DNA from: Lentzea alba
Lineage (GTDB): Bacteria; Actinomycetota; Actinomycetes; Mycobacteriales; Pseudonocardiaceae
Length of the DNA stretch: 64,000 nucleotides
NCBI RefSeq assembly: GCF_011067745.1
Contig: NZ_JAAMPJ010000002.1
Coordinates: forward strand, 62,001 to 126,000
Direction of reading: 5' to 3'
The notes under the pieces are model-generated. The model had not been told where the DNA came from, did no database searches, and saw only the letters and a program-made list of their open reading frames with translations. Positions 1-64,000 of this stretch are shown here, piece after piece. The translations under genes and the position numbers were made by a program. Each line of letters opens with the position of its first letter. Position 1 is the first letter of the stretch.

Positions 1-91
1 TGGGGACGAGGGGCGGAGGTGGCGCGTTCGTGCACGCTGCGGCTGTGCCGCACAGGATGGCGGCAGCCAGCACTCCCCCGAGTCGCCTCAT
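1..91 (-). CDS. N-terminus of a lipoprotein, probably an LpqW-like substrate-binding protein (partial)
   Basis: Reading the minus strand from an ATG at 91 gives about 30 residues before the window edge: an Arg-Arg start, a hydrophobic Leu/Ala stretch, then GTAAAC and a Pro-rich tail (TNAPPPPLVP). This is a lipoprotein signal peptide with a lipobox-like AAAC. It lies just downstream of typA on the same strand. As I recall, mycobacterial typA is followed by the ABC-type solute-binding lipoprotein LpqW, which influences LAM biosynthesis, so an LpqW-like identity is a context inference. The mature protein lies outside the window and cannot be checked. Confidence 0.55.
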   Translation of the reverse strand, partial: MRRLGGVLAAAILCGTAAACTNAPPPPLVP

Positions 92-295
92 GGTCCTCAC
101 ATTGCCAGAAGGATGGTGGTGGCGTTCGAGCAACCCAGGTTTTGTCACCCGCGCCACTAGAGGGACGTACCGGGGTGGCGGCGGGTTGCCCGCACGGTGG
201 GTAGTACGGCTCACCTGGTCGAGTGGTTCGGGGCTGGGGTCGGCTGATTTCGACCGGCTGAAACTGATCGGCGCCCCGCCGTCTGGCCCGCCGAG

Positions 296-354
296 ATCTT
301 GATGAGGGGAGCTTTCCCAAACCTCAGGTTTAGGAAAGCTCCCCTCATCAAGAT
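296..354. repeat. 59-base palindrome, copy 1 of a dispersed hairpin family
   Basis: Perfect 22-base arms (296-317 and 333-354), one mismatch, then a 6-bp inner stem AAACCT/AGGTTT around a single C. The outer arm contains TTGATGAGGGGAGCTTTC. The same length and core recur at 10758-10816 with paired compensatory changes. It sits between typA (ends 457) and the lipoprotein start (91), both on the minus strand, so it could end typA transcription or cap the lipoprotein leader. Apart from this and the hairpin at 392-420, I see nothing else in 92-456. Confidence 0.85.
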
Positions 355-391
355 GAGGTCACGCCATCAACGCCCGCCCGGACACGACGAA

Positions 392-420
392 GGGCGGCCA
401 GGCCATCGGCCCGGCCGCCC
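392..420 (-). terminator. Probable typA terminator hairpin
   Basis: GGGCGGCC at 392-399 pairs with GGCCGCCC at 413-420, 37 bases beyond the typA stop. There is no U tract, as is common for actinobacterial terminators. Together with the 59-base palindrome it makes two strong hairpins in the 365-base gap. Confidence 0.55.
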
Positions 421-456
421 CTGTCAGGCGTTACGTCAGCGGCGACGCTGGGTGGG

Positions 457-2352
457 TCAGCCGCGCTGCTTCAACCGCGAGCGCTCGCGGCCGCGCAGGT
501 TGGCGTCGAGGGTCACCTTGCGGACGCGGATGACCTCCGGGGCGACCTCTACGCACTCGTCGGAGGCGCAGAACTCCAGGGCCTCCTCCAGCGAGAGCTT
601 GCGGGGGCGGGCCAGGGTCTCCATCACGTCGGCCGTGGAGGAGCGCATGTTCGTGAGCTTCTTCTCGCGGGTGATGTTGACGTCGAGGTCCTCGGCGCGC
701 GGGTTCTCGCCCACCACCATGCCCTCGTAGGCGTCGGCGCCCGGCTCCACGAAGAACGTGCCGCGGTCGGCCAGCTGGATCATCGCGTAGGCGGTGATGG
801 AGCCGGTGCGGTCGGCGACCAGGGAACCGTTGTGGCGGGTGCGGATCTCGCCCGCCCAGGGGCCGTAGCCCTCGGAGACGGCGTTCGCGATGCCGGTGCC
901 GCGGGTTTCCGTGAGGAACTCGGTGCGGAAGCCGATGAGGCCGCGCGACGGGACCACGTAGTCGAGCTTGATGCGGCCGGTGCCGTGGCCCGACATGTTC
1001 TCCATGCGGCCCTTGCGGTTGGCCAGCAGCTGCGTGACGGCGCCGAGGTGCTCCTCGGGGCAGTCGACGGACAGGCGCTCGAACGGCTCGTGGATCTTGC
1101 CGTCGACCGTGTGCGTGACGACCTGGGGCTTGCCCACGGTCAGCTCGAAGCCTTCGCGGCGCATCTGCTCGACCAGGATGGCCAGCGCCAGCTCGCCGCG
1201 GCCCTGCACCTCCCAGGTGTCCGGGCGCTCGGTCGGCAGGACCTTCACCGACACGTTGCCGACGAGCTCGGCGTCGAGGCGGGCCTTGAGCACGCGGGCG
1301 GTGAGCTTGGTGCCGCCGTTGCGACCGGCCAGGGGCGAGGTGTTCACACCGACGGTCATCGAGATGGCCGGCTGGTCGACCGTGATCCGGGGCAGCGCCT
1401 CGGGGGCCTCGGCGTCGGCCAGCGTGTCACCGATGGTGATGTCCGCGATGCCGGCGATGGCGACCAGGTCGCCCGCCCGCGCGAACTCGGCGGGGACGCG
1501 GTCCAGCGCCTCGGTGATGAGGAGCTCGGTGATGCGGACCTTGACGGGCTCGCCGTCCTCACGGCACCACGCCACGGTCTCGCCCTTGCGCATCGTGCCC
1601 TGGTGGATGCGGCACAGCGCGATACGACCGAGGAACGTCGAGGCGTCGAGGTTCGTGACGAGCGCCTGCAGCGGGCCGTCGACGTCGACGTGAGGAGCCG
1701 GGATGTGGTCGAGCAGCACCTGGAACAGCGTGTCCAGGTTCTCCTCGTCCGGCAGGCCGCCGTCCTCGGGCTGGGTCAGCGACGCACGACCGGCGCGCGC
1801 GGAGGCGTAGACGACCGGCAGGTCCAGCACGGACTCGTCGGCGCCGACCTCGGTGGCCAGGTCGAGCAGCAGGTCGTGGGCCTCGTCGACGACCTCGGAG
1901 ATCCGGGCGTCGGGGCGGTCGACCTTGTTGACCAGCAGGATCACCGGCAGACCGGCGGCCAGCGTCTTGCGCAGCACGAACCGGGTCTGGGGCAGCGGGC
2001 CCTCGGAGGCGTCGACGAGCAGCACGACACCGTCCACCATCGACAGAGCGCGCTCGACCTCACCACCGAAGTCGGCGTGGCCGGGAGTGTCGACGACGTT
2101 GATGATCACGTCACCGTCCGGCGTGTGCCGACGCACAGCCGTGTTCTTGGCGAGGATCGTGATGCCCTTCTCACGCTCGAGCTCGCCGGAGTCCATGACC
2201 CGGTCGACGAGCTCGGCACGCGCGGAGAAGGCGCCGGACTGGCGCAGCATGGCGTCGACCAGGGTCGTCTTGCCGTGGTCGACGTGCGCGACGATCGCAA
2301 CATTTCGCAGGTCAGTTCGCGTCTGAAGGGCAGACGCGGTGGCCGTGGGCAC
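457..2352 (-). CDS. typA: Ribosome-associated translational GTPase TypA/BipA
   Basis: A 631-residue translational GTPase that binds ribosomes and assists 50S assembly and stress or cold adaptation in other bacteria. The G domain is intact: AHVDHGKTT (G1) near residue 21, EREKGITI (G2 region) near 59, [14 protein letters not shown] (G3) and [13 protein letters not shown] (G4). The C-terminal half carries the BipA hallmarks [14 protein letters not shown] and [12 protein letters not shown]. Length is normal for the family (about 610-640). The start is a GTG at 2352 with AGGAG a few bases upstream. It is divergent from the small gene at 2518 across a 165-base promoter region. Confidence 0.97.
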
Positions 2353-2517
2353 GCAGAACTCCTAGAGCTTCGAAGGCGTTGGAGGGGCTCGCGCCGGACA
2401 CTTCGATGCGCAGGGCCGTTACTCATCTTACCGGCTACGTCGCCATTACCACACAAGAGTGCCAGTGAAGTGAGCCTCACCTACTCTAGCGATACGTGTC
2501 GGAGTGGAGTTCAACCA

Positions 2518-2673
2518 GTGGGTAAAAAGCTCAAGAAGAAGTGCTGCAGGTCGAAGCCCCAGTGCAAGCGCTGCCCGGTTCCGTTCCTGCTCAAGGAGCG
2601 TGACAAGGCGCGCAAGAAGGCAGCGAAGAAGGCTGCCAAGGCAGCCAAGAAGGCGCTGAAGAAGGCCGCTTGA
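2518..2673 (+). CDS. Lys-rich mini-protein with a CC-x5-C-x2-C motif
   Basis: A 51-residue protein starting at GTG 2518, preceded by GGAGTGGAG. It begins GKKLKKKCCRSKPQCKRCPV, so four Cys (CC, then C-x2-C) lie within about 12 residues. The second half is an Ala/Lys-rich run resembling a histone-H1 tail. The Cys arrangement could bind a metal and the tail nucleic acid or ribosome; both are inference. Its stop overlaps the TTG start of the next gene as TTGA. Similar small ORFs beside typA seem familiar from other actinomycetes, but I cannot name a family. Codon bias (AAG for Lys, G/C third positions) supports real coding. Confidence 0.75.
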   Translation: MGKKLKKKCCRSKPQCKRCPVPFLLKERDKARKKAAKKAAKAAKKALKKAA

Positions 2674-3587
2674 TCCGCCGTGCGCTCCTGGTCCTGCTGC
2701 TGACGGCCACGACCGCGGGAGAACCCGTCCCCGAGGCCCGCGCGTACCTCGACACCGCCCTCGACCTGCTCCAACAGCACTCCTTCGAGAGCTTGGAGGC
2801 TGACTGGCCGAGGCTGCGTGCCCAAGCTCACCGTGACGCCGCACACGCACGGCGGCCGGCCGACACCTACCCGGCGATCGAACGGGCTATCACCACTCTC
2901 GGCAACCCGCACACCAACCTGCTCGCCTCACCCGACGGCGGCGCGCCGTCGTCGGGTGAGCGCAACGTCCCGGGCGGCCGGATGATCGGCTCCGTCGCCT
3001 ACCTCACGCTGCCGCCGACCGCCTCCGAGGACGGCGACGTGTACGTCGACTCGGGCCGGCGCCTGATGCACGACCTCGTCGCCGCTCACCCCGGCGGCTG
3101 GGTGGTCGACCTGCGCGGCAACTTCGGCGGCGACATGGCCCCGATGCTCACGGTGGTCGCGCCGCTGCTCGGCGAGGGCAAGAAGGGGGCGTTCGTCGGC
3201 CGGGACGGCACCAGGACCGACTGGGGTGTGCGCGACGGCCACGTCTTCAACGGCGAGCTCGTCCGGTTCCCGCAGGTGGAGATGCCCGCGGCGAACGGCG
3301 CGGTCGCGCTGCTGGTCGACGGCCGGACCGCGAGCTCGGGAGAAGCGGTGCTGATCTCGTTCATCGGCGCGCAGAACGCGCGCAGCTTCGGCGGGCCGAC
3401 CGCGGGCTACGCGTCGAGCAACGAGCTGTTCGAACTGCCCGACGGCGCCCAGCTGGCGATCACGACAGCGCTCATGGCCGACCGCACCGGCCGGACGTAC
3501 GGCAACGCCCCGATCACCCCGCACACGCTCGTCGGCGACGGCGACGCGCTCACAGCGGCGATCGAGTGGCTGTCCGAACAGACCTAG
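2670..3587 (+). CDS. S41-family (C-terminal processing) peptidase homologue, exported
   Basis: 305 residues. The start is TTG 2670, overlapping the previous stop by four bases, which suggests translational coupling. The N-terminus is a short signal sequence (MIRRALLVLLLTATTAG). A helical region follows, then an S41 core: GGWVVDLRGNFGGDMAPM, LLVDGRTASSGEAVLISF with the expected nucleophile Ser in TASSGEA, and FGGPTAGYASSNE. No PDZ domain is visible, so it is a minimal S41 enzyme, unlike CtpA-type proteases. It probably acts outside the membrane on an unknown substrate. It ends four bases inside the convergent YciI gene. Confidence 0.85.
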   Translation: MIRRALLVLLLTATTAGEPVPEARAYLDTALDLLQQHSFESLEADWPRLRAQAHRDAAHARRPADTYPAIERAITTLGNPHTNLLASPDGGAPSSGERNVPGGRMIGSVAYLTLPPTASEDGDVYVDSGRRLMHDLVAAHPGGWVVDLRGNFGGDMAPMLTVVAPLLGEGKKGAFVGRDGTRTDWGVRDGHVFNGELVRFPQVEMPAANGAVALLVDGRTASSGEAVLISFIGAQNARSFGGPTAGYASSNELFELPDGAQLAITTALMADRTGRTYGNAPITPHTLVGDGDALTAAIEWLSEQT

Positions 3588-3886
3588 CCCTGCAGCACGG
3601 CCTCGTTCAGCTTCATGAGCTCGGGCGCCGTCCGCGTCGCCTCGAACTCGCAGATCTCGTACTTCACCAGTTTCTGCTCGGCCCACGGGTCCGTGGCGAG
3701 CAGCGCATCGAGCTTCCCGCGGGGCATGGGCCGCGTGATGATCACACCGCCGACCCTCGGCACCTGACGCCCGGAGGCGAGGAACAAACCTCGCTCGTAC
3801 TGCTGCTCGACCCACGCTCGGTGGTCGGGCAGGGCGTAGTCGATCTGTTCCAGTGGCGCGACGTACTTCAGCAGCACGATGAACAT
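3584..3886 (-). CDS. YciI-like small protein
   Basis: A 100-residue protein starting MFIVLLKYVAPLEQIDY, with the YciI pattern: His in LPDHRAWVEQQ, LFLASGRQVPRVGGVIITR, and the WAEQKLVKYEICEF C-terminal strand. YciI proteins are dimeric alpha+beta barrels related to muconolactone isomerases and mostly of unknown function. It is convergent with the S41 gene (4-base overlap) and divergent from the trpS leader, whose promoter starts at its initiation codon. Confidence 0.85.
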   Translation of the reverse strand: MFIVLLKYVAPLEQIDYALPDHRAWVEQQYERGLFLASGRQVPRVGGVIITRPMPRGKLDALLATDPWAEQKLVKYEICEFEATRTAPELMKLNEAVLQG

Positions 3887-3908
3887 CCTTCAACGGTAGT
3901 CCTATACT
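3880..3908 (+). promoter_or_regulatory. Promoter of the trpS leader transcript
   Basis: TGAACA at 3880-3885, a 17-base spacer and TATACT at 3903-3908 match a housekeeping promoter. The leader ATG is at 3916, seven bases after the -10, so transcription would begin at or next to the AUG, giving a leaderless leader peptide. Confidence 0.65.
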
Positions 3909-3915
3909 GCCGAAC

Positions 3916-3966
3916 ATGCGCACGATGAACGCCTACTGGTGGGCCGCTTTCAGGCGGCCGGAGTAG
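3916..3966 (+). CDS. trpS leader peptide with tandem Trp codons
   Basis: The 16-codon ORF reads MRTMNAYWWAAFRRPE then TAG. The two adjacent UGG codons would stall ribosomes when charged tRNA-Trp is scarce. The Trp codons are directly followed by the first strand of a nested hairpin set leading into a terminator before trpS, the defining layout of ribosome-mediated attenuation. No Shine-Dalgarno is present, and the promoter spacing suggests leaderless translation. Short leader peptides of this kind are described for the inducible auxiliary trpS of Streptomyces coelicolor. Confidence 0.85.
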   Translation: MRTMNAYWWAAFRRPE

Positions 3967-4013
3967 CTGTGCGCTGACGCGTTCACAGGCCGCCCGAGAC
4001 GGGCGGCTTTTTT
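3942..4013 (+). promoter_or_regulatory. Tryptophan attenuator (1:2, 2:3 and 3:4 stems)
   Basis: Segment 1 GGCCGC (3942-3947) pairs with segment 2 GCGGCC (3954-3959). Segment 2 GGCGGCC (3953-3959) is fully complementary to segment 3 GGCCGCC (3988-3994), forming the antiterminator. Segment 3 GCCGCCC (3989-3995) pairs with segment 4 GGGCGGC (4001-4007) and is followed by six T, forming the terminator. The Trp-Trp codons end immediately upstream of segment 1, so a ribosome stalled there would mask segment 1 and free segment 2. Confidence 0.85.
3989..4013 (+). terminator. Intrinsic terminator of the trpS attenuator
   Basis: A 7-bp GC stem (GCCGCCC/GGGCGGC) with a GAGAC loop and a run of six T at 4008-4013, 44 bases before the trpS start. 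This is a classical factor-independent terminator, unusual in this window where other hairpins lack T tracts. Confidence 0.88.
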
Positions 4014-4056
4014 GTGCGTTTCGTCCGGGCGGTCCTTCACGGAAGGACCAACGACC

Positions 4057-4980
4057 ATGATCCGCTTGTCCGCCATCACCCCGTCGGGCCAAGTCCACCT
4101 GGGCAACTACCTCGGGGCGTTGCGCACGTGGGCTCGTGAGGGCACCGACGAGGACGTGTACTTCATCAGCGATCTGCACGCGATGACGTCGTCGCACAAC
4201 CCACAACGTCTGCGATCCCTGACCAGGGAGCAGTTCGCGGTGCTCATCGCGTCCGGCATCGCCCCGGAGAGCACCTGCGTGCAGAGCGACCTGATCCGCG
4301 AACTGGGGGCGCTCAACTGGGTGCTGGAGTGCACCTGCACGTACGGGGAGGCCGCGCGGATGATCCAGTTCAAGGAGAAGTCGCTCGGGCGCGACTCCGT
4401 CCGCCTCAGCCTGCTCACCTACCCGGTGCTGATGGCCGCGGACATCCTGTTGCAGGGCACCGCGGAGGTCCCGGTCGGCGAGGACCAGCTCCAGCACGTC
4501 GAGCTGGCCCGTGCGCTCGCCCGCCGCTTCAACCACGCGTACGGCGAGGCGTTCATCGTCCCGACCGCGGTGGTGCCGAAGGTCGGAGCGCGCATCAAGG
4601 ACCTCTCGGACCCGACGCGCAAGATGGACAAGTCCGCCCAGAACTCCACGGGCGTCGTGTTCGTCCTGGACGATCCGGACCTGGTGCGGCGCAAGGTCCG
4701 GCGGGCCGTGTCGTCCACCGAGGGCATCGCGAACCTGACCGAGATCCTCGTCTCCTGCACCGGCAAGGACCCCGAGGACTACACGAGCAGGTTCGCGGAC
4801 CTCAAGAACGTCGTGGCCGAAGCGGTGATCGAAGAACTGAGGCCCGTGCGCGACCGCACGCTGGAACTCCTCGCGGACCCGGCGGAACTGGACCGCGTCC
4901 GGCAGGCGGGCGCGGAACGGGCCCGCGAACGCGCGCAGCACCGGCTGAACGCGGCGCTGCGCCTGTCCGGACTCAGTTGA
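4057..4980 (+). CDS. trpS: Tryptophanyl-tRNA synthetase, attenuator-controlled (auxiliary type)
   Basis: A 307-residue class I aminoacyl-tRNA synthetase that charges tRNA-Trp. It has HLGNYLGALR (HIGH motif) at residues 14-23, GEAARMIQFKEK, VPVGEDQLQHVELAR and KMDKS (KMSKS motif). Start ATG 4057 follows GGAAGGA; the in-frame upstream extension would run into the attenuator. It is slightly short for TrpRS (330-340) because a loop before the C-terminal helices is missing. The residue matching Gln9 of the Bacillus stearothermophilus enzyme is Thr (SAITPSG). The attenuator in front is the hallmark of inducible auxiliary TrpRS genes linked to indolmycin resistance; that role here is inference. The gene ends convergently, overlapping the NUDIX gene. 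Confidence 0.93.
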   Translation: MIRLSAITPSGQVHLGNYLGALRTWAREGTDEDVYFISDLHAMTSSHNPQRLRSLTREQFAVLIASGIAPESTCVQSDLIRELGALNWVLECTCTYGEAARMIQFKEKSLGRDSVRLSLLTYPVLMAADILLQGTAEVPVGEDQLQHVELARALARRFNHAYGEAFIVPTAVVPKVGARIKDLSDPTRKMDKSAQNSTGVVFVLDDPDLVRRKVRRAVSSTEGIANLTEILVSCTGKDPEDYTSRFADLKNVVAEAVIEELRPVRDRTLELLADPAELDRVRQAGAERARERAQHRLNAALRLSGLS

Positions 4981-5746
4981 GGAGCGTTTGAAGGGCAGGT
5001 ACCAGCACCCGGTCCGCCGGCAGCCAGTCCACCCCGGGCAGCTCGTCGGCGGTGAGCCACCGGACAGCGTTGTGCTCCAACGCTTCCGGCTCACCGCCGA
5101 CGAGCGATGCCGCGTAGATCCGCAACACCATGTCCTTCTTCAACGGCACGTCCGGCCCGACCTGCTCGCCAACGGCGACCGGCACGCCGAGCTCTTCCAC
5201 GCATTCGCGCACCAACGCGTCCGTCGGCTTCTCGCCGGGCTCGACCCGCCCACCGGGCAGTTCCCACTGCCCCGCATGGCTTTCCGGATAGGACCGCTGC
5301 TGGGCCAGCAACCGTCCATCCCGGACGATCGCCGCCCCGACCACGACCCGGGCCGCCCGAAGTTCCTCACACCGCGCGGCCAGCAACGCCGACCGCTTCT
5401 GCAGCACCCGCAACGCCATCCCGCGCCCGACCGTGACGTCCGCGAACCGCCCGACCACGCCACCCACGGTCGTCCAGCTGACCCGGTCGATCACCATCGT
5501 CCCGGCCCCGGTCACCACCAGATCCGTGTGCAGCTCCAGAAACTCCCCGGCAGCGGACACACCGGACAGATCAGCCCGCGTGACCGTCAGTCGGACCCCG
5601 AACGGTCCGGCCAGCTCGTCTCCCAGGCACAGCAGGGAACCCCGCACCTTCACCCCGAACCCCGTAATCAGTGAGGTCTCCAGCAGGGCTCCGGCAACAG
5701 CGGCAACTGGCGCGTCGACCAGCGCCGACGCTCGCAATTCTGGCAC
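4973..5746 (-). CDS. SRPBCC-like/NUDIX fusion, MutT-type pyrophosphohydrolase
   Basis: 257 residues. About 1-125 look like a SRPBCC (polyketide cyclase-type) fold: SALVDAPVAAVAGALLET, a strand-rich middle, and a C-terminal helix ending RSALLAARCEELR. Residues 130-257 are a NUDIX hydrolase with GGRVEPGEKPTDALVRECVEELGV, matching the NUDIX box (G-x5-E-x7-RE-x2-EE-x-G). The second domain resembles (d)NTP pyrophosphohydrolases that remove oxidised nucleotides. The start is a GTG at 5746, nine bases after the histidine kinase stop, so it may be cotranscribed with the kinase/regulator pair. Confidence 0.85.
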   Translation of the reverse strand: MPELRASALVDAPVAAVAGALLETSLITGFGVKVRGSLLCLGDELAGPFGVRLTVTRADLSGVSAAGEFLELHTDLVVTGAGTMVIDRVSWTTVGGVVGRFADVTVGRGMALRVLQKRSALLAARCEELRAARVVVGAAIVRDGRLLAQQRSYPESHAGQWELPGGRVEPGEKPTDALVRECVEELGVPVAVGEQVGPDVPLKKDMVLRIYAASLVGGEPEALEHNAVRWLTADELPGVDWLPADRVLVPALQTLLN

Positions 5747-5755
5747 CAGAGCTTG

Positions 5756-7015
5756 CTACCAGGACGGCCAGCGGATCTCCAAACGCGCACCACCGGCAGG
5801 TGACTCCGCGGCCCGCACCGAACCGCCCCGCCGTTGCACGAGATGCGCCACCAGCGCGAGCCCGAGCCCGAAACCACCGGACCGCCGGCCGCGGTCCTCG
5901 TCCACCCGGTAGAACCGGTCGAACACCTTCGTCCGGTGCTCGACGGGAATCCCGTGCCCGTCGTCGTCCACGAGCAACCGCACGTCTCGTCCCACCGGCA
6001 CCAACGTCAGCGTGATCGTCGAGTACGCGTACCGGGCGGCGTTGCGCAGCAGGTTGTCCAGCACCAGCTCGACCTCGGAACGGGTGGCCGACACCAGACA
6101 GGCCGACGGCGGAGCGTTCAACCGCACCAACAGATCCGTGTCGAGCCGGGAGATGGCCGCCTCGGCCTCCAGCACCAGATCCACGGCCTCGGCCCTGGGC
6201 GGTGCCGCGGTGTCCGCCCGCGCCAGGATCAACAGCGAGTCCACCAGCGCACTGAGCCTGATCGACTCCTCGACCACCGACTCCAGCACCTCGATCGAGA
6301 AGTCCGGATCCGGATGCGCCACCGCGACCTCGGCCTGCGCCCGCACCGAGGCAACCGGCGACCTCAGTTCGTGCGCCGCGTCCCCGGTGAACCGCCGCAG
6401 CCGGTCCGACGCCTCGTCCCGCCGGGCCAGCAACGCGTTCAGCGCCTCCGCCAACGCCTGCAGCTCGTCCCGCGACGGCGGCACCGGCAACCGTTCCCCG
6501 TGCGGCAGCTCGCCGGCGGCGACCCGCATCCGTTCCACCGGCCGCAACGACGACCGCACCGACAACCACGTGGCGATCCCCACCAGCCCGGCGACCAGCA
6601 CCGCCGCGACCAGCAGCCACCGGGTCCCCAGCGTGTTGGCGTTCTCGTACCCGAGCAGCTTGTCCCCGTACACCTCGAGCCGCGGCGACCCGTCCGCCGC
6701 GAACACCACCTGCCCGCGCCACCGGTAGGCAGAGGCCCCCTCCAGCCGCAGCACCGTTTCCCCGGACTTCAGCGACCGGATGTCCTGTGCTGTCAACGGA
6801 AGCGGCGGTTTGCCGTCCACCGGCACCCCGGACACGTCCAGCACGCGCGGCGCTTCCTTGGCCAGTTCCTGGTCCACCGCGGTGATCTGGACCAGCCCGA
6901 TCAACGCCGGTGCCAGCCCGGTGAACGCCAGCAGGCACAACAACGCCACCCCGGTGGCGACCACGGTGATCCGGAAGCGCAACGTGCGCCGGAACCACCA
7001 GCGGCGAGGATTCAC
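5756..7015 (-). CDS. Sensor histidine kinase
   Basis: 419 residues. Two membrane segments (about 15-38 and 130-150) enclose an extracytoplasmic sensor of some 90 residues. A HAMP linker follows, then an H box DAAHELRSPVASVRAQ with the phosphorylated His. The HATPase domain has the N box LDNLLRNAARYA, DDDGHGIP and FDRFYRVDEDRGRRSGGFGLGLAL. The start is GTG 7015, overlapping the regulator stop by four bases (GTGA); an open frame continues far upstream but lies antiparallel to nothing and overlaps the regulator, so it is not coding. It signals to the adjacent regulator; the stimulus is unknown but the divergent target suggests envelope stress. Confidence 0.93.
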   Translation of the reverse strand: MNPRRWWFRRTLRFRITVVATGVALLCLLAFTGLAPALIGLVQITAVDQELAKEAPRVLDVSGVPVDGKPPLPLTAQDIRSLKSGETVLRLEGASAYRWRGQVVFAADGSPRLEVYGDKLLGYENANTLGTRWLLVAAVLVAGLVGIATWLSVRSSLRPVERMRVAAGELPHGERLPVPPSRDELQALAEALNALLARRDEASDRLRRFTGDAAHELRSPVASVRAQAEVAVAHPDPDFSIEVLESVVEESIRLSALVDSLLILARADTAAPPRAEAVDLVLEAEAAISRLDTDLLVRLNAPPSACLVSATRSEVELVLDNLLRNAARYAYSTITLTLVPVGRDVRLLVDDDGHGIPVEHRTKVFDRFYRVDEDRGRRSGGFGLGLALVAHLVQRRGGSVRAAESPAGGARLEIRWPSW

Positions 7016-7725
7016 CTGTTGCCCAACGCGCTGTCGAGGTCCGCGGTGGACGCGATGTACCCGTGCCCTCGAATCGTCCGCACGACCTCGCCGGCCCCCA
7101 CCGCCTCCAGCTTGCGCCTGAGGTACCCCACGTAGACCTCGACCGCGTTCCGGGTGGCGGCCTGCTCGTCTCCCCAGACCGTCCGCAGCAGCTCGTCCTT
7201 GGTGACCACGGACCCGGCCCGCGACGCCAGGACGTCCAGCACCGCGTACTCCCGCGGGCTCAGCGAGACGTCCTGCCCGGCCCAGCTGACCTCGCGCAAC
7301 CCGCGGTCGATGACGAGGTTCCCCAGCGTCAGCTTTCGGCGCGCCCCACCACCACGCCGCAGCAACGCCCTGACCTGCGCCACCAGCACCACGAAGCTGA
7401 ACGGCTTGACGAGATACCCGTCGGCCCCGAGGTCCAGCCCGTCCGCCTGGTCGACCTCGCCGTCCTTGGCCGACACCATCAACACCGGCGTCCGCACGCC
7501 GTCCGCCCGCATGCGCTGCAACACCCGGTACCCCGACAGCCCGGGCAGCATGATGTCGAGCAGCACCACGTCGAACGCACCGGTCAACGCCACCCTCAGC
7601 GCGGTGGGCCCGTCCGCGGCAGTCACGACCTCCATGCCCTCCGCCGCCAGGCCACGCTCCAACGCCCGACGCACGCCGACTTCGTCGTCCACGACCAGCA
7701 CCCGAGGCTTCACACCGCACAGCAT
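7012..7725 (-). CDS. OmpR/PhoB-family response regulator
   Basis: About 237 residues from ATG 7725; GTG 7713 is an alternative start and neither has a strong ribosome site. The receiver domain has RVLVVDDE, the phosphoacceptor Asp in VVLLDIMLPG and the conserved Lys in YLVKPFSF. The C-terminal winged helix reads LTLGNLVIDRGLREV through VEVYVGYLRRKLE and VVRTIRGHGYI. It is coupled to the kinase by a 4-base overlap. Its upstream region, shared with the divergent gene at 7880, carries tandem TCTCAGC repeats, so it probably controls itself and that gene. Confidence 0.93.
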   Translation of the reverse strand: MLCGVKPRVLVVDDEVGVRRALERGLAAEGMEVVTAADGPTALRVALTGAFDVVLLDIMLPGLSGYRVLQRMRADGVRTPVLMVSAKDGEVDQADGLDLGADGYLVKPFSFVVLVAQVRALLRRGGGARRKLTLGNLVIDRGLREVSWAGQDVSLSPREYAVLDVLASRAGSVVTKDELLRTVWGDEQAATRNAVEVYVGYLRRKLEAVGAGEVVRTIRGHGYIASTADLDSALGNR

Positions 7726-7755
7726 GCCGCGCACGGCTCTCAGCCGCGCGCATGA

Positions 7756-7831
7756 TCTCAGCCGACTCTCAGCAAGCACCCTGCAACGGGCGTAAAACCG
7801 CAGCTAGAAGTAGTCTCAGCACCATCTCAGC
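7756..7831 (+). promoter_or_regulatory. Two tandem direct-repeat boxes, probable response-regulator sites
   Basis: TCTCAGC-CGAC-TCTCAGC lies at 7756-7773 and TCTCAGC-ACCA-TCTCAGC at 7814-7831. A fifth lone TCTCAGC lies at 7738-7744. Within each box the repeats are 11 bases apart, one helical turn, as for OmpR/PhoB-family regulators. Mycobacterial PhoP uses TCACAGC-N4-TCACAGC, strikingly similar. The boxes sit between the regulator start and the divergent gene at 7880. Confidence 0.72.
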
Positions 7832-7879
7832 AACCTCGATCCAAGCTATGAGTACAAGCCCTTGGAGGAGGGGACCTAG

Positions 7880-8953
7880 ATGAACAAGCGAAAGGTGACC
7901 CTGGCCGCTGCGGCGGCCGGTGTGCTCACCGGTGCGGCAGGCCTCGGCCTGCTCGCCATGCCGGCAGGCGCAGGCCAGCCACCATCACTACCGGACGTCT
8001 CCGCGGAGTCCCTCGTCGAGCAGGTCCTGACGAGCAAACCCGGCGCGTTCGGCGGCACCGTGGAGGTCGACAACAAGCTGGGCCTCCCCGCGATCTCGGA
8101 GATCCCGCAGCTCGCGGACGGCAAGCACAGCGCCCGGATCTGGACGGACGGCAACGGCAAGCTGCGGCTCGCCCTGCCCAACGGCCAGTCCGAGCAGACC
8201 ATCGTCGACGACGGCACGACCACGTGGTCGTGGAACTCGCAGGACAACGAGGTCACGAAGTCCGAGCACAAGGCCGACGAGAAGGCCGAGAAGCCGGAAA
8301 CCGGCCAGAAGGCGATCGACCCGGCCACCGCGGCCAAAGAGATCGTCGGCCTGACCAAGGAGTTCAGCGACATCAGCGTCGACGGCACCGCGAGGGTCGC
8401 CAACCGCGCTGCCTACGAGCTCGTGCTGACCCCGAAGGCCAGCGAGAAGACGCTGATCCGCGAGGTGCGGATCGCCGTCGACTCCGAGCTCAAGATGCCG
8501 CTGCGGGTCGCCGTCCTGACCAACGGGACGAGCGAGCCGGCGGGCACCGTCGGGTTCAGCCAGATCGACGTGGGCCCGCAGGACCCGAAGCTGTTCGAGT
8601 TCACCCCGCCCGCCACCGCCAAGGTCACCACGCCGGAGGCCAAGGAACAGCGGCAGCAGGGCAAGCCCGAGGTCGGCATCGAGCAGGCGTTGCACGGCAA
8701 GGACCCGCAGATCTTCGGCACCGGCTGGGACACCGTGGTCGGCGCGAAGATCCCCGGTGAGGCCATGGCCCAGGTGCCCGCCGAGGCGCAGGGTCTGGTC
8801 GACCGGTTCACCAAGCAGGTCAGCGGCAGCTGGGGCAGCGGCAAGCTGTTCAACACCAAGGTCGCCACGATCCTGATCGCGGACGACGGCCGTGTGGTCG
8901 CGGGTGCCGTGCCCGAGCAGGTCCTGTTCGACACGATCGGACAGGTGAAGTGA
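7880..8953 (+). CDS. Exported RseB/LolA-like protein
   Basis: 357 residues starting ATG 7880 after GGAGGAGGGG. There is a signal peptide (hydrophobic to about residue 31, ending MPAGAGQ). The body fits the LolA/RseB-like convex beta-sheet superfamily (often annotated as sigma-factor regulatory protein MucB/RseB N-terminal): VEQVLTSKPGAFGGTVEV, a DGTTTWSWNSQDNEVT strand pair, then VANRAAYELVLTPK. Residues 95-110 form a charged Lys/Glu linker. It overlaps the ABC ATPase by four bases and is divergent from the two-component pair, suggesting an envelope-stress sensor and exporter unit. Its precise role is unknown. Confidence 0.8.
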   Translation: MNKRKVTLAAAAAGVLTGAAGLGLLAMPAGAGQPPSLPDVSAESLVEQVLTSKPGAFGGTVEVDNKLGLPAISEIPQLADGKHSARIWTDGNGKLRLALPNGQSEQTIVDDGTTTWSWNSQDNEVTKSEHKADEKAEKPETGQKAIDPATAAKEIVGLTKEFSDISVDGTARVANRAAYELVLTPKASEKTLIREVRIAVDSELKMPLRVAVLTNGTSEPAGTVGFSQIDVGPQDPKLFEFTPPATAKVTTPEAKEQRQQGKPEVGIEQALHGKDPQIFGTGWDTVVGAKIPGEAMAQVPAEAQGLVDRFTKQVSGSWGSGKLFNTKVATILIADDGRVVAGAVPEQVLFDTIGQVK

Positions 8954-9954
8954 CCACCTCGACCAGCGCGCCGGTGACGACGAGCACCAAGACCGCCGTC
9001 GCCGCGCGGACCAGAGGTCTGCGCAAGGAGTACGGGAGCACGGTCGCCGTGGACCGCGTCGACCTCGAGCTGCCGGAAGGAGCCGTGCTCGGCATGCTCG
9101 GCCCCAACGGGTCGGGCAAGACGACCACGATCCGGATGCTGCTCGGGTTGGTCCGCCCCACGCAGGGGGAGATCGAGCTGCTCGGCAGGCCGCTTCCGGA
9201 CGGGGCCGAGCAGTCGCTGCCGCACGTGGGCGCGCTGGTCGAGGGTCCGGGGTTCCACCCGTTCCTGAGCGGGCGGGAGAACCTCATCCGCTGTGCCGCG
9301 TTCGAGCCGCTGCTGCCGAAGAAGCAGATCAAGCAGGCGGTGGAGGACGCACTCGAACGCGTCGGGCTCGCCCAGGCGGCCCACCGCAGGTACCGCGGGT
9401 ACTCGCTCGGCATGAAGCAACGCCTCGGCCTGGCCGCGGCGTTGCTCGTGCCGCGCAAGCTGGTCGTGCTCGACGAGCCGACCAACGGCCTCGACCCGGC
9501 CGGCACCCGCGAGATCCGCAAGATCATCGCGGAGCTGCACGAAGCGGGCAGCACGGTGCTGGTGTCCAGCCACCTGCTGAGCGAGGTCGAGGCCACCTGC
9601 ACGCACGTCGCGGTCCTGCACCGCGGAACCGTGGTGGCGCAGGGAGAGCTGACCGAACTGCTGCAGGCGGGCGGTTCGGCGCTCCAGGTGATCACACCGG
9701 ACGTCGAAACGGCGTTGAGCGCCCTGCGGCAGGCCAAGATCTCCGCACGGCCGCTGGGTGAGGGCCTGCGGGTCGAGCTCGCCGGCACCTCGGCGCCCCA
9801 GGTGATCGAGACGCTGGTGAAGGCCGGCGTCGGGGTGTACGAGGCGACGCGCTGGAAGACCGGCCTGGAGGAGCTGTTCGCGCGGCTCACCGAGGCCGAG
9901 GAGGCCGAGCGGGGCATGTCCGCTGTCGACACGCTGGACGGGGGACCGCGATGA
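8950..9954 (+). CDS. ABC exporter ATP-binding protein
   Basis: 334 residues, GTG start overlapping the RseB-like stop as GTGA. Walker A GPNGSGKTTT, the daunorubicin/bacitracin-type signature YSLGMKQRLGLAAALL, Walker B LVVLDEPTNGLDPAG and switch His in VSSHLL are all intact. It belongs to the ABC-2/CcmA group that drives export of peptides, lipids or drugs with a separate membrane subunit, here the next gene. About 110 residues after the switch form the C-terminal domain usual in this group. Confidence 0.92.
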   Translation: MTTSTSAPVTTSTKTAVAARTRGLRKEYGSTVAVDRVDLELPEGAVLGMLGPNGSGKTTTIRMLLGLVRPTQGEIELLGRPLPDGAEQSLPHVGALVEGPGFHPFLSGRENLIRCAAFEPLLPKKQIKQAVEDALERVGLAQAAHRRYRGYSLGMKQRLGLAAALLVPRKLVVLDEPTNGLDPAGTREIRKIIAELHEAGSTVLVSSHLLSEVEATCTHVAVLHRGTVVAQGELTELLQAGGSALQVITPDVETALSALRQAKISARPLGEGLRVELAGTSAPQVIETLVKAGVGVYEATRWKTGLEELFARLTEAEEAERGMSAVDTLDGGPR

Positions 9955-10757
9955 TCACGCGTCAGTTCGGTTCCGAGGTGCGCTGGATGCTGCGCCGGCC
10001 GCGCACCATCATCGGCCTGTTCGGCCTGGTCCTCGTGCCGATCATCATCAGCTTCGGCATCTGGACCGCGGGCGGTGAGGAGGGCGGCGGCCCGCCCGGC
10101 CTGGGCGCGATCCTCCAGGGCAACGGCCTGGTCGTGCCGATCTTCACGTTGTTCCTGTCGCTCAACCTGTTGCTGCCGCTGGTGGCGTCGATCTGGGCGG
10201 CGGACGGCCTGGCGGGCGAGGCGCAGCACGGCACCCTGCGCGGACTGCTGGTCGCACCGGTCTCCCGCGTGCGGCTGCTGTTCGTGAAGCTGTTCGGGCT
10301 CACCGCGATGTCGCTCTTCGCCGTCACGCTGATGGCGGTCGTCGGCATCATCGCCGGCACCGCGTTCCTCGGCACGAACGGCATGGTGACGCTGACCGGC
10401 ACGACCCTGTCCACCGGGGAAGGCCTGCTGCGCATCGCCCTGTTCATCGTCCTGGTGACGTTCCAGATGGTGGCGATCGGCGCGGTGGCCCTCGCGGTCT
10501 CCGCGACCACCGAACACCCGCTGGTGGTGCAGGCGGCGACGATGACGACGATCATCGTGTTCCAGGTGCTGGGGCAGTTCTCCTCGCTGGACTGGCTGCA
10601 CCCGTTCCTGATCACGACGGGCTTCCCCGGGCTGGTCGACGTGATGCGCGACCCGATCCCGTTCGGCCAGATCTGGGACAGCACGCTGCTCGCCGGCTGC
10701 TACCTGCTGATCGGCACGGGCCTGGCCGCAACACGCCTGATCACGAAGGACAGCTAG
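9951..10757 (+). CDS. ABC-2 type exporter permease
   Basis: 268 residues, ATG start overlapping the ATPase stop by four bases. It has six hydrophobic segments: TIIGLFGLVLVPIIISFG near residue 20, IFTLFLSLNLLLPLVAS near 65, LTAMSLFAVTLMAVVGII near 115, LFIVLVTFQMVAIGAVALA near 165, one near 200 and LLAGCYLLIGTGLAATRL at the end. The pair forms the exporter of the RseB-like operon. The substrate is not evident. A 59-base palindrome starts directly after the stop codon. Confidence 0.88.
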   Translation: MITRQFGSEVRWMLRRPRTIIGLFGLVLVPIIISFGIWTAGGEEGGGPPGLGAILQGNGLVVPIFTLFLSLNLLLPLVASIWAADGLAGEAQHGTLRGLLVAPVSRVRLLFVKLFGLTAMSLFAVTLMAVVGIIAGTAFLGTNGMVTLTGTTLSTGEGLLRIALFIVLVTFQMVAIGAVALAVSATTEHPLVVQAATMTTIIVFQVLGQFSSLDWLHPFLITTGFPGLVDVMRDPIPFGQIWDSTLLAGCYLLIGTGLAATRLITKDS

Positions 10758-10816
10758 TTGTTGATGAGGGGAGCTTTCATCAACCTCAGGTTGATGAAAG
10801 CTCCCCTCATCAACAA
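10758..10816. repeat. 59-base palindrome, copy 2 of a dispersed hairpin family
   Basis: Perfect palindrome with 29-base arms around a single central C, filling the gap between convergent stops at 10757 and 10822. Its core (TTGATGAGGGGAGCTTTC and AACCTCAGGTT) matches copy 1 at 296-354. Where outer and inner arm bases differ from copy 1, both arms change together and pairing is kept. The position points to a bidirectional terminator. Confidence 0.9.
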
Positions 10817-10821
10817 GCTCA

Positions 10822-11580
10822 TCAGCGGAACCCGCCTTCGCTGTTGATCACCTGACCGGTGATCCACTCAGCGTCGTCGGTGCAGAGCCAGGAGACCAGC
10901 CGGGCGGCGTCGTCCGGCTGGCCCCAGCGGCCGAGCGGCATCCGCTCCCGCACCCACTCCCTCGTCTCCGCGTTCGCGTAGCCGGTGTCGGTCGGGCCGG
11001 GGTTCACGGCGTTGATCGCGATCCCCTGCCTGATCAGGTGGTGCGACAACGTGGACATGATCCCCACCAGCGCGCCCTTCGACGCCGCGTACGCGACCTC
11101 GTTCGGCATCGGCCCGAGGTTCTGTCCGGACGTCATGAACACGACCCGCCCGCCCTTCGCGCCGTCGTGCTGCCGGGCAAACGCTTGCGTCAGCAGGATC
11201 GACGACCGCGTGTTCACCGCGTAATGCCTGTCCAGCATGGCCGCGTCCAACTCCCCCAACGGACCGTCCGACCCGCTGAGCGCGTGGTTGCACACCAGGA
11301 CGTCGACCCGCCCGTACGCCTCGACCGCCGCCGCGACCAGCTGATCCGGTGCATCCGGCTCGGCCAGGTCGACGCCGAGGTGTTCGACGCGGCCGTCGAT
11401 GCCGGCGATCACCTCGTCGATCGGGTCGGCGCCCCACGGCTGCGCGGCGTCGTGTGCCACGTGGTGCTGCACGAACAGGTCGGCGCCGAGCCCCGCCAGC
11501 CGGGAAGCGATCGCGTAGCCGATGCCCTGCCGCCTGCTCACTCCGGTGACGAGCGCGACTCGTCCTTCTAGAAGCCCCAT
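10822..11580 (-). CDS. Short-chain dehydrogenase/reductase
   Basis: 252 residues from ATG 11580, which follows GGGGG; an upstream ATG at 11610 would overlap the ATPase gene. The Rossmann motif is a variant, TGVSRRQGIGYAIA. Ser is seen in FMTSGQN, and the catalytic pair is YAASK, followed by INAVNPGPTDTG. The C-terminus TGQVINSEGGFR is typical of FabG-like enzymes. It is the last gene of the thiamine-transport transcription unit (10-base gap) but the link may be accidental. Substrate unknown. Confidence 0.88.
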   Translation of the reverse strand: MGLLEGRVALVTGVSRRQGIGYAIASRLAGLGADLFVQHHVAHDAAQPWGADPIDEVIAGIDGRVEHLGVDLAEPDAPDQLVAAAVEAYGRVDVLVCNHALSGSDGPLGELDAAMLDRHYAVNTRSSILLTQAFARQHDGAKGGRVVFMTSGQNLGPMPNEVAYAASKGALVGIMSTLSHHLIRQGIAINAVNPGPTDTGYANAETREWVRERMPLGRWGQPDDAARLVSWLCTDDAEWITGQVINSEGGFR

Positions 11581-11590
11581 AGGCCCCCAG

Positions 11591-12544
11591 CTAACCGATT
11601 CGAGCGACACCGTCCAAGTCGATTTCGAGCCGCACGCGGTCGCCGATCTCGCTCATCGGCCCGACCGCCTCGTACTCCTCGCCGTCGATCTCCACGAGCA
11701 ACCGCACGTGATCACGCCGGTGCACCCGTTCCAGCACAACACCTTCCAGCGCACCCGCCGGATCGACCCGCAACGCCGTGGCCCGCAACCCAACCCGTCC
11801 CACGTCGAGGCCCACGAACGAGCCGGGCACGAACTTGTTGCACCCCAGGAACTTCGCGGTCTCCACGTCGACCGGCGACGACCACACCTCGGCCGGCGGC
11901 CCCACCTGGACGATCCGGCCGCGCGACATGATCGCCACCCGGTCGGCCAGCGTGAACGCCTCGTCGTGGTCGTGCGTCACGACCAGCGCGGTGGTCTGAG
12001 CCTCCCGCAGCAACCGGGCCAGATCGACCGCGAGCTGCTCGCGCAACGCCCGGTCGAGCGCCGACAACGGTTCGTCCAGCAGCAACAACCGCGGCGAAGG
12101 AGCCAACGCCCGCGCCAACGCGACGCGCTGCTGCTCGCCGCCGGACAGCTGCGTCACCCGCCGATCCGCGTACCCCTCCAGGCCGACGAGTTCCAGCAGG
12201 GACAACACCCGCTTGTCCCGCGACTCGCGTTCGACCTTCTTCATCCGCAGGCCGAAAGCCACGTTCCCGGCCACCGACCGGTGCGGGAACAGCTGCCCGT
12301 CCTGGAAGACCAGCCCGAACTCCCGCCGGTGCACCGGCACGCCGGCCAGATCCGCGCCGTCCCACCGCACCGAACCCGCAGAAGGCTTCTCCAGTCCCGC
12401 GATCGTGCGCAGCAGCGTCGACTTCCCGCACCCGGACGGCCCGAGCAACGCGACGACCTCGCCGTCCGCCACGGTCAGCGACACGTCCGACACGGCGGCG
12501 GTCTGTCCATAACGGACGGTGATCGAGTCCAGTTCCAGCGCCAT
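11591..12544 (-). CDS. thiQ: Thiamine ABC transporter ATP-binding subunit
   Basis: 317 residues. Walker A GPSGCGKST, signature LSGGEQQRVALARAL, Walker B LLLLDEPLSALD and switch VVTHDHDEAF are intact. A C-terminal TOBE-like domain (about 235-317: KFVPGSFVGLDVGRVGLRAT onward) puts it in the MOI/CUT1 ferric and thiamine importer class. The ATG overlaps the permease stop (TGATG). Assignment to thiamine rests on the ThiB-like protein and the TPP riboswitch at the head of the operon. Confidence 0.88.
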   Translation of the reverse strand: MALELDSITVRYGQTAAVSDVSLTVADGEVVALLGPSGCGKSTLLRTIAGLEKPSAGSVRWDGADLAGVPVHRREFGLVFQDGQLFPHRSVAGNVAFGLRMKKVERESRDKRVLSLLELVGLEGYADRRVTQLSGGEQQRVALARALAPSPRLLLLDEPLSALDRALREQLAVDLARLLREAQTTALVVTHDHDEAFTLADRVAIMSRGRIVQVGPPAEVWSSPVDVETAKFLGCNKFVPGSFVGLDVGRVGLRATALRVDPAGALEGVVLERVHRRDHVRLLVEIDGEEYEAVGPMSEIGDRVRLEIDLDGVARIG

Positions 12545-14214
12545 CAGAACTCCCCGCTGCTCGGCACGCGCAACCGCTCGATCAGCAGCACGCACCCGAC
12601 CGTCACGACCATCAGCAGCGCGCACGCCGCATAAGCCATCTGGCTGTTCAACTCCCCCGGCCGCGACATCAGCCGGGCGATCACCACCGGCAGCGTCGGC
12701 GCATCCGGTCGCGCCAGGAAGCTCGTCGCCCCGAACTCCCCCAGCGCCACCACGTACCCGAACCCGGCCGCCGCCACCAGCGACCGCCCGACCAGCGGCA
12801 GATCCACCTCGCGCCACACCCGCAACGGTGAGGCGCCCAGCGTTGCCGCCGCCTGCCGCAGCCGTTCGTCCACGGCCCGCAGCACCGGCAGCACCATCCG
12901 CACGATCAGCGGTGTCACCACCAACGCCTGCGCCAACGGGACCAGCAGCGGCGAAGTCCGGAAATCGCCGGGCAGCGCGTCCATCGTGACCAGGTAGCCG
13001 AAGCCCACGGTCACCGCGGACACCCCGAGCGGCAGCATCAGCGCGGTGTCGAGCACCTCGGCGATCCGCGACCCCGAGCGTCGCAACCCGACCAGCACCA
13101 CGGCCGAGAACACCCCGACCACCAACGCCACCAAGGTCGCGTCGAACGCCGTCCGCACCGAGTTCAGCGCCGCGTCGATCCCGGTCACCGCCAACGTGCC
13201 GCGATCACCCCGGGTCGTCAACGCGACGTACCCGGCGAAGCTCCACCCGTCCCGAGTGGACAGTGACCTCGTCACCAGCCCGACGACCGGCGTCAGCAAC
13301 GCCACGACGACAGCGAAAGCAGCCAGCACGACGTACCACTCACCACCGGAAGGCCGTCGCGCCAGCTCTTCCCTGTCGCGCAACGCCAGCGCGGTCTCCC
13401 GCCGTCGCCGGGCCAACGCGCCCAGCACGAGAACCGCCAGCACCGCGACGAACTGCAGCAACGACAGCGCCGCCGCCCCGGACAGGTCGAACAGCTCGAC
13501 GGTCCGCAGGTAGATCTCGGTCTCCAGGGTCCGGTACCGCGACCCGCCCAGCACCAGCACCACACCAAAACTCGTGGCGCAAAAGAGGAACACGACCGCC
13601 GCGGCGGACCCGATCGCCGGCGCCAACGCCGGCAGCACCACCGACAGGAAAGCCCGAGGCCGAGAGGCACCCAACGCCCGAGCCGCGTCTTCGGCCCGCC
13701 GATCGGTGTGCGCCCACAGCCCGCCCACGGTCCGCGCGACCACGGCCACGTTGAAGAACGCGTTCGCCAGGACGATCGGCAGCACGCCGCCGTCCGGCCA
13801 GAACGTCCGGAACGCCAAGCCCACCACCACGGTCGGCAGCACGAACGGCACCATCACGGCCGCCCGCACCAGCCCGAGCCCGCGAATCCGGCACCGCGCC
13901 AGCACGAAAGCCACCGGCAGGCCGGCGACGACTGCCACGACCGTCGACGCCAAAGCCTGCCCGAGGGTGAACCCGACCAACTCCCAGGTGTCCGCGGCGA
14001 AGAGGACGGTGGTGACGCCGCCCTCGCGCAGACCCAGGGTGATGATGGCGAGGACGGGCCAGGCGAAGAACAGCCCGAGGAAGGCCAGCGGCAGCAACGC
14101 CGCCGCCGACCAGCCCGAACGCGCCGAGATCAGGCCGGGGCGGGCTCGCGCCGCCGACCCGCCGCCACCAGGACCGGAGCCGGTGTCGCTCAGCCCTGCA
14201 CGAGCTTGCGCCAC
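12544..14214 (-). CDS. thiP: Thiamine ABC transporter permease, two-domain ThiP type
   Basis: About 556 residues with some twelve membrane helices in two homologous halves, as in ThiP and FbpB. Each half has the EAA-like loop: EDAARALGASRPRAFLSVVLPAL in the first and QAAATLGASPLRVWREVDLPLV in the second (quoted here in part: AARALGAS, AATLGAS). GTG 14214 is chosen because it overlaps the thiB end by about 25 bases; the frame is open further upstream but that part is antisense-like and Gly/Arg-rich. The exact start is uncertain. Confidence 0.87.
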   Translation of the reverse strand: MAQARAGLSDTGSGPGGGGSAARARPGLISARSGWSAAALLPLAFLGLFFAWPVLAIITLGLREGGVTTVLFAADTWELVGFTLGQALASTVVAVVAGLPVAFVLARCRIRGLGLVRAAVMVPFVLPTVVVGLAFRTFWPDGGVLPIVLANAFFNVAVVARTVGGLWAHTDRRAEDAARALGASRPRAFLSVVLPALAPAIGSAAAVVFLFCATSFGVVLVLGGSRYRTLETEIYLRTVELFDLSGAAALSLLQFVAVLAVLVLGALARRRRETALALRDREELARRPSGGEWYVVLAAFAVVVALLTPVVGLVTRSLSTRDGWSFAGYVALTTRGDRGTLAVTGIDAALNSVRTAFDATLVALVVGVFSAVVLVGLRRSGSRIAEVLDTALMLPLGVSAVTVGFGYLVTMDALPGDFRTSPLLVPLAQALVVTPLIVRMVLPVLRAVDERLRQAAATLGASPLRVWREVDLPLVGRSLVAAAGFGYVVALGEFGATSFLARPDAPTLPVVIARLMSRPGELNSQMAYAACALLMVVTVGCVLLIERLRVPSSGEF

Positions 14215-15188
14215 TGCTCGACCCACGCTTCGCGGTTGTCCTTCACCTTGTCCGCGGGCAGGCTCTGCGGGTTCGTCGGCAACGGAGCGTCCTTGGCCCA
14301 CGACTCGGGCAGCGCGACGCCCTCACGCGACGGGTAGACGTACATCTGCTCGGCCACCTGGGCCTGGAACTTCTCGCCCAGCAGGAAGTCGAGCACCTTC
14401 TGCGCGTCGGCGGAGTTCTTCGCCCCGGCCAGCACGCCCGCGTACTCGACCTGCCGGTAGCAGGTGCCGAGCACGGCCTTGGTCTTCCCGCCCTCGGCGG
14501 ACGGCGACGACGCGTACGAGACGACGATCGGCCGCGTGCCCTTGGTGGCGGAGAACTCCTGGTTGTAGGCCTCTTCCCAGCCGCTCACGACCTTGACGCC
14601 GTTGGCCTTGAGCTTGGTCCAGTACTCCTGCCAGCCGTTCTCGCCGAACTTCGCGATCGTGCCGAGCAGGAACGCGAGCCCCGGCGAGGACGTGGCCGGG
14701 TTCTCCACGACCAGCATGTCCTTGAACTTCGGGTCGACCAGGTCCTCGTACGAGGTCGGCTCGACCCCGCCGAGCTTGGCCGGGTCGATGTTCAGGCACA
14801 CGTCGCCGACGTCGACGGCCTGCAGGCGGTTCGTGTCGTCGGCCTTGTACCGCTGAGCGCCCTTCGAGGCCTCCGGCGAGGCGTACTCGGCGAACACGCC
14901 CTCGCTCAACGCCCGCGAGGCGAACGTCGAGTCGACGCCGAACGCGACGTCGCCGATCGGGTTCGCCTTGGTGAGCACCAGCTTGTTGGTGAGCTCGCCC
15001 GCGTCACCGCTCGCGATCTGCTTCACGGTGATCCCGGAGGACTTCTGGAACTCCTCCAGCACCTCCGGCTTCACCGCGAACGAGTCGTGCGTCACCAAGG
15101 TGACCTCGTGCGTCTGCGGTCCGGTCGAGGTACCGGCCGAACAACCGGTCAACGCCAGAGCAGCGACGACAGCAAAAATCCTTCTCAC
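14190..15188 (-). CDS. thiB: Thiamine-binding lipoprotein
   Basis: 332 residues. Lipoprotein signal MRRIFAVVAALALTGCSAG (lipobox LTGC). The mature part follows ThiB/ABC-Fe3+ class: VTLVTHDSFAVKPEVLEEF, ANPIGDVAFGVDSTFASRAL, DVGDVCLNIDP, NPATSSPGLAFLLGTIAKFG and VVSYASSPSAE. In E. coli ThiB binds thiamine, TMP and TPP; specificity here is inferred from similarity plus the riboswitch. The start is GTG 15188, and its ribosome site AGGGAGAG overlaps the 3' edge of the riboswitch. Confidence 0.92.
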   Translation of the reverse strand: MRRIFAVVAALALTGCSAGTSTGPQTHEVTLVTHDSFAVKPEVLEEFQKSSGITVKQIASGDAGELTNKLVLTKANPIGDVAFGVDSTFASRALSEGVFAEYASPEASKGAQRYKADDTNRLQAVDVGDVCLNIDPAKLGGVEPTSYEDLVDPKFKDMLVVENPATSSPGLAFLLGTIAKFGENGWQEYWTKLKANGVKVVSGWEEAYNQEFSATKGTRPIVVSYASSPSAEGGKTKAVLGTCYRQVEYAGVLAGAKNSADAQKVLDFLLGEKFQAQVAEQMYVYPSREGVALPESWAKDAPLPTNPQSLPADKVKDNREAWVEQWRKLVQG

Positions 15189-15196
15189 GTCAATCT

Positions 15197-15286
15197 CTCC
15201 CTACGCCGGTATGACCCGGATCAGGTGGACGGTCGAGGGCTTGCGAGCCCTCCTCTCAGCCCGGCGCTTCACCGGACTCCCGTGGC
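15197..15286 (-). promoter_or_regulatory. TPP riboswitch (THI element)
   Basis: On the minus strand the leader reads CCACGGGAGTCC, then GGGCTGAGAGGA, a hairpin GGGCTCGCAAGCCC, then ACCTGATCCGGGTCATACC and GGCGTAGGGAGA. CUGAGA and ACCUGAUCYGGGU are the invariant TPP-binding segments, so ligand binding is expected. The terminal GUAGGGAGA contains the thiB ribosome site, and I see no separate terminator, which favours translational control. When TPP is plentiful, uptake of thiamine would be turned off. Confidence 0.95.
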
Positions 15287-15325
15287 AAACGCGCAGCTTA
15301 CGTGACGTGGTGGGACGATCAGGAC

Positions 15326-15619
15326 ATGGCCGAGCTGTTGAGCGACGATCAGTTGAACGACGCGCTGCCCAAACTGCCCGACTGGACCGCGCAGGACGCG
15401 GCGCTGGTGCGGACCGTGGAGCTGGCGAGCTTCCCGCAGGCGATCATGGTCGTGAACCGGATCGCCGAGATCGCGGAGAACGACAACCACCACCCTGACA
15501 TCGACATCCGCTACAAGACCCTCACATTTCGCCTGAGCACCCATTACAAGGGAGGAATCACCGCACTCGACGTCTCCCTCGCCGAGGAGATCGACGGAGT
15601 CCTGGACGCCATGGCCTGA
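15326..15619 (+). CDS. 4a-hydroxytetrahydrobiopterin dehydratase (PCD/DCoH family)
   Basis: 97 residues from ATG 15326. The family signature is AENDNHHPDIDIRYKTL, with the paired His of the dehydratase active site, followed by FRLSTHYKGGITALDVSLA. Length is normal. It is divergent from the riboswitch-controlled thiB; the upstream part of the open frame has no ribosome site. The enzyme recycles pterin cofactor after aromatic hydroxylation or has a moonlighting role in molybdopterin metabolism; no hydroxylase gene is nearby. Confidence 0.92.
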   Translation: MAELLSDDQLNDALPKLPDWTAQDAALVRTVELASFPQAIMVVNRIAEIAENDNHHPDIDIRYKTLTFRLSTHYKGGITALDVSLAEEIDGVLDAMA

Positions 15620-15672
15620 TTCGGTCAAGATGTGCGCTGCCGCCGCCCGCGGACAGGAGAGGGAACACCCTC

Positions 15673-16662
15673 ATGCGGTTGCGCACACCTTTGTTCGTCG
15701 TGGCGCTGGCGGGCAGTCTTCTGATCACTCCGGCAGCGGCTCAGGCCGTGCCGTGCGCCGTGACGGACGTGATGATCAAGGCCAGTGCGGCTTGGGTCAC
15801 CAAGGGCACCGACCTCAAGGCGAACAACTGGTCCAACGCGAACTTCCACACCGGCAACATCGCGCAGGTCCGGACGACCGGGATCAGCAACCACAAGACG
15901 TGGCCGTGGGTGAAGGCGAACAACTTCCTGCTGCCCGTCGACCCGGCGAACCCGTACGCCCCGGACCCGCAGGCGAGCGGTGAGGCCTACCTGGCCGTCT
16001 CGTTCTTCCACCCGGAGCCCGAGGTGCTCCAGCCGCTGCGGGACAACCTGCGGGCCCAGGCGAAGACCGGGAGGTTCGACCACTGGAAGTCGCCGGACGC
16101 CCTGACGATGTCGCTGCCGTCCTTCACCGAGGTCGCCGTGCGCGACCTCGACCAGGACCTGCTCGACTACTCGTTCAAGTCGTACCGCGACCTCAAGAAG
16201 CGGACGTTCAGCGAGGTCACGGGCCTGTGGAGCCGGAACGTGCAGACGAACGGCTGGGCGGTGCAGGGCCTGGCCAAGGCGATCCAGATGCTGCCGAAGG
16301 ACAACCCGTACCGCGCCGACTACGCCAAGACGCTGCGCAAGTCCGCCCAGACGCTGCGGTACCTGCAGCGTCACGACGGCTTCTGGGGCGCCACCGGCAA
16401 GGACTCGGCGGCCACCGCGATGATCACGTACGCGTTCGCGGCGGGCATCAACGCGGGCGTGCTCGACCGGGACACCTACCTGCCGCACGTGCAACGGGGC
16501 TGGCAGGCGCTGCAGACCGCGCTGGACGCCGACGGACTGCTCGGCTGGACGGCGGCCCGCAACTCCTGGCAGCCCGCCTCAGCCGGCGACTCGGCTGGGT
16601 TCGCCGTCGGCAGCTTCCTCATCGCGGGGCAGCAGCTGGTCCCTCTCACGCCGGGTTGCTAG
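15673..16662 (+). CDS. Secreted GH88/GH105-like hydrolase
   Basis: 329 residues with a signal peptide cleaved after AAAQA. The body is an all-helical repeat protein typical of (alpha/alpha)6 barrels: LWSRNVQTNGWAVQGLAKAI, RYLQRHDGFWGATGKDSAAT, AMITYAFAAGINAGVLDRD and VQRGWQAL. This order matches unsaturated uronyl/rhamnogalacturonyl hydrolases (GH88/GH105), which release 4,5-unsaturated sugars from pectin or glycosaminoglycan fragments. The N-terminal 110 residues are less typical. No lyase or sugar transporter is nearby, so the substrate is open. Its last 84 bases overlap the convergent mannosyltransferase gene. Confidence 0.65.
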   Translation: MRLRTPLFVVALAGSLLITPAAAQAVPCAVTDVMIKASAAWVTKGTDLKANNWSNANFHTGNIAQVRTTGISNHKTWPWVKANNFLLPVDPANPYAPDPQASGEAYLAVSFFHPEPEVLQPLRDNLRAQAKTGRFDHWKSPDALTMSLPSFTEVAVRDLDQDLLDYSFKSYRDLKKRTFSEVTGLWSRNVQTNGWAVQGLAKAIQMLPKDNPYRADYAKTLRKSAQTLRYLQRHDGFWGATGKDSAATAMITYAFAAGINAGVLDRDTYLPHVQRGWQALQTALDADGLLGWTAARNSWQPASAGDSAGFAVGSFLIAGQQLVPLTPGC

Positions 16663-17793
16663 ACCGATCGCGACCAGCGTGAGCATGCCCGCCACCGGGT
16701 AGCCCCAGCCGAGCACCACGAAGTACCAGGGGCGCGGGAAGTCCCAGATGTTCGGCTGGGCGAGCAGCAGGAACGAGATCAGGTAGCCGCCGGTCAGCAG
16801 CACCCACAGGCCGGCGGTGATCTTGCACAGGAGGTGTCCGCCCTCGTAGATGAGCCACAGCAGGGCGGGCACCATCCACACCCAGTGGTGGCTCCACGAG
16901 ATCGGCGAGACCAGCAGGCCGAGCATCTGCACGCTGATGATCAACGCCAGCGCGTCCTTGGTCTTGCTGACCGCGAACCAGGTCAGCACGGCCGCGACGA
17001 GCACGGCGGCGAGGTAGATCTTCCCGGTCTGCACGTCGTAGCCGAACGTGCGGCTCAGCGCGCCGCGCATCGACTGGTTGATCGCGCTGCCGACCGGCCC
17101 GACCCGGCTCGCGTCACCGAGCAGCTGGAACCAGAACTTGTCCGACTGCGACGGTGAGATCGCCCAGCCGATGCCGTACACCGCCACAAAAGCGACGAAC
17201 GACCACACGGCGGCCATCCACCGGCGCTGGATGAGGAAGTACAGACCGGAGATGGCGGGAGTCAGCTTGATGCCCGCGGTGAAACCCACACCGGCGCCGC
17301 CGACCCAGTTGCGCGCGCTCGCGAGCGTGCCGATGAGGATCGCCGCCAGCACCAGGTTGATCTGGCCGTAGTTGAGCGTGGTGCGCACCGGCTCGATCCA
17401 CAGCACCAGCGCGGTCCACATCATCGCGCGGCGCGGGTCGTTCAGCTTCAGCAGCTTGAGGCTGGTGCGCACGATGAAGTACAGGCAGCCGAGGCAGATC
17501 AGCTGCCAGACCCAGCGGGACGCCTCCCACGGGATCCAGCTCATCGGCGTGAAGATCGCGGCCGCGAACGGCGGGTACGTGAACGGCAGCGGGAACACGT
17601 CCGCGTACTGGTCGAGCCGCCACTCGTACAGGTCGCCGGAGAACAGGTGCGGCGATCCGTTGCGGTACACCAGCAGGTCGATCATGGTCATCTTCGCCTG
17701 GAAAGCGACCATGAGCAGGTGCCCGACGACCGACAAGGCGAGCAGCCACGGCGCTACGGAGAGCACACGCGCTTCCACAGCACGGAGTTTCAC
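16579..17793 (-). CDS. GT87-family (DUF2029) polyprenol-dependent mannosyltransferase
   Basis: 404 residues from GTG 17793 with nine or more membrane helices. Motifs of the GT-C GT87 family are present: DLLVYRNG, FTYPPFAAAIFTPMSW, LNYGQINLVLAAILIG, FTAGIKLTPAI and SPISWSHHWVW. In mycobacteria GT87 enzymes such as PimE add alpha-1,2-mannose to PIM/LAM from polyprenyl-phosphate mannose on the outer face of the membrane. Which glycan is modified here cannot be told. The C-terminal 28 codons overlap the GH-like gene on the other strand, an unusually long convergent overlap. Confidence 0.85.
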   Translation of the reverse strand: MKLRAVEARVLSVAPWLLALSVVGHLLMVAFQAKMTMIDLLVYRNGSPHLFSGDLYEWRLDQYADVFPLPFTYPPFAAAIFTPMSWIPWEASRWVWQLICLGCLYFIVRTSLKLLKLNDPRRAMMWTALVLWIEPVRTTLNYGQINLVLAAILIGTLASARNWVGGAGVGFTAGIKLTPAISGLYFLIQRRWMAAVWSFVAFVAVYGIGWAISPSQSDKFWFQLLGDASRVGPVGSAINQSMRGALSRTFGYDVQTGKIYLAAVLVAAVLTWFAVSKTKDALALIISVQMLGLLVSPISWSHHWVWMVPALLWLIYEGGHLLCKITAGLWVLLTGGYLISFLLLAQPNIWDFPRPWYFVVLGWGYPVAGMLTLVAIGLATRRERDQLLPRDEEAADGEPSRVAG

Positions 17794-17878
17794 CCCGAAA
17801 ACGTTACCCGAGGCAACTTTCGCGGGTACCCCGGCGTCATAAGGACGGGAGAGATCGCAAGAGGGAGTTTTTCTGATC

Positions 17879-17980
17879 ATGTCTGTTGATCTTGTTGTTG
17901 CCGCTGTCGCCGCTCTGGCCATGCTGGGGGTCGCGTTCGGAGTGTTCGCTGCTGCCGCGCGCGCCAAGAACAACGTGTAA
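17879..17980 (+). CDS. 33-residue single-span membrane mini-protein
   Basis: ATG 17879 to TAA 17980, preceded by GAGGGAG 11 bases upstream and followed within 20 bases by a strong terminator. The peptide starts MSVDLVVAAVAALAMLGVAF and ends with the charged RAKNNV, giving one hydrophobic helix with a short basic tail. It is divergent from the GT87 gene and stands alone. Nearly all residues are small or aliphatic. I do not recognise it; it may be a membrane-associated regulatory peptide. Coding is supported by the ribosome site, the helix and its own terminator. Confidence 0.6.
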   Translation: MSVDLVVAAVAALAMLGVAFGVFAAAARAKNNV

Positions 17981-17997
17981 AACGTTGTGAGACAAGG

Positions 17998-18032
17998 AAA
18001 GGGGGAGCCTCCACATGGGAGGCTCCCCCTTT
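17998..18032 (+). terminator. Hairpin after the 33-residue gene
   Basis: AAAGGGGGAGCCTCC (17998-18012) and GGAGGCTCCCCCTTT (18018-18032) form a perfect 15-bp stem with a 5-base loop and short A/T ends, able to act in both directions. It separates the mini-gene from the minus-strand DUF6131 gene. Confidence 0.85.
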
Positions 18033-18069
18033 CACCTTTCCGAGGGGAGGAAAGGGATGCCAGGCGGCA

Positions 18070-18225
18070 TCAGAAGTAGTGCGCGCGACCGCCGACCGGC
18101 TTGCCCACTGCGCCGAGGACGGCGAGGATGGCGCCGATCACCAGAAGCACCACTCCGATGGTCGTCAGAATGCTGATACCGGCCAGCCATCCGACGACGA
18201 GCAGAATCAGACCGAGGACGATCAT
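18070..18225 (-). CDS. Small membrane protein, DUF6131 type
   Basis: 51 residues from ATG 18225, after GGAGGTGTC. It has two hydrophobic helices (IVLGLILLVVGWLAGI and IGVVLLVIGAILAVLG) and ends in KPVGGRAHYF, a tail I associate with the DUF6131 family of actinobacteria. Function unknown. It lies downstream of the SARP gene on the same strand, with a 57-base gap. Confidence 0.82.
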   Translation of the reverse strand: MIVLGLILLVVGWLAGISILTTIGVVLLVIGAILAVLGAVGKPVGGRAHYF

Positions 18226-18282
18226 GACACCTCCAGGTGGGGAATCCTTCTCTGGGCTACCCCACCGGTGTCGGTACAAACC

Positions 18283-21200
18283 TCAGGACACGGATACTCC
18301 GCAATCCCGATAAGCATTGGCGGCCAATAGTTCCGCGTCCGCCGCACCGTCGGCGTCGCCGGTCGCGCGGAGTACTTCCGCGAGTGCCTGGAGTGACTGC
18401 CCTTCGAGGTGCCGCTGGTGATACCGGCGGTGCGTGGCGACGGCCTCCTCCGCGCAGCGCAGCGCCTCCTCCGTCTCGCCGAGCGCGAGGTGCAGCAACG
18501 CGCGCTCCTTGAGTTCACTTCCCGCGTACAAGAGGTGGTCGCTGTCGAGACGTGCCCGCACTTCGCTCAGGTGGTGCGCCGCGTTCTCGTAGTCGCCCAG
18601 TTTGCGATACGCCCGCGCGGCCGACCAATGAGCAGTGATTCGGTATTCGGTCATCTTCTCGCTGTCGACTATCTTGAACTGCAGGCGTACGGCGGCCAAC
18701 GCGTCCTCATGTGCGTCGCAGTCGTCGAACAGGTCGGCCAACGCGTGCCAGGCGTCGAGCTCCTCCTCGAAACCGGACCGCAGCCGCACCTCGTCGAGAA
18801 CGTCGATCATGAGGTCGAACGCCTCGTCGACCTGGCGGAGCCCCAGCTTGGCCCGCACGGCGGCGATGGTGCCGATCGTGAGCTGCCTGGGGTGCCCGAG
18901 CTCTGCCTGCAGTGCGACGTACGCGGCTTGGTGCGCCAGCACGTCCGGAAACCGGCCCAGTTCGGTGTAGACGCCGTTCAGCGAGGCATGGGCGTGTCCG
19001 CGGACGCCGGGCGAGTTGCTGAGCTCCAGCACCCTGAGCAGCGACTGCTCCGCGCCGAGGAGGTCGGGCATGTTGAACGACATCGCGGCGATGGCGAGCA
19101 GTACCAGGGCCTGGCCTTCGGTCTCACCTCGCTGCTCGTCGATCGCGAGCGCCTGGTGCTGGTGGTGCAGCGCGGTCTTCACGTCGCCCGCCGAGCGGTA
19201 CACCCCTCCCAGGACCCTGTGCGCGGACGCCTGGACCCGCAGATCGCCCATGCCCACGGCCAAGCCGAGCGCCACGGTGGTGAGCTCCTTGGCCCGGGCG
19301 AAGTCTCCCTGGGAGAAGCGGTAGATCGCGTAGGAGAGGTCCGCGTTGGCGATCAGCACGTCCTCACCGGACTCGTGGGCCGCGCGGTCCCGGATCTCGC
19401 ACAACGCCGACCAGCGCGAGTCGTCGCGGGTCTCGTAGCAGTACGCGGTGAGCACGGCACCGATCTCGTTGGCGGGCCAGTACTCGCCGCGCTCGGTCGC
19501 GACCACCACCGCCGAGAGCAGGTTCTCGTACTCGGCGGTCATCCACGCGAACGCTTCTTCCGGCGTCTGCAGCACCACGCCGGGTAGTTGGGTCGTGGTG
19601 GTGGAGAGCGGGAACCGTCGTTGGTCCGGGAACAGCAGCTCAGCGGCGTCGTCAGTCATGCGGCGGTAGAAGTCGTACAACCGCCCCATGGCCTCGTCGG
19701 TCTCCTCTCTCGTGCACCGCTCCCGTGCGTACACCCGCAACAGGTCGTGCAGGGCGAAGCGGGTGCCGCGCTGTTCGACGAGATGAACGCCGACGAGCTG
19801 GTTGAGGTGACGTCGGGCGTTGGGCAGACCCGCGATCACCGCGGCATCGTTGGCGGTGAAGTCCGCGCCGGGCAGCACCCCCAGTCGCCGCAGCACCAGC
19901 CGCGCGTCCTCGGGCAGCGAGGAGTAGCTCTCGTCGAAGACGACGCTGACCGCGACCGCGGGGTCACCGGGCACCGCCAGCTCGCCGAGCCGGTCGTCGT
20001 CCAGCTGCGCGACCTTGTCCGCGATGGTCATCAACTCCTGCGCGCCCAGGTCGGCGGCCGCGATGCGCAAGGCCAGCGGCAACCCACCGCACAACCGCAC
20101 CAGCGCCGCAGCGGCGTCCGCCTCCGCCCGCACGCGTCCCTCGCCGAGCACCCGTTCCAGCAGCCGCGTGCCGCCGTCGTCGCTCAACGTCGGCAACCGC
20201 AGGAGCTCCGCGTCGTGCAGGGCCAGCCCGCGCAGGTCGCTGCGGCTGGTGACAATCGCCAGCACTCCGGCGGCCGCGGGCAGCAACGGCCGCACCTGCT
20301 CGGCGTTCGCGGCGTTGTCGAGCACCAGCAACAGCTTCCGGTCCGCGACCAACGTGCGGTAGAGCGCCACCTGTTCGTCCAGGCCGACCGGCACGGAGTC
20401 GACGCCCAGTCCCTTGAGCACGAGCGTCAGGGCTTCCTGCGGCGACATCGCCCGCACCGGGTCCTGCCCGCGCAGGTTGACGAAGATCTGCCCGTCCCCG
20501 AAGCGGCTGGCGATACGGTGCGCCCAGTGCACGGCGAGCGAGGTCTTGCCGACCCCACCGGTGCCCGTGATGACCAGCACCCGCGCCGCACTCGCGCCGA
20601 GCCGTTCGACGTCGCCCTCGCGCCCGACGAACGTGGTCAGCTCCGGCGGCAACTGCCGGGGCATGGGGGTCTTCTCCTTGGGCGACGTGACCTCGCCGCG
20701 CAGGATCTGTTCGTGCAGCTCGCGCAACGCGGGCGCCGGATCGATCCCCAGCTCCTCCGCCAGCATCTCGCTGACCTGCCGATACGCGGCGAGCGCGCCG
20801 GCCTGCTGCCCGGACCGGTACAGCGCCAGCATCAGGTGGGCCCAGAACCTGTCACGCAGCGGATGCCTGCGGGTGAGGTCCTGCAGCTCCGGGACCAGCT
20901 CCGCCGACCGCCCAGTCGTGAGGTCCGCCTCGATCCGCTTCTCCAACGCGGCGAGCTGTTCCTCCATCAACAGCGGCACCTCGTCGCGGTGCAACGACTC
21001 CGAGGCGACGTTCCCGAGCACCGGCCCGCGCCACAACGCGAGCGCACCCTCGAACTCCTGCTCCTCGACCAGCCGCCGGAACCGCGCGAGGTCGAGCTGC
21101 TCCGGCGCGACCTCGGCCAGGTACCCACCGAGCTCGGTGCGCACGCAGTTGGCCTCGCCGAGCGCCTGCCGCAGCCGCATGACGACCGTCTGCAGCGTCT

Positions 21201-21390
21201 TGTGCGCCCGGTCGAGGTCCGGCGGCTGCCCCTCCCACACCCGCTCGACCAGCTCATCGACCGACACAAACCGGTTGGCGCGCAACAACAACGTCGCGAG
21301 CAGCACACGTCCGCGCCCGGCGGGAACAGCCACGGGCTCCCCGTCGAGCAGCACCTCCAGCGGTCCCAGCACCCGGTACTCAGCTCTCAC
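18283..21390 (-). CDS. SARP/AfsR-type regulator (BTAD, NB-ARC, TPR)
   Basis: 1035 residues. An OmpR-like winged helix (1-95: RVLGPLEVLLDGEPVAVP to LRQALGE) and a bacterial transcriptional activation domain (about 100-240) are followed by an NB-ARC ATPase with GTGGVGKTSLAVHWAH (Walker A, near 265), LLLVLDNAANAEQV (Walker B) and CGGLPLALRI (GLPL motif), then TPR-like helices over the last 400 residues. This is the AfsR/GlnR-class architecture that activates antibiotic or developmental genes in Streptomyces. No biosynthetic cluster is beside it. The divergent gene is a methyltransferase. Signal and targets are unknown. Confidence 0.92.
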   Translation of the reverse strand: MRAEYRVLGPLEVLLDGEPVAVPAGRGRVLLATLLLRANRFVSVDELVERVWEGQPPDLDRAHKTLQTVVMRLRQALGEANCVRTELGGYLAEVAPEQLDLARFRRLVEEQEFEGALALWRGPVLGNVASESLHRDEVPLLMEEQLAALEKRIEADLTTGRSAELVPELQDLTRRHPLRDRFWAHLMLALYRSGQQAGALAAYRQVSEMLAEELGIDPAPALRELHEQILRGEVTSPKEKTPMPRQLPPELTTFVGREGDVERLGASAARVLVITGTGGVGKTSLAVHWAHRIASRFGDGQIFVNLRGQDPVRAMSPQEALTLVLKGLGVDSVPVGLDEQVALYRTLVADRKLLLVLDNAANAEQVRPLLPAAAGVLAIVTSRSDLRGLALHDAELLRLPTLSDDGGTRLLERVLGEGRVRAEADAAAALVRLCGGLPLALRIAAADLGAQELMTIADKVAQLDDDRLGELAVPGDPAVAVSVVFDESYSSLPEDARLVLRRLGVLPGADFTANDAAVIAGLPNARRHLNQLVGVHLVEQRGTRFALHDLLRVYARERCTREETDEAMGRLYDFYRRMTDDAAELLFPDQRRFPLSTTTTQLPGVVLQTPEEAFAWMTAEYENLLSAVVVATERGEYWPANEIGAVLTAYCYETRDDSRWSALCEIRDRAAHESGEDVLIANADLSYAIYRFSQGDFARAKELTTVALGLAVGMGDLRVQASAHRVLGGVYRSAGDVKTALHHQHQALAIDEQRGETEGQALVLLAIAAMSFNMPDLLGAEQSLLRVLELSNSPGVRGHAHASLNGVYTELGRFPDVLAHQAAYVALQAELGHPRQLTIGTIAAVRAKLGLRQVDEAFDLMIDVLDEVRLRSGFEEELDAWHALADLFDDCDAHEDALAAVRLQFKIVDSEKMTEYRITAHWSAARAYRKLGDYENAAHHLSEVRARLDSDHLLYAGSELKERALLHLALGETEEALRCAEEAVATHRRYHQRHLEGQSLQALAEVLRATGDADGAADAELLAANAYRDCGVSVS

Positions 21391-21463
21391 GCCCTGGAAG
21401 TCTAGGTGGGCGAGATGAGACAGGCGGTCGACGCGGCCCCGATGCGATGCCAGCCTTCATCTC

Positions 21464-22255
21464 ATGCAGGCAGTGAGCAAGACAGCGCTGTGGGTCGCCT
21501 CGATGCGAGCAACCGAGGCCGCCCGCCCGGACCGGTTGCACCACGACCCTCTCGCCACCGCCGTGGTGGCAACCGCCATCGAGCCGATCCCCCCGGCCCC
21601 ACCGGGCGCGGCCGAGTTCATGGCCGTCCGCACCCGCTTCTACGACAACTTCCTGCTGTCCTCGAACGCCACGCAGGTGGTCATCCTCGCCGCCGGCCTG
21701 GACGCCCGCGCGTTCCGCCTGCCCTGGCCATCCGACGTCCGCCTGTTCGAGCTCGACCTGCCCGAACTCCTCGACTTCAAGTCGCAACTGGTAGCCGACA
21801 CAGGCCTCACCGCCGCGTGCTCACGCGTCGTCGTACCCGTAGACCTGCGCGACGACTGGCCCACCGTGCTGACCGCCGCCGGCTTCTCGGCCGCTTCGCC
21901 CACCGCGTGGATCGCCGAAGGCCTGCTCCAGTACCTGACCGAGCCGGACCGCAAGCGCCTGCTGGACGCGATCTCGGCGCTGTCGGCACCCGGCAGCCGG
22001 TTCGCGTTCGACCACATGGACAGCTCGGCCGACGACCGCGAGGTAGTAGTGGACACACTGGACCGGATCCGCAGCATGGGCGCGGAGTTCGTGGCGACCG
22101 TCGACGACCCGGCTCGGTGGTTGGCCGCGCACGGCTGGACCGTGTCGACGGATCGGGTGCCGGCGCTCGCGGAGGCCTACGGGCGGCCGCTGCCGGACTT
22201 CATGGATCCGGCGGCGGCGAACGCGACCGCGCTCTGCACGGCTGACTTGGCCTGA
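21464..22255 (+). CDS. SAM-dependent methyltransferase, PPM/TIGR00027 family
   Basis: 263 residues resembling the leucine carboxyl methyltransferase-like family expanded in mycobacteria and streptomycetes. It begins VSKTALWVASMRATEA, a family hallmark. The SAM site is VVILAAGLDARAFRLPW, then LFELDLPELLDFK, and WIAEGLLQYL. ATG 21464 has no clear ribosome site; GTG 21473 is an alternative. It is divergent from the SARP gene. The methyl acceptor is not known. Confidence 0.88.
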   Translation: MQAVSKTALWVASMRATEAARPDRLHHDPLATAVVATAIEPIPPAPPGAAEFMAVRTRFYDNFLLSSNATQVVILAAGLDARAFRLPWPSDVRLFELDLPELLDFKSQLVADTGLTAACSRVVVPVDLRDDWPTVLTAAGFSAASPTAWIAEGLLQYLTEPDRKRLLDAISALSAPGSRFAFDHMDSSADDREVVVDTLDRIRSMGAEFVATVDDPARWLAAHGWTVSTDRVPALAEAYGRPLPDFMDPAAANATALCTADLA

Positions 22256-22283
22256 CCCGCTGCTCAGCCGCTATCTTGGTGCC

Positions 22284-22856
22284 ATGACCGCTCTGCCTGA
22301 CTGGATGCGCCCTCCCCGCGCGGAAGGGTGGTTCGCGGAGGACCTGGACCGCCTCCCAGAGGCGCCCCGCCACACCGAGCTGATCGACGGAGCTCTTGTT
22401 TTCAAGATGTGACCGCAGCGGGTGTGGCACGCCCGCGTCGTCACGGCCCTGACCACGGCCCTTTCCGATCAGGCGCCCGCAGGTGTCGAGGTGGACCGCG
22501 AGGTCACCACCCGGCTCGACGAACGCAACCGTCCTGAGCCTGATGTTCTGGCTACAACAGCTCCCTATGCCCCGGCCCGGACGTGGTTCAAGCCCGTCGA
22601 TGTCCAACTGGTGGTAGAGGTCGTCTCGCCGGAGTCCGCGCATCGAGATCGGACCGTCAAACTCCGCAAGTACGCCGAAGCGGGTATCAAGCACTACTGG
22701 TGTATCGAGGAGGAAGGCAGTCTCCCGGTAGTGCATGTGTACGAGCTGGACGAACCCACCAGGGCATACGCACCGGCTGGCATTTTTCGGCATGCGCTGA
22801 AGGTCTCGGTGCCGTTCGAAATCAGCCTTGAGCTGGATGAGCTCGACGGCCGCTGA
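22284..22856 (+). pseudogene. Uma2-family (restriction-endonuclease-fold) protein with an in-frame stop
   Basis: From ATG 22284 the frame encodes MTALPDWMRPPRAEGWF and HTELIDGALVFKM, then hits TGA at 22410-22412, and continues in the same frame with PQRVWHARVVTALTTAL to the stop at 22856 (191 codons in all). Uma2 proteins read through this point with Ser (typically MSPQ), so one base change (TCA or TCG to TGA) explains it. The core nuclease-fold residues downstream are intact: PDVLATTA, LVVEVVSPESAHRDRTVKLRKYAEAGI (shown in part: VVEVVSPES) and HYWCIE. Either a recent pseudogene or a sequencing error. Confidence 0.85.
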
Positions 22857-22872
22857 AGCGCCCTCGAACGCG

Positions 22873-22903
22873 CGAAGGGCCCCTCCAGCGGAGGGGCCCT
22901 TCG
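22873..22903. terminator. Convergent terminator between the Uma2 remnant and ychF
   Basis: A 14-bp perfect stem, CGAAGGGCCCCTCC (22873-22886) with GGAGGGGCCCTTCG (22890-22903), and a 3-base AGC loop. It lies between two convergent reading frames and can serve both. Confidence 0.85.
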
Positions 22904-22912
22904 AACGCTTGG

Positions 22913-23992
<1,080 letters not shown>

Positions 23993-24072
23993 GGGGAGCG
24001 AGTCTACGGCAGGCGACGGTCGTGTCCGATTCCCGCGAGCCATCGGCCGTTGCCGCTGGCAGGATCGACGGC

Positions 24073-25359
24073 ATGGTCATTGACGAAGAACACGCCTACC
24101 GGGTCTGCGCCGCACGTGACGCCCGGTTCGACGGGTGCTTCATCCACGCGGTCCGCACGACCGGCATCTACTGCCGGCCGTCGTGCCCCGCGGTGACCCC
24201 GAAGCGCCGCAACAGCCAGTTCTTCCTGACAGCCGCCGCCGCGCAGTCGGCCGGCTTCCGCGCCTGCCGCCGGTGCCTTCCGGACGCCGTGCCGGGCTCG
24301 CCCGAGTGGAACCTCCGCGCCGACCTGGCCGGCCGCGCGATGCGCCTGATCAGCGATGGCGTCGTCGAACGCGACGGCGTGACCGGCCTGGCCTCGCGCC
24401 TGGGCTACTCGGAACGCCACCTGACCAGGGTGCTGACGTCCGAGCTGGGCGCCGGACCGCTGGCCTTGGCCCGCGCGCACCGCGCTCACGCCGCGCGGTT
24501 GCTCATCGAGACGACCGAACTGCCGTTCGCGGACATCGCGTTCGCCGCGGGTTTCGCGTCCGTGCGGCAGTTCAACGACACCATCCGCATGGTGTTCGCC
24601 TCGACACCGTCGGACATGCGGGGCCGCGGCAAGGCACCGGTCGGCACCCCGGGCCGGATCGTGCTGCGACTCCCGTACCGACCGCCGTTCGACGCTGACG
24701 GCCTGTTGATGCACTTCCGCGCGAACGCACTGCCGGGCGTGGAGGAGGTCACCGCCGATTCCTACGCACGGACGTTGTCGCTGCCACACGGCGAGGCAAC
24801 GGTCCGGCTTACGTTCCCGACAGACCACGTCCTGTGCTCGTTGAGGCTGACCGACGTCCGCGATCTGGGCGCCGCGGTCTCCCGCGTGCGCCGCCTGCTG
24901 GACCTCGACGCCGACCCGATGGCCGTGGACTCGTTCCTGGGCGCGGACCCGATCATCGGCCCGCTGGTCCGCGCGGTCCCCGGCATCCGCGTGCCGGGCA
25001 GTGTCGACGGAGCGGAAACCCTGCTGCGCCTGGTGGCCCCGTTCGCCGGCGTGCCGCTGCAGATCCCGGACGGCGCGCTGACCCACCTCTACTCGGCGGG
25101 GGACCACCCCGTCACCGAGGCACTGGCGAACGGCAGACTCGCCGTGGACGTGGGCCGCTCGCCAGAAGACCTGACCGCAGAACTGACAGCCCTGGTCGGC
25201 GCTTCCGTCGCCGACGAGGTCGCCATGCGAGTCCTGGGCACACCGGACGTGCTGGTGCTCCCGCCGGGCTTGCAACACCTGGCTTCCCACGGCCCCGAGT
25301 GGCGGCCGTGGCGCTCCTACGCCGGAGCACACCTGACGAGGAAGGCAGCTACATCATGA
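24073..25359 (+). CDS. Ada-AlkA fusion with a degenerate glycosylase domain
   Basis: 428 residues from ATG 24073 (AGGA upstream). Residues 1-80 are an Ada methyl-phosphotriester domain with the four zinc Cys (RTTGIYCRPSCPA and FRACRRC). Residues 85-190 are an AraC-type helix-turn-helix (GLASRLGYSERHLTRVL). Residues 200-290 match the AlkA N-terminal domain. The helix-hairpin-helix glycosylase part is eroded: the LPGIGPWTA hairpin is replaced by LVGASVADEVAMRVLG, and the segment that should hold the catalytic Asp reads DVLVLPPGLQHLA. It probably senses DNA methylation but no longer excises bases. It overlaps ogt by four bases. Confidence 0.88.
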   Translation: MVIDEEHAYRVCAARDARFDGCFIHAVRTTGIYCRPSCPAVTPKRRNSQFFLTAAAAQSAGFRACRRCLPDAVPGSPEWNLRADLAGRAMRLISDGVVERDGVTGLASRLGYSERHLTRVLTSELGAGPLALARAHRAHAARLLIETTELPFADIAFAAGFASVRQFNDTIRMVFASTPSDMRGRGKAPVGTPGRIVLRLPYRPPFDADGLLMHFRANALPGVEEVTADSYARTLSLPHGEATVRLTFPTDHVLCSLRLTDVRDLGAAVSRVRRLLDLDADPMAVDSFLGADPIIGPLVRAVPGIRVPGSVDGAETLLRLVAPFAGVPLQIPDGALTHLYSAGDHPVTEALANGRLAVDVGRSPEDLTAELTALVGASVADEVAMRVLGTPDVLVLPPGLQHLASHGPEWRPWRSYAGAHLTRKAATS

Positions 25360-25856
25360 GCGTCGCACACACGTCCACTGTGGACACCCTGGCGGGGCCG
25401 TTCACCGCGATCGTCGCGCCGGACGGAGCGGTGCTGGCGAGCGGCTGGACCGACGACATCGCCCTGCTGACGCCGCAGATCCACGCGTCCCTGATGCCGT
25501 CCGAGATCAGCTCGCGCGCCGACCTGGGCGACGTCACCAAGGCCGTCGTCGCCTACCACGAGGGCGACCTGACCTCGATCGACACGATCGAGGTGCGCCA
25601 GAAGTCCGGCCCGTTCCTGCAGCACGCGTGGGACGTCCTGCGCACCGTCAAGGCCGGCGACCCCGTCACCTACAGCGAGTACGCCGAACTCTCCGGCCGC
25701 CCGGCGGCGATCCGCGCCGCGGCCTCGGCCTGCGCCCGCAACTCGGTGGCGTTGTTCGTGCCGTGCCACCGCGTGATCCGAATCGGCGGCAATCTCGGCG
25801 GCTTCCGGTGGGGGCTCGACGTGAAGCGCTGGCTGCTGGCCCACGAAGAGGCGTGA
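25356..25856 (+). CDS. ogt: Methylated-DNA-protein cysteine methyltransferase
   Basis: 166 residues, ATG overlapping the ada stop (ATGA). The C-terminal domain has TYSEYAELSGRPAAIRAAA (DNA-recognition helix with Arg finger) and the active site FVPCHRVI, in which Cys accepts the methyl or alkyl group from O6-alkylguanine. Then GGFRWGLDVKRWLL. The N-terminal part is the usual beta domain. With the upstream Ada-like regulator it forms an alkylation-response operon. Confidence 0.95.
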   Translation: MSVAHTSTVDTLAGPFTAIVAPDGAVLASGWTDDIALLTPQIHASLMPSEISSRADLGDVTKAVVAYHEGDLTSIDTIEVRQKSGPFLQHAWDVLRTVKAGDPVTYSEYAELSGRPAAIRAAASACARNSVALFVPCHRVIRIGGNLGGFRWGLDVKRWLLAHEEA

Positions 25857-25857
25857 A

Positions 25858-26301
25858 TCAGACCTTCAAGGTCATCGGCTCGCCCTGGAAAAGAACCATT
25901 TCGAGACGGACGTGCGTGAGTCGCCAGCCGTTTTCGGTTCGTCGGGCGGTGGCGTGGTACTTGCCGCCACCGTCCTCGTGCCGGGCCGGCTCCGCCGCTT
26001 TCGGCAGGTGGAACGCGAGGATGTAGGCCACGATCGACGCCTCGTCCCCGTCGACGTCGACGTAGACCTGCCCCAGGTGGTGGAACGTCGCCTCGTAGGC
26101 GGCCGCCAGGAACTTCTTGGGACCGGCGACGATCTCCTCCCGGCCGCGGTAGACCCGTCCGCCGACCTCACGGACACCGTCCTCGGTGTACAGCGGTCCC
26201 AAAGCGTCGAAATCCCTGTCGTCGAGAGCTCGCAGCAGCTCCTGAATGAGATTCCGCAATTCCGACTCGTCAATCACGCGCTGCAAAGCCACTTCATTCA
26301 T
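25858..26301 (-). CDS. SnoaL/NTF2-like protein
   Basis: 147 residues. N-terminal helices (ELRNLIQELLRALDDRDFDALG) lead into LYTEDGVREVGGRVYRGREE and a curved beta-sheet (YHATARRTENGWRLTHVRL), the pattern of SnoaL-like/DUF4440 ketosteroid isomerase-fold proteins. Whether it is an enzyme or a binding protein is unknown. It is convergent with ogt (1-base gap). Its 5' region is relatively AT-rich and holds a perfect palindrome at 26384-26397. Confidence 0.8.
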   Translation of the reverse strand: MNEVALQRVIDESELRNLIQELLRALDDRDFDALGPLYTEDGVREVGGRVYRGREEIVAGPKKFLAAAYEATFHHLGQVYVDVDGDEASIVAYILAFHLPKAAEPARHEDGGGKYHATARRTENGWRLTHVRLEMVLFQGEPMTLKV

Positions 26302-26383
26302 CGCTTGGCCCCTATCTCAACGTTCCATCCCTCTGAACACGACGCTACTCCCGATTCTCTTGAATTGGGCGTGTGTCAAATAC

Positions 26384-26397
26384 CGCCAAATTTGGCG
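26384..26397. promoter_or_regulatory. 14-base perfect palindrome upstream of the SnoaL-like gene
   Basis: CGCCAAATTTGGCG, followed by TTGAC on one side and preceded by GTCAA on the other. It is 83 bases upstream of the minus-strand start and next to a minus-strand TTGACA (26374-26379). It looks like a repressor operator. The rest of 26302-26432 shows nothing else. Confidence 0.4.
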
Positions 26398-26432
26398 TTG
26401 ACGTTGTCAGGGCACCTGTGTCCAACAGCGCC

Positions 26433-26924
26433 TCAAGCCAGGTTGATCTCCGGGGCACCGCCCGTGGCGACCAGCTCGGTCCGGCATCGCGGGCACGAGC
26501 TGGTGGCCGGGGCCGAGCCGGAGCGGAGAAACCCCTCGATGCCCAGCCAGTCGCTGACTCCGTTGTCCCGGCACACGTGGCAGCCGACGCGGTAGTTCAG
26601 CTGAACCCACGGCTCTGCGGCCAGCTCCGACGCCTGGACGTCGGGCTCCACCAGGTCGTTGAACGGCGCCCACCAGGAAGTGATGCGGCACCGCAGTCCG
26701 CGCTCGCCGCCGTGATCCGTGGTGTCGAACGCGCTGACGCGGATCGGGGCCTGATGCTCGTCAGGCGTGCAGAGGCCGTACGGCATTCCGTGCTGCAGCT
26801 GTACAAGACGGGCAACGCGTTGGCACACAAAGCAGTCGTGGCGGTAGTCCAACCGGTTCGACCACACGAAATGGGCAGCCGGGGTGACGGTGACTCGCGC
26901 GGTGACTTCCACGTGGGACAGCAC
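26433..26924 (-). CDS. Uncharacterised Cys-rich protein downstream of sbcC
   Basis: 163 residues. Three Cys pairs, CFVCQR near 31, CHVCRDNG near 115 and CPRCRTEL near 143, plus RCRITSW, suggest two zinc-ribbon-like sites. His and Asp lie between (RLDYRHDCF). There is no signal peptide or membrane helix. It starts nine bases after the sbcC stop on the same strand, so it is probably translated from the sbcDC transcript. I do not recognise the family; a nucleic-acid-binding partner of the nuclease is possible but unproven. Confidence 0.65.
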   Translation of the reverse strand: MLSHVEVTARVTVTPAAHFVWSNRLDYRHDCFVCQRVARLVQLQHGMPYGLCTPDEHQAPIRVSAFDTTDHGGERGLRCRITSWWAPFNDLVEPDVQASELAAEPWVQLNYRVGCHVCRDNGVSDWLGIEGFLRSGSAPATSSCPRCRTELVATGGAPEINLA

Positions 26925-26933
26925 GAGCCGAGG

Positions 26934-29810
26934 CTAGCCCAGCGAGACTTCCAATGTGGATCCAGAACGCGCCTTGCGCACCCGCAACCGAGTGGGAATC
27001 CGCTGCCGCAGCTCCTCCACGTGCGACACCAATCCGACCACGCGCCCGCCGGCACGCAGCTCGTCCAACGTGTTCATGACGATGTCGAGCGTGTCCGAGT
27101 CCAGCGTGCCGAAGCCCTCGTCCACGAACAACGTGTCCAGCAACGCCCCACCGGTCTCGTTGGCCACGACGTCGGCCAGCCCGAGAGCCAGCGACAACGA
27201 CGCCAGGAAGGACTCCCCGCCCGACAACGTCTTGGCAGGTCGTGACCGCCCCGAGTAGTCGTCCAGCACGTCGAGGTTCAAGCCGCCACGGGTACCGCGT
27301 GCCCCGGCCAAGTCGGAGTGCACGAAGCTGTACCGCCCCTGGCTCATGCGGTGCAGCCGTGCGGAGGCGGCGACGGCGACTTCCTCCAGGCGAGCCGCCA
27401 GCACGTACGACCGCAGCGTCATCTTCTTCGAGTTCTGCCCACGCCCGTTGATGACGTCGGTCAGCGCGTCGAGCTCCGCGTACGAAGCCTCCAACGGCTC
27501 CAACGACTTCCACTCGGCACGCAACCGGGCAGCCAGCTCACCCACCCGCTCGAACGCGGCCCTTGCCCGGGCCAGACGGGTCGCGGCGGAGGAAGCCGCG
27601 GCGCGGGCGGACGAGGCCTGAGCGGTCACCTCGTTCAGGTCCACCTCGGTGGCCGGGTCGACCTCGGCCAGTTCCTCCAGGGTCGCGAGAGCCGAGGCGC
27701 GGGCACGTTCCCAGGCCGCGATCTTCTCGTCGAGAGCCTGGAGCTTGATGGCGGGACGGGCGGCGGACAAGGCAGCGTCCACGTCGGGGAAGCCGGCTTC
27801 GGCAGCCAACGCCGCGACCGACGCCTGCTGTTCCTCGACGCGCTGGAGAGCGGCGTCGCGGGCCGCACGACGATCGGCCAGCTCCACCAACGCCTTCGAG
27901 AGCCGCAGCAGGTGGTCGCGACGGGTGAGAACGTCCTCGTGCTCGCCGCGGGCCTTGTCCAGGCGATCACCGCGTTCCGACACGACCGCGACCAGCGACG
28001 CGTGTTCGGTGCGGAGGCCGACCAGGTCCTGTTCGACCTGGGCCTTCTCGGCGCCCAGCTCGCGGGTCTTGGCCTCCAGGCCGACGAACTCGTTCTGGCG
28101 CTGCGACCTGGTGCGGGCCAGCTCCAGCGCCGCGTTGTACTCCGCCAGCACGAACGCCGGCTCGTCCGAGCCCAGGGCCTCCCAGCAGGCCTGGATGCGC
28201 AGTTCGGCGGCGTGGACGGCGTGTTCGGCCTCGTTGCGGCGGTCCAGGGCCAGCTGTTCGTCGTGGGCCGCTTCCTCTTCGTCGGTCGCGTCCACGCCGC
28301 CCAGCATCGGTTGCGCGGGCGCGGGATGCGACGGCGAACCGCAGACCGCGCAGGGCTTGCCGCGTTTCAGGGCCGCGGCCAGTTCGATGGCCATGTTCTC
28401 GAGGCGCTGGTGGCGGACCTGCTGGAGGACGTCCTTGGCCTTCTGGTGGACGTCGATGGCCTGGTGCAGCTCGTTCTTGGTGCGTTCCAACGCAACTCCT
28501 GCGTCCGGCAGCGCTGACGCGGCGTCCGCGCGGGCTTTCAGGCCCTCCAGCCGGGCCGAGGCCTCCGCGGCCGCGTCCAGCTGCAGGCGGCACTGCGCCA
28601 GGCGCTCGGGCAGCACCTCGAGTTCGGCGTTCAGGGCCAGCAGACGGCGTTCCACCTGGTACGACGAGTTCTTCAGCACCGACAGCTTGCGCACGTCGGC
28701 CTGCTGCCGTTCGGCCTCCGCGGCCAGTTCTCCCAGACCACCGGCTTCCTCGCGGTGGCGCTCGGCATCTTCCCGCAACGACGAACCGGTGTAACCCAAG
28801 CGCGCCAACGATTCCGCAGCGCGGGTCTCGTCGCGCACCGCGAACTCGTAGGACTGCTGGAGCTTCGCGATCTCGCCGAACGCCGGCACGACCGGGATCG
28901 CACGGCGGGCCGCGTCGCGTTCAGCGAACCACGACGCCGAGTCGGCGGCTTCCACGCGAGCCAGCAGGTCGCGGGCCTCGCGGACGCGGCGGATCTGGTC
29001 GGCGTGCACGCGAGCCTGGGCCAGCAGGGCGTCCGCGCCGTCGGCCACGCCGGCCGTTTCGACGGACAGCTCCTCGGCCTCGGCCACCGCGAGAGAAAGC
29101 CGCTCCAGCACCGATTCCAGCCAGCCCGGCTCGAACGACGGCTCCTCCGAAGCGGCCTCGGCCACCCGGTGCATCAGCTCGGAAGCGCCCTGACGGCGTT
29201 CCTCCAGCACGCGACCGGCCACGACCCGCTTGTCGCGGAACCACTTCTCGACGTCGAGGAACCGCTCGGTGCCGAAGAGCTTCTCCAGCAACACCTCGCG
29301 TTCGGCCGTGTCCGACCTCAGGAACCGCGCGAACTCGCCCTGCGGCAGCAACACGACCTGGAAGAACTGCTCGTACGACATGCCGAGCATGTCCTCGACG
29401 GCGCGCGCCACGTCGTCGATGCGGGTGATGCCCTCGCCGTCCCAGCCTTCGAGCCAGGTCAGCGAGGCCTTCGCGGGCTGAGTGGTGAAGCCGCCGCCGC
29501 GCTTCTTCGGGCGGTCGAACTCGGGCGAGCGCACGATCCGGAACCGCCGCGACTGCACGGTGAGCTCCAGCTCCACCGACGTCGGCACCTCGGGATCGGC
29601 GTACTCGCACCGCAGCTTCTTCACGTCGCCACGCGCGCCCGGCACCCGGCCGAACAGCGCGAACGCCACCGCGTCGAGCAACGTCGTCTTGCCCGCGCCG
29701 GTATCGCCGTGCAGCAGGAACAACCCGTCCGCGCCCAGCTCGTCGAAGTCGACCGTCTCCGGCCGCGGGTACGGGCCGAACGCGGTCAGCTCCAGGCGGT
29801 GCAGTCTCAT
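26934..29810 (-). CDS. sbcC: Exonuclease SbcC (Rad50-like ATPase)
   Basis: 958 residues. Walker A LHGDTGAGKTTLLDAV near 35, Q loop VVLLPQGEFARFLRSD near 150, long coiled coils, a zinc hook KPCAVCGSPSHP near 475 (CxxC), signature TLSGGESFLASLSLALGLAD and Walker B LDTLFVDEGFGTLDSDTL. SbcCD is a nuclease that opens hairpins and processes double-strand breaks and protein-blocked ends. Its ATG overlaps the sbcD stop by four bases. Length agrees with actinobacterial homologues. Confidence 0.96.
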   Translation of the reverse strand: MRLHRLELTAFGPYPRPETVDFDELGADGLFLLHGDTGAGKTTLLDAVAFALFGRVPGARGDVKKLRCEYADPEVPTSVELELTVQSRRFRIVRSPEFDRPKKRGGGFTTQPAKASLTWLEGWDGEGITRIDDVARAVEDMLGMSYEQFFQVVLLPQGEFARFLRSDTAEREVLLEKLFGTERFLDVEKWFRDKRVVAGRVLEERRQGASELMHRVAEAASEEPSFEPGWLESVLERLSLAVAEAEELSVETAGVADGADALLAQARVHADQIRRVREARDLLARVEAADSASWFAERDAARRAIPVVPAFGEIAKLQQSYEFAVRDETRAAESLARLGYTGSSLREDAERHREEAGGLGELAAEAERQQADVRKLSVLKNSSYQVERRLLALNAELEVLPERLAQCRLQLDAAAEASARLEGLKARADAASALPDAGVALERTKNELHQAIDVHQKAKDVLQQVRHQRLENMAIELAAALKRGKPCAVCGSPSHPAPAQPMLGGVDATDEEEAAHDEQLALDRRNEAEHAVHAAELRIQACWEALGSDEPAFVLAEYNAALELARTRSQRQNEFVGLEAKTRELGAEKAQVEQDLVGLRTEHASLVAVVSERGDRLDKARGEHEDVLTRRDHLLRLSKALVELADRRAARDAALQRVEEQQASVAALAAEAGFPDVDAALSAARPAIKLQALDEKIAAWERARASALATLEELAEVDPATEVDLNEVTAQASSARAAASSAATRLARARAAFERVGELAARLRAEWKSLEPLEASYAELDALTDVINGRGQNSKKMTLRSYVLAARLEEVAVAASARLHRMSQGRYSFVHSDLAGARGTRGGLNLDVLDDYSGRSRPAKTLSGGESFLASLSLALGLADVVANETGGALLDTLFVDEGFGTLDSDTLDIVMNTLDELRAGGRVVGLVSHVEELRQRIPTRLRVRKARSGSTLEVSLG

Positions 29811-30946
29811 TGCTCCTGCTCCCTCGCCACCGACGAGAACGCCTCGCGCAACAACGCCTTCTCGGCTTCAGAAGGCTCCGAACCCCGCGCGTCCGACACG
29901 AAACAGCAGGCCACTTCCTCGTCGGAACGGCCGCGCACCCGGTCCGCGTACGTCATGGTGTGCTGCAGCCCCTGCTCCGGCCGCCACTCCACGTGCACCG
30001 CGTGCTCGAAGCGCTTCTGCAACTGCCGCAACGCGTCCATCGGCCGCACCTGGTCCGTCAGAACCACCGACAGGAAGTGGTCTTCGAACGGCTTGTGCGC
30101 CGGATCCTCCAGCACCTCGGCCAACGTACCGGTCAGCGAGGCCAGCGGACGCGGCACCGGCAGATCCCGCCGCTCCACCCCGACGAGCCCGCCCGCGTCC
30201 AGTTCGACCAGCCACACCGACTTGCGGTGCCGCGCCTCGGAGAACGAGTACGCCAGCGGCGAACCCGAGTACCGCAGGTTCTCCGCCAGCGTCTGGGGAC
30301 CGTGCAGATGCCCGAGAGCCACGTAGTCGACGCCCGAGAACACCTGCATCGACACGTCCTGCACGCCACCCACCGCGATGGTCCGCTCGGACTCCGACGG
30401 CGCCCCACCGGTCACGAACGCGTGCGCGAGCACCACCGACCGCGCCGAACGCCCCGCCAGATCGGCCCGGATCCGCCGCATCGCCTCACCGAGAACCGGC
30501 GCGTGCCCCTTGTCCGCCACGCCCAGCACGTGCCGCGCGGGCTCCGGCTCCAGGAACGGGATCCCGTACACCGCGACCGGCCCGTGCTCGTCCTCCAGCT
30601 CGACCGGCTTGTCCAGCAACGAGATCTGCGTGCGCAGGTGCAGTCCGCCCGCCTCGGCGAACTCGCCGAACACCCCGATGCGCGCCGCCGAGTCGTGGTT
30701 GCCCGGGGTGATCACGATCCGCGCCCCGGCGGCGCGGATCCGCATCAGCACCCGCGCGCACAACGACACCGCGTCGGCGGACGGCACCGCGCGGTCGTAG
30801 AGGTCGCCGGAGATGACCACGACGTCGACCTTCTCGGAAGACACCAGGTCAGCGAGGCCGCTCAGCACCGACTCCTGCTCCACGAGCAGGTCGCGGCCGT
30901 GGAAGGTGCGCCCCACGTGCCAGTCGGAGGTGTGCAGGATCCGCAT
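29807..30946 (-). CDS. sbcD: Exonuclease SbcD (Mre11-like nuclease subunit)
   Basis: 379 residues from the ATG that gives MRILHTSDWHVGRTFHG; ten extra upstream codons have no ribosome site. All metallophosphoesterase motifs are present: DWHVG, SGDLYDRAVPS, TPGNHDSAARIG, LAHAFVTGG and ALGHLHGPQTL. The C-terminal capping domain follows. It supplies the Mn-dependent nuclease activity of SbcCD. Divergent from rmuC. Confidence 0.95.
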   Translation of the reverse strand: MRILHTSDWHVGRTFHGRDLLVEQESVLSGLADLVSSEKVDVVVISGDLYDRAVPSADAVSLCARVLMRIRAAGARIVITPGNHDSAARIGVFGEFAEAGGLHLRTQISLLDKPVELEDEHGPVAVYGIPFLEPEPARHVLGVADKGHAPVLGEAMRRIRADLAGRSARSVVLAHAFVTGGAPSESERTIAVGGVQDVSMQVFSGVDYVALGHLHGPQTLAENLRYSGSPLAYSFSEARHRKSVWLVELDAGGLVGVERRDLPVPRPLASLTGTLAEVLEDPAHKPFEDHFLSVVLTDQVRPMDALRQLQKRFEHAVHVEWRPEQGLQHTMTYADRVRGRSDEEVACCFVSDARGSEPSEAEKALLREAFSSVAREQEQ

Positions 30947-30997
30947 GGCACCAACCGTAGAGACGGGGTCTGACAAATCTCCGGGAGGGTTCCCGGC

Positions 30998-31957
30998 GTG
31001 TCACCCGATCGAGTTCAACATCTTTGGGGGAGCATCATCGGTGCCGTGACCGCAGTGATCATCACCGCCTCGCTCGTCCTGGCTCTCGTGAGTGCCGGGG
31101 CGCTGCTGTTCGTCTGGCGCCTCTACCAGGACAGCGTCCGCCGCACCGACGAAGCGCTCGCCGCCATCGGCACGGAACGCGCGCGCTACGACGCCCAGCA
31201 ACAAGCCCTGCAACGCTACGAAGTGGCGTTCTCCAGCGTGAGTGGCCGCGGTGAACTCGGTGAACAGGTGCTCGTAGAAACGGCGCGCGCACTCGGCCTG
31301 AGGGAAAACCTCCACTACACGCTGCAAACGGACGTTGCCGGTGGTGGAGCCGTGCGTCCGGACATGGTGCTGAACGTCGGCGGCGGCCGTGCGGTCCCCG
31401 TGGACTCGAAGATGTCCATGGCCTGCTGGGCCGAAGCGGTCGAAACGGACGATCCGCAGGAACGTCAGGACGCGCTGCGGGTGCACGTCCGCAACATCCG
31501 CTCGCGCGCCGCCGAACTGGCCGGCAAGGGCTACCAGCGCTGGGCGGACGCCATCTACGGCACGATCATGTTCGTCCCCAACGACGGCGCCGTGGTCGCC
31601 GCCCTGGACACCGACCCCGAACTGCTGCGCTGGCTGCTGGACCGCCGCGTCTTCCTGTGCGGCCCGACCGGGTTCGCCGTGATCGCCTCCAGCGCCATGT
31701 TCGCGGTCACCGAACGGGCGCTGGCCGACGACGTGGAGCAGGTCAGGCTGCAGGCGGGCCGGGCCAACCGGGCCGCCGACACCGCGATCGAGGCGGTCAA
31801 CCTGTCCACCACCCACCTCCAGCGATTCCTGAGCGCGCGCCGCCGCGAACTGGACGCCCTGGAAGGCTTCCGGGCGAGCGTCGAGCCGCTGACCGACGCC
31901 TCAGCCACCCCAACGCCCCTCCCCCTGGTCCGAAGGGCGGACGAACAGTCCGCTTAA
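30998..31957 (+). CDS. rmuC: DNA recombination protein RmuC, short form
   Basis: 319 residues from GTG 30998, eight bases after GGGAGGG; GTG 31046 is an alternative. A membrane segment (about 12-42) is followed by a short coiled coil and the RmuC domain: RGELGEQVLVETARALGL, GGAVRPDMVLNV, AVPVDSKMSMACW, IMFVPNDGAVVAAL and LCGPTGFAVIASS. It is shorter than E. coli RmuC (475) because the long coiled coil is reduced, as usual in actinobacteria. RmuC limits inversions at short repeats. Divergent from sbcD, so the two DNA-repair units share a promoter region. Confidence 0.9.
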   Translation: MSPDRVQHLWGSIIGAVTAVIITASLVLALVSAGALLFVWRLYQDSVRRTDEALAAIGTERARYDAQQQALQRYEVAFSSVSGRGELGEQVLVETARALGLRENLHYTLQTDVAGGGAVRPDMVLNVGGGRAVPVDSKMSMACWAEAVETDDPQERQDALRVHVRNIRSRAAELAGKGYQRWADAIYGTIMFVPNDGAVVAALDTDPELLRWLLDRRVFLCGPTGFAVIASSAMFAVTERALADDVEQVRLQAGRANRAADTAIEAVNLSTTHLQRFLSARRRELDALEGFRASVEPLTDASATPTPLPLVRRADEQSA

Positions 31958-32046
31958 AACGCACGCAGCGTGCGCAAAGGTTGCTTCTGGGTGAGAAACT
32001 CGCCGACTCACGAACACCGTTTGGCCGAACGGCTACCGTGTGCGGC

Positions 32047-32775
32047 GTGAGTGCGTTGCGCGAGCGTTCAGCAGCCTTCGAGGACGACGTCGAAGACTAC
32101 GACACAGTCCCGTGGAACTACCGGGCCATCTTCGGCGAGTTCAAGGGCATCCCGTGGTGGGCGGCCATCCTGTCCGCCCTGGTCCCGGCGTTCATCGGCG
32201 CGTTCATCGACATCAACTCCAGCAAGACCGTCGGCTGGACGTTCATCGCCGTGTTCTTCGTCGGCGCGCTCGCCGGAATCCTGCTGGTCCAGCGCCGCAG
32301 CCTGTTCGCGCCTATGGTGCAGCCGCCACTCATCCTGGCCGCCACGGTGCCCACGCTGGTGCTGCTCACCGGCGGCGTGAAGAAGGGCGGCCTGGCCGCC
32401 ATGGCGCTCGGCCTGGGTCAGCCGCTGGTCGACAGCTTCCCGGTCATGGCCGTCACCACCGCGGCCACCGTCGCGGTGGGCATCCTGCGGATCGTCATCC
32501 AAAAGGACCCGAACCGGCCGTCCAAGGACGAGCTCCGCGAGGCCAAGGCGGAGCTCCGGGAGCGCAGCAAGCCGGCCCGGCGGCCGCGTGAGGAGCAGGA
32601 CGAGGACCGTCCGCGCCGCCCCCGTCCGGAAGGCCGTGAAGGCCGTGAAGGCACCCCGGCCCGGCGTCCGCGCCCCGAGGGCGCACCCGCGCGTCGTCCG
32701 CGTCCGGACGGTGCCGCCCGTGGCGAGCGCCCGGCCGGTCAGCGCAGGCCCCGCCCTCCGCGCGAGGACCGCTAA
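32047..32775 (+). CDS. DUF6542 membrane protein with Arg/Pro-rich tail
   Basis: 242 residues from GTG 32047; the frame is open upstream but runs antisense-like through rmuC. Residues 1-35 are acidic and soluble. Four hydrophobic helices span about 36-150 (WWAAILSALVPAFIGAFI, WTFIAVFFVGALAGILLV, PLILAATVPTLVLLTGG and VMAVTTAATVAVGILRIV). The last 80 residues are a disordered Arg/Pro/Glu tail with repeats of RRPRPEG. Mycobacterial Rv1111c, beside ychF and ispH, is as I recall the same kind of protein. Function unknown. Confidence 0.8.
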   Translation: MSALRERSAAFEDDVEDYDTVPWNYRAIFGEFKGIPWWAAILSALVPAFIGAFIDINSSKTVGWTFIAVFFVGALAGILLVQRRSLFAPMVQPPLILAATVPTLVLLTGGVKKGGLAAMALGLGQPLVDSFPVMAVTTAATVAVGILRIVIQKDPNRPSKDELREAKAELRERSKPARRPREEQDEDRPRRPRPEGREGREGTPARRPRPEGAPARRPRPDGAARGERPAGQRRPRPPREDR

Positions 32776-32877
32776 CCTCACCGACGCCCGTTGTTCGTGA
32801 TCGCCCCCGCGAACGCCGTACAACGGATCCCGGACAACAACCCCCTGGCCAGCACGCACTCTGCCAGCATGAGTTCG

Positions 32878-35800
32878 ATGCCTAGGGGAGAACGTCCACT
32901 GGACGAGGGCGACAGTCCGTTGCTGCTGTTCGCCGCAGATTTGAGACAACTGCGCACGAATGCGGGCAAACCGAGCTATCGGGACCTGGCCCGCAAGGCG
33001 CACTTCTCGGCGAGCACGCTGTCCGACGCGGCGGGCGGGCGGAAGCTGCCCGGCCTCGACGTCACGCTCGCCTACGTCCGGGCGTGCGACGGCGACGAAC
33101 CCGCGTGGGAGCGGCGCTGGCACGACCTGGCCGTCGCGATGGCGCAGAGCAGGGCCGTCGACGGGCCGTCGCCGTACGTGGGCCTGAACTCGTTCACCAC
33201 CGAGGACGCCGACCGGTTCTTCGGCCGTGAGGCGCTGACCCGCACGTTGCTCGACCGGCTGGAGCGGCAGCGGTTCCTCGCCGTGTTCGGCGCGTCCGGT
33301 GAGGGCAAGTCGTCGCTGCTGCGGGCGGGCATCGCGGCGAGGTTCGACAACGCGGTGGTGTGCACGCCCGGCCAGGACCCCGACGCCGCGATCGCCGACG
33401 CGCTCGCGCGATGCCCGGACCTGCTGGTCGTCGACCAGTTCGAGGAGCTCTTCACGCTCTGCGAGGACGAGGTCCAGCGCACGGCGTTCCTCGACGCGCT
33501 GCTCACCGCCGGCTGCAAGAAGGTGATCGCGGTCCGGTCGGACTTCTACCCGCACTGCGCCCAGTACCCGAAGCTCGCGGACGCGCTGACCGACGCCCAG
33601 GTGCTGCTCGGCACGATGACCCCGGACGAACTGCGCCGCGCGATCACCCAGCCCGCCGCGACCGTCGGCTGCACCGTCGAAACGGCCCTGCTGACCACGC
33701 TCGTGGCCGAGGCCGCGGGACGCAGCGGTGTGCTCCCCCTCGTCTCCCACGCGCTGCTGGAGACGTGGCACCGCAGACGTGGCAACACCCTCACCCTGGG
33801 CGGCTACCAGTCCGCCGGCGGCATCCAGGGAGCGCTCGCGCAGAGCGCCGAAGCCGCGTTCGCCACCCTGGACGACGCCGAACAGCGGCTGGCCAAGCAA
33901 CTCCTGCTCCGGCTCAGCGCCGACGGCACCAAACGTCCCGTCCCTCGCCAGGACGTCGTGGGCGAGGAGGTCCTCGACGTCCTCGCCGACACCAGGTTGA
34001 TCACCGTCGACGAACACACGGTCGAGGTGACGCACGAGGCCCTGTTCCAGGCGTGGCCGAGGCTCAGGGCGTGGCTGGACGAGGACCGCGAGGGCCTCAG
34101 CACGCACCGCAGGCTCACCGACGCCGCGCGCACGTGGGCGGAGCTGGGCCGGGACGCCGACTCGCTCTACCGCAACACCAGGCTCATCGAGACCTCCGAG
34201 TGGATCACTCGGACCAAGCCGGAGCTGACCGCCACCGAACGCGAGTTCATCGGCGCCTCGAAGTCGCTGGAACGCCGTCGCAACCGTCGCCTGCGCTGGA
34301 TCGCGAGCGGGCTGACGGCCCTGCTGGTGGCCACCGCCGCGAGCGCCGTCGTCGCCGTCCAGCAGCGCCGTGAGGTCGAACGGCTAGGCCTCATCACGCA
34401 GTCGCAGCAACTCGCGGCGGCGTCGGAAGCACTCGTCGTCAGCGACCCCCGCCAGTCCGCCCGCAAGGCCGCCGAGGCCTACCGGACCTACCCGACGCCG
34501 GAGGCGCGCAGCCGTGTGCTGAGCGCGTCCGCGTCCGCACGTGGACGCAGGCTCGACCACCTCGGCGGGTGGAGCTTCGGGTTCGGCAAGGACTTCATCG
34601 GCCTGATGGGCCCGGAAGGCCTGGTCGTGCACGACACGGCCACCCTGTCGCTGAAGGCCAGGTGGCGTCCGAGCATGACCGGCGTGGTCTTCTCCTGGGA
34701 CATCGCTCCGGACGGCCGCACGATCGCGGTGTGCCTGCACGACGGCCGGATCGTGTTGTGGGCGGGCCCGGACGCCCAGCAGGTCGTGCTCCAGCGCCAG
34801 GGCACGCGCGGTGGCGTCGCCTTCACCGCGGACGGCCGCTCCCTCGTCGTCGGTGGCGACGTCTGGGACCTCGCCACCCGCCAGGTGCGCCATTCACTGC
34901 CGGTCGGGGCGATCAACGGCCCGTTCGACATCGCGGACGACCGGGTGCTCGCGCTGGTGACCGCCGGCTCCATCGCGTTGTGGGACCTGCGGACGCAGCA
35001 ACGCACCGGTGGCCTGCAGGTGCAGTCCGGTGAGATCACCAGGGTGCGGCTGCTGCCCGGCGGCAAGCTGGCCGCGCTCGCCACCACCGAAGGCCAGGTG
35101 CAGGTCCGGGACCTCGCGACCGGCGCCGTGGTCGCCACGCCACCCGCGCACACCGGCGTCGTCAACAGTCTGTCGCTCAGCCCGGACGGCAGCATGCTGG
35201 TCTCCGGCGGTGAGGACGGCCGCGCGCACATCTGGGACGTCGCACACGGCAACGCCATCACGACGATCACGATCAACGAACCGGCCAGGAGCGTGAAGTT
35301 CTCGCCGGACGGCGGGCTGGCCGTGCTCACCCCGCGAGCCCTGCGGTTCTGGCCGCCCGGCAGCGTGCCGCGGACCGCCGGTTACACCGTCCGCGCGCTC
35401 ACCGTCGACGACGACGGCACGATCGTCACCCTCGACGACGCCGGCGTGATCGAACGCCGGGACAGCACGCTGCGCACTGTCAAACGCGTCGAAACCGGTG
35501 TGCCGCAAAGCCGTTCGGGCCGCTTCAGCCAGAACCACGACCTGGTCGTCATGAACGGCGCACTCCAGGTGCGCGACGCGATGACCGGCGAGACGGTCAG
35601 CAAACCGGCGGTTCCGGCCGGGAGCACGACCACGGGCATCGCGTTCGGCGAGAACCGGATCGCCGTGGTGAGCTCCGCGGAACCCGACGCCCTGTGGTCG
35701 TTGGACAAGGAGAGCAAGCCGGACTTCATCGGCGGCGACTCCAGCGGCCCGCGCACCGCCGTTTCGTTCGGCCGAAGTGACAACCAGCTCGTGTTCGCCC

Positions 35801-36246
35801 GCGAGGACGGCGAGGTGCTGGTGCGCGACAACGACATCGACAACCAGAACATGGCGCTGCCCCGCACGCACTCCGCGGCGGTGCGGGCACTGGCGCTGTC
35901 CCCAGGTCGCACGATTCTCGCGACCGGCGGCGACGACGGCCTGATCGCGTTGTGGGACACCGGCACCTGGCAGAAGATCGGCGAGCTGCGCGGGCACACC
36001 GACGCGGTCAAGGCCCTGGAGTTCAGCCCGGACGGCAATCGGCTCGCCAGCGGGAGCACCGACCGTTCGGTGATCGTGTGGGACGTGCGCGAACGAACGG
36101 CGTGGGCAACCCTGCGCGGACACAGCCGTGGCGTCACGCACGTGGCGTGGCGCCCGGACGGCTCACAACTGGTGTCCGCCGGTGCGGACGCGATCCAGGT
36201 GTGGGGCCTGGACATGGCCCAGGCCCTCAGAATCGTCGAGAACTAG
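32878..36246 (+). CDS. XRE-nSTAND1-WD40 protein
   Basis: 1122 residues from ATG 32878 ([14 protein letters not shown], the usual family N-terminus; ATG 32869 is possible). Residues 15-75 are an XRE-type helix-turn-helix ([20 protein letters not shown]). The nSTAND1 NTPase starts near 100 with [19 protein letters not shown], Walker [16 protein letters not shown] and Walker [17 protein letters not shown] membrane helix ([19 protein letters not shown]) near 485 precedes a WD40-type beta-propeller, clearest at the C-terminus ([29 protein letters not shown]). Such proteins are multiplied in actinomycetes; some STAND-WD40 proteins are defence or signalling switches. Role here is unknown. Confidence 0.88.
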
Positions 36247-37187
36247 CGAACGAGGTCCTTGCGGAGCTCGCGCGGCAACGAGAAGGCGATCTTCTCGTTC
36301 GCCGTGGTGATCTCCTCGACCGAGTCGTAGCCGTGCGTCTCCAGGAACTTCAGCAGCTCCATCACCAGCAGGTCCGGCACCGACGCGCCCGACGTGACGC
36401 CGACGGTCTCGACGCCCTCGAGCCACGCCAGGTCGACCTCCTTGGCGTAGTCGATCAGGTACGAGGCCTTGGCGCCGTGCTGCAGCGCGACCTCGACCAG
36501 CCGGACCGAGTTGGAGGAGTTCTTCGAGCCCACGACCAACACCAGGTCGCACGACGGCGCCATCGTCTTCACCGCGGTCTGGCGGTTCGAGGTGGCGTAG
36601 CAGATGTCGTCGGACGGCGGGTCCTGCAGTTCCGGGAAGCGGTCCTTGAGCTGCCGGACGCGCACCATGGTCTCGTCGACCGAGAGCGTGGTCTGGGACA
36701 GCCAGATGACCTTCGACGGGTCGCGCACCTCGACCTTGGCCGCGTCCTCGGCGGTGTCGACGAGCTGCACGTGGTCCGGGGCCTCACCCGCGGTGCCCTC
36801 GACCTCCTCGTGGCCCTCGTGGCCGATCAGGAGGATGTCGTAGTCCTCCTTGGCGAACCGCACCGCTTCTTTGTGGACCTTCGTCACCAACGGGCACGTG
36901 GCGTCGATGGTGCGCAACGAACGGTTCGCGGCTTCCTCGTGCACGGCCGGCGACACGCCGTGTGCTGAGAACACCACGAGTGCGCCCTCAGGAACCTCGT
37001 CGGTCTCGTTGACGAAGATGGCACCGCGGTCGGACAGCGTCTCCACGACGTACTTGTTGTGGACGATCTCCTTGCGCACGTAGACGGGTGCGCCGTACTT
37101 CTCGAGGGCGAGCTCGACCGTTTCCACGGCACGATCAACGCCCGCGCAGTAACCACGCGGCTTCGCCAACAGGACTCGCTTGGGCAT
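36243..37187 (-). CDS. ispH: 4-hydroxy-3-methylbut-2-enyl diphosphate reductase
   Basis: 314 residues, last enzyme of the MEP isoprenoid pathway, a 4Fe-4S protein making IPP and DMAPP. The three cluster Cys are in [26 protein letters not shown] and [13 protein letters not shown]. Substrate His and Glu sites appear as [14 protein letters not shown] and [17 protein letters not shown]. Start ATG 37187 gives [14 protein letters not shown]. It overlaps the nSTAND gene by four bases convergently and is divergent from the next gene. The order ispH/xse is conserved with mycobacteria. Confidence 0.97.
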
Positions 37188-37251
37188 GCCTCCAGGGTAC
37201 CCAGGGCTCGGGCCAGTGCATTCGGCGCGCAGTTGCGGCAGGCTTACGGGC

Positions 37252-37743
37252 ATGAAGCCACTGCCTCTGGGTGTCCGCGTCGCCGCCGGACTCGCGGTGA
37301 CCGCCCTCGAACAGGCGCGCAAGCTGCCGCAGCAGCTCGCCGGACTCCCCCTCACGGTGGTCAGCGAGGCAATGCAGTTGTCCATGCGCGTGCAGCAGCA
37401 TGTGACCGAACTCGCCATCAAGGGTGACGACGTCCTCTCCGGACTGAGGCCGGCGGAGGAAGAGCCGGAGTGGGCGACGTTCGACGAGGACGAGACGCCG
37501 GTCACGAGTTCTCCGGAGATTCCCGCTGACGATCCGTGGGAAGAGGAGGAGCGGGCGATCGCCGAGGTGCCCGAGTTCCTGCCGGCCTACGACGACCTGT
37601 CGATCGCCCAGCTGCGCGCCCGGCTGCGCAACCTGGACGTGGAGCAGCTCGAAGAACTGCTGCGCTACGAGCAGGCGCACGAGTCCAGGCCCGAGTTCGT
37701 CGGCATGCTGAACCGCCGGATCGCCACGGTCAAAGCTCAGTGA
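37252..37743 (+). CDS. Lipid-droplet-associated-type protein (Rv1109c-like)
   Basis: 163 residues from ATG 37252. An amphipathic N-terminal half ([40 protein letters not shown]) is followed by an acidic middle and a helical C-terminus that reads [20 protein letters not shown] and [20 protein letters not shown]. The position between ispH and xseA matches mycobacterial Rv1109c, whose family is annotated as lipid droplet-associated. The amphipathic region could bind a lipid surface. It overlaps xseA by four bases (GTGA). Confidence 0.78.
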
Positions 37744-38978
37744 CCGAGGGAAAGTCCACGCCGGAGAACCCGTGGCCGGTGCGGACGGTCGCCCGCAAGC
37801 TGCTCGACTGGATCAACCGGCTCGGTGACGTCTGGGTCGAGGGCCAGGTCACGCAGCTCAACGCACGCAGCTCGACGGCGTTCCTGACGCTGCGCGACCC
37901 GAGCGTCGACATGTCGATGTCGATCACCTGCAACGCCTCGATGATCCGCGAGCTGCAGCTGACCGAGGGCAGCCGGGTGATCGCGCACGGCAAGATCAGC
38001 TTCTACCCGAACCGCGGCACGCTGTCGTTGCGCGCGGACGACATCCGCGCGGTCGGCGTCGGTGAGTTGCTGGCGCGCATCGAGCGGTTGCGCAAGCTGC
38101 TGCACGCCGAGGGCCTGTTCGACCCGCGCCGCAAGCGCCGGCCGCCGTTCCTGCCGAACAAGATCGGGCTCATCACCGGGCGTGCGTCGGCGGCGGAACG
38201 AGACGTGCTCACGAACGCGCGCAACCGTTGGCCCGGAGCGCATTTCCGCGTCGTCAACGTCGCCGTGCAGGGCCCGATGGCGGTCACCCAGGTGATGACC
38301 GCGTTGTCCACTTTGGAACGCGATCCCGAGTGCGACGTGATCATCATCGCCCGCGGCGGCGGCAGCGTGGAGGACCTGCTGCCGTTCTCCGACGAGGCGC
38401 TGTGCCGCGCGGTCTCCCAGTGCCGCACGCCGGTGCTGTCGGCGATCGGGCACGAACCGGACACCCCGCTGCTCGACCACGTCGCGGACCTGCGTTGTTC
38501 GACGCCCACCGACGCAGGCAAACGGGTGGTTCCCGATGTCGCTGAGGAGAGTGAACGCGTTCGCCAGATGCGCGATCGCGGACGGCGCGCGCTGCACGGC
38601 TGGGTCGACCGGGAACGCAAACTGCTCGACGCGCTGCGCTCCCGACCAGTACTTTCGGACCCGTACGGCCCGTTGGACCGCAGAGCCGAAGAAGTGAATC
38701 GGTTTCGCGACCAAGGCCGTAGGGCCGTCACGCAACGTCTCGACAGGGAAGACGTCCACCTGTCAGGGACGAAAGCCCGCTTGACGACCCTCGGACCAGC
38801 CGCCACGCTGGCCCGCGGATACGCCGTTGTGCAACTCGTCACACCTGATGGGCCCGACGGCGTGTTGCGGTCTGTGACGGACGCCCCGAGCGGAACACAG
38901 CTGCGGGTACGCGTCGTTGACGGAGCAGTGCAGGCACTGGTCACCAAGGCAGAAGGGGGAGGTACCGATGATGCGTGA
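37740..38978 (+). CDS. xseA: Exodeoxyribonuclease VII large subunit
   Basis: 412 residues from GTG 37740. An OB-fold domain comes first ([21 protein letters not shown]), then the nuclease core: [27 protein letters not shown] in part ([13 protein letters not shown]), [41 protein letters not shown] and LRCSTPTDA. The C-terminal coiled coil is shorter than in E. coli. With XseB it degrades single-stranded DNA. Start chosen for the GTGA overlap; the frame is open upstream but antiparallel to nothing conserved. Confidence 0.95.
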
Positions 38979-39312
38979 TGCCGTGTTCCTGCCCCTGACC
39001 ATGGAGGCGGCCGGCAATTGCACGACGGGACTGCGACACAAGGCGGAGGCGGCGAACAGGGCCGCGGCGGAGTGCTGGACGGCGTTGGTGGGCGACTGCG
39101 ACAGCAAGAGCCGCCGCACGCTGATCCTCACGTTGCACGATCTGAGCGAGGCCACCGCTGGGACGGTGCAGTACCGGCGCGTCGCGGAGGCCGAGGCGCT
39201 CATCGACGAGGCGGTGCGAGAGGGTGACGGCGAGGAGTTCGCGGAGGCGCTGGTCGGGTACGACCTGGCCGTCGCGACCGTGTTGAGCCGTCTGAGGAGC
39301 CAGTCCGCGTGA
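38968..39312 (+). CDS. Small unknown protein between xseA and xseB
   Basis: 114 residues from ATG 38968, just after GGGGGAGG, overlapping the xseA end by 11 bases and the xseB start by four. It is mostly helical and Ala/Glu-rich: [40 protein letters not shown] and [20 protein letters not shown]. Strong ribosome site, tight overlaps and G/C third positions say it is a genuine gene. I do not recognise it. The operon position suggests a link to exonuclease VII or simple co-expression. Confidence 0.75.
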
Positions 39313-39524
39313 GTTCGGAAACACTGGGTTACGAAGCCGCCCGTGACGAGTTGGTCGACGTGGTCCGCAAGCTGGAGGCCGGTGGCCTCTCGCTGGAGGA
39401 CTCACTCGCCCTGTGGGAACGCGGTGAGGCGCTCGCCAAGACTTGTGAGCAGCATCTCGCCGGCGCACGTGAGCGAATCGATGCAGCTCTCGCTGTGGTC
39501 GAGGAGGACGTTTCCGAGGCGTGA
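39309..39524 (+). CDS. xseB: Exodeoxyribonuclease VII small subunit
   Basis: 71 residues, GTG start overlapping the previous stop. The family pattern is clear: [40 protein letters not shown], then a helix with [15 protein letters not shown]. XseB subunits decorate the XseA coiled coil. Normal length. Confidence 0.95.
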
Positions 39525-39591
39525 TCCCGTGCAAGGATTCAGTTGCCGATCACAAAATCCGGCACGCTGAGTAGTCGCATGGAGGCGCGCA

Positions 39592-40632
39592 ATGGTGAAC
39601 ACCCCCGCGGAACGACGTCGCGAAGCCCCGGACCGGAACCTGGCGTTGGAGCTCGTGCGCGTCACCGAGGCAGCGGCGATGGCCGCCGGCCGGTGGGTGG
39701 GACGCGGCGACAAGAACGGCGGTGACGGCGCCGCGGTCGACGCGATGCGCAAGCTGATCCACACCGTCTCGATGCGCGGTGTCGTGGTGATCGGCGAGGG
39801 CGAGAAGGACGAGGCGCCCATGCTGTTCAACGGCGAAGAGGTCGGCAACGGCGAGGGCCCGGACTGCGACGTCGCGGTCGACCCGATCGACGGCACCACG
39901 CTGATGGCCAAGGGCATGCCGAACGCGCTGGCCGTGCTGGCCGTGGCCGAGCGCGGGGCGATGTTCGACCCGTCGGCCGTGTTCTACATGGAGAAGCTCG
40001 CCGTGGGCCCGGAGGCGGCCGACGTCATCGACATCACCGCCCCGATCGCGGAGAACATCCGCCGGGTCGCGAAGGCCAAGCACAGCGACGTGTCCGACGT
40101 GAACGTGTGCATCCTGGACCGCCCCCGGCACCAGGAGATCGTGCAGGAGGTCCGCCGCGCGGGCGCCCGCATCCACTTCATCTCCGACGGCGACGTCGCG
40201 GGCGCCATCGCGGCCGCACGCCCCACGTCGGGCGTGGACATGCTCATCGGCATCGGTGGCACCCCCGAGGGCATCATCGCGGCGGCGGCGCTCAAGTGCG
40301 TCGGTGGCGCCATTCAGGGCCGGCTGTGGCCCAAGGACGACGAGGAGCGCGAGAAGGCGATCGGCGCGGGCCACGACCTGTCCCGCGTGCTCACCACGAA
40401 CGATCTCGTGGCGGGCGACAACGTCTTCTTCTGCGCCACGGGCGTGACCGACGGCGACCTTCTGCGCGGTGTGCACTACCGGGCGGGTGGTTGCACCACC
40501 CAGTCCATCGTCATGCGATCGAAGTCCGGCACCGTGCGGATGATCGACGGCTTCCACAGCCTGCACAAGCTGCGCGAATACGCCAGCGTCGACTTCGATC
40601 TGCCCGAGGACGCGCAGCAGCCGCTGCCGTAG
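39592..40632 (+). CDS. glpX: Class II fructose-1,6-bisphosphatase
   Basis: 346 residues, ATG after GGAGG. Metal and substrate motifs: [69 protein letters not shown] and [17 protein letters not shown]. GlpX is the sole FBPase in many actinobacteria, hence essential for gluconeogenesis. It follows xseB after 67 bases. The stretch 40633-40763 holds no gene. Confidence 0.96.
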
Positions 40633-40716
40633 TCCTTGTGAAGGTGTGAACCGTCAACGGACAGTCACCCTCCGAGTGACCCTAGTGACGAAGTCACTTT
40701 CGTCCTTAGTTTCCGA

Positions 40717-40748
40717 CCTGACCCCGGCAACCCTGCGCCGGGTTCAGG
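40717..40748 (+). promoter_or_regulatory. Stem-loop in the leader of the protease gene
   Basis: CCTGACCCCGGC (40717-40728) pairs with GCCGGGTTCAGG (40737-40748), 12 bp with one mismatch, ending just before the ribosome site AAAGGA. A smaller GTGAC-GAA-GTCAC hairpin lies at 40685-40697. It could stabilise the message or modulate initiation; alternatively it ends glpX transcription. Confidence 0.4.
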
Positions 40749-40763
40749 AAAGGACATTCAACG

Positions 40764-41534
40764 ATGAGGGCACGTTCGTTGTTCTCCGCAGTCGTCGTGG
40801 CCGCGGGCGCCCTGCTCGCTTCGGCCGCTGCGGCCACCGCGGCTCCGGCTCCCACCGCTGACGGCGAGGTCTCGCCGATGATCGTCGGCGGCACCAACGC
40901 GTCTCAGGTCTACCCGTTCATGGTGTCGCTGCAGAGCACCTCGGGCAGCCACTTCTGCGGCGCGTCGCTGGTCAAGGCCAACTGGGTCGTGACGGCGAAG
41001 CACTGCGTCCAGGGCTCGTCGGCGGCGTCGATCCGCACCCGGATCGGCACGACCAACCGCACCAGCGGCGGCACCACCACCGGCGCCTCGCGGATCATCC
41101 TGCACCCGTCGGCCGACCTCGCGGTCGTGCAGCTCAACACCTCGGTCAGCCAGGCCCCGATCGCCATCTCGGCGGCGTCCGGCCCGGTCGGCACCGCGAC
41201 CCGCATCATCGGCTGGGGCCAGACCTGCCCGGTCCGCGGCGCCTGTGGTGCCCCGGTGACCCTGCAGGAGCTCAACACGTCGATCGTGGCGGACAGCCGT
41301 TGCTCCGGCATCAGCGCCGCGTCGGAGATCTGCACCAACAACACCGGTGGCAACAAGGGCGCCTGCTACGGCGACTCGGGTGGCCCGCAGGTGAAGTCCG
41401 TGTCCGGTCGCTGGGAGCTGATCGGTGCGACCAGCCGCTCCGGTGGCGGCGCGCAGTGCGCGGTGGCTCCGTCGATCTACGTGGACGTCTCGTACTACCG
41501 CTCGTGGATCAGCTCGAACGTCGGCGGTCTGTAG
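40764..41534 (+). CDS. Secreted trypsin-like serine protease (S1)
   Basis: 256 residues. Signal peptide to about 27 ([10 protein letters not shown]), a short propeptide ending SPM, then [18 protein letters not shown], the classical activation N-terminus. Catalytic triad: His in WVVTAKHC (Lys replaces the usual Ala), Asp in SADLAVVQL and Ser in CYGDSGGP. Six or more Cys allow disulphides. The residue before the active Ser region that sets specificity is not clear. Streptomyces trypsin-like proteases act in nutrient release or morphogenesis. Confidence 0.92.
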
Positions 41535-41551
41535 TCCGCTAAACGCATTCC

Positions 41552-41589
41552 GAGGGCCCGTCTCCCAACTGTTACGGAGGCGGGCCCTC
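41552..41589 (+). terminator. Terminator after the S1 protease
   Basis: GAGGGCCCG (41552-41560) pairs with CGGGCCCTC (41581-41589), with an inner CTCC/GGAG stem interrupted by one T-G pair. It is 17 bases after the stop codon. Confidence 0.85.
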
Positions 41590-41657
41590 CGCGTTGCAAC
41601 CTGAGTGATCGTCCTGTCGTCTACTTCGGCAAAGGATGAATCACTAGGGGGTGCGCG

Positions 41658-42200
41658 ATGCGGGTGTTGCTCGCAGCGGTCGCGTTGATGTCGGTGGCGG
41701 GGTGCGCGCAGGGGGCCGTGCACGCTGAGACGCCTGCGGCGCCACCATCTTCGGTTTCCGCTTCGCCGTCTTCGCCGTCGCCGTCGCCGTCTCCCGTGCC
41801 GTCCTCGGAGACGCCGCCACCGCCGCCTCCTCCCCCGCCGGTCGTGAAGCCCACGCCGTGCACGATCAGCGACGGCGCGTGCATCCAGCTCTCCACGAAC
41901 AAGTCGTGGATCGTGCGTGGTGACAAGATCGTCCACGGCCCGAACCCGATCACCCACGGGCGCAAGGGATTCGAGACGCCGCTCGGCAACTTCCCGGTGC
42001 TGCGCAAGGTGAAGGACGAGTGGAGCCGGCCGTACAACGCGCCCATGCCGTGGTCGACGTACTTCACCGAGAGCGGCATCGCGTTCCACGAGGGCGAGTT
42101 GGACGTCCCGTCGCACGGTTGCATCCACCTGGACCCGGCCGCGGCCCAGTTCTACTTCACCAACCTCGCGATCGGCGAGACCGTCCAGGTGGTCTCCTGA
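41658..42200 (+). CDS. L,D-transpeptidase lipoprotein
   Basis: 180 residues. Lipobox VAGC within MRVLLAAVALMSVAGCAQG, then a 45-residue Pro/Ser linker rich in SPSPSPSP and a Pro9 run, which suits spanning the wall. The YkuD domain covers about 65-180: CTISDGACIQLSTNKSWIVR, HGRKGFETPLGNFPVLRK and the catalytic SHGCIHLDP. It would make 3-3 peptidoglycan cross-links or attach proteins. Tandem paralogue of the next gene (64% or so by eye in the core), with a different anchor. Confidence 0.92.
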   Translation: MRVLLAAVALMSVAGCAQGAVHAETPAAPPSSVSASPSSPSPSPSPVPSSETPPPPPPPPPVVKPTPCTISDGACIQLSTNKSWIVRGDKIVHGPNPITHGRKGFETPLGNFPVLRKVKDEWSRPYNAPMPWSTYFTESGIAFHEGELDVPSHGCIHLDPAAAQFYFTNLAIGETVQVVS

Positions 42201-42274
42201 TCACGCCCACTTCCATCAGCGGATGATTCAGATCACCCTGTAGTGGTTACCCCGCTACCGAGGGGTGATGTGAG

Positions 42275-42685
42275 ATGCGAGTACTCATCGCGACGGTGCT
42301 CCTGATCCTCGGTTTCGCGGTACCCGCGCAGGCTCAGGCGGGATGCACCGTCTACAACGGAGCGTGCCTGGTGAAGTCCACGAACCAGGCGTGGCTGGTG
42401 TTCAACGGCAACACGAGCTACGGCCCGGTGCCGATCAGTCACGGCAAGCCGGGGTACGAGACGCCAGTGGGCACGTTCTCCGTGCTGCGCAAGGTGAAGA
42501 ACGACTGGAGCGTCCCCTACAACGGCCCGATGCCGAACGCGGTGTACTTCACCACGAGCGGCATCGCGTTCCACCAGGGTGACACGAACGTCCAGTCGCA
42601 CGGCTGCATCCGGCTGTCCGCCGATGCGTCGCTGGTGTTCTACGACAACCTGATGATCGGTGAGAAGGTCCAGGTGCTGCCGTAA
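42275..42685 (+). CDS. Minimal secreted L,D-transpeptidase
   Basis: 136 residues: signal peptide (cleavage near AQAQA), then a bare YkuD domain with GCTVYNGACLVKSTNQAWLV, HGKPGYETPVGTFSVLRK and the catalytic SHGCIRLSAD. It lacks the lipid anchor and Pro linker of the upstream paralogue and has no Ig-like or LysM module. The second of a tandem duplication, 74 bases apart. Confidence 0.92.
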   Translation: MRVLIATVLLILGFAVPAQAQAGCTVYNGACLVKSTNQAWLVFNGNTSYGPVPISHGKPGYETPVGTFSVLRKVKNDWSVPYNGPMPNAVYFTTSGIAFHQGDTNVQSHGCIRLSADASLVFYDNLMIGEKVQVLP

Positions 42686-42702
42686 ACAGTTGTCCGAGAG
42701 GG

Positions 42703-42722
42703 CCTGACCGGCTCCGGTCAGG
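42703..42722. terminator. Short convergent hairpin
   Basis: CCTGACC (42703-42709) pairs with GGTCAGG (42716-42722), with a 6-base GC loop. It spans the stop codon of the minus-strand lipoprotein gene and follows the L,D-transpeptidase stop by 17 bases. Confidence 0.6.
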
Positions 42723-43182
42723 TCTTCTCGCAACTCACCCGCTCCTTCGCGAACTCGTCCGCGGTGATGTACTCGTTGTGGTAGCGGACCTTCCCGTCCT
42801 TCAGCGCGTCGAGGGTGAACTCGATGCGCAGCGGGGCCCCGTTCTTCCGCTGCACGGCCATGACCAGGTCCTGGTCGCCCTTCGGCGGCTGCCAGGCGAC
42901 CTTCTCCTCCGCACCTGCCGGCTTCTGGCCGACGGTGATCTCCTTGAGCTGCGAGGGTGACGCGAACTCGATCTTCCAGATCACCGGGTCCTTGTCGTCC
43001 ACAACCCCGTTGTCGTCGGTCGCCTGGACCTGCATCCACTCGGCCCCCAGCGTCTCGCAGTCGGTGTCGACGAACTGCGGCAGCCCGGTCGGGGTGAGCT
43101 TCGCCGCCCAGCTGGGCAACGGCGAACACCCGCCCAGCGCGGTGACGACGGCGAGTGCCGCTACCAGCTTCAACCGGCTCAT
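42718..43182 (-). CDS. Lipoprotein of unknown function
   Basis: 154 residues from ATG 43182, with GAGGGAG upstream. Lipoprotein signal MSRLKLVAALAVVTALGGCS (lipobox LGGC). The mature part is a beta-rich domain (WMQVQATDDNGVVDD, DPVIWKIEFASPSQLKEITV, RIEFTLDALKDGKVRYHNEY) with Cys also at DTDCETLG and VSCEKT. I do not recognise the family. It is ten bases downstream of the next gene on the minus strand and likely cotranscribed. Confidence 0.75.
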   Translation of the reverse strand: MSRLKLVAALAVVTALGGCSPLPSWAAKLTPTGLPQFVDTDCETLGAEWMQVQATDDNGVVDDKDPVIWKIEFASPSQLKEITVGQKPAGAEEKVAWQPPKGDQDLVMAVQRKNGAPLRIEFTLDALKDGKVRYHNEYITADEFAKERVSCEKT

Positions 43183-43192
43183 GTCCGCTCCC

Positions 43193-43942
43193 TCACCCGA
43201 TGGCTGCCCACCAGCATCCATCATCGCGTCCCAGCACCGAGACGCGGCCCGCGAGGCCGGCGGGCAGCCAGCCGGTGAGCCGTTCGAGCTCCTTGCCGAC
43301 CACGACCAGCGCCGTGCCGGGATCCGCGGACAGGTCGTCCAGCAACACCGGCACGTCCACCGCGCTGAAGTCCACATCGGACACCGGCCGCCCCGCCGTG
43401 TCCCGGTGCGGCCGGACGATCCGCCAGCCCTCGTGGCGCTCCCACGGGACTTCCTCCGCGGGCAACAACGCCATGAACTCGTCCGCCGCCACGGACGGCG
43501 ACACCAGCGCGATCGTCCCGCCGAACCGCCCGGCCAGCGTGCTCAGCCGCAGCGGGTGCTCGAACCTCCTCGGCTCCGCCCTCGTCCGCACGTACGGCAC
43601 TCCCAGCCGCCGCGCGACCCGTTCGACGGTGGCGTGCACGCCGTCCTCCAGCGCGGCCACCACCAGCTCGACGTCCCGCGACCGGTTGAGCGCGTCCGGC
43701 AACGCGAGCTGCGCCACCGTGAACCCCGCCATCACCCCGATGTCGGGCACCAGCCGACTCGGCACCGTCAGCTCGACCAGCACGTTCGAGCCCCAGCCCG
43801 ACGTGTCGACCTCGGCGTTGACCCGCCTCTCCACCAGGTCGGACAGCGGCTGCCAGTAGACCGTGCGCGGCCGCTCACGCGTGACCGGACCCGCCCACCA
43901 CGGCGTTCCGGTCACCACGTCGGCCCAATAGACGTGAATCAC
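43193..43942 (-). CDS. Uncharacterised protein
   Basis: 249 residues from GTG 43942, after GGGGGAA. It begins IHVYWADVVTGTPWWAGPVT and mixes strands and helices: RTVYWQPLSDLVERRVNAEV, LALPDALNRSRDVELVVAAL, VPVLLDDLSADPGTALVVVG and KELERLTGWLPAGLAGRVSV. No signal peptide or membrane segment. No motif I can assign. The downstream lipoprotein is its only operon partner. Confidence 0.65.
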   Translation of the reverse strand: MIHVYWADVVTGTPWWAGPVTRERPRTVYWQPLSDLVERRVNAEVDTSGWGSNVLVELTVPSRLVPDIGVMAGFTVAQLALPDALNRSRDVELVVAALEDGVHATVERVARRLGVPYVRTRAEPRRFEHPLRLSTLAGRFGGTIALVSPSVAADEFMALLPAEEVPWERHEGWRIVRPHRDTAGRPVSDVDFSAVDVPVLLDDLSADPGTALVVVGKELERLTGWLPAGLAGRVSVLGRDDGCWWAAIG

Positions 43943-44004
43943 GAATTCCCCCAGAATCCATCGACCTGGAGTTTATGGGCCGGCGCCGACGCGCCGCTGT
44001 CGTA

Positions 44005-44946
44005 TCACTGGCGCGACCGGAGGAGCTCTCGAACCGTCTCCTCGATGCCGTCGACCCTCTTGAGCGCCGTCTCGTGGTCGGCCCCGTCGTCCTCCCTGGC
44101 GAGCGTGTAGATCACCCCGCCCGCGCTGGCGACGTGGTCCGGGACCCACACGACGCCGCGTTGCTCGAGCAGTCCGGCCACGCTGTCGTCGGTGAGCTGG
44201 TTGTTGGCGGGTCCGACGATCAGCCGGACGTCCAGCCGTGCCACCGTTTCGGGGCTCAGCACGCCACCCACCGCGGCCGGCACGAGCACGTCGGCCTCGA
44301 CCTGGTACGCCTGAGCCGGGTGCACCCAGCCGAACTCGCCCGTCCGCCTGCTTTCGTCCACATCGGACACGACGATCTCGGCGCCTTCGAGTCCTCGCGC
44401 GATCAGCTCGCCCACCGAGCCGAACCCGCTGATCACGACCTTCTTCCCGGTCAGGTCGTGCGTCCCGAAGACGTGCTGTGAAGCCGCTTTCAGCGCGGCC
44501 AGCACACCTCGCGCCGTCGGTCCGCTCGACGAACCCGTGCCGCCCTGCTCCTCCGGCAGGCAGTAGGCGTGCGGGGTGAGCTCCCGGAGCACCGCCATGT
44601 CGTCCGGACCTGTGCCGACGTCCGGTCCCGCGCGGTAGGCGCCGGCGAACTCGTTGATCAGGTCGGCGTGGTCGAGCAGCACCTCGCGGCGCAGTCGTTG
44701 CGTCAGCGGCCGGTCGACCACGATCACGCTTTTGGCCCCGCCGTGGGGAATTCCGGCGGCCGCGCACTTGAGCGTCATCGCCTTCGAGAGCCGCAGGACG
44801 TCCGTGACGGCGTCGGTGATCTGGTCGTAGGACTTCATCCGGCACCCGCCGACCGCTGGTCCCGCCTCGGTCGAGTGCAGCGCGACCATCGTGGTCATCC
44901 CCGACCGCCTCCCGGTGCGGACAACCAGCTGTTCGTGTTCCCACAT
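44005..44946 (-). CDS. Leucine/valine/phenylalanine dehydrogenase
   Basis: 313 residues from ATG 44946 (GGGAGG upstream). ELFV dehydrogenase: MKSYDQITDAVTDVLRLSKA in part, catalytic Lys in GIPHGGAKSVI, Asp in GPDVGTGPDDM, Rossmann GKKVVISGFGSVGELIARGL, and VLVPAAVGGVLSPETVARL. It deaminates branched-chain or aromatic L-amino acids with NAD; the exact substrate cannot be told. It is shorter than characterised enzymes (about 350-370), which lack nothing obvious here. Divergent from an Lrp regulator with a palindromic operator between. Confidence 0.9.
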   Translation of the reverse strand: MWEHEQLVVRTGRRSGMTTMVALHSTEAGPAVGGCRMKSYDQITDAVTDVLRLSKAMTLKCAAAGIPHGGAKSVIVVDRPLTQRLRREVLLDHADLINEFAGAYRAGPDVGTGPDDMAVLRELTPHAYCLPEEQGGTGSSSGPTARGVLAALKAASQHVFGTHDLTGKKVVISGFGSVGELIARGLEGAEIVVSDVDESRRTGEFGWVHPAQAYQVEADVLVPAAVGGVLSPETVARLDVRLIVGPANNQLTDDSVAGLLEQRGVVWVPDHVASAGGVIYTLAREDDGADHETALKRVDGIEETVRELLRSRQ

Positions 44947-45014
44947 CTGCGTTCCTCCCGAACTTCCGCCATGCTCTGGCCTTGAAGTTAGGGTGATCAC
45001 CAGCTTGTTAGTCG

Positions 45015-45039
45015 CTCTGCCGAACGTTGTTCGGCAGAG
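45015..45039. promoter_or_regulatory. Probable Lrp operator
   Basis: CTCTGCCGAAC (45015-45025) and GTTCGGCAGAG (45029-45039) form perfect 11-base arms around GTT. It lies 16 bases before the Lrp start and 69 before the dehydrogenase start, in the divergent promoter region. Lrp/AsnC dimers bind such dyads, and the regulator often controls its neighbour and itself. Confidence 0.7.
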
Positions 45040-45055
45040 GAGTTCGGGGAGTGAG

Positions 45056-45517
45056 ATGGACGAACTTGATTCGGCGATCGTGCGGGAACTGCAGCGCGAT
45101 GCCCGGCAGTCGAACCGCGACATCGCGCGAAAGGTGGGCGTGGCGCCGTCGACGAGCCTCGAACGCATCCGGCTGCTGCGCGAACGCGGCGTGATCCGCG
45201 GCTACCACGCCGACATCGCCCCGTCCGCGCTGAACCGCGGCGTGCAGGCGCTGGTGTCGGTGCAGATCCGCCCGTTGAGCCGAGTCGTCATCGACAACTT
45301 CAAGACCTTCGCGGCCGGGCTGCCCGAGGTGACGGCGGTGTTCGTGATGGCGGGCAGCGACGACTTCGTCATCCACGTGAGTGCTCAGGACAACGAGCAC
45401 CTGCACGCGTTCCTGGTCGACCGGCTGAGCCAGCGCAAGGAGATCGTCGGCTGGCGCACGTCGATCATCTTCCAGCACCTGGCGAAGCACGACCCGGCGC
45501 CGCTGCCGGAAGCCTGA
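45056..45517 (+). CDS. Lrp/AsnC-family transcriptional regulator
   Basis: 153 residues from ATG 45056 after GGGGAG. Helix-turn-helix (SNRDIARKVGVAPSTSLERI) then the RAM/AsnC domain (GVQALVSVQIRPLSRVVIDN, VFVMAGSDDFVIHVSA) that binds amino acids. Divergent from the amino acid dehydrogenase, so it likely senses a branched-chain or aromatic amino acid and regulates that gene. Confidence 0.93.
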   Translation: MDELDSAIVRELQRDARQSNRDIARKVGVAPSTSLERIRLLRERGVIRGYHADIAPSALNRGVQALVSVQIRPLSRVVIDNFKTFAAGLPEVTAVFVMAGSDDFVIHVSAQDNEHLHAFLVDRLSQRKEIVGWRTSIIFQHLAKHDPAPLPEA

Positions 45518-45529
45518 CAGCGGCGCCGG
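45494..45529. terminator. Hairpin spanning the lrp stop codon
   Basis: CCGGCGCCGCTG (45494-45505) and CAGCGGCGCCGG (45518-45529) are perfect 12-base arms; the loop contains the stop codon TGA. It ends five bases before the convergent reductase gene and can stop both transcripts. Confidence 0.75.
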
Positions 45530-45533
45530 TCCG

Positions 45534-46502
45534 TCAGCTCGCGTTGCTGGAGTGCCCGGGGAAGAGGTGCGCCGCGGGGTTGAGCGCGACCGCGATGTTG
45601 TTGACCGCCGTCGCCGCCTCCCCGAACCCTGTGGCGATGAGCTTGACCTTGCCGGGGTACTGCGCGACGTCGCCGGCCGCGTAGACCCGGTCCAGCTTGG
45701 TCTTCATCGTGGTGTCGACGACCACAGCGCGGTGGTCGAGCTCCAGCCCCCACGACTCGATCGGCCCGAGGTCGGCCGTGAACCCGAGCGCCGCGACCAC
45801 GGTCTGCGCGGGCAACGTCTTCACGTCCTCACCCTTGACCTGGACGTCCACTTCGGACAGCGGCTCGCCGCGCAACGCCAGCACCTCGGCGTCCGTGATG
45901 ATCTCGACGCCGAGCTCCCGCACCTGCCGCACGGTCGCCGCGTGGGCCCGGAAGTTGGCCCTGCGGTGGACGATCGAGACGCTGGCGGCGATCGGGTGCA
46001 GCGCCAGCGCCCAGTCGAACGCCGAGTCGCCACCGCCCACGATCACCACGTGCTGCCCGGCGTGCTCGGCGAGGACCGGCACGAAGTGCACCATCCCGCG
46101 CCCCAGCCAACCGTCACCCGCGGGCAGCGGCCGCGGGTTGAACTCGCCCATGCCGGCCGTGATCAGCACGGCCCTGGCGTTGATCACCGACCCGTCCGCG
46201 AGACCGATCCGCAGACCGTCCTCAATGGACTCACAGGTGCGGGCCTGATGCCCGAGCAGATATGTCGGCTTGAACTGCGCGGCCTGCTCCACGAGACCGT
46301 TGACGAGATCGCGCCCGCGCACCGCGGGAAACCCGGCCACGTCGAAAATCATCTTCTCCGGATACATCGCGGTCACCTGACCGCCCGGTTCCGGCAGCGC
46401 GTCGACCACGGCGACGTTCAGCTCCCGGAAGCCCGCGTAATAAGCGGCGAACAACCCCGTGGGACCAGCGCCCACGATGAGGAGGTCGACGTCACGCTCC
46501 AT
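45534..46502 (-). CDS. Ferredoxin/flavodoxin-NADP reductase, thioredoxin-reductase-like
   Basis: 322 residues from ATG 46502 (AGAAGGG upstream). FAD motif DLLIVGAGPTGLFAAYYAG, NADPH motif HVVIVGGGDSAFDWALAL, and C-terminal YAAGDVAQYPGKVKLIATGF. It lacks the redox CxxC of thioredoxin reductase between the two, so it fits the TrxR-like FNR group (YumC, type 2 FNR) that reduces ferredoxin or flavodoxin. Monocistronic, between convergent lrp and divergent fumC. Confidence 0.9.
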   Translation of the reverse strand: MERDVDLLIVGAGPTGLFAAYYAGFRELNVAVVDALPEPGGQVTAMYPEKMIFDVAGFPAVRGRDLVNGLVEQAAQFKPTYLLGHQARTCESIEDGLRIGLADGSVINARAVLITAGMGEFNPRPLPAGDGWLGRGMVHFVPVLAEHAGQHVVIVGGGDSAFDWALALHPIAASVSIVHRRANFRAHAATVRQVRELGVEIITDAEVLALRGEPLSEVDVQVKGEDVKTLPAQTVVAALGFTADLGPIESWGLELDHRAVVVDTTMKTKLDRVYAAGDVAQYPGKVKLIATGFGEAATAVNNIAVALNPAAHLFPGHSSNAS

Positions 46503-46565
46503 GAGTGGTGCCCTTCTGCCAGTGGTGGGTGGCAGTGCTGTGATCGACCATAGAGACTCGAAGGC

Positions 46566-47960
<1,395 letters not shown>

Positions 47961-47965
47961 ACGCG

Positions 47966-47994
47966 GGTGGAGCCGCTTGCCTGGCGGCTCCACC
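47966..47994 (+). terminator. fumC terminator
   Basis: GGTGGAGCCGC (47966-47976) pairs perfectly with GCGGCTCCACC (47984-47994), with a 7-base loop, starting 5 bases after the fumC stop. Confidence 0.88.
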
Positions 47995-48050
47995 ACCATT
48001 CCCCAGCGAATCCACCTGCAAGCGCCCGCGAAGCGACGACCGCGACGCCC

Positions 48051-48422
48051 TCACCTTTGGTGCCGGAGGTGCCACCAAAGATCTTCAATCACCTTCCCCA
48101 GACGAGAGTTGTCCTCAGGGCTGAAGTCCGGCAGTGGGGCGCCGGCTGCGATGTGTTCGCCGAAGCCGTACAACGCGGCGTGCAGGGCCTCGACCGTGGC
48201 CCGGTCCATCTCGATGCGAATGCCGTCGGCATCGTGCGGCATCACATTGCGCTCGTCGAACAGTGCGGCGTCAACCGTGCCCATGTCCAGATACGCGACC
48301 GGCCGACCGCCGGGCTTGAGGCCGCGGTCCGCAAGTTGCTTGCTGGTGGCCAGCCCGCGAGGCGCGCTGCCGGGTCTGTAGATCGGCTTGCCGTCAGCTG
48401 CGGTGGGCCGCTCGAGAGCCAT
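48051..48422 (-). CDS. Small unknown protein, RRQRL-motif-like
   Basis: 123 residues from ATG 48422; ATG 48446 is also possible. It starts MALERPTAADGKPIYRPGSA, followed by PRGLATSKQLADRGLKPGGR, which recalls actinomycete RRQRL-motif proteins (where the segment reads LxTRRQLRxxGLxPGGQ). The usual RRQRL zinc part is missing. The second half (MDRATVEALHAALYGFGEHI, VIEDLWWHLRHQR) is helical. No firm function. It is downstream of the hemolysin III gene on the same strand. Confidence 0.6.
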   Translation of the reverse strand: MALERPTAADGKPIYRPGSAPRGLATSKQLADRGLKPGGRPVAYLDMGTVDAALFDERNVMPHDADGIRIEMDRATVEALHAALYGFGEHIAAGAPLPDFSPEDNSRLGKVIEDLWWHLRHQR

Positions 48423-48507
48423 GCCTTCGACGGTACAAATCGGCATACGCCTGCACGACCGCTGGTGAGGTGATCTCCAGCAGTTCATTAGACGGCACAT
48501 CACCGGG

Positions 48508-49179
48508 TCAGGAGTACATCGCGAGCCAGATGGCGATGTAGTGGCAGATCGCCGCCACCACGGTCGCAGCGTGGAAGAACTCGTGATACCCGAACACCTG
48601 CGGCCAGGGATTGGGCCACCGAGTCGCGTAGAACACCGCGCCAACCGTGTAAAGCGCCCCACCCACCAGCAGCAACACCAACGCGGCAACCCCGGCGTGG
48701 TGCAGCAGCTCAGGCAGCACGAAGACCGCGACCCACCCGAGAGCGATGTAGATCGGCACCCCGAGCCACCGCGGCGCGTGCGGCCAGGCCATCTTCAGCG
48801 TCACACCGGACAACGCCCCGATCCACACCACCCACAGCACGACGTACCCGGTCCCCGGATCCATCGCCAGCAAGGCGAACGGTGTGTACGTCCCGGCGAT
48901 GAACACGAAGATCATCGAGTGGTCGAGGCGCTTCATCCACGTGCGCACGCGGTCGGACTCCCACGTGACGCGGTGGTAGAGCGCCGAGACGCCGAACAGG
49001 CCGAGGACTGTCAGGCCGTAGACCGAAGTGGCCAGCGCGGCGCGGGCAGACACTGTGGACGCTGCCAGAGCGATCAGTGTCGCGCCTGTCGCCACCGAAG
49101 TGATGAAGGACCAGAGGTGCAGCCAACCACGAAGGCGCGGCCGCAGTCCGGGCTGTGGAGGGGTGGTCGCAGTGGTCAC
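48508..49179 (-). CDS. Hemolysin III/PAQR-family membrane protein
   Basis: 223 residues, seven membrane helices. Conserved motifs of the family: RGWLHLWSFITSVATGATL, FGVSALYHRVTW, RLDHSMIFVFIAGTYTPFAL and YHEFFHAATVVAAICHYIAI with the metal-binding His residues. The bacterial members are of uncertain function; the eukaryotic relatives are adiponectin receptors with hydrolase-like zinc sites. Start GTG 49179. Divergent from the prenyl synthase, as I recall for mycobacterial Rv1085c/Rv1086. Confidence 0.9.
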   Translation of the reverse strand: MTTATTPPQPGLRPRLRGWLHLWSFITSVATGATLIALAASTVSARAALATSVYGLTVLGLFGVSALYHRVTWESDRVRTWMKRLDHSMIFVFIAGTYTPFALLAMDPGTGYVVLWVVWIGALSGVTLKMAWPHAPRWLGVPIYIALGWVAVFVLPELLHHAGVAALVLLLVGGALYTVGAVFYATRWPNPWPQVFGYHEFFHAATVVAAICHYIAIWLAMYS

Positions 49180-49256
49180 AGGGACCTAGGTTACGCGACC
49201 GTAGGTTTCCTACCGCGACTCAGTGATGAACGTTGCACGGCGTACGCTGTTCGGAC

Positions 49257-50039
49257 GTGGCACTCCGCACCCGTGTGAAAGACGTCGCTATCCACCTCTA
49301 CGAGTGGATTCTCCGGCGCGAGCTGAGCGCGAACCCGCAGGTGCCCAAGCACGTTGGCGTGGTCCTCGACGGCAACCGCAGGTGGGCCCGCGAGGCCGGG
49401 TTCACGGACGTCGCGCACGGGCATCGGGCCGGCGCGCGCAAGATCCTCGAGCTCCTCGAGTGGTGCGCTGACGCCAAAGTGGAGGTCGTCACGCTCTGGA
49501 TGCTGAGCACCGACAACCTCAACCGCGACATCGAGGAACTGGCCCCGTTGCTGGACATCATCGCGGACATCACCGATGAGCTGGCCGAGGACGACAAGCC
49601 GTGGCGCGTACGGCACGTCGGCGCGATCGACATGCTGCCCGCGGAGCACGCCGAGAGGCTCACCAACGCCGCGAACAAGACCAAGAACCGCACCGGCATC
49701 CAGGTCAACGTCGCCGTCGCGTACGGCGGCAGGCAGGAGATCGCGGACGCCGTGCGGAAGCTGCTGCAGGCGCACGCCGAGCGCGGTGGCACCATCGAGG
49801 AACTGGCCGAGGTGCTCGACGTCGACCACATCGCGGAGCACCTCTACACGTCTGGCCAGCCGGACCCCGACCTGATCATCCGCACGTCCGGTGAGCAGCG
49901 GCTCTCCGGGTTCATGCTCTGGCAGTCGGCGCACTCGGAGTTCTGGTTCTGCGAGGCGTACTGGCCGGGCTTCCGGCGCACCGACTTCCTGCGGGCCATG
50001 CGCGAGTACGCCAAGCGCCACCGCCGCTACGGGAACTGA
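49257..50039 (+). CDS. uppS: Z-prenyl diphosphate synthase (short-chain type, Rv1086-like)
   Basis: 260 residues from GTG 49257. A TACGCT -10 element at 49243-49248 places transcription at the start codon, so translation is probably leaderless. Motifs: HVGVVLDGNRRWAREAGF with catalytic Asp, VEVVTLWMLSTDNLNR, VNVAVAYGGRQEI and DLIIRTSGEQRLSGFMLWQS. Context (hlyIII divergent) matches mycobacterial Rv1086, which makes omega,E,Z-farnesyl diphosphate for decaprenyl phosphate. The chain length of this product is inferred. Confidence 0.92.
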   Translation: MALRTRVKDVAIHLYEWILRRELSANPQVPKHVGVVLDGNRRWAREAGFTDVAHGHRAGARKILELLEWCADAKVEVVTLWMLSTDNLNRDIEELAPLLDIIADITDELAEDDKPWRVRHVGAIDMLPAEHAERLTNAANKTKNRTGIQVNVAVAYGGRQEIADAVRKLLQAHAERGGTIEELAEVLDVDHIAEHLYTSGQPDPDLIIRTSGEQRLSGFMLWQSAHSEFWFCEAYWPGFRRTDFLRAMREYAKRHRRYGN

Positions 50040-50040
50040 A

Positions 50041-50084
50041 CGCGAAAGGGGGCGCTCACCGCGAGGTGAGCGCCCCCTTTCGCG
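50041..50084. terminator. Strong convergent terminator with a GCGA tetraloop
   Basis: Perfect 20-bp stem (50041-50060 with 50065-50084), loop GCGA, directly after the prenyl synthase stop and 12 bases before the minus-strand small gene. GNRA tetraloops give extra stability. Confidence 0.9.
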
Positions 50085-50096
50085 GGCAAGACGAGA

Positions 50097-50363
50097 TCAG
50101 TCGTCGTGGCCCCAGTCGTCGCCGTCCTCGATGCCGCCGGCCGCGCAGGTCTCGGTGATGGAGGGCGAGTTCACCGGAACCGCGCCACCCAGCACACCGA
50201 CGTTGTTGCCACACGCGCCCACAACACCGTTGAGGTTGTTGGCGTTGCCGACGATCAGCAGCGGCGCGTTCTCCCACTCGTGGCCCTGAACGGCCATCGC
50301 CGGGGAACCAACAGCCAGGAATGCGGCAGCCACACCGAGGGCGGCGCCAGCCTTCTTCAGCAC
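50097..50363 (-). CDS. Small secreted chaplin-like protein, copy 1
   Basis: 88 residues from GTG 50363 (GAGGAG upstream). Signal peptide to SPAMA, then a mature part of about 63: LLIVGNANNLNGVVGACGNN and VGVLGGAVPVNSPSITETCA, followed by an acidic tail. Two Cys 23 residues apart and the CGN-V-V-G pattern recall the chaplin domain (CGNTVNVIG ... C), surface amyloid proteins of streptomycete aerial hyphae. The match is partial. A paralogue lies immediately upstream. Confidence 0.8.
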   Translation of the reverse strand: MLKKAGAALGVAAAFLAVGSPAMAVQGHEWENAPLLIVGNANNLNGVVGACGNNVGVLGGAVPVNSPSITETCAAGGIEDGDDWGHDD

Positions 50364-50400
50364 GATTTTCTCCTCATGAAGGTTTAAAACGGGGAAAACG

Positions 50401-50434
50401 CGTCTGGGGGCGCCAGAAATGACGCCCCCAGACG
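50401..50434 (-). terminator. Terminator between the two chaplin-like genes
   Basis: CGTCTGGGGGCG (50401-50412) and CGCCCCCAGACG (50423-50434) form a perfect 12-bp stem with a 10-base loop, 17 bases downstream of the copy 2 stop. So the two copies are separate transcripts or copy 1 depends on read-through. Confidence 0.85.
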
Positions 50435-50450
50435 TGGAACTAAAGGGAGA

Positions 50451-50714
50451 TCAGCCCTCGTCGACGATGCCGCCGGCGGCGCACGTCTCGGTGATCGACG
50501 GCGAGTTGATCGGCACGGCGCCGCCCAGGACACCGACGTTGTTGCCGCAGGCACCGATCGTGCCGTTGAGGTTGTTGCCGTTCAGCAGAACCAGCAGCGG
50601 GCCGTTCTTCCAGTGGTGTCCGCGGTGGCCGTGGCCTTCGCCCGCCATGGCGGCCGGGGCGAACGCGAGGGACAGCGCAGCTGCGGCGACAACCGCGGCA
50701 CAAGCCTTCTTCAC
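50451..50714 (-). CDS. Small secreted chaplin-like protein, copy 2
   Basis: 87 residues from GTG 50714, with AAGGAG seven bases upstream. Signal peptide to PAAMA, a His/Gly-rich stretch (GEGHGHRGHHWKNG), then LLVLLNGNNLNGTIGACGNN and VGVLGGAVPINSPSITETCA, nearly identical to copy 1. Copy 1 lacks the His-rich segment. The high identity in the Cys core and divergence elsewhere suggest selection on the core. Upstream are TCCGGAG repeats (50750-50756 and 50769-50775). Confidence 0.8.
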   Translation of the reverse strand: MKKACAAVVAAAALSLAFAPAAMAGEGHGHRGHHWKNGPLLVLLNGNNLNGTIGACGNNVGVLGGAVPINSPSITETCAAGGIVDEG

Positions 50715-50943
50715 GTCATTCTCCTTCATGTCGGGTCTTCCCCGTCATTTCCGGAGTCTTCGGGGATCTCCGGAGCGGTGGGGTCTCCGGGCGGAGACGC
50801 TATCGGTGAAGATCTCGATTGGCGGCCCGCATGACCCCATTGTGTGACGCCAAGATCAACAACAATCCCCGATCAGGTGGTCGTCGTTTCACGATTCGGT
50901 CGCGAGTAAGTCGCTGTGGTAGACGCTCTACGCTCTCCCACTT

Positions 50944-52194
50944 ATGGACGCCAACGAGCTGGTGCGCGGATATCTGGTGCTGGGGCTGCGGCTCGGGCGC
51001 CTGGTGTCCGGGTTCGTCGACTCGTTCACCGGCGACCCGGCGCTGAGCCGCTCCGTCGACAACGAGCCGCGCCTCGCCCCCAAGGCGCTGGCGCAGCACG
51101 CGCGGCAGCTCGCGCGGGAACTTCCCGGCACCGACCTCGCTGACCAGCGCAAACAGTTCCTCCAGGCGCATCTCACCGCGTTGGAGTGCACCGCGCGCAA
51201 GCTCGCCGGCGAGCGCATCACGTTCGTCGACGAGGTCGAGCGGTACTTCCAGGTCCGCATTCGCCCTGGTGACGAGGACGGGTACGCGCTGGCCCACCGC
51301 AAGCTCGACGCGACCCTCGAAGGCCCCGGCTCGCTCACCGACCGCCTCAACGCCTTCCGCGCGGCCGACGAGGTGCCCGTGCGCCGGCTCCAGGGCGCCG
51401 TACAGGCCCTTTCCAGCGCCCTGAGGGACCGCGTGCGGCACAAGTACGCGCTGCCCGAGCAGGAGATCGTCGAGTACCAGATCGTCACGAACAAGCCGTG
51501 GAGCGGCTTCAACTACTACCTCGGCGGCTACCGCAGCCGGGTCGCGATCAACGCCGACCTCGGCCACCGCATGTCGAACCTGCCGCACCTGGTGGCGCAC
51601 GAGTCGTATCCGGGCCACCACACCGAGCACTGCCGCAAGGACGCGGGCCTGGTCGCCAAGCGCGGCCACGCCGAGCAGTCGATCTTCCTGATCAACACGC
51701 CGCAGTGCCTGATGGCCGAGGGCATGGCGGACCTGGGCCTGCACGCCGCGGTCGGGCCGGGCTGGGGCGTCTGGACCGAGCAGATCTTCCGCGACCTCGG
51801 GTTGCGAATGGACGGCGAACTGTCCGAAAAGGTGGAATCGGCGACATCCGGCCTGCTCACCGTGCGACAGGACGCCGCGCTGCTGCTACACGATCGTGGT
51901 GCGGATCAGGATGACGTGGTTGCGCATCTGCGCAGGTGGCTGCTAGTCCCCGAGCGTCGCGCCCGGCAGATGGTTCGTTTTCTGGCGGACCCTCTGTGGC
52001 GCGCGTACACCACGACGTACGTCGAAGGGGTGCGTCTCGTGAGGGCCTGGTTGGACGTTCGGGCGCCCGGAGAGTCGCTCGACTCCCGGTATCTGAGACT
52101 TCTCGACGAGCCGTTGGTGCCGAATTCACTCGAATCCCAGGTGCGTGACGGACTGTCGTGGCTGGCTCGCAACACCCACGAAAACACCATCTGA
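50944..52194 (+). CDS. DUF885-family predicted metallohydrolase
   Basis: 416 residues from ATG 50944; TACGCT at 50929-50934 suggests a near-leaderless message. The DUF885 hallmark is LVAHESYPGHHTEHCRKDAG, a HExxH-like zinc site, with the downstream Glu in QCLMAEGMADLG. There is no signal peptide, so it is cytoplasmic, and it is shorter than many members (550-600) because the N-terminal half is reduced. Function unknown; peptidase activity is only inferred from the zinc motif. Confidence 0.85.
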   Translation: MDANELVRGYLVLGLRLGRLVSGFVDSFTGDPALSRSVDNEPRLAPKALAQHARQLARELPGTDLADQRKQFLQAHLTALECTARKLAGERITFVDEVERYFQVRIRPGDEDGYALAHRKLDATLEGPGSLTDRLNAFRAADEVPVRRLQGAVQALSSALRDRVRHKYALPEQEIVEYQIVTNKPWSGFNYYLGGYRSRVAINADLGHRMSNLPHLVAHESYPGHHTEHCRKDAGLVAKRGHAEQSIFLINTPQCLMAEGMADLGLHAAVGPGWGVWTEQIFRDLGLRMDGELSEKVESATSGLLTVRQDAALLLHDRGADQDDVVAHLRRWLLVPERRARQMVRFLADPLWRAYTTTYVEGVRLVRAWLDVRAPGESLDSRYLRLLDEPLVPNSLESQVRDGLSWLARNTHENTI

Positions 52195-52501
52195 GCAGGT
52201 AGAACACGTCTGCGGTCATGTTTCGGCCAGCTTTCCGGCAGATGACAAGTTCGGATTCACCTGTGTGGCTTCATGCATACGGGGCACTCCCGCAGGTAAC
52301 TTCAAAAGTGGCGGGACGCGACCACTGCGGACCGCGCAGGGAGGTCCTGATCGTGGCTGACAACGTCGCGAGGGGGCCGGCACCCGGCCCTCGTGGTCGA
52401 CCTGCCTGACGCCTCACCGGCGGAAGGCAAGACGATCAATCAGGGTTGTGCCTGGCCCAGCGAGGAGCGGACGCGGGTGCCGCGTTCGTGAGGGAGTTGC
52501 C
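52195..52501. other. Gap between the DUF885 gene and phoH2
   Basis: 307 bases without a convincing gene. A GC hairpin-like element (GAGGGGGCCGG, 52371-52381, against CCGGCCCTC) may end the DUF885 transcript. A 63-codon frame at 52218-52409 has no ribosome site and mixed third positions. In mycobacteria PhoH2 is paired with a small upstream antitoxin gene (PhoAT); this frame is the only candidate and is weak. Confidence 0.4.
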
Positions 52502-53887
52502 GTGAACGCACGACGTCCCGCGAGCCGTTCCTCAGGCTCATCGCGCAGTTCCTCCCCCAGGCGCAAGTCCGCCGCCCCAGCGATCACCACATATGTGCTG
52601 GACACGTCGGTACTGCTGTCCGATCCACTCGCACCCACCCGGTTCGCGGAGCACGAGGTCGTGCTGCCGCTCGTGGTGATCAGCGAGCTGGAGGGCAAGC
52701 GCCACCACCCCGAACTGGGCTGGTTCGCGAGGGAAGCGCTGCGACTGCTCGACGACCTGCGCTTGCGGCATGGTCGCCTCGATTCGCCAATCCCCATCGG
52801 GGATCTGGGAGGCACCTTGCACGTCGAGCTCAACCACTCCGACCAGGAGGTGTTGCCATCAGGTTTCCGAACGGACTCCAACGACGCCCGGATCCTCGCT
52901 TGCTCCCTCAACCTCGCTGCTGAGGGACGCAACGTCACTCTCGTGACGAAGGACATGCCGCTGCGGGTCAAGGCCGGATCGGTCGGCCTGCAGGCGGAGG
53001 AGTACCGGGCGCACGACGTCACCCTGTCAGGCTGGACGGGAATGTCCGATCTGGACGTTCCGCAGTCCCTGGTGGACAGCCTGTTCAAGGAGAACGTCGT
53101 CGACCCGACCCAGTACGAGGACCTGGAGCACATCGCGGAACTGCCCTGCCACACCGGAATCCGATTGCTGGCGGGCACCTCAAGTGCGCTGGGCAGGGTG
53201 ACCGCGGACAAGAAGATCAGGCTGGTGCGCGGGGATCGGGAGGCGTTCGGACTGCACGGAAGGTCCGCTGAGCAGCGGATCGCACTGGATCTGCTGCTCG
53301 ACTCGGAGGTCGGCATCGTCTCGCTGGGCGGACGTGCGGGCACCGGGAAGTCGGCACTGGCGCTGTGCGCCGGTCTCGAAGCAGTGATGGAACGCAGGCA
53401 GCACCGCAAGGTCGTGGTGTTTCGGCCGTTGTACGCGGTCGGTGGCCAGGAGCTCGGCTACCTCCCCGGTAGCGAGAACGAGAAGATGGGGCCGTGGGCG
53501 CAGGCGGTGTTCGACACCCTCGGCGCGCTGGTGAGCCAGGCGGTGGTGGAAGAGGTGATGGACCGCGGGATGCTCGAGGTCCTGCCCCTCACCCACATCC
53601 GCGGCCGCTCGCTGCACGACTCCTTCGTGATCGTGGACGAGGCGCAGTCGTTGGAGCGCAACGTGTTGCTGACCGTGCTGTCCAGACTGGGCAGCAACTC
53701 GCGGGTGGTGCTGACGCACGACGTGGCGCAGCGCGACAACCTGCGGGTGGGCCGGCACGACGGCGTGGCGGCGGTGATCGAGAAGCTGAAGGGCCACCCG
53801 CTCTTCGCTCACGTCACCCTGACCCGCTCGGAGCGTTCGCCGATCGCGGCTCTCGTCACCGAGATGCTGGAGGACTACGCCTCGTAG
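52502..53887 (+). CDS. phoH2: PhoH2: PIN-domain ribonuclease fused to PhoH ATPase
   Basis: 461 residues from GTG 52502 (GAGGGAG upstream). After a basic, Ser-rich N-terminus of 28 residues, a PIN domain (about 30-165) shows [30 protein letters not shown] and [14 protein letters not shown], the acidic metal ligands. The PhoH domain follows with Walker [39 protein letters not shown], Walker [17 protein letters not shown]. Mycobacterial PhoH2 is an RNA helicase-ribonuclease; the same is expected here. Monocistronic. Confidence 0.93.
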
Positions 53888-53892
53888 ATGAG

Positions 53893-53943
53893 CCATGAAC
53901 GGCGCTTTTGTGGACCTGAAGTCCGCGAAAGCGCCGTTCATGG
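53893..53943. repeat. 51-base hairpin related to the 59-base palindromes
   Basis: CCATGAACGGCGCTTT (53893-53908) pairs with AAAGCGCCGTTCATGG (53928-53943), with a further inner stem (GGAC/GTCC plus two G-U pairs) and a CTGAA loop. It fills the gap between convergent stops at 53887 and 53947. The arm shares the frame ATGA-nn-GG-n-GCTTT with copies 1 and 2, so it may be a distant family member. Probable bidirectional terminator. Confidence 0.8.
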
Positions 53944-53946
53944 TTT

Positions 53947-54717
53947 CTAGTCCAGGGCGCGCTTCATGAAGCCGCGCAGGCCGAGGCCGCCGAAGCCCGC
54001 GATCGCCACCACGAGCACGAGCAGCACGATCGGCAGCGGGATGTGCGGCACGTTCGGCACCAGCTCCGCGCGCATGCCCTCGCTCACGTAGGTCAGCGGG
54101 TTGAGCGCGCAGATCACCTTGAACCACAGCAGATCGTCGCTCAGCGACCGCCACGGGAACTGCGAGGAACCCGTGAACAGCAACGGCGTCAGGATCACCG
54201 CGAACATCACGTTGACCCGGCGCGCGGGCACCGACGTGCCGATGACCAGGCCGACCGCGCCGCCCGCCAGACAGCCGAGGACGATCACCACGAGCGCGCC
54301 GGGAATCCCCGACCACGCCCAGGAAACGTCGAGCATCACGAACCCGACCGGCACCATCAGCACGGCCGCGAAGAATCCGCGGACCGCGCCGAACACGATC
54401 TTCTCCACCGCCACGAGCGGGATGGAGATCGGCGCGAGCAGCCGGTCCTCGATCTCGCGCGTCCAGGAGAAGTCGAGCACCAGCGGCAGCGTGGTGTTCT
54501 GCAGAGCGCCCAGGAACCCGTTCATCGCGATGATGCCGGGTAACAGCACCTGCGCGAAGTCGTCCTGGACGTACCCGATGTCCCCCAGCACCTTCGCGAA
54601 GATGAAGAGGATGAAGAACGGCTGGATGATCACCTGCGCGAGAAAGCTCGGCAGCTCGCGGCCCGTGACGAAGACGTCGCGCCACAGGATCGCCTGGAAC
54701 GTCCTGAGTTGGCTCAC
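53947..54717 (-). CDS. ABC-2 type exporter permease (DrrB-like)
   Basis: 256 residues from GTG 54717, overlapping the ATPase stop by four bases. Six hydrophobic segments, including FLAQVIIQPFFILFIFAKVL, LLPGIIAMNGFLGALQNTTL, FFAAVLMVPVGFVML and IVLLVLVVAIAGFGG; the family motif LNPLTYVSEGMRAELVP is near the C-terminus. It resembles daunorubicin-type DrrB permeases. Substrate unknown. Confidence 0.88.
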   Translation of the reverse strand: MSQLRTFQAILWRDVFVTGRELPSFLAQVIIQPFFILFIFAKVLGDIGYVQDDFAQVLLPGIIAMNGFLGALQNTTLPLVLDFSWTREIEDRLLAPISIPLVAVEKIVFGAVRGFFAAVLMVPVGFVMLDVSWAWSGIPGALVVIVLGCLAGGAVGLVIGTSVPARRVNVMFAVILTPLLFTGSSQFPWRSLSDDLLWFKVICALNPLTYVSEGMRAELVPNVPHIPLPIVLLVLVVAIAGFGGLGLRGFMKRALD

Positions 54718-55667
54718 CGCAGCTCCCTGCCGGTCAGGTGGATGAAGACGTCCTCGAGACTGGGCTTGCCGATCGCGACGTCGCTGACGACGACGTCGAG
54801 GTCCCGCATCACGTTCAGCACGGCGGGCAAGGTGATCGCGGTGTCGCTGTCGGTGTAGACGCGGAACATGCCGCTCACCTCCTCGACCCGCTGCACACCG
54901 TCCACTTCGGACAGTTCTTGGCTGATCTTCCCGATCTCGTGGCCGTTCAGGCCGACCGTGACGCTGACCGTGTTGCTGCCGGGCAGGCTCTTCGTCAGCT
55001 CGGCCGGCGTGTCCAGCGTGAGCAGCTTGCCGTGGTCGACGATGCCGACGCGGTCGCACAGCTTGGTGGCCTCGTCCATGTCGTGCGTGGTGAGCACGAC
55101 CGTGACGCCGTCGGCATGCAGTGCTGCGACGCGTTCGTGGACGAAGAGCCTGGCCTGCGGGTCGAGTCCGGTGCTCGGTTCGTCCAGGAACAGCACCTTC
55201 GGGCGGTGCATCAGCGCGCGGGCGATCATCAGCCGTTGCGCCTGCCCGCCGGACAACGTGTCGACGAGTGCGTTCTGATGGTCTTTGAGACCCATCCGTT
55301 CGAGGATGTCGTCGGCGAGCTTCTTGCGCTCGGTCGGCCCGATGCCGTGATAGGCCGCGTGGAACAGCAGGTTCTGCCGCGCGTTGAGCGAGCGGTCGAG
55401 GTTGTTGCGCTGCGGCACGACGGCGAGCAGCTGCCGTGCGCGCTTGGAGTCCGCGACCACGTCGACGCCCTCCACGAACGCCTGCCCCGAGGTGGGGCGG
55501 ACGCGCGTGGTCAGGACGCCGACCGTGGTCGTCTTGCCCGCGCCGTTCGGCCCGAGCAATCCGAAGACCTCACCGCGGCGGACGGTGAAGCTCAATCCGT
55601 CCACCGCCGGTTTTTGTCCGATTTTATAGACTTTGCGGAGTTCTCTTACTTCTACCGCTTCGTCCAT
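54714..55667 (-). CDS. ABC exporter ATP-binding protein (DrrA-like)
   Basis: 317 residues from ATG 55667, placed suitably behind AGGGGG; ATG 55676 is too close to it. Walker A LLGPNGAGKTTTVGVL, signature DTLSGGQAQRLMIARALM, Walker B VLFLDEPSTGLDPQARLFV and LTTHDMDEA are intact. A C-terminal domain (PSLEDVFIHLTGREL) is characteristic of DrrA-type drug or lipid exporters. The start overlaps the guaB1 end, so the three genes may share a transcript. Confidence 0.92.
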   Translation of the reverse strand: MDEAVEVRELRKVYKIGQKPAVDGLSFTVRRGEVFGLLGPNGAGKTTTVGVLTTRVRPTSGQAFVEGVDVVADSKRARQLLAVVPQRNNLDRSLNARQNLLFHAAYHGIGPTERKKLADDILERMGLKDHQNALVDTLSGGQAQRLMIARALMHRPKVLFLDEPSTGLDPQARLFVHERVAALHADGVTVVLTTHDMDEATKLCDRVGIVDHGKLLTLDTPAELTKSLPGSNTVSVTVGLNGHEIGKISQELSEVDGVQRVEEVSGMFRVYTDSDTAITLPAVLNVMRDLDVVVSDVAIGKPSLEDVFIHLTGRELR

Positions 55668-55669
55668 CG

Positions 55670-58073
<2,404 letters not shown>

Positions 58074-58083
58074 TGGCCTGACG

Positions 58084-58225
58084 CTATTGCGCTGCGCTGG
58101 GCAGCCGCACCCGATTTTCGCCGCTCAGCACGCGCTGGAGCACCTCGTGGTCGGTGCTGATCACCCGCGCCGGCTCGTCGCCTCGAGAACGACGCCGCCT
58201 GTCCGGTGTCGAGCACGACCGGCAT
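58084..58225 (-). pseudogene. Possible frameshifted small ORF between ligB and GNAT
   Basis: On the minus strand one frame reads AGLIVRAVMPVVLDTGQAAS then FS around 58180, with mostly G/C third positions. It then becomes Arg-rich, while the next frame continues GDEPARVISTDHEVLQRVLS, GENRVRLPSAAQ and stops at 58084-58086, again with strong G/C third positions. One inserted base near the join would restore a single product of at least 45 residues. The start is unclear (ATG 58225 or upstream). I do not recognise the product. It may be a decayed gene or a sequencing error. Confidence 0.4.
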
Positions 58226-58280
58226 GACCGCACGCACGATCAGGCCGGCGCCCTGGACGAGCCCACCGAACCTATCGGCG

Positions 58281-59810
58281 TCAGGCCTCGGGATTCGGTT
58301 GTGCGGCAGGCAGAAGCGCCCTCACCTCCTCGATCGTCGTCGCCTCCGACGGGTCCTTGTCCGGGCGGTAGCGGACGACGCGGGCGAACCGCAGCGCGAC
58401 GCCGCCGGGGTAGCGCGGCGAGACCTGCACGCCGTCCAGTTCGATCTCGATGACCAGTTCCGGGCGGACCATCACCACCCAGTCGTTCTGGTCGGTCGCG
58501 ATCTCCTGCAGGGCCTTGGTCTGCCAGGTGAGCAGCTCGTCGGTGAGGCCCTTGAAGGTCTTGCCGACCATCACCGGCGGGCCGCCGTCCGGGTCGCGGG
58601 CGCCGAGGTGCAGGTTCGACAGCCAGCCGCGGCGGCGGCCGCTGCCCCACTCGACGCCGAGCACGATCAGGTCGAGCGTGTGCACCGGCTTCACCTTCTG
58701 CCAGGCGCGGCCCCGCCTGCCTGCGGCGTAGGGCGAGGCCAGCGACTTCACCATCACGCCCTCGTGGCCCGCGGACAGGGCGGCCGTGACCACCGACTCG
58801 GCCTCCTCCTGTGAGGGGTCCAGCACGCCGGGAATGACGTGCTCGCCCGCCACCTTCCGCAGTGCGGCCAGGCGGTCGCGCAGCGGTTCGTCGAGCAGGT
58901 CCTCGCCGTCGAGGTGCAGGCAGTCGAAGAAGTACGGGTGCAGCAGCAGCTCGCGCTCGTCCTGCGCGCCGAACCGGCTCATCGTCTCCTGGAACGGCCG
59001 GGGTCTCCCCTCGTCGGTGAGCGCCAGGGTCTCGCCGTCGAGCACCACCGACGTGCACGGCAGGCCCCGCACGAGCTCGACCAGCTCGGGCACGGTCTTG
59101 GTGATCTCGCGCAACGTGCGGGTGTAGACGTGGACGTCGTCGCCCGAGCGGTGCACCTGAATGCGCGCGCCGTCGAGTTTGTGCTCCACCACGCAGCTGC
59201 CGAGCTCGGACAGCGCCTCGCCCAGCGACTCCGCCGGCGACGCCAGCATGGGTCGCAGCGGCCTCCCGACCTCCAGCCGGAACGCCTCCAGCGCAGCCGC
59301 ACCGCCCTCCAGCGCGGCCACGGCGGTCTCGGGTAAGCGGCCGGACAGCATGAACGCGCGCCGCACCGTCTCGCCCGGCACGTCCGCGGCCGAGGCGATC
59401 GCGTCCAGCATCACGCCTTCCAGCGCGCCCTGGCGCAGCTCGCCGGTGAGCAACCGGCGTAAGAAGTCCTGCTCCGCCGCAGTTGCCCGCCCGAACAGCG
59501 CCGTCAGCAGGTCGACCCGGCGCTGTGCCGAGCCCTTGCCGGACGTCGAGGCCACCTCGGCGAGCGCGGCGTCCACCTCGGCGATCGTCAGCCCGGCCTG
59601 GGCGACCGGCGGCACGGACAGGTCGACGACCGTGCGCCAACCAGCCCCGATGCGACCCTGCCGCGGCGTGCCTATGAGAAACGACACCACCGCGACCACG
59701 ACGTCGGCGGTCGCCGCCCGCAGCAACGCGGACAACGCCTTGACCTTGGCAAGGCGCGACCGGGTCGCCGCCACGGCGGCCGACGTGTCGACTGCTTCGG
59801 AAAGGAGCAC
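58281..59810 (-). CDS. ligB: ATP-dependent DNA ligase B
   Basis: 509 residues from GTG 59810, which aligns with the start of mycobacterial LigB. N-terminal helical DNA-binding domain; adenylation domain with the nucleotide Lys in VVEHKLDGARIQVHR; LDGETLALTDEGRPRPFQET; FFDCLHLDGEDLLDEPL; GHEGVMVKSLASPYAAGRRG; KVKPVHTLDLIVLGVEWGSG; C-terminal OB fold with YPGGVALRFARVVRYRPDK. An accessory ligase beside the essential NAD-dependent LigA; dispensable in mycobacteria. Length normal. Confidence 0.95.
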   Translation of the reverse strand: MLLSEAVDTSAAVAATRSRLAKVKALSALLRAATADVVVAVVSFLIGTPRQGRIGAGWRTVVDLSVPPVAQAGLTIAEVDAALAEVASTSGKGSAQRRVDLLTALFGRATAAEQDFLRRLLTGELRQGALEGVMLDAIASAADVPGETVRRAFMLSGRLPETAVAALEGGAAALEAFRLEVGRPLRPMLASPAESLGEALSELGSCVVEHKLDGARIQVHRSGDDVHVYTRTLREITKTVPELVELVRGLPCTSVVLDGETLALTDEGRPRPFQETMSRFGAQDERELLLHPYFFDCLHLDGEDLLDEPLRDRLAALRKVAGEHVIPGVLDPSQEEAESVVTAALSAGHEGVMVKSLASPYAAGRRGRAWQKVKPVHTLDLIVLGVEWGSGRRRGWLSNLHLGARDPDGGPPVMVGKTFKGLTDELLTWQTKALQEIATDQNDWVVMVRPELVIEIELDGVQVSPRYPGGVALRFARVVRYRPDKDPSEATTIEEVRALLPAAQPNPEA

Positions 59811-59900
59811 GGACTCATGGTGCACCCGAGCACTGACAATTTCTGGAGGCTCGGACTAGGCTGGCCGGGACAACCGTTCTACCTGGGGGTTTATCTCGCC

Positions 59901-60041
59901 ATGAAGGCTTTCAAGCTCGTCGCTGCCGCAGCTCTGCTGGTCGCCGCCGTCGCGGCGCTCGCTGGTCCCGGCACCGGCGACCGCGAACACATCATGGGCG
60001 CTGAGGGCGACGCGAGCGTCCTGCGCGAGCACATCCTCTAG
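59901..60041 (+). CDS. 46-residue exported mini-protein
   Basis: ATG 59901, with GGGGG about 12 bases upstream. The peptide has a signal-like N-terminus (MKAFKLVAAAALLVAAVAAL, AGPGTG) and a short acidic end DREHIMGAEGDASVLREHIL. If the signal is cleaved, about 20 residues would be released; if not, it is a membrane anchor. It is divergent from ligB and followed at once by a terminator. I do not recognise it. Confidence 0.55.
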   Translation: MKAFKLVAAAALLVAAVAALAGPGTGDREHIMGAEGDASVLREHIL

Positions 60042-60075
60042 GGCCTGTATCGACGTCTGGGGTCGATACAGGTCC
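60041..60075. terminator. Convergent terminator after the mini-protein
   Basis: A 14-bp stem with one G-U pair: GGGCCTGTATCGAC (60041-60054 approx.) with GTCGATACAGGTCC (60062-60075), loop about 7 bases. It spans the exact gap between the mini-protein stop and the MocR stop. Confidence 0.8.
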
Positions 60076-61427
60076 TAGGCAACAGCGACGTTCGCGATCT
60101 CCCTGACGGCCTCCCGCAGCCGGTCGGGGGTGAGCGACGCGTAGCCCAGCACCAAGCCGGGCCACATCGGCGTGCGCGTGTACTGCGCCAACGCCCACAC
60201 GTGCACGCCGCGCTCCTCGAGCCTGCTCTTCAACGCGAGGTCGTCCGTCCCGTCCGGCATGCGCAACACCACGTGCAGCCCGGCCGCGACACCGATGGAC
60301 TGCCACGCCGGCAGATGCTCCGCGACGGCCTCCAACAGCGCGTCACGCCTCTTCCGGTAGAGCGCGCGCGTCCGTCGTAGATGACGGTCATAGCCACCCG
60401 TCCGCAACATGTGCGCGAACGCGGCCTGCGGGATCGTCGCAGTGCCCATGTCGTTGTACTGCTTGCGTTGCACGATGCCCTCACGCAACCGCTCCGGCAC
60501 CACGAGCCACCCGAGGCGCAGCGCGGGCGCCAGCACTTTGCTCGTCGTGCCCTGGTACACCACGTGGTCCGGCGCGAGCGCCTGCAACGCTCCGAGCGCG
60601 GGCCGGTCGTACCGGTGTTCCGCGTCGTAGTCGTCCTCGATGATCAACGCGTCGCGCTCGCGCGCCCAGTCCACGAGCGCCCGCCGCCGTTCCGGGTGCA
60701 GCACCACGCCCAGCGGAAACTGGTGCGCCGCCGTGACGAGCACCGCCCGGCAGTCCGTTTTGGACAGAAGGTCGACCCGGATCCCCTTGTCGTCCACCGG
60801 GATCGGCACGGTGTCCAACCCATGAGAACGCAGCATGTTCTCGCCGCCGAAGTGGCTGGGCTCCTCGATCGCGATGCTGCCGTCCAACATGCGGGCGGTG
60901 AGCTGCAACCCGTCCGCGGCGCCGTTGGTGATCACGGCATCCCGCGCGACCACCGCCCGCACCCTCGCGAGGTAGTCGACGATCTCCTTGCGCAGCAACA
61001 CCAATCCCGCCGGGTCCGGGTAGGCGAGGTCGTCGTCGGGCAGGTCGGCGAGCGCCGCCCGGTGCGCCGCAACCCATTCAGCGCGCGGGAAAGCGCCCAA
61101 CGCGGGCAGGCCGGGTCGCAGGTTGAACCGCCACCGCTGCGGCGGTTCCGGCACACCGCACGCGCCGGCGGGCCCGAGGCTCGCGACCGTCGTCCCCGAC
61201 CCGCGGCGGCTGGTGAGATACCCCTCCGCCACGAGCTGCGTGTACGCCGCCGTCACCGTCCCGCGCGCCACCCCGAGCTGCGCCGCCAGGTCCCGGCTGG
61301 ACGGCAACCGCGTCCCCGGCACCAGCCGCCCGTCCCGGATGGCCCTGCGCAGTTCGACCTCCACGCCGCGCCGCCGCTGATGCCCCGGCAACAGCAGCTC
61401 GCGGAAAGTGGACCAGTTCGTAGTCAT
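60075..61427 (-). CDS. MocR/PdxR-family (GntR-aminotransferase fusion) regulator
   Basis: 450 residues from ATG 61427. Winged helix 1-85: RRAIRDGRLVPGTRLPSSRD and LGVARGTVTAAYTQLVAEGY; then a type I aminotransferase-like domain: VITNGAADGLQLTARML, IIEDDYDAEHRYDRPALGAL and the PLP Lys in YQGTTSKVLAPALRLGWLV. MocR proteins sense PLP or amines and often control divergent transporters, here EamA. Direct repeats lie in the divergent region. Confidence 0.92.
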   Translation of the reverse strand: MTTNWSTFRELLLPGHQRRRGVEVELRRAIRDGRLVPGTRLPSSRDLAAQLGVARGTVTAAYTQLVAEGYLTSRRGSGTTVASLGPAGACGVPEPPQRWRFNLRPGLPALGAFPRAEWVAAHRAALADLPDDDLAYPDPAGLVLLRKEIVDYLARVRAVVARDAVITNGAADGLQLTARMLDGSIAIEEPSHFGGENMLRSHGLDTVPIPVDDKGIRVDLLSKTDCRAVLVTAAHQFPLGVVLHPERRRALVDWARERDALIIEDDYDAEHRYDRPALGALQALAPDHVVYQGTTSKVLAPALRLGWLVVPERLREGIVQRKQYNDMGTATIPQAAFAHMLRTGGYDRHLRRTRALYRKRRDALLEAVAEHLPAWQSIGVAAGLHVVLRMPDGTDDLALKSRLEERGVHVWALAQYTRTPMWPGLVLGYASLTPDRLREAVREIANVAVA

Positions 61428-61457
61428 CGAAGTGGAGCTTAAACCTGGACCAGTTCG
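61409..61457. promoter_or_regulatory. Direct repeats in the MocR/EamA divergent region
   Basis: TGGACCAGTTCG occurs at 61409-61420 (inside the first MocR codons) and 61446-61457, 37 bases apart on the same strand. Each contains the small dyad TGGACCA. MocR regulators often bind direct repeats near the divergent promoter. The two starts are only 47 bases apart, so one site could control both genes. Confidence 0.55.
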
Positions 61458-61474
61458 ACGCAAGGCTCTGAACC

Positions 61475-62362
61475 ATGAAAATCGGAGTGGCCGCGGGAGC
61501 TACAGCGGCAACGATCGTCGGCGCGTCGGTTCCGGTCACGGGCATGCTCGAGGGCTACCCGCTGCTGACCGGCCAGGCCATGCGCTACCTGCTCGGCGCC
61601 GCCGTGCTGCTGCTGGTGGCCCGCCGCCTGCCGATGCCCTCGTGGCGCGACATCCCACCGCTGCTGGGCGTGGTCGCCACGGGCATGCTCGGCTTCAACG
61701 CCCTGCTCATCGCCGCCCAGCAGTACGCGGAACCGGGCTTCGTGGCCGCGGTCATGGGCTCCTCGCCCATCGCCCTCGCCCTGCTGGCCCGCAACCGCTC
61801 CCTCGCCGCCGTGGTCGGCGCAGTGGTGGTGGCAGCGGGCGTGGTGGTGTTGTCCGGCGGCGGCGCGTGGCACGGCCCAGGCCTCGTGCTGGCGTTGCTC
61901 ACGATGGCCGGCGAGGTGTGCTTCACGCTCTTCGCCGTCGGCGTGGTCCGGCGCCTGGGTGTGCTGGGTGTCGCCACTTGGACGTGTCTGCTGGCCGCGG
62001 CGATCGGCGGGGTGCTCGGCACGTTCGTCGGCGGCTGGCAGATGCCGGACACGCGGCAGACGTTCGCACTGGTCACGCTGGCCGTGCTGGTCACCGCCCT
62101 GGCCTTCGGCCTGTGGTACTTCTCGGTGAACCGCCTGGGCTCGGACCGCGCGGGCGTGCTCATCGGCCTCATGCCGGTGTCCGGCCTCGCAACTTCTGTG
62201 TTGCTGGGCCTACAGGAACTGACGCTCGTATCCGTCATTGGCGTCACCACGGTCGCACTCGGGTGCGGCATCGCCCTCTGGAGGAAGGCGCCGGACAGGG
62301 TCGCCGTCGACGTCTCGCCGAGCGAACGACCCTGTGAGCTCCCCGCCGCGCGGGCTACGTGA
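61475..62362 (+). CDS. EamA/DMT-family transporter
   Basis: 295 residues with ten hydrophobic helices in two EamA repeats (first about 5-130 with MLEGYPLLTGQAMRYLLGAA, second 140-275 with GLWYFSVNRLGSDRAGVLIG). Drug/metabolite exporters of this family export amino acids, purines or dyes. The divergent MocR regulator suggests an amine, amino acid or vitamin B6-linked substrate. The last 8 bases overlap the convergent next gene. Confidence 0.9.
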   Translation: MKIGVAAGATAATIVGASVPVTGMLEGYPLLTGQAMRYLLGAAVLLLVARRLPMPSWRDIPPLLGVVATGMLGFNALLIAAQQYAEPGFVAAVMGSSPIALALLARNRSLAAVVGAVVVAAGVVVLSGGGAWHGPGLVLALLTMAGEVCFTLFAVGVVRRLGVLGVATWTCLLAAAIGGVLGTFVGGWQMPDTRQTFALVTLAVLVTALAFGLWYFSVNRLGSDRAGVLIGLMPVSGLATSVLLGLQELTLVSVIGVTTVALGCGIALWRKAPDRVAVDVSPSERPCELPAARAT

Positions 62363-62909
62363 GGTCCGGCCCCTGCGAACGCAGATCGTCCACTTTGGAC
62401 ATGGCGTCGCGCAGTTCGCCGAGCCACGAGTCCGCGTGCTCGCCGACCAGGCGGACGGCCCACGCCAGGGCGTCCGCGCGCGACCGTGCCACACCCGCGG
62501 CCACCAGCGTGTCCAGCACCTGACGCTCCGGCTGGCGCAGGCGCGTCATGACCGGCACGGCCAGGTGCGTGAACAGTTCGCGCGTGCTGCCGAGCGAGGC
62601 GCCCCACGCGACCTTGCGGCCGTAGCGGTGCTCGGCCTGGCGCGCGATCTCGATGCGCTCGTCGCGCGTCTCCTCCCGCCACCGGGCGATGCGGCCCGAC
62701 TCGGCCGCCGAGCGCGAGGCCTCGTCGAACTCGCCCTCCAGCGGAGCCAGCGTGCCGACGACCGTGATCTCCTCGCGGTCGACGATCACCTCGGGCGCGC
62801 CGGTGAACCAGCCGTCGGGCAGCCGGCCCGCGAACCACGCCGCCGCGTCGTCGGCGGACGGCAGGTCAGCCTGCTGCCACCCGCCTCGTCCTCGCCATCC
62901 ACGTCCCAT
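62355..62909 (-). CDS. Conserved hypothetical protein
   Basis: 184 residues from ATG 62909; ATG 62918 is possible. After a Gly/Arg/Trp-rich start (RGWRGRGGWQ) come LPSADDAAAWFAGRLPDGWF, EVIVDREEITVVGTLAPLEG, a charged helix RIARWREETRDERIEIARQA, EHRYGRKVAWGASLG, VMTRLRQPERQVLDTLVAAG and VARSRADALAWAVRLVGEHA. The C-terminal part looks like a ribbon-helix-helix-type segment. I recognise it as recurring in actinomycetes but cannot name a function. Confidence 0.7.
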   Translation of the reverse strand: MGRGWRGRGGWQQADLPSADDAAAWFAGRLPDGWFTGAPEVIVDREEITVVGTLAPLEGEFDEASRSAAESGRIARWREETRDERIEIARQAEHRYGRKVAWGASLGSTRELFTHLAVPVMTRLRQPERQVLDTLVAAGVARSRADALAWAVRLVGEHADSWLGELRDAMSKVDDLRSQGPDLT

Positions 62910-62934
62910 TTCAACCATCCCTGATTACATGATT

Positions 62935-62950
62935 ACGTCGTTACCGACGT
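62935..62950. promoter_or_regulatory. Inverted repeat upstream of the 62355-62909 gene
   Basis: ACGTCG-TTAC-CGACGT (62935-62950), 25 bases before the start, extended imperfectly by TTA on both sides. Next to it on the minus strand lies GTAATCA repeated twice. Operator-like, with no identified regulator. The gap 62910-62965 holds nothing else. Confidence 0.35.
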
Positions 62951-62965
62951 TACGCCTGCAATCAG

Positions 62966-64000
62966 CTAGAGGGTGTTCGCCGTCAGCGAAGTGACCAGCG
63001 CATCTGCGGAAACGACCGGCATGTCGCACACGTAGCCGCGGCACACGTAGGCGGCGGGTGCCTCGTCGACCAACGGCCGGTCTTCCAGCAACGGCACAGA
63101 GCCCGGTTCACCGGACACGACGACACTGCCGCCGGGCACGTGCGCGACCGCCGCCGCCCACAACGCCGCACGGCGCGGGTCCTCGCCGTTGCCCACGACA
63201 GCCACCTGCAGCGGTCCTGCCACCAGGGTCTCCGCGACGGTCAGCCAGTGGCCGGCGAACCGGGGCGCCCGAGCAGCCAGGAGTCCGGCGCGGGTCACCG
63301 CCTCCGAAGCGGCGGTCGCATAACGCGAAGAGCGATCGGCTCCCGCCAGCAACGAGGCCGTCAGCAAGGCCGAGGCCAGCGAAGACGCCCCCGACGGCGA
63401 CGCGTTGTCGGTCGAGTCGGCAGGGCGGCGCACCAACGCCTCCGCATCATCGGCGGTGTCGTAGTAGGCGCCCGGTGAGTCCGGCACGGCGAAACGAGAG
63501 AGAGCGATGTCCAACAGGCCACACGCCAGATCGAGCCACCGGATCGAACCCGTCACCTGGTGCAACGCGAGCAAACCATCGGCGAGGCAGCCGTAGTCCT
63601 CCAGCACACCGAACGACGGCCCCGCGACGCCGTCCCGTGAGGTTCGCAACAGCCTGCCCTCGACCACGTGTACCGACGCCAGCAACGACGCCGCCGCCGA
63701 AGCCGCCACGATCCACGACGGCTCACCGAAGAAGGCGCCCGCCTCGGCCAGAGCGGCGATCGCCATGCCGTTCCACGCCGCGATCACCTTGTCGTCCCGG
63801 CCCGGTTGTGGCCGCGAAGCACGGACAGCCAGCAACGACGCCCGCACGTCCTCACCCGGCTCCGACACGAACCTCAGCGTCGACTTGCCGTCCTCGAAGT
63901 TCGGTTCGGCAGTGACACCGAACGCGGCGGCGGAATCCCCGAGTTCCTCGAAAGACCACACGTACGTCAGGCCCTCGACGCCCTCGGTGTCCGCGTCCAG
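62966..64000 (-). CDS. YyaL/DUF255-type thioredoxin-domain protein, C-terminal part (partial)
   Basis: About 345 residues are seen; the gene runs off the right edge and stops at TAG 62966. The visible part is the alpha/alpha-toroid: TYVWSFEEL, KVIAAWNGMAIAALAEAGAF, EDYGCLADGLLALHQVTGSI, PGAYYDTADDAEALVRRPAD and TDNASPSGASSLASALLTAS, the highly conserved DNA-PSG motif. The end has ACLAYVCRG-like Cys (AAYVCRGYVCDMPV). Full-length proteins start with a thioredoxin-like DUF255 domain, which would be outside. The family is widespread and of unknown activity. Confidence 0.88.
   Translation of the reverse strand: MDADTEGVEGLTYVWSFEELGDSAAAFGVTAEPNFEDGKSTLRFVSEPGEDVRASLLAVRASRPQPGRDDKVIAAWNGMAIAALAEAGAFFGEPSWIVAASAAASLLASVHVVEGRLLRTSRDGVAGPSFGVLEDYGCLADGLLALHQVTGSIRWLDLACGLLDIALSRFAVPDSPGAYYDTADDAEALVRRPADSTDNASPSGASSLASALLTASLLAGADRSSRYATAASEAVTRAGLLAARAPRFAGHWLTVAETLVAGPLQVAVVGNGEDPRRAALWAAAVAHVPGGSVVVSGEPGSVPLLEDRPLVDEAPAAYVCRGYVCDMPVVSADALVTSLTANTL

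Follow-up and report, generated by a model that had tools for sequence, protein, structure and literature searches.

Organization of the auxiliary trpS locus

The stretch of the Lentzea alba genome that was analysed (the window; 64,000 nucleotides) encodes on its forward strand an auxiliary tryptophanyl-tRNA synthetase (TrpRS) of 307 residues (trpS, 4057-4980), preceded by an open reading frame of 16 codons (MRTMNAYWWAAFRRPE*, 3916-3966, ATG at 3916) that is predicted to be a leaderless leader peptide and in which two adjacent Trp codons, the control codons, can be read directly (3937-3942). The promoter (3880-3908) consists of a weak -35 hexamer TGAACA (3880-3885), a spacer of 17 nt and the -10 hexamer TATACT (3903-3908), with a score of 9/12 across both hexamers; 7 bases separate the -10 hexamer from the leader ATG. 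A gene encoding a YCII-domain protein (3584-3886, reverse strand) is divergently oriented, and its 5' end overlaps the -35 region.

Three stems were delineated in the leader by folding: stem 1:2 (3942-3948:3953-3959), between the protector arm (segment 1) and segment 2 (GGCGGCC); stem 2:3 (3953-3959:3988-3994), in which segment 2 takes segment 3 (3987-3996) as its alternative partner; and stem 3:4 (3987-3996:4000-4009). Segment 3, located by scan and fold, provides both the 3' arm of the antiterminator and the 5' arm of the terminator, and segment 4 with a tract of six T (4008-4013) completes an intrinsic terminator (4000-4013) that was picked up by the terminator scan. Thus, the leader combines a short open reading frame containing codons for the regulated amino acid with an antiterminator and an intrinsic terminator that, from sequence and folding, are mutually exclusive. 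An earlier reading of the letters alone (the sequence-only reading) had described a -10 hexamer seven bases before an AUG, a 16-codon Trp-Trp peptide, three mutually exclusive stems, a T-tract terminator and a TrpRS gene, and every one of these features was recovered by sequence and folds between 3903 and 4980.

The fold of the leader (3916-4016) had a z score of -3.0, which none of 200 shuffles equalled. Pattern scans of positions 3500-5100 gave one promoter-like site where 0.1 was expected and one terminator-like site where 0.8 was expected, the latter not being above shuffles; on their own, these scans of the window are the weaker support. No matches to Rfam were found at gathering score across the 64 kb window, and a T-box or another Rfam leader was rejected because no curated RNA family matched.

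Leaderless spacing in related genomes

The leader was compared across 91 loci, comprising 25 Lentzea loci from 24 genomes and 66 loci of the same family that are the best-scoring among the matches listed, a non-random draw. Merging of identical rows reduced the 91 loci to 83 for the swap test of helix 0:0' (below), 85 for the spacing control and the swap test of the Shine-Dalgarno (SD) hairpin, and 86 for the alignment pool and synonymous recoding. The procedure by which leaders were chosen examined spacings of 4 to 10 nt, required at least one Trp codon, and favoured a spacing of 7 and a second Trp codon. In all 91 loci (25 Lentzea and 66 best-scoring family loci) a Trp leader was found to start 6 to 9 nt 3' of a TAnnnT box, at spacings of 7 nt (65 loci), 6 nt (23), 8 nt (2) or 9 nt (1), with ATG (50) or GTG (41) as the start codon. 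The second Trp codon is kept in 82 of the 91 loci, its position being occupied by Arg or Gln in 8 of the 25 Lentzea loci; the Trp-Trp pair is thus not strictly conserved.

Because the choice of leaders favoured a spacing of 7, a spacing control was run: a TAnnnT box lies 6 or 7 nt before an in-frame ATG or GTG in 82 of 85 distinct leaders, compared to 0.8 expected from dinucleotide shuffles, and among all 9565 ATG or GTG triplets in the loci 174 have the box at this spacing. The -10 hexamer is TATACT in 24 of the 25 Lentzea loci and TAGAAT in the remaining one. Of the 85 distinct leaders, 6 have an SD-like motif before the leader start, and for 57 such a motif falls within the 18 nt that precede the start of the trpS match. 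Judging from the conserved -10 spacing, the shuffle control and the rarity of SD-like motifs before the leader, the transcript would very likely start at or next to position 3916. Spacers of 5 to 7 nt between the -10 hexamer and the transcript start are reported to account for 88.7% of those in S. lividans (PMC8079986).

Folding of the leader stems

Constrained folding of the first 84 nt, when segment 4 has yet to be made, showed that segment 2 is free and stem 2:3 forms (-20.4 kcal/mol) when a ribosome occupies the Trp codons, and that 2:3 is absent with no ribosome or with a ribosome at the stop codon. At 100 nt, the minimum-energy fold contains stem 3:4 whatever the state, a stalled ribosome included, and on these models antitermination would have to be kinetic. 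When 28 leaders out of the 86 distinct ones were aligned, the pairs of stem 2:3 proved to be formed in 99.5% of cells; as the paired positions are nearly invariant, they yield no covariation evidence for this stem. The terminator hairpin, the start spacing and one Trp codon are found together in all 25 Lentzea loci, and several family loci have no clear U tract after 3:4.

A GGCGG-type motif is present between the terminator and the trpS start in 58 of 89 loci, where 16.3 were expected from mononucleotide shuffles that ignore kinship. As an extra partner for segment 3 this motif was rejected on the basis of folds, in which its mean pairing with segment 3 is 0.19, compared to 0.63 for the segment 2 region.

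Two additional helices

Two helices that do not appear in the sequence-only reading were noticed here. In the first, 0:0', arm 0 (GCGCACG, 3918-3924), which takes in the G of the start codon, can pair with arm 0' (UGUGCGC, 3968-3974) shortly 3' of the leader stop codon, so that the first codons of the leader are joined to RNA just beyond its end. The second is a hairpin (4031-4049; GGUCCUUC-ACG-GAAGGACC) in which 4031-4038 pairs with 4042-4049 across the trpS ribosome-binding site (GGAAGGA, 4041-4047). Both were detected by folding and examined by swap tests, which compare the pairing of a locus's own arms with that of arms exchanged between loci and do not depend on alignment.

The arms of 0:0' change together among relatives, as GCAGTGTC with GACACTGC (L093), GCACCAGC with GCTGGTGC (L090), GCGCAA with TTGCGC (L053) and TGCGCAACA with TGTTGCG (L052). 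Across 60 distinct non-Lentzea family loci, the mean duplex energy was -15.8 kcal/mol for own arms and -13.0 kcal/mol for swapped arms (z -8.5, 0/5000), and the own duplex was better than the mean of its swaps in 50 of the 60. The signal persisted in a set of 24 loci that represent 23 genera (z -5.2, 0/20000), made up of 20 family loci from 19 genera (one genus being represented twice, by L046 and L093) and 4 outside loci, although the own partner ranked alone in first place at just 3 of the 24. Lentzea alone gave no signal (z +0.3, 3070/5000), because the Lentzea sequences are very alike. Control swaps were flat, both for arm 0 with the SD region (z +1.3; z -1.4 across 19 genera) and for arm 0 with the region after the terminator (z -0.6). 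For 70 of the 86 distinct leaders, the probability that the start-codon G pairs with the 0' region exceeds 0.5. Loci of the Streptomyces-type group f20 have a 0:0' helix of other sequence, for example GCGTACGTG with CACGTATGC, and their arm 0 mostly begins near nucleotide 8 and not at the start codon.

RNAalifold, applied to 28 hand-chosen sequences among the 86 distinct leaders, omits 0:0'. In the alignment of these 28 sequences, 75.9% of the 0:0' cells pair and changes on both sides occur at 3 of 6 pairs, and 19 of 27 lack the pair 18:68. The helix was nonetheless retained, since the swap tests need no alignment and their negative controls were flat. Without a ribosome, 0:0' is present in the folds at 72 and 100 nt; at 84 nt the minimum keeps 1:2, and another pairing replaces 0:0'. 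When the leader codons are replaced by synonymous ones, 0:0' becomes weaker on average (-15.4 observed, -13.3 recoded); the observed helix is better than the recoded mean in 75 of 86 leaders, yet 28% of the recoded versions equal or surpass it.

For the SD hairpin, own arms were better than swapped arms across 85 distinct loci (z -7.2, 0/5000) and across 19 loci, each of a different genus (z -4.2, 1/20000), and the signal in Lentzea alone was weak (z -1.7, 249/5000). No such signal was found at the housekeeping trpS of the best 30 of 60 genomes (z +1.2), for which the start codon was chosen by a rule favouring an SD-like motif. Two loci (L024 and L093) were excluded from the SD-hairpin swap, the swap controls, the accessibility tests and the GGCGG tests. 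The mean predicted accessibility of the SD site in 89 loci was 0.38 with no ribosome, 0.37 with a stalled ribosome and 0.39 with the terminator also blocked. A role as a switch that reads the state of the ribosome is not supported by these values, which are the same in all states, and the hairpin would, as modelled, act as a damper.

Two tryptophanyl-tRNA synthetases

The L. alba genome encodes two TrpRS proteins, that of the window (221.8 bits against TIGR00233) and a housekeeping enzyme (362.4 bits; G000:C1:1287072-1288049). The sequence-only reading had proposed a search of the genome for a second trpS without a leader, and the housekeeping copy proved to be such a gene, with no Trp leader found within 400 nt upstream. 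The window-type trpS is present in all 24 Lentzea genomes searched, at 78-100% identity, and both copies are present in 23 of them, the exception (G013, 92% complete) showing the auxiliary copy only. The closest named loci to the window protein are on Lentzea contigs (the best 99% identical), and one contig of the same group is filed as Nocardia sp.

A Trp leader precedes each of 91 auxiliary genes (25 of Lentzea and 66 best-scoring in the family). Before the housekeeping gene none was found within 330 nt in 6 Lentzea loci, nor within 400 nt in 30 family loci (the best 30 of 60 genomes, the L. alba copy included). The leaders are leaderless-spaced at all 12 auxiliary loci of group f20 and all 5 of group f18; no leaderless Trp leader was found at the three auxiliary-type TrpRS genes of group f28 (L194-L196). 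In a tree of 29 TrpRS proteins, 16 auxiliary enzymes were separated from 13 others (12 actinobacterial enzymes and Bst) with 100/100 support for the split. The window enzyme falls on the side that includes the Streptomyces-type auxiliary enzymes, whose genes carry similar leaders, which bears out its identification as an auxiliary enzyme with a separate housekeeping paralog.

The position of Gln9 in Bst TrpRS is occupied by Gln in all 13 of the other enzymes and by Thr or Lys in all 16 auxiliary enzymes: Thr in the window enzyme, as the sequence-only reading had noted (Thr8 aligns with Bst Gln9), and Lys in each of the four auxiliary enzymes from f20 in the comparison. This replacement would fit an altered inhibitor profile common to auxiliary enzymes, although it is a correlate of indolmycin resistance and not an established mark of it. 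Replacement of His43 of Bst TrpRS by Asn is reported to confer indolmycin resistance (PMC4899734), and a review lists TrpRS1 as indolmycin-resistant, citing a study of S. coelicolor (PMC9437257). His43 is His in all 29 aligned TrpRS proteins, without a replacement of the resistance type, and the window enzyme is identical to Bst TrpRS at the pocket residues His43, Gln107, Lys111, Tyr125, Met129 and Asp132.

The third residue of the KMSKS motif is altered in the window enzyme (KMDKS, 4621-4635), and KMGKS or KMAKS is found in some other auxiliary enzymes.

Proposed mechanism and alternatives

The auxiliary TrpRS gene is quite probably controlled by a ribosome-mediated transcription attenuator, with helix 0:0' and the SD hairpin as extra parts. 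Transcription would begin on or beside the start codon of the leader, and the conserved spacing suggests that a ribosome would load at the 5' end without an SD site. With charged Trp-tRNA in ample supply, the ribosome would reach the stop codon and cover segment 2, and the 3:4 terminator would form. With charged Trp-tRNA in short supply, because the cell is starved of Trp or the housekeeping TrpRS is inhibited, the ribosome would stall on the Trp codons. Segment 1 and the greater part of arm 0 would then lie under the ribosome, segment 2 would pair with segment 3, and RNA polymerase would enter trpS. If no ribosome arrived in time, 0:0' would enclose hairpin 1:2 and shut off the start region, and the transcript would terminate. 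The SD hairpin would hold translation of the read-through mRNA low. The window enzyme may also tolerate such inhibitors, as the sequence-only reading had proposed. Induction by Trp limitation or by a TrpRS inhibitor is suggested by analogy with S. coelicolor, whose auxiliary antibiotic-resistant trpRS1 was reportedly studied by experiment by Vecchione and Sello in 2010 and is said to be under ribosome-mediated attenuation. The S. coelicolor attenuator was reportedly studied by experiment, whereas the system of the window is known from its sequence.

Three other accounts of the locus were weighed. The weak -35 hexamer would suit a leader translated by ordinary initiation from a longer transcript, with TATACT not being the promoter used, but this is most improbable in view of the -10 spacing (82/85, compared to 0.8 expected), the few SD-like motifs before leader starts (6/85), and RNA-seq data from S. 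lividans that are reported to place the start of trpL2 in a leaderless position (PMC8079986). If translation were the main level of control, the SD hairpin and not the terminator would set expression, an arrangement partly compatible with an attenuator. The covariation of the hairpin arms across the 19 loci of different genera (z -4.2, 1/20000), with no such signal at the housekeeping trpS of the best 30 of 60 genomes (z +1.2), favours this account; it is unlikely, however, given that the SD site is about equally accessible (0.38, 0.37 or 0.39) whatever the state of the ribosome or terminator, and that the Lentzea-only signal is weak (z -1.7, 249/5000).

A leader that is decaying or constitutive, belonging to an auxiliary TrpRS that does not respond to Trp or that acts on another substrate, might explain why the second Trp codon is lost in 8 of 25 Lentzea loci, why KMSKS is altered and why several family loci show no clear U tract after 3:4. 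This account is very unlikely, given that the start spacing, one Trp codon and the terminator hairpin recur in 25 of 25 Lentzea loci and that the six pocket residues named above are preserved in the window enzyme.

Relation to known attenuators

The attenuator of the E. coli trp operon operates by the same logic of stems 1:2, 2:3 and 3:4, with adjacent Trp codons in its leader peptide. It differs from the window in having an SD-led leader and governing a biosynthetic operon, whereas the leader of the window is predicted to be leaderless and precedes trpS.

Among actinobacteria, the trpL2-trpS locus of S. lividans TK24 is described as a trpS gene preceded by a leaderless Trp leader that forms two hairpins (PMC8079986), an arrangement like that predicted for the window. 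The trpL2 leader is reported to have one Trp codon and no uridine-rich stretch (PMC8079986), in contrast to the two Trp codons and six T of the window leader. The trpL2 peptide MMTRTCTQLWRAA resembles the auxiliary leaders of group f20, such as MTTRTCTQLWWAA. From this resemblance f20 is presumably Streptomyces, and SLIV_21110, on account of its leader, is presumably the auxiliary copy of S. lividans. A classical attenuator was predicted before trpS2 of S. avermitilis in 2005 (PMC1262725); that paper does not use the term leaderless, which is predicted to apply to the window leader. Leaderless trpS attenuation is therefore of an already known kind, a leaderless leader having been reported in S. 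lividans and an attenuator predicted in S. avermitilis. The sequence-only reading had considered that a leaderless attenuator peptide would be noteworthy; examples were already in print, in S. lividans (trpL2 and others; PMC8079986) and in C. glutamicum ilvBNC (PMC11857589).

The ilvBNC leader of C. glutamicum is leaderless, as that of the window is predicted to be; its hairpin H1 is proposed to shield the start and to act as an anti-antiterminator, and its translation is said to need synchrony with transcription (PMC11857589). H1 may be likened to 0:0' together with 1:2 in the window, although ilvBNC is a biosynthetic operon responding to branched-chain amino acids (PMC11857589), whereas the window concerns Trp and trpS. 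Leaderless short open reading frames, as predicted for the window, are also found in mycobacteria, in which polycysteine frames are described as amino-acid-responsive attenuators (Canestrari 2020, cited in PMC13236596), but these act on cysteine genes and are described as working by translation attenuation (PMC13236596). Neither 0:0' nor an SD hairpin before an auxiliary trpS was found in the searchable literature, a scope outside which the key S. coelicolor papers lie. A leaderless Trp-rich leader was not found within 450 nt upstream of the match in any of 24 Lentzea trpE loci (L217-L240), whereas such a leader is reported for S. lividans as trpL1 (PMC8079986).

The actinobacterial auxiliary trpS leader may, as a tentative and somewhat doubtful generalization, be a three-step RNA device consisting of an attenuator, a start lock (0:0') and an SD-masking hairpin. 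If so, 0:0' would fold the first codons onto RNA made about 50 nt later and create a window of time in which translation must begin now or never; antitermination would be possible only through ribosome loading on the nascent 5' end, late or released transcripts would be locked and terminated, and SD masking would cause even read-through mRNA to be translated sparingly. In leaderless attenuators it is a puzzle how a ribosome gets onto a start codon at the very 5' end in time to control a terminator some 70 nt further on, and a start-covering helix with cross-genus covariation is a directly testable element for that loading puzzle. Such a helix may be general in leaderless attenuators, since 0:0' recurs in Streptomyces-type loci and a counterpart has been proposed in ilvBNC. 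The auxiliary TrpRS points to a reserve of tRNA-charging capacity that is widespread in soil actinomycetes and probably inducible.

Two irregularities were noted among the auxiliary trpS genes of Lentzea. One gene (L024) departs from the reading frame of its relatives at about codon 15, with a match that starts at residue 9, which may reflect a frameshift or an assembly error. One assembly (G017) contains two auxiliary trpS genes of equal score on different contigs (L007 and L027), which may represent a recent duplication or an assembly artefact.
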